From Synechococcales cyanobacterium PMM_0003 (GTDB lineage: Bacteria > Cyanobacteriota > Cyanobacteriia > Pseudanabaenales > Pseudanabaenaceae), in contig CASBRC010000328.1 in NCBI GenBank assembly GCA_949128015.1, positions 1 through 11,370 on the forward strand: a stretch of DNA of 11,370 nt, written 5' to 3'. A model generated the notes under the pieces. The model saw only the letters and a program-made list of their open reading frames with translations. It ran no database searches and was not told the DNA's origin. A program made the position numbers and the translations under genes. Positions 1 to 11,370 of the stretch are shown one piece after another. Each line of letters opens with the position of its first letter. Position 1 is the first letter of the stretch.

Positions 1-1
1 G

Positions 2-1249
2 AGGATTCCCTCCACCTTGTCCTTGCAGAAACTTTTGGCTAAGCACTGAGACAACTAAAACTAACGGAACAGCCGCAAAATATCCGCCCACTCCCCACAC
101 TAACCATTGCGGCGTAGTAATTTTGAATCGGAACCAGCCTTCTGGCAAAGGACGGTAAGCGGCGAGGCTAGTTTGTAGGATTGGTAGCATCGAAACAACT
201 GATAGCACATAGGGAATCAAAACTAGTAATGCTTGAATTGTGAAGTCTTCACTGGCTCTTGATTGGATTCCCAAAAATTCAAAAAGTAATGGCAGAATTA
301 ATTGCGTCATCAAACAAAATGCAGTAAACCATAACACCATAACTTCCCAAGTTATTTCCACGCCCCAAGGTACTTGCCATTTGATTTGATTGCTGTCTGG
401 TTCATCTTGAGAACGATTATGAAATGGAGAAGATTTACGAAAGAAAATCCATTGAATTAGCAATCCCACCCAAACTAAAATCCCCACACTACCACCAACT
501 AGAGGAATAGAATTGACGATTAATAATCGGTTAATAGCTGTATTTACTTCTATTTGAGCTTGTTGTTCGAGTTCAGGTAGTTGCTCGGGGCGTTGTTGAG
601 CCTGATAGAGCTTAGTTAGCGCTGCTTTGCGATACCAACCATTAAGTGTGCGCCGCATCTGAGCTTCCGCATTAGGAAACAACATGATTGGTTCTGACCA
701 AAGCCCTTTAAGAATTTGCGCGGTTAATCCATAGCTAGTCATGGATTGTCCTTCTAGTTCTGCCACACTTCCCCATGTTGCGATCGCACCTTGAATATCT
801 CCAGTCTCTGTTTGCAGCAATCCTGTCCGAATGCTAATTTCACTAATGCTAGTTTGCTTTTTTTGCTTCAGTTTAGAGAGAACCTGTGGATCGTAACTTG
901 CTGTCTCTGGATCTAGAGCTATGCGATCGAGTCTAGTAAGATTAGCTTTACTAGTATTGAGGACTTCTTGATAGCTGCGAAGTGACTGGGCATAAATATC
1001 TTGAGGTTTACCATCGCCGACTAAGACTTGAAATATATCATCTGAGGAATTATTTTGGGGCTTATCTTGAACTTGTGTAGCTTGTAAAATCAAATCGGTT
1101 TGGAGCAAATCCAATTTTGTTTGCTCCTGTGGATTATTCCAGCTTGCCTTTAAAGTGAATAAGATAAATAAAATAGACAATAAGCTGAGAATACTTAACA
1201 GTAATGACTTAGCATTCAAAGATTTGTCATTCAGAGGCTTAGAATCCAT
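2..1249 (-). CDS. N-terminal 416 residues of a multi-pass membrane protein, probably a CPBP-family intramembrane protease (runs off left edge)
   Basis: The frame opens with ATG at 1249 and stays open to the window edge, so the 3' end of the gene is missing. The visible part has a membrane segment at about residues 15-34, a long polar region (35-240) rich in Gln, Glu and Ser, then membrane segments at about 245-270, 300-326, 336-358 and 383-405. The last residues (GQGGGNP) and this layout resemble cyanobacterial CPBP (Abi) proteins, in which a poorly conserved N-terminal half precedes the metalloprotease domain. That domain, with its EExxxR motif, would lie beyond the edge, so the catalytic assignment is inference from recalled family members. 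No strong ribosome binding site precedes the start. It is divergent from the P-type ATPase gene across 132 bases. Confidence 0.6.
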   Translation of the reverse strand, partial: MDSKPLNDKSLNAKSLLLSILSLLSILFILFTLKASWNNPQEQTKLDLLQTDLILQATQVQDKPQNNSSDDIFQVLVGDGKPQDIYAQSLRSYQEVLNTSKANLTRLDRIALDPETASYDPQVLSKLKQKKQTSISEISIRTGLLQTETGDIQGAIATWGSVAELEGQSMTSYGLTAQILKGLWSEPIMLFPNAEAQMRRTLNGWYRKAALTKLYQAQQRPEQLPELEQQAQIEVNTAINRLLIVNSIPLVGGSVGILVWVGLLIQWIFFRKSSPFHNRSQDEPDSNQIKWQVPWGVEITWEVMVLWFTAFCLMTQLILPLLFEFLGIQSRASEDFTIQALLVLIPYVLSVVSMLPILQTSLAAYRPLPEGWFRFKITTPQWLVWGVGGYFAAVPLVLVVSVLSQKFLQGQGGGNP

Positions 1250-1381
1250 TCTTATATTTCAGACGATAGGACAGTGCAAAGTACCGTTAATCCTATCATT
1301 TCAAGTCTACTTCAAGATTTTTTAAGATGGTGAGTACTATTTTTTAGTATTATGGTGTTAATTGTTTACCCATAAATATCT

Positions 1382-4189
1382 ATGGCAATTGAGTCAAAAG
1401 ATCCTGCAACTACTCCGTCTATTGTGCATTGGCATAGCCTTGATGCCGATGCATCGCTTGACTTACTGCAAAGTGATCCAAATCAAGGGATTACGAAGCA
1501 AGAGGTTGTAGTCAGATTTGAGCGCTATGGAGCTAATGAACTAGTCGAGAAAATTGGGCGCTCGTCGCTGAAAATTTTTATCGATCAGTTTACGAATATT
1601 ATGCTGATTATGCTGATGGCAGTCGCAGTGGTCTCAGCCATTCTCGATATTAGGGATAACGAATTTCCTAAAGATGCGATCGCAATTGCCTCAATTGTCT
1701 TGCTTAATGGCATTCTCGGCTATATGCAAGAAGCCAATGCCGAGAAGGCACTCGCCGCACTGAAGCGTATGTCTTCACCCAAGGTGCGGGTGGTTCGCGA
1801 TGGTGAAGTGCTTGAAATCAATGGCAAAGAACTCGTACCTGGTGACATCATGCTTTTAGAAGCAGGGGTACAAATTGCTGCTGATGGAAGATTACTAGAT
1901 GAACAAAATCTCCAAGTGCGTGAATCAGCGCTGACGGGGGAGGCTGAAGCTGTTAATAAAGAGGCAAAACTGATTTTAGATGAGGATGCTAGTTTAGGCG
2001 ATCGCCTAAATTGCGTTTATCAAGGTACTGAAGTCGTGCAGGGACGAGCCAAGGTGCTAGTCACCAAGACGGGAATGCAGACTGAGTTGGGGAAAATCGC
2101 CGCTCTAATCCAAGATGTAGAAACAGAAAACACACCCCTACAACAACGGATGACGCAGTTAGGAAATGTGTTGGTAACTGGTTCTCTAGTGTTGGTGGGC
2201 TTAGTTATACTAGTGGGAATGCTCAATCAAGGCGACTTTGGAGAGCTTCTCAAGACTTCTCTCAGTATGGCAGTTGCCGTAGTCCCTGAAGGACTTCCTG
2301 CGGTGGTGACTGTCACCCTCGCGCTAGGGACGCAACGAATGGTTAGAAGAAACGCCCTGATTCGGCGGTTGCCAGCAGTTGAGACCCTTGGCTCTGTCAC
2401 CACGATTTGTTCTGACAAGACAGGTACACTTACCCAAAACAAAATGGTAGTGCAGGGTATCCGTACAGGATTGCACTCTCTCCAAGTTTCAGGCGATGGA
2501 TATGCGCCGATTGGCGAATTCAGTATATTAGAAAACTCTCCTGAAGATTCAAATTTTGTAGTTACAAATATTCCCGAAGTTCAGCAATTGTTGATGGCTT
2601 GCGTATTTTGTAACGATGCGATCTTGCAGCAAAAAAATGGTAAGTGGATTATCATCGGTGATCCTACTGAAGGCTCTTTGCTAGTTCTAGCAAGTAAAGG
2701 TGGATGTGAAGCTGCCGAGTGGCAGCATCGGATGCCGCGTGTATCTGAAGTTCCTTTCTCCTCTGAACGTAAACGCATGAGCGTACTAGTCCAAGGCGAA
2801 CAGGGTGGAAATGTGCTTTTTTGCAAAGGTTCACCTGAACTGACGTTAGAATGTTGCACCCATATCCAAATTGGCGATCAGATTCATGAAATTACCGATT
2901 TCCAACGTCAACATGTTCTCGCCCAAAATAATGAACTCGCCAGCAAAGGTTTGCGAGTATTAGGGTTTGCTTATCGCAACTTGTCATATTTACCTGAAGA
3001 TGGTCTCACTGAAAGAGATGAGAGTAATTTAATCTGGGTTGGTTTAGTGGGCATGCTGGATGCGCCACGTCCAGAAGTTCGTGAAGCTGTGAAGCTCTGC
3101 CGTGAAGCTGGTATTCGTCCTATGATGATCACAGGCGATCATCAACTCACCGCTAAGGCGATCGCAGAAGATCTTGGTATTTCTAAATCAGGCGATCGTG
3201 TACTTACTGGTAAAGAACTAGAACGCATAAGTCCCGCAGACTTAGATCGTGAAGTCGAGTTAGTCAGCGTTTATGCTCGTGTTTCTCCTGAGCATAAACT
3301 GCGGATTGTCCAAGCATTGCAAAGAAACCATCACTTTGTGGCGATGACAGGCGATGGCGTTAATGATGCTCCTGCACTCAAGCAAGCCGATATCGGGATC
3401 GCGATGGGGATTACTGGTACTGATGTTTCTAAAGAAGCTAGTGACATGATTTTGCTTGATGACAACTTTGCCACGATTGTCGCTGCTACTGAGGAAGGTC
3501 GTGTAGTTTATACAAACATTCGCCGCTTTATTAAATACATTCTTGGCAGTAACATCGGCGAAGTAATCACGATCGCCGCCGCCCCAATGTTAGGCTTAAC
3601 GGTTCCTTTAATCCCTCTCCAAATTTTATGGATGAATCTGGTTACAGATGGTTTACCTGCTCTAGCCCTAGCCGTTGAGCCAGGCGAACCTAATGTCATG
3701 AAAAATCCGCCTATTGATCCCCGTGAAAATATCTTTGCTAGAGGTATGGGGCTGTATATGGTCAGAATCGGCATCGTTTTGGCGATTATCTCGATCTCTC
3801 TAATGGTTTGGGCGCATGGCTATGCCAATGCGAACTATGGTGAATTCTATGGTGATGGGATCAATTATCAAAAAGAGCGTTGGGCAACGATGGTATTTAC
3901 AACCCTATGCTTAGCGCAAATGGGTCATGCGATCGCAATTCGTTCTAACACCCAACTAACCATCGAACTCGATCCGCGAACTAATCCTTATGTCTGGGGA
4001 TCGGTAATTATGACAACGGTTTTACAACTAGTCCTAATTTATGTGGAGCCATTCCGTAATTTCTTTGGTACATATTTAATCACCCCAACAGAGTTAGCAG
4101 TTTGCTTTGGGTTTAGTGCCTTGATGTTTGTTTGGATAGAATTGGAGAAATTGGTAATTCGTTGGTGGCTGTGGCAACGTCAATCTTAG
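1382..4189 (+). CDS. P2A-type cation-transporting ATPase, PacL/SERCA-like, probable Ca2+ pump
   Basis: This is a membrane ion pump of 935 residues, full length for the family. An N-terminal cation-ATPase domain (about 15-85) precedes the actuator domain, where the usual TGES reads TGEA (T185-A188). The phosphorylated aspartate is D345 in DKTGTLT, and the hinge aspartates are D658 and D662 in TGDGVND. M4 carries PEGLP (E303), M5 carries SNIGE (N724, E727) and M6 carries NLVTDG (N752, T755, D756). These match SERCA E309, N768, E771, N796, T799 and D800, so the site II side chains and most of site I are kept. The M8 position equivalent to SERCA E908 is Q846. Known family members export Ca2+ from the cytoplasm, but Mn2+ or another cation cannot be excluded. 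An upstream in-frame ATG at 1352 is followed by a stop, so 1382 is the best start. The gene ends in a hairpin terminator. Confidence 0.93.
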
Positions 4190-4195
4190 AAAGCT

Positions 4196-4236
4196 AAAAA
4201 TAATAAAGCGGCGCGATGCGCTGCTTTATTATTTTT
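4196..4236 (+). terminator. Hairpin terminator of the P-type ATPase gene
   Basis: A 19-bp stem (4196-4214 with 4218-4236, one G-T wobble) closes on a three-base GAT loop. The AAAAATAATAAAGC arm on the left and its T-rich partner on the right let it work as a Rho-independent terminator in both directions. It starts 7 bases after the stop codon. Confidence 0.85.
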
Positions 4237-4288
4237 GGGGTTATAGCGACGTTCTGAAGACATTTGCTCTAGGTGGCAATCCCAAAAA

Positions 4289-4302
4289 GTATGTTAGGCT
4301 AC
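4289..4302 (+). promoter_or_regulatory. NtcA-type binding site upstream of glnB
   Basis: GTA-TGTTAGGC-TAC fits the NtcA consensus GTA-N8-TAC exactly. A possible -10 element, TATTAA at 4326-4331, begins 23 bases after the box. This is close to the roughly 22-base spacing of NtcA-activated promoters, in which the box replaces the -35 element. NtcA control of glnB is well established in cyanobacteria. The -10 choice is less certain than the box. Confidence 0.75.
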
Positions 4303-4337
4303 AAATTTGGGTGTCGGTTCAAGTGTATTAAAGTTGA

Positions 4338-4697
<360 letters not shown>

Positions 4698-4711
4698 ATC
4701 TTTTTTGACAT

Positions 4712-4758
4712 AAAACATCAAGAGAGTTGGCACAAAATGCCAACTCTCTTGATGTTTT
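4712..4758 (+). terminator. Terminator hairpin of glnB
   Basis: A perfect 21-bp inverted repeat (4712-4732 with 4738-4758) has a five-base CAAAA loop. The right arm ends in GATGTTTT. It begins 14 bases after the glnB stop codon. The symmetric A-rich left arm would also let it act on leftward transcripts. Confidence 0.85.
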
Positions 4759-4760
4759 AA

Positions 4761-4819
4761 ATCAAAAACCAAAAGAGGGTGGCGGCGCTCCGCGCCACCA
4801 CCCCCTTTTGGTTTTTGAT
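4761..4819 (-). terminator. Long GC-rich palindrome, probable terminator of the small leftward gene
   Basis: This is a 28-bp stem (4761-4788 with 4792-4819, 26 of 28 positions paired) with a TCC loop, which reads GGA on the minus strand. The core is GGCGCTCCGCGCC, and the outer arms are ATCAAAAACCAAAAG and its complement. It sits two bases from the glnB terminator and 36 bases beyond the stop of the minus-strand gene ending at 4856, so it most likely terminates that gene. The core resembles the palindromes at 6664-6713 and 8385-8427. Confidence 0.75.
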
Positions 4820-4855
4820 GTGTTCTTATACAAGTGACGACAACTATAAAAGTTT

Positions 4856-5050
4856 TTAAGCTGCTAGCAAAATTGCTTCTAATATTTGAGCAATGACTGC
4901 GCCAAGGATCGCAACCGTTACATATTTCCCAATCATCGGATTTTTCCCAAGTGAAGTGTCTGTCTTGCAAACCGTCAAAAACAATGACCAAGCCTGTGTG
5001 GCATTAATAGTTTGAAATCGATTAAAACTAGATGTGAAGATTAAACGCAT
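4856..5050 (-). CDS. Small single-span membrane protein of unknown function
   Basis: This is a 64-residue frame with ATG at 5050 and an AGG(T) motif 8 bases upstream (minus strand GGTAAAATCTATG). Residues 1-38 are polar with a few aromatics. The C-terminal 26 residues, starting at an internal Met39, form a clear hydrophobic helix (VAILGAVIAQILEAILLAA) ending at the C-terminus. I do not recognise it, and it does not match the small photosystem or cytochrome b6f subunits I know. Support for a real gene comes from the well-formed transmembrane helix, the plausible ribosome binding site, its position between two hairpins, and the lack of a better gene on either strand. The shorter start at Met39 is possible. 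Confidence 0.5.
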   Translation of the reverse strand: MRLIFTSSFNRFQTINATQAWSLFLTVCKTDTSLGKNPMIGKYVTVAILGAVIAQILEAILLAA

Positions 5051-5168
5051 AGATTTTACCTAATCTGAATAGCAGAATCAAGATGAACATCGCAACGTTT
5101 TACGCATCCTAGCTTCTGAGAGTGATTTGAACATAGCATAGGATTTGTAATAAAAATTAACAAATCAC

Positions 5169-5204
5169 AAAAAAGAGAGGATGCGTAAAGCATCCTCTCT
5201 TTTT
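5169..5204 (-). terminator. Terminator hairpin of the molybdopterin oxidoreductase operon
   Basis: A 15-bp stem (AAAAAGAGAGGATGC at 5170-5184 pairing with 5190-5204) has a GTAAA loop. On the minus strand it ends in a run of T, as expected of a Rho-independent terminator 8 bases after the stop at 5212. The sequence TTTACGCATCCT at 5099-5110 is an inverted partial copy of its loop and arm. Confidence 0.82.
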
Positions 5205-5211
5205 GCGATCG

Positions 5212-5955
5212 CTACAGCCCTGCATACCATTCGTAACCAAGATCCTCCCAATAGCCGCGTTTTTTGCCAAGCTCACTCGTAAGCTGAATTCTCGTTACCC
5301 ATTTACTTAACTTGTAGCCAAGCTTGACAGGCGAAGCAAGACGTAACGGCGCACCATATTCTGGCGTTAGGATCTGTCCATTTTTTTGATATGCCATCAA
5401 GGTCTGAGGATGCATCACCGAGTCAATATCCCAGCTTTCGTAGTAGCCATCTGCTGAATAGAAATATACATATTTAACTTGAGCCGATGGTTTTGCGATC
5501 GCAATTAAATCTCGCAGTCTCACCCCGCCCCACTGCACGATCGCCGCCCATCCCTCAACGCATACATGGCGAATTACCATTGATGTCAACGGCAGTTTTT
5601 GCAAATTGCTCATGCTAAGACTCAAGGGATTATTAACTTCACCATCAATGGTGAGGCGATAAGTTTCAGTTGCGATCGCAGGTGTACCCCGAAAGCTATT
5701 AATAATTAATTTGTCTGGCTCGATTGCACTAATTGGAAACTCTGGCACTGGCTGCTGTGGTTGAAAAATTAATGACCCAACCTGTTGATTGAAAGGCTCC
5801 GATAAACCACCCACTAACCCTTCCGCAAAGCTACCAAATCCAATCGTCAGTAAACCAGCACCCGCCAAGGTCAAAAAGCGCCGACGGGGGACTAAATCAG
5901 TATCATCAAACTCAATGTCTGAGTCTGGTTGTTTTTGTTCAGGTTCTTGTGACAT
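5212..5955 (-). CDS. Tat-exported molybdopterin-dependent oxidoreductase (sulfite oxidase/MsrP-like fold)
   Basis: The protein has 247 residues. A twin-arginine signal (PRRRFLTLAGAGL, residues 23-35) precedes a hydrophobic stretch, so it is predicted to be folded with its cofactor and moved across the membrane. The Oxidored_molyb domain spans about 75-230. It contains RHVCVEGW, with C132 as the likely molybdenum ligand, then WGGVRLRDL, SADGYYESWD, and the closing GAPLRLASPVKLGYKLSKWV region. Family members use Mo-MPT for oxygen-atom transfer, but the substrate cannot be read from the sequence. The cytochrome b gene lies 44 bases upstream on the same strand and is its likely electron partner. 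No clear Shine-Dalgarno motif precedes the ATG. The transcript ends at the hairpin at 5169-5204. Confidence 0.92.
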   Translation of the reverse strand: MSQEPEQKQPDSDIEFDDTDLVPRRRFLTLAGAGLLTIGFGSFAEGLVGGLSEPFNQQVGSLIFQPQQPVPEFPISAIEPDKLIINSFRGTPAIATETYRLTIDGEVNNPLSLSMSNLQKLPLTSMVIRHVCVEGWAAIVQWGGVRLRDLIAIAKPSAQVKYVYFYSADGYYESWDIDSVMHPQTLMAYQKNGQILTPEYGAPLRLASPVKLGYKLSKWVTRIQLTSELGKKRGYWEDLGYEWYAGL

Positions 5956-5970
5956 AACTTAAATATAGCA

Positions 5971-5994
5971 AAGGCGGTGCTTCGTAACGCCCTT
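5971..5994 (-). repeat. Degenerate copy of an intergenic palindrome
   Basis: Read on the minus strand, AAGGGCGTTACGAAGCACCG followed by CCTT matches the core of the palindrome at 8394-8418, apart from two substitutions and one missing C. The stem is therefore damaged. It lies in the 44-base gap between the cytochrome b and molybdopterin oxidoreductase genes, where a working terminator would be harmful. Confidence 0.6.
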
Positions 5995-5999
5995 GACTA

Positions 6000-6611
6000 T
6001 TACTCCCAAAACATCGAATCAAGCAAGCGATCGCCACCCACCTTTCGTCCCAGTTGTGAATGAATACCCGCCAATATAAGCGTGAGCGGTACTGCCATAA
6101 AATGTGTGATTCGCAGCGCTTCCCAACCACCAAAGCTATCAACAATCCAATAAAATTGAGCAGGTTTATACATCCCTAATCCCGAAAAAATCGACAATAA
6201 CAACAGTGGAATCAGTAATGTATAAGCTAACCGATGCCATGCATAATTCTTGCGCTTTTCGTTTTGACTAACAAGCAAAGCTTTCACATCTTTACCGCTC
6301 GCATAACGATGTCGCCAACGGCGAGTCCACAAAACATAAAAGCCATACCACAATAGATTCAGCGCAAAAATCCACATCGTCGCAAAGTGCCAATGTCTAC
6401 CACCTGCCAACCATCCTCCTAGTCCAAAAATTGCGGGAATGTGAATACCACTACGTCCTCCGAATACAGGATTAGCGTTATAAATCTGTAAACCGCTGGT
6501 GATCATCAGAAATAAACTGACGAAACTTACCCAATGAAAAACTTTGGCGGGTAAATCTTGAATTGGCTTTTGAATTGGCTTTTGAGTTAGCGTTTGATTT
6601 GGCGATCGCAT
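6000..6611 (-). CDS. Four-helix b-type cytochrome (b561/Ni-hydrogenase cytochrome b-like), partner of the Mo oxidoreductase
   Basis: This is a membrane di-haem cytochrome type of about 203 residues. Four hydrophobic helices carry histidines where this family binds haem. From the N-terminus these are FHWVSFVSLFLMITSGL, then HWHFATMWIFALNLLWYGFYV, then AWHRLAYTLLIPLLLL, then ITHFMAVPLTLILAGIH. I chose ATG 6611 because AGGAA (minus strand, 6617-6621) lies six bases upstream. The longer frame back to 6671 begins with TTG inside a hairpin and is unlikely; ATG 6617 also remains possible. It would pass electrons between the quinone pool and the periplasmic molybdopterin enzyme encoded 44 bases downstream. 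This differs from the MsrQ-type partner of MsrP. The direction of electron flow and the substrate are unknown. Confidence 0.88.
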   Translation of the reverse strand: MRSPNQTLTQKPIQKPIQDLPAKVFHWVSFVSLFLMITSGLQIYNANPVFGGRSGIHIPAIFGLGGWLAGGRHWHFATMWIFALNLLWYGFYVLWTRRWRHRYASGKDVKALLVSQNEKRKNYAWHRLAYTLLIPLLLLSIFSGLGMYKPAQFYWIVDSFGGWEALRITHFMAVPLTLILAGIHSQLGRKVGGDRLLDSMFWE

Positions 6612-6663
6612 GATCATTCCTATAGAATTTTGCTTAGATCTTAGCCGAGGTGACCACATCACA

Positions 6664-6713
6664 AATATCAAAAAAAAGAGGTAGCGCTTCGCGCTACCTC
6701 TTTTTTTGATATT
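6664..6713 (-). terminator. Palindrome acting as terminator of the lipoprotein gene
   Basis: A 23-bp stem with one bulged A (6664-6687 with 6691-6713) closes on TTC, which reads GAA on the minus strand. The core is GGTAGCGCTTCGCGCTACC. It starts 12 bases after the lipoprotein stop at 6725, and the stem ends in an A/T run, as in a Rho-independent terminator. Its far arm overlaps the upstream extension of the cytochrome frame. Confidence 0.8.
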
Positions 6714-6724
6714 AAATCAAAATA

Positions 6725-7090
6725 CTACTGAGGCTTTTTGGTTTCTTCAGCAGGCTTGGCGGTTGCATCAGCAGGCTTAGCATCAGACTTCATTGCATCA
6801 CCAGTTTTATCTTTAGCTGCATCAGACTTCATTGCATCAGTCTTAGTATCACCAGCTTTATCTTTAGCAGCATCGGGATTCATCGCATCAGGCTTAGCGG
6901 TTGCATCAGGCTTAGCAGTTGCATCAGGCTTAGGAGTAGCAGCCTTGTCCTTATCAGTAGCAGCAGGCTCTACAGCAGGTGCAGATGTAGCTGCTGGAGG
7001 TGTAGTAGGTGCAGGAGTTTCAGTAGCACAAGAAACTAGACCAGCAGATAAGCCAAGGCTTGCGACGATCAAAAGAGCTTTCAAATTCAT
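6725..7090 (-). CDS. Small Ala/Asp/Lys/Pro-rich lipoprotein
   Basis: The protein has 121 residues with a clear type II signal peptide: MNLK, a hydrophobic stretch, and the lipobox LVSC with C21 as the lipidated residue. The mature part is low complexity. A Pro/Thr/Ala section is followed by repeats of the KPDATA and DAMKSDAAKDK types, ending in KKPQ. No catalytic fold is visible; it is probably an extended, disordered protein tethered to the membrane. A 124-codon open frame on the opposite strand (6738-7112) is a by-product of the repeats, and the signal peptide with lipobox decides for this strand. No Shine-Dalgarno motif is evident before ATG 7090. The function is unknown. Confidence 0.85.
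   Translation of the reverse strand: MNLKALLIVASLGLSAGLVSCATETPAPTTPPAATSAPAVEPAATDKDKAATPKPDATAKPDATAKPDAMNPDAAKDKAGDTKTDAMKSDAAKDKTGDAMKSDAKPADATAKPAEETKKPQ
6760..6935. repeat. Short imperfect tandem repeats inside the lipoprotein gene
   Basis: Units such as TTGCATCAGGCTTAGC recur three times near 6890-6935. A longer unit containing GACTTCATTGCATCA recurs near 6786-6840. They encode the KPDATA and DAMKSDAAKDK repeats of the lipoprotein and would be prone to length change. Confidence 0.7.
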
Positions 7091-7141
7091 AGTTGTAATT
7101 TTTTCTGTTTAGTGATGGATCTAACTAATTTGAGCACGAGT

Positions 7142-7155
7142 AACTACAAGTAGTT
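7142..7155. promoter_or_regulatory. Small inverted repeat AACTAC-AA-GTAGTT
   Basis: This is a perfect 6-bp inverted repeat with a two-base spacer in the region between the divergent lipoprotein and glycerate kinase genes, 15 bases from the NtcA-like box. It could be an operator half of a regulatory region, but no cognate regulator is evident. Confidence 0.3.
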
Positions 7156-7169
7156 TTTTGTGGAGGAGC

Positions 7170-7183
7170 GTACGTATAATTAC
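7170..7183. promoter_or_regulatory. Perfect GTA-N8-TAC palindrome, candidate NtcA site
   Basis: GTA-CGTATAAT-TAC fits the NtcA consensus exactly and lies between divergent genes. A TAN3T element (TATGTT, 7199-7204) is only 15 bases downstream, shorter than the usual 22 or so. The -10 assignment and the target gene are therefore open, and the site could also repress rather than activate. Confidence 0.45.
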
Positions 7184-7300
7184 TCATGTTATTTATTCTA
7201 TGTTAAATAATTGTTAATTAATAGCTTAATTTTTGTAAATTTGTAATCTGCATAGCTGAATTATGGACTAAATCATGCAAAAGCCTGATTGGGTAAGGAA

Positions 7301-8395
7301 ATGTTCGAGAATCTACCTATAAGAATTTTTGAACTAATAATTCGAGGCGCTCACCTATCTAGCTCAGAGCATGAATTATTAGTAGACGATCTAAGAAAAA
7401 ATTGCGATCTCTTCCATATATCAGATATCAATACCGCAGATCTAAAATTAATTGCCGAAATAATTGACCTGCGATCGCAATTACTCCGATCAGTTTATCC
7501 AGATATTTCCCAAAGCCTAGCCCTTCAAAATATTCAACTCGATCCGCCCTCTTTAATATTTCCCCTGCTCTGGCATTATTGGCTTCCCCTCGCACAACGC
7601 CTTGCTCAGCAACAAGAAAAAATTGGACGAACATTTATTCAAGGCTTACTAGGCGGACAAGGTACTGGCAAAACCACATTAGGTATTGTTTTAAATATTC
7701 TGCTGCGTCATCTAGGCAAAACATTCTTAAGCATTTCCCTTGATGACATATATAAGAATTATGCTGATCGCCAAAAATTACGCGATCGCCGTCCCGATCT
7801 AATTTGGCGGGGACCACCTAGCACCCATGATATCGATCTGGGTATAGAAGTTTTTCAGCAATTACGCGATCGCCCTCTAAATAAATCACAAGCGATCGCT
7901 ATCCCCCGTTTTGATAAGTCTTTGCATAATGGTGCAGGCGATCGCACCGATCCCGAAATTTCCTATAACGCTGATATCGTCCTGTTTGAAGGCTGGTTTG
8001 TGGGGATGCGACCTTTGCCAATTTCTGCCTTTCGCAATTTTGTACCACCAATTTTGTCGGAATGCGATCGCGACTTTGCCCTCGAATGTAACGCTAATCT
8101 CTACAACTACTTGCCACTCTGGGAATATCTCGATGGCTTGATCGTACTTGTGCCAGAAGATTATCAATACAGTATGCAATGGCGGATTGAAGCCGAACGT
8201 AAACTAGTAAATTCGGGTAAAACAGGGATGAGTGACCAAGAAATCACCCAATTTGTTGAGTATTTCTGGAAAGCATTGCATCCTGAATTGTTTATGCCCC
8301 GCATGATTGATCGCGATTACGGCAGCTCATGTGCTGATCTGGTGATCGAAATATCGCGATCGCACTTACCAACAAGGATTTACGCCATAAACTAA
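7301..8395 (+). CDS. D-glycerate 3-kinase, plant/cyanobacterial GLYK type
   Basis: This enzyme phosphorylates glycerate to 3-phosphoglycerate, the last step of the photorespiratory 2-phosphoglycolate pathway. From ATG 7301 it has 364 residues. An N-terminal helical region (about 1-110) precedes a P-loop, GGQGTGKTT at 118-126 with K124. After the P-loop come SLDDIY (D148-D149) and a WRGPPSTHDIDLG segment matching the RGNxGSHDL stretch of the plant enzyme. Further on are a VLFEGWFVG strand and a late WRIEAE helix. TTG at 7289 would add four residues. AAGGA at 7295-7299 sits only one base before ATG 7301, so the start is uncertain. Upstream is a GTA-N8-TAC box. The gene holds seven HIP1 octamers, unusually dense, and its last codons and stop form the left arm of a perfect palindrome. 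Confidence 0.88.
   Translation: MFENLPIRIFELIIRGAHLSSSEHELLVDDLRKNCDLFHISDINTADLKLIAEIIDLRSQLLRSVYPDISQSLALQNIQLDPPSLIFPLLWHYWLPLAQRLAQQQEKIGRTFIQGLLGGQGTGKTTLGIVLNILLRHLGKTFLSISLDDIYKNYADRQKLRDRRPDLIWRGPPSTHDIDLGIEVFQQLRDRPLNKSQAIAIPRFDKSLHNGAGDRTDPEISYNADIVLFEGWFVGMRPLPISAFRNFVPPILSECDRDFALECNANLYNYLPLWEYLDGLIVLVPEDYQYSMQWRIEAERKLVNSGKTGMSDQEITQFVEYFWKALHPELFMPRMIDRDYGSSCADLVIEISRSHLPTRIYAIN
7471..8363. repeat. Cluster of seven HIP1 octamers (GCGATCGC)
   Basis: Copies start at 7471, 7782, 7866, 7892, 7938, 8064 and 8356, all within the glycerate kinase gene. HIP1 is an over-represented palindrome of many cyanobacterial genomes. About 13 further copies lie elsewhere in the window, and I saw none in psbB, psbT or glnB. 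Confidence 0.85.
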
Positions 8396-8427
8396 GGGCG
8401 GTGCGAAGCACCGCCCTTAGTTTATGG
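8385..8427 (+). terminator. Perfect 20-bp palindrome over the stop codon of the glycerate kinase gene
   Basis: Positions 8385-8404 pair perfectly with 8408-8427 around a GAA loop, then TTT follows. The core GCGAAGC is a sequence known to form an exceptionally stable DNA mini-hairpin. The left arm contains the last three codons and the TAA (8393-8395). The hairpin is the likely terminator. Confidence 0.8.
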
Positions 8428-8631
8428 TTTTTATCGCAATCAATCGGAAGGAATAGTCTATTATGTTGATACAAATAAAATAATCAGACTAGTTTGTCGG
8501 TTCTGAAAAACGTATTTATTCAGCTTATTTTAAGTATTTTGAGTAGCTACCTAAGTCAGGATCAATTATCATAAATTAAAATTAAGAATCGTTAAGATCT
8601 TACTCACTACATAGATTAAGGAACATTTGCA
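8428..8631 (+). promoter_or_regulatory. AT-rich leader/promoter region of psbB
   Basis: These 204 AT-rich bases separate the glycerate kinase terminator from psbB and should hold the psbB promoter and 5' untranslated region. I could not fix a convincing -35/-10 pair or an RpaB-type HLR1 repeat. AAGGA at 8619-8623 is the psbB ribosome binding site. A six-codon frame with AAGGA upstream (ATG at 8463) exists but is probably chance. Confidence 0.5.
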
Positions 8632-10161
8632 ATGGGATTACCCTGGTATCGAGTGCATACAGTTCTCCTGAACGATCCAGGAAGACTGATTGCCACGCAC
8701 CTGATGCACACTGCTCTCGTAGCAGGGTGGGCAGGCTCGATGGCACTTTATGAGTTAGCAATTTTTGACCCCAGCGACCCCGCCCTCAACCCGATGTGGA
8801 GACAAGGCATGTTCGTCATGCCTTTCATGACTCGCTTGGGCATTACCAATTCTTGGAGTGGCTGGACGATCACAGGCGAACAAGTCACCAACCCTGGTTT
8901 CTGGTCTTTTGAAGGTGTCGCACTAGCACACATCGTACTTTCTGGTTTACTATTCCTTGCTGCTATTTGGCACTGGGTTAACTGGGATCTAGAGCTATTT
9001 AGAGATCCTCGGACAGGTGAGCCTGCTTTGGACTTGCCGAAGATGTTTGGTATTCACCTATTTTTGTCTGGGCTACTCTGCTTTGGTTTCGGTGCATTCC
9101 ACCAAACAGGTTTATTTGGACCTGGGATGTGGATATCTGATGCCTATGGCTTGACTGGTCATGTTGGGGCTGTTGCACCCGAATGGGGACCCAACGGATT
9201 TAACCCATTCAATGCTGGCGGTATTGTGGCTCACCACATTGCGGCTGGTATCGTTGGCATCGTCGCTGGACTATTTCACTTGACCGTGCGTCCACCCGAA
9301 CGTCTGTACAAAGCCCTTCGTATGGGTAATATCGAAACCGTACTTTCTAGCAGTATTGCGGCAGTATTTTTCGCTGCTTTCATTGTTGCTGGAACTATGT
9401 GGTACGGCTCGGCAGCAACTCCTATCGAATTGTTTGGACCTACTCGCTATCAATGGGATAGCAACTCCTTCCAGCAAGAAATTTCTCGCCGTGTCCAAAG
9501 TGGCTTAAATGCTGGATTGAGTGATGAAGAAGCTTGGGCGAAGATTCCTGACAAACTCGCGTTCTATGACTATGTTGGTAATAGCCCTGCTAAAGGTGGC
9601 TTGTTCCGCGTTGGCCCGATGAATAATGGTGATGGTATTGCTCAAGGTTGGCAAGGGCATCCAGTTTTCAAAGATGGTGAAGGTCGTGAACTTAGCGTTC
9701 GTCGCTTGCCTAACTTCTTTGAAACTTTCCCAGTCGTTCTTCAAGACCAAGATGGTATTGTTCGCGCTGATATTCCTTTCCGTCGTGCTGAATCGAAGTA
9801 CAGCGTTGAGCAAACTGGCGTGACTGTTGCCTTTGTTGGTGGTCAGTTGAATGGTCAAACCTTCGCCGATGCGCCAAACGTCAAGAAGTATGCTCGTCAA
9901 GCTCAGCTAGGCGAAATCTTTGAATTCGATCAAGAAACGAATAACTCTGACGGTGTGTTCCGTACTAGCCCTCGTGGTTGGTTTACATTTGGTCATGCTG
10001 TATTTGCCTTATTCTTCTTCTTCGGTCACATTTGGCATGGCGCTCGTACCTTGTTCCGCGATGTGTTTGCTGGTGTTGATCCAGAAATGAGCGAAGATCA
10101 AGTTGAATGGGGCGCTTTCCAAAAGGTTGGCGACAAAACTACTCGCGCTGTTGAGGCATAA
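8632..10161 (+). CDS. psbB: Photosystem II core antenna protein CP47
   Basis: CP47 is the inner chlorophyll a antenna of photosystem II in the thylakoid membrane, carrying excitation to the D1/D2 reaction centre. The 509 residues match the usual cyanobacterial length. The start [19 protein letters not shown] is canonical. Chlorophyll-binding histidines are visible at H9, H23 and H26, and a late [17 protein letters not shown] helix carries three more. Six membrane helices are present, with the large lumenal loop between helices five and six (about residues 260-450). AAGGA lies eight bases before the ATG. The gene is followed six bases later by psbT, so the two are probably cotranscribed. No HIP1 octamer was seen in it, in contrast to the neighbouring genes. 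Confidence 0.99.
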
Positions 10162-10167
10162 AAATCA

Positions 10168-10278
10168 ATGGAAGCTCTGACTTACACTTTTATTTTCGCT
10201 TGTTTGATTGGTTTGTTCTTCTTTGCCATCTTCTTCCGTGAACCTCCTAAGGTTCCTACTAGTAATGATAAGAAGTAA
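10168..10278 (+). CDS. psbT: Photosystem II small subunit PsbT
   Basis: This 36-codon gene begins [19 protein letters not shown], which matches the single-helix PsbT subunit, and continues with the diagnostic [12 protein letters not shown]. The last five residues (SNDKK) are the variable tail. PsbT sits at the dimer interface of photosystem II next to D1 and is known to assist dimer stability and repair. It starts six bases after the psbB stop without a Shine-Dalgarno motif of its own, which suggests translational coupling. A strong terminator follows two bases after its stop. The psbN and psbH genes that flank this pair in chloroplasts are not present here. Confidence 0.97.
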
Positions 10279-10280
10279 AT

Positions 10281-10308
10281 AAAAAAGCCCGCCTAGGCGG
10301 GCTTTTTT
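10281..10308 (+). terminator. Terminator of the psbB-psbT operon
   Basis: AAAAAAGCCCGCC (10281-10293) pairs with GGCGGGCTTTTTT (10296-10308), giving a 13-bp stem with six G-C-rich inner pairs and a T run. It is the most classical Rho-independent terminator in the window. Confidence 0.93.
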
Positions 10309-10369
10309 ATTATGATTTTTTGCTTAATAAAATCTATGGGCTATCCTTGAAATATAAGAAGGAAAAGTT

Positions 10370-10762
10370 ATGAAAACTATGACAAATTCATCACTGGCAA
10401 ATCTCAGTCATTTTTCGGCTGAAGGTAAGGCGATTCAACGGCTACCTTTAGAAGCTGACAGCTCCCAGTGGTTAACAACCATTGAACGTGGTGAAGAAAT
10501 TGATCTAGATGTGTTGCAGCAACAAATAAGTGTTTTTAAAGCTAGTGGGCAAAAACAAAAATCGAAAAGCGAAATCTCTATACGCAATTCAGGAAAATCA
10601 ATTAGTCATTCAACAGGATCTAATAAAGCTGCCATTGGAGTTACAGCAGGTCTATCCCAGCCTGAAACAGCTTCTATCTACAAGTCCACTAAACACAAAC
10701 CCTCACTTTCCAAGTCACGCATTAAAAGGGGATTTGGTAAATTATCGATCGCTAGAGATTGA
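10370..10762 (+). CDS. Antitoxin-like upstream frame of an overlapping toxin-antitoxin locus (possibly the 5' half of a frameshifted gene)
   Basis: The frame has 130 codons. AAGGA at 10359-10363 is well spaced from ATG 10370, with a second ATG at 10379. Residues 1-58 look like genuine protein, acidic and helical (AEGKAIQRLPLEADSSQWL, then GEEIDLDVLQQQISVFKAS), in the style of small antitoxins. From about residue 60 on, the frame turns into Ser/Lys-rich text without helical pattern, while the +1 frame becomes protein-like. The real product may therefore end, or shift frame, near 10550-10580, where an A-rich tract lies. I infer either an antitoxin with a long accidental tail or the first part of a single gene broken by one inserted base. 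The function is not recognised with certainty. Confidence 0.5.
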   Translation: MKTMTNSSLANLSHFSAEGKAIQRLPLEADSSQWLTTIERGEEIDLDVLQQQISVFKASGQKQKSKSEISIRNSGKSISHSTGSNKAAIGVTAGLSQPETASIYKSTKHKPSLSKSRIKRGFGKLSIARD

Positions 10763-10904
10763 CTGGGGCGATCGCGTATATCGACTTATTTACAGAATAA
10801 TTGAGTCTCCTTTTCCAAAGACTGTTCGGGTTATTAGCTTTGATGAACATGATCCAGCATATGACGCGGCTAAACAACGACTCAAATCTTCCAAATCTAG
10901 ATAG
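10530..10904 (+). CDS. RelE/ParE-like toxin frame overlapping the preceding gene by 233 bases
   Basis: The frame opens directly after an in-frame TAA (10527-10529), with GTG 10530 as the first possible start and no ribosome binding site. The C-terminal part has the look of the RelE/ParE fold: a helical LELQQVYPSLKQLL segment, then HALKGDL, EIDWGDRVYRLIYRI and VRVISFDEHDPAYDAAKQR. This order (two helices, then beta strands with YRL.Y.I and a final acidic/aromatic segment) is typical of RelE-superfamily toxins, which cleave mRNA on ribosomes or inhibit gyrase. The catalytic residues cannot be named with confidence. There is no internal ATG. Either the toxin is translated by coupling or shifting from the upstream frame, or a single base has been gained in the A-rich tract and the locus is a decaying fused gene. 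Confidence 0.5.
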   Translation: MFLKLVGKNKNRKAKSLYAIQENQLVIQQDLIKLPLELQQVYPSLKQLLSTSPLNTNPHFPSHALKGDLVNYRSLEIDWGDRVYRLIYRIIESPFPKTVRVISFDEHDPAYDAAKQRLKSSKSR

Positions 10905-11018
10905 CGATCGCAGATTGTTTTTGATTGATATTGCGATCGCATTTTTAGTTAGATGGTTAAGTGCTGATAATGTGATGTTAAAATCGTTATGAATATTTGA
11001 GCAGTAAAATACCGAAAA

Positions 11019-11258
11019 ATGGCTGGTAAACCAATACCTAATCCCTCGATTTTAGATAGATGTCGAGTTGTGGGAGTAGAGGGTCAGAGAAAGGTATATT
11101 ACGATACTCAAGAAGATCGTTACTACACATGGGATTCGCTGCATGGTGAACTGGAGGTATTTAGCAAACGCGGTAGACATCTTGGTGTTGTATGTCCAAT
11201 TACAGGCAATTTAATCAAGCCTGCGGTGAAGGGGCGTAAAATTAGCAAGCAAAACTGA
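11019..11258 (+). CDS. Free-standing colicin E3-type ribosomal RNase domain, probable toxin
   Basis: The protein has 79 residues. The block RKVYYDTQEDRYYTWDSLHG and then ELEVFSKRGRHLG, followed by PITGNLIKP and GRKI, aligns with the C-terminal killer domain of colicin E3 (RKIYEWDSQHGELEGY, HLG, TGN). The colicin E3 catalytic triad D510, H513 and E517 corresponds here to D39, H42 and E46. Colicin E3 cuts 16S rRNA in the decoding centre and stops translation. There are no translocation or receptor-binding domains, so this is an intracellular toxin rather than a bacteriocin. A nine-residue insertion (DTQEDRYYT) precedes the WD motif. ATG 11019 is the only ATG before an in-frame stop at 10998, and the Shine-Dalgarno signal is weak. 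The downstream gene is nine bases away. Confidence 0.8.
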   Translation: MAGKPIPNPSILDRCRVVGVEGQRKVYYDTQEDRYYTWDSLHGELEVFSKRGRHLGVVCPITGNLIKPAVKGRKISKQN

Positions 11259-11267
11259 GGAAATATT

Positions 11268-11370
11268 ATGGATAAATCATTTATTGAGAAATGTATTAAT
11301 GGTGATGCGTCTCTAGATGAAATAGATGATTATATTGATGCATGGCATGATAGTGATTCAGATATGGAAC
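11268..11370 (+). CDS. Acidic small protein, N-terminal 34 residues; candidate antitoxin/immunity partner (cut by right edge)
   Basis: ATG 11268 is preceded by GAGG at 11257-11260 (7-base spacing), which overlaps the stop codon of the RNase gene, so the two are translationally coupled. The visible residues contain twelve Asp/Glu and two Lys, with the run DEIDDYIDAWHDSDSDME. I recall small bacterial proteins with this DDYI.AWHDSDSD start encoded beside toxin-like genes, but I cannot name the family. It does not resemble the colicin E3 immunity protein. The acidity suits a partner that neutralises a basic RNase. The remainder of the gene lies beyond the window. Confidence 0.65.
   Translation, partial: MDKSFIEKCINGDASLDEIDDYIDAWHDSDSDME

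Follow-up and report, generated by a model that had tools for sequence, protein, structure and literature searches.

A bare colicin E3-type rRNase gene with an acidic partner: a probable mobile toxin-antitoxin module with an optional metalloprotease

The window (the whole stretch of 11,370 nucleotides analysed) ends in a gene for a bare colicin E3-type rRNase, followed directly by the first part of a gene for an acidic partner protein. With a probability of about 75%, this pair is a copy of a mobile, toxin-first, two-gene module of type II-like toxin-antitoxin (TA) character, whose toxin would cut 16S rRNA and to which a protease gene may be added. The features concerned are:

10370–10762, + strand: frame upstream of the RelE/YafQ-like frame, probably encoding its antitoxin
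10530–10904, + strand: RelE/YafQ-like frame, below both curated NCBIfam cut-offs
10975–11018, + strand: short leader that appears to travel with the module, from similarity at a relic locus (L212)
11019–11258, + strand: bare colicin E3-type rRNase toxin gene (79 aa, ATG start; D39, H42, E46, H54, R73)
11256–11267, + strand: TGAGGAAATATT, comprising the stop codon of the toxin gene and the 9-base gap with a likely ribosome-binding site for the partner gene
11268–11370, + strand: 5′ part (34 codons) of the partner (putative antitoxin) gene, matching the partner profile

Translation of 11019–11258 confirmed the 79-residue protein of the original prediction, including the numbering of D39, H42 and E46 within WDSLHGELE (W38 D39 S40 L41 H42 G43 E44 L45 E46). 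The protein matches the E3 catalytic family PF09000 with 51.5 bits (E 1.3e-13; curated cut-off 22), and all five of its matches among PDB sequences are colicin E3 (best 1e44_B, E 1.1e-6); the toxin-family profile matches solved colicin E3 with E 2.5e-12, and the predicted structure (pLDDT 93.8) has the E3 fold. In alignments to solved colicin E3, D39, H42 and E46 correspond to D55, H58 and E62, which are residues named for colicin E3 in the available sections of PMC3482391, and R73 corresponds to R90 by our own counting along the alignment. The anticipated D/H/E conservation held as well: among the matches listed (120 of 137), W38, D39, H42 and E46 are kept in 120/120 homologues, H54 in 119/120 and R73 in 117/120. 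All 120 are 50–100 aa long; since the length filter of this collection admits 44–138 aa only, the set is no census of architectures. The E3 domain stands alone in the 79-aa product, with no translocation or receptor domain, as had been predicted, and the toxin family is basic (median pI 9.51). The closest relatives come from assemblies titled Pseudanabaena sp., and most differences between the window toxin and two Pseudanabaena relatives are in the third base of a codon (4/3/20 and 5/5/23 by codon position), with low dN relative to dS (dN 0.030, dS 0.589; dN 0.050, dS 0.705), so that 11019–11258 is a real gene; the same figures point to strong selection on the protein. Its product is very probably an E3-type rRNase.

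The contig end at 11370 leaves 34 partner codons, which match the partner profile with E 4e-13 over positions 1–33 (E 1.6e-13 in a second scan). In a scan of 164 loci with toxin, partner and protease profiles, the partner lies directly downstream of a full-length bare toxin in 20/20 distinct records, counted once per contig name, and the partner family is acidic (median pI 4.63 in a 26-row alignment, 4.61 in a 90-row tail-bearing set), which bears out both the toxin-first order and the coupling to an acidic downstream gene claimed at the outset. The two small genes are co-directional and coupled in every record, with a gap of 8–14 bases in 14, an 8-base overlap in five and a gap of 3 or 6 bases in L018, depending on which of two possible ATGs is used. 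Besides the window, 18 records were reached through a toxin query, and L056 through the partner and protease queries alone. They comprise the window, L002, L003 and L018 from the cyanobacterial family; Methylococcaceae MAGs (L005–L007), Planctobacterium marinum (L008) and a MAG filed as Desulfatirhabdium (L004) among bacteria elsewhere; and ten viral-collection contigs (L024–L030, L035, L056, L058) plus one unverified phage record (L050). L002 and L003 also stand for L016 and L017, which encode the same toxin, partner and flanking proteins. Loci with a partial match to the bare-toxin profile (L009–L012, L015, L019–L021, L023, L051) were left out, as were L022 (profile positions 7–76 matched, with a DUF7683 partner), L014 (no match with the profile) and a fused form from a Gordonia phage (L049). 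Distances among toxins and among partner cores are correlated across 17 records (r 0.68; 0/5000 permutations as high), as expected of genes inherited together.

The partner resembles no characterised family in the collections searched: four partners from relatives have no Pfam match at E 1 and nothing above chance in NCBIfam, three have no match in PADLOC, and the PHROGs that match the partner are all of unknown function. The same four show no helix-turn-helix (HTH) or other DNA-binding domain by Pfam or NCBIfam; such a domain is frequent in type II antitoxins, though not universal. The model of the L003 partner, of moderate quality (pLDDT 73.7, pTM 0.55), is all-helical, with a helical core at residues 1–66 and a last helix at 90–103, and Foldseek returned no PDB chain for it. 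SRP9, considered as a relative, was rejected (profile E 0.43–0.86, chance level). The families contrast in charge (median pI 9.51 vs 4.61), and the partner is likely an antitoxin, of a family for which our literature search found no description.

The partner core is also found in 36 records with no E3 toxin in the stretch at hand, mostly phage and a few cut just upstream, and L039 has partner and protease with the toxin absent; the partner is therefore not exclusive to E3 and may have other roles. The loci in question (L034, L036–L045, L139–L164) encode small, mostly phage proteins, except that L144 is the same as the L058 operon; the two tested have matches to PHROGs of unknown function. From their sequences these toxin-free proteins are candidate orphan antitoxins.

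Sequence continues beyond the partner in 17/20 records, the window, L024 and L026 ending at or inside it. In 12 of the 17 (11/16 without L056) the next gene encodes an M78 (ImmA/IrrE/CapP-like) metalloprotease, its frame broken in L025; no protease gene comes next in L002, L004, L005, L018 and L030. All 12 protease-adjacent partners cover the partner profile to its end, and the C-terminal tail of each has an [AV]AR motif with a WL-containing segment after it; such a tail motif occurs in 0/5 of the others (Fisher 1.6e-4, uncorrected for relatedness; about five changes on a weakly supported tree). Of the protease-free partners, L004 has an unrelated tail, with AAR in the core instead, and L018 a degenerate one in which WL is kept and AR is gone. 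The two Pseudanabaena records L002 and L003 share 95% nucleotide identity in the toxin gene, L002, with a partner of 79 aa, lacking both tail and protease and L003 having both. The tail is present in L024 and L026, where the records are cut short. The association also holds in reverse: among the best 80 of 220 protease loci in the viral collection, the partner lies upstream in each of the eight closest (E ≤ 3e-19), seven of which also have the toxin; neither is present in the stretch compared for the remaining 72. PADLOC gave capP as nearest for the three module proteases tested (E 9.8e-26 and 1.3e-22 being the values given), and against solved structures the protease profile lies nearest to IrrE (3e-10), CapP (1.7e-9) and PprI. 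Pfam detected no HTH in the module proteases of L006, L008, L050 and L058; a separate HTH gene lies upstream of the module in L028 and in a Gordonia phage. Neither a protease nor the remainder of the partner was found elsewhere in the window's genome, which is 76.8% complete; the window copy may be a short, protease-free form, and its 34 visible partner residues fit either form.

An E3 match was found in three Gordonia phages. In LitninMcQueen (L049) the E3 domain is at the C-terminus of a 168-aa protein, the 284-aa protein after it starts with the partner domain (partner profile E 1e-16), and a third gene, annotated IrrE-like, has an M78 match just under the cut-off (E 2.8e-4), so that E3, partner and protease parts again occur as a trio, though fused differently. 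The Gordonia E3 protein is annotated HicA-like; a HicAB assignment was rejected, since Pfam shows PF09000 alone.

The proposed mechanism is that the E3 rRNase would cut 16S rRNA and stop translation, while the acidic, all-helical partner would bind the basic toxin and block its activity, translational coupling balancing the expression of the two. The cut made by such enzymes is placed at A1493/G1494, with RtcB2-PrfH as a repair system, in the available text of PMC9223846, which gives rtcB2-prfH as non-functional in E. coli BW25113; a search for PrfH gave two sub-threshold matches, which are probably release factors of the ordinary kind, and repair by PrfH was set aside. In the fuller form, the CapP/IrrE-like metalloprotease would cut the partner in the AAR linker upon a stress signal and free the toxin. 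From the tail association, the protease probably cleaves the antitoxin and so releases the toxin; that it acts by cutting the partner, taken as a claim by itself, we put at an even chance. A TA module in which the protease instead controls transcription, keeps the partner stable or adds a second restraint is a less favoured possibility: the M78 proteins described in PMC2701414 and PMC10904395 (available sections) are paired with repressors of the Xre type or cleave them, and this partner has no detected HTH, and five records manage without a protease, but the AAR tail tracks the protease (12/12 vs 0/5), and in the L003 partner model residues 81–88, including LAAR at 83–86, fall in a stretch of pLDDT < 50, as would be typical of a protease cut site.

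A more specific version of the proposed mechanism is offered tentatively. Single-stranded DNA is reported to activate PprI and CapP (PMC10904395, available sections), and the module could be a damage-triggered, ribosome-suicide anti-phage device in which an ssDNA-sensing CapP/IrrE-like protease cuts the AAR linker and turns the freed E3 rRNase against the cell's own ribosomes; the antitoxin core found on its own in many phages might then serve to disarm the module.

In the genus, the conserved block of the contig matches 25 of 26 genomes, the window's own included, and contains a 509-aa frame that we take to be psbB. It is followed by a perfect, terminator-like inverted repeat (10278–10311), similar copies of which occur elsewhere in several genus genomes. 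The module is placed beyond this block, and the toxin is at that site in 0/24 other matching genomes, 22 of which are informative, as contigs L184 and L185 end within 100 bases; in L170 similarity to the window persists to about 10488. Bare toxin and partner occur in 4/38 family genomes; any PF09000 match was found in 6/386 phylum genomes, and the partner in 1/386 (the window's own) in a scan that scored at most 12 candidates among the genomes listed. Outside cyanobacteria, the module occurs in Planctobacterium, on prophage-like contigs and in MAGs assigned to Methylococcaceae and Desulfatirhabdium, and a 76–79 aa toxin form with a conserved N-terminus recurs across phyla. Thus the cyanobacterial setting of the original prediction stands, given the Pseudanabaena relatives and the conserved genus block, but the module is not special to cyanobacteria and, in the genomes searched, is uncommon among them. 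An integrase match lies upstream in three prophage-like loci (L024 and L056 over the cut-off, L025 just under). The window toxin alone found no relative in the viral collection, where scans with alignments did; no DNA match to the L027 operon was found in E. coli genomes. Plasmid queries with toxins returned 4, 6 and 5 records, all at < 60% identity and ≤83% query coverage.

Upstream of the module, the two frames at 10370–10762 and 10530–10904 overlap by about 230 bases, and both are open in five genus genomes (the window, G408, G413, G395 and G402), so a simple frameshift does not explain them. The 'mRNA interferases nearby' of the original prediction are thus represented by a RelE/YafQ-like frame, though one scoring below both curated cut-offs. 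A relic of the module at a different site, L212 of genome G395, shares 79% identity with window positions 10975–11077. A promoter search of 10850–11370 gave one promoter-like site, fewer than expected by chance, and in a search for an operator the upstream inverted repeats were not common to the loci. G395 holds two relics (loci L212, L213 and L217) in which the toxin's first 22 residues are joined to the partner's second half, the frame being open across the junction and the catalytic part of the toxin and the N-terminal half of the partner missing; one of them is preceded by the RelE-like pair that the window also has. Because both queries match protein P0051, it may be another such fusion of toxin and partner. 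These decayed copies, with the broken protease frame of L025, would suit a reading of the gene pair as a non-toxic remnant, decayed or harmless; the low dN/dS and intact active site of the window copy make this very improbable.

E3 domains have been found in both bacteriocins and polymorphic toxins, and cassettes that stand alone have been described (PMC3482391, available sections), so the pair might be an orphan toxin/immunity cassette in which the E3 domain awaits a delivery protein and the partner acts as immunity protein. Consistent with this, E3 domains also end long proteins (a 3215-aa open frame in L011), the one plasmid record examined, from Vibrio, has its E3 gene among pyocin genes, and the bare E3 ORFs of cyanobacterial loci L015 and L022 have a different partner, DUF7683. 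Against it, ORF lists, with family scans on part of the neighbours, showed no recognised delivery or trafficking gene in the window or in the ~1–1.5 kb around L002–L008; the four partners lack any Pfam match at E 1; one short toxin form with a conserved N-terminus recurs across phyla; and an adjoining M78 protease is no secretion feature. We therefore regard such a cassette as unlikely. Membership of a bacteriocin proper was rejected on the lack of a delivery domain and of a Cloacin immunity match among the four partners.

Two other kinds of E3-related locus were seen. Small bare E3 ORFs of a second kind, 82–84 aa, occur in cyanobacteria at L010:104–352, L015:1486–1734 and L022:1465–1719, with the DUF7683 protein following in the two tested (L015 and L022). 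In four genus genomes (L019, L020, L021, L023) a protein of 282–285 aa with a weak E3-like C-terminal match adjoins an ATPase-like frame; the one pair scanned, L020, matches PADLOC NsnC (1e-97) and NsnB (1e-89), and its ATPase matches DUF3696/AAA.

If the TA reading is right, an E3 rRNase, known as a weapon against other cells, also works inside the producing cell, held by an antitoxin family for which no description was found and often accompanied by a dedicated protease. Protease-released toxins would extend beyond repressor cleavage, many orphan phage partner proteins would become candidate antitoxins, and the protease-linked tail offers a directly testable candidate cut site. No description of the module was found in titles and abstract openings of openly licensed papers, among the matches listed, and the available sections of a bacteriocin survey (PMC5536347) and a review (PMC9990079) do not mention it.

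Compared with known systems, the window toxin shares PF09000 with the rRNase domains of colicin E3, cloacin DF13 and pyocin S6, but lacks their translocation and receptor domains. Table rows of Zhang et al. 2012 (PMC3482391) pair Tox-ColE3 with Imm-Cloacin and Imm45; Imm-Cloacin is an FKBP-like alpha+beta protein, whereas the module partner is predicted to be all-helical and falls in no Pfam immunity family. NsnC, a PADLOC candidate defence protein, also has an E3-like C-terminal part within a presumed defence system, but is ~285 aa long, lies beside an AAA ATPase and has no module-type partner or protease in the stretches examined. Makarova et al. 2009 (PMC2701414, available sections) predicted three-component COG2856 (M78) TA systems, common in prophages, in which a small RNase toxin is likewise accompanied by an M78 protease that would cut the toxin's restrainer; the protease gene is in the operon in 12/17 relatives here, and none was found in the window's 76.8%-complete genome. 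In those systems the toxins are RelE or PIN and the restrainer is an Xre HTH repressor, in many cases fused with the protease, whereas here an E3 rRNase is joined by an acidic partner, and Pfam found no HTH in four partners and four proteases. The module protease is a relative of those of CapP-CapH and IrrE/PprI-DdrO, which cut transcription repressors (PMC10904395).
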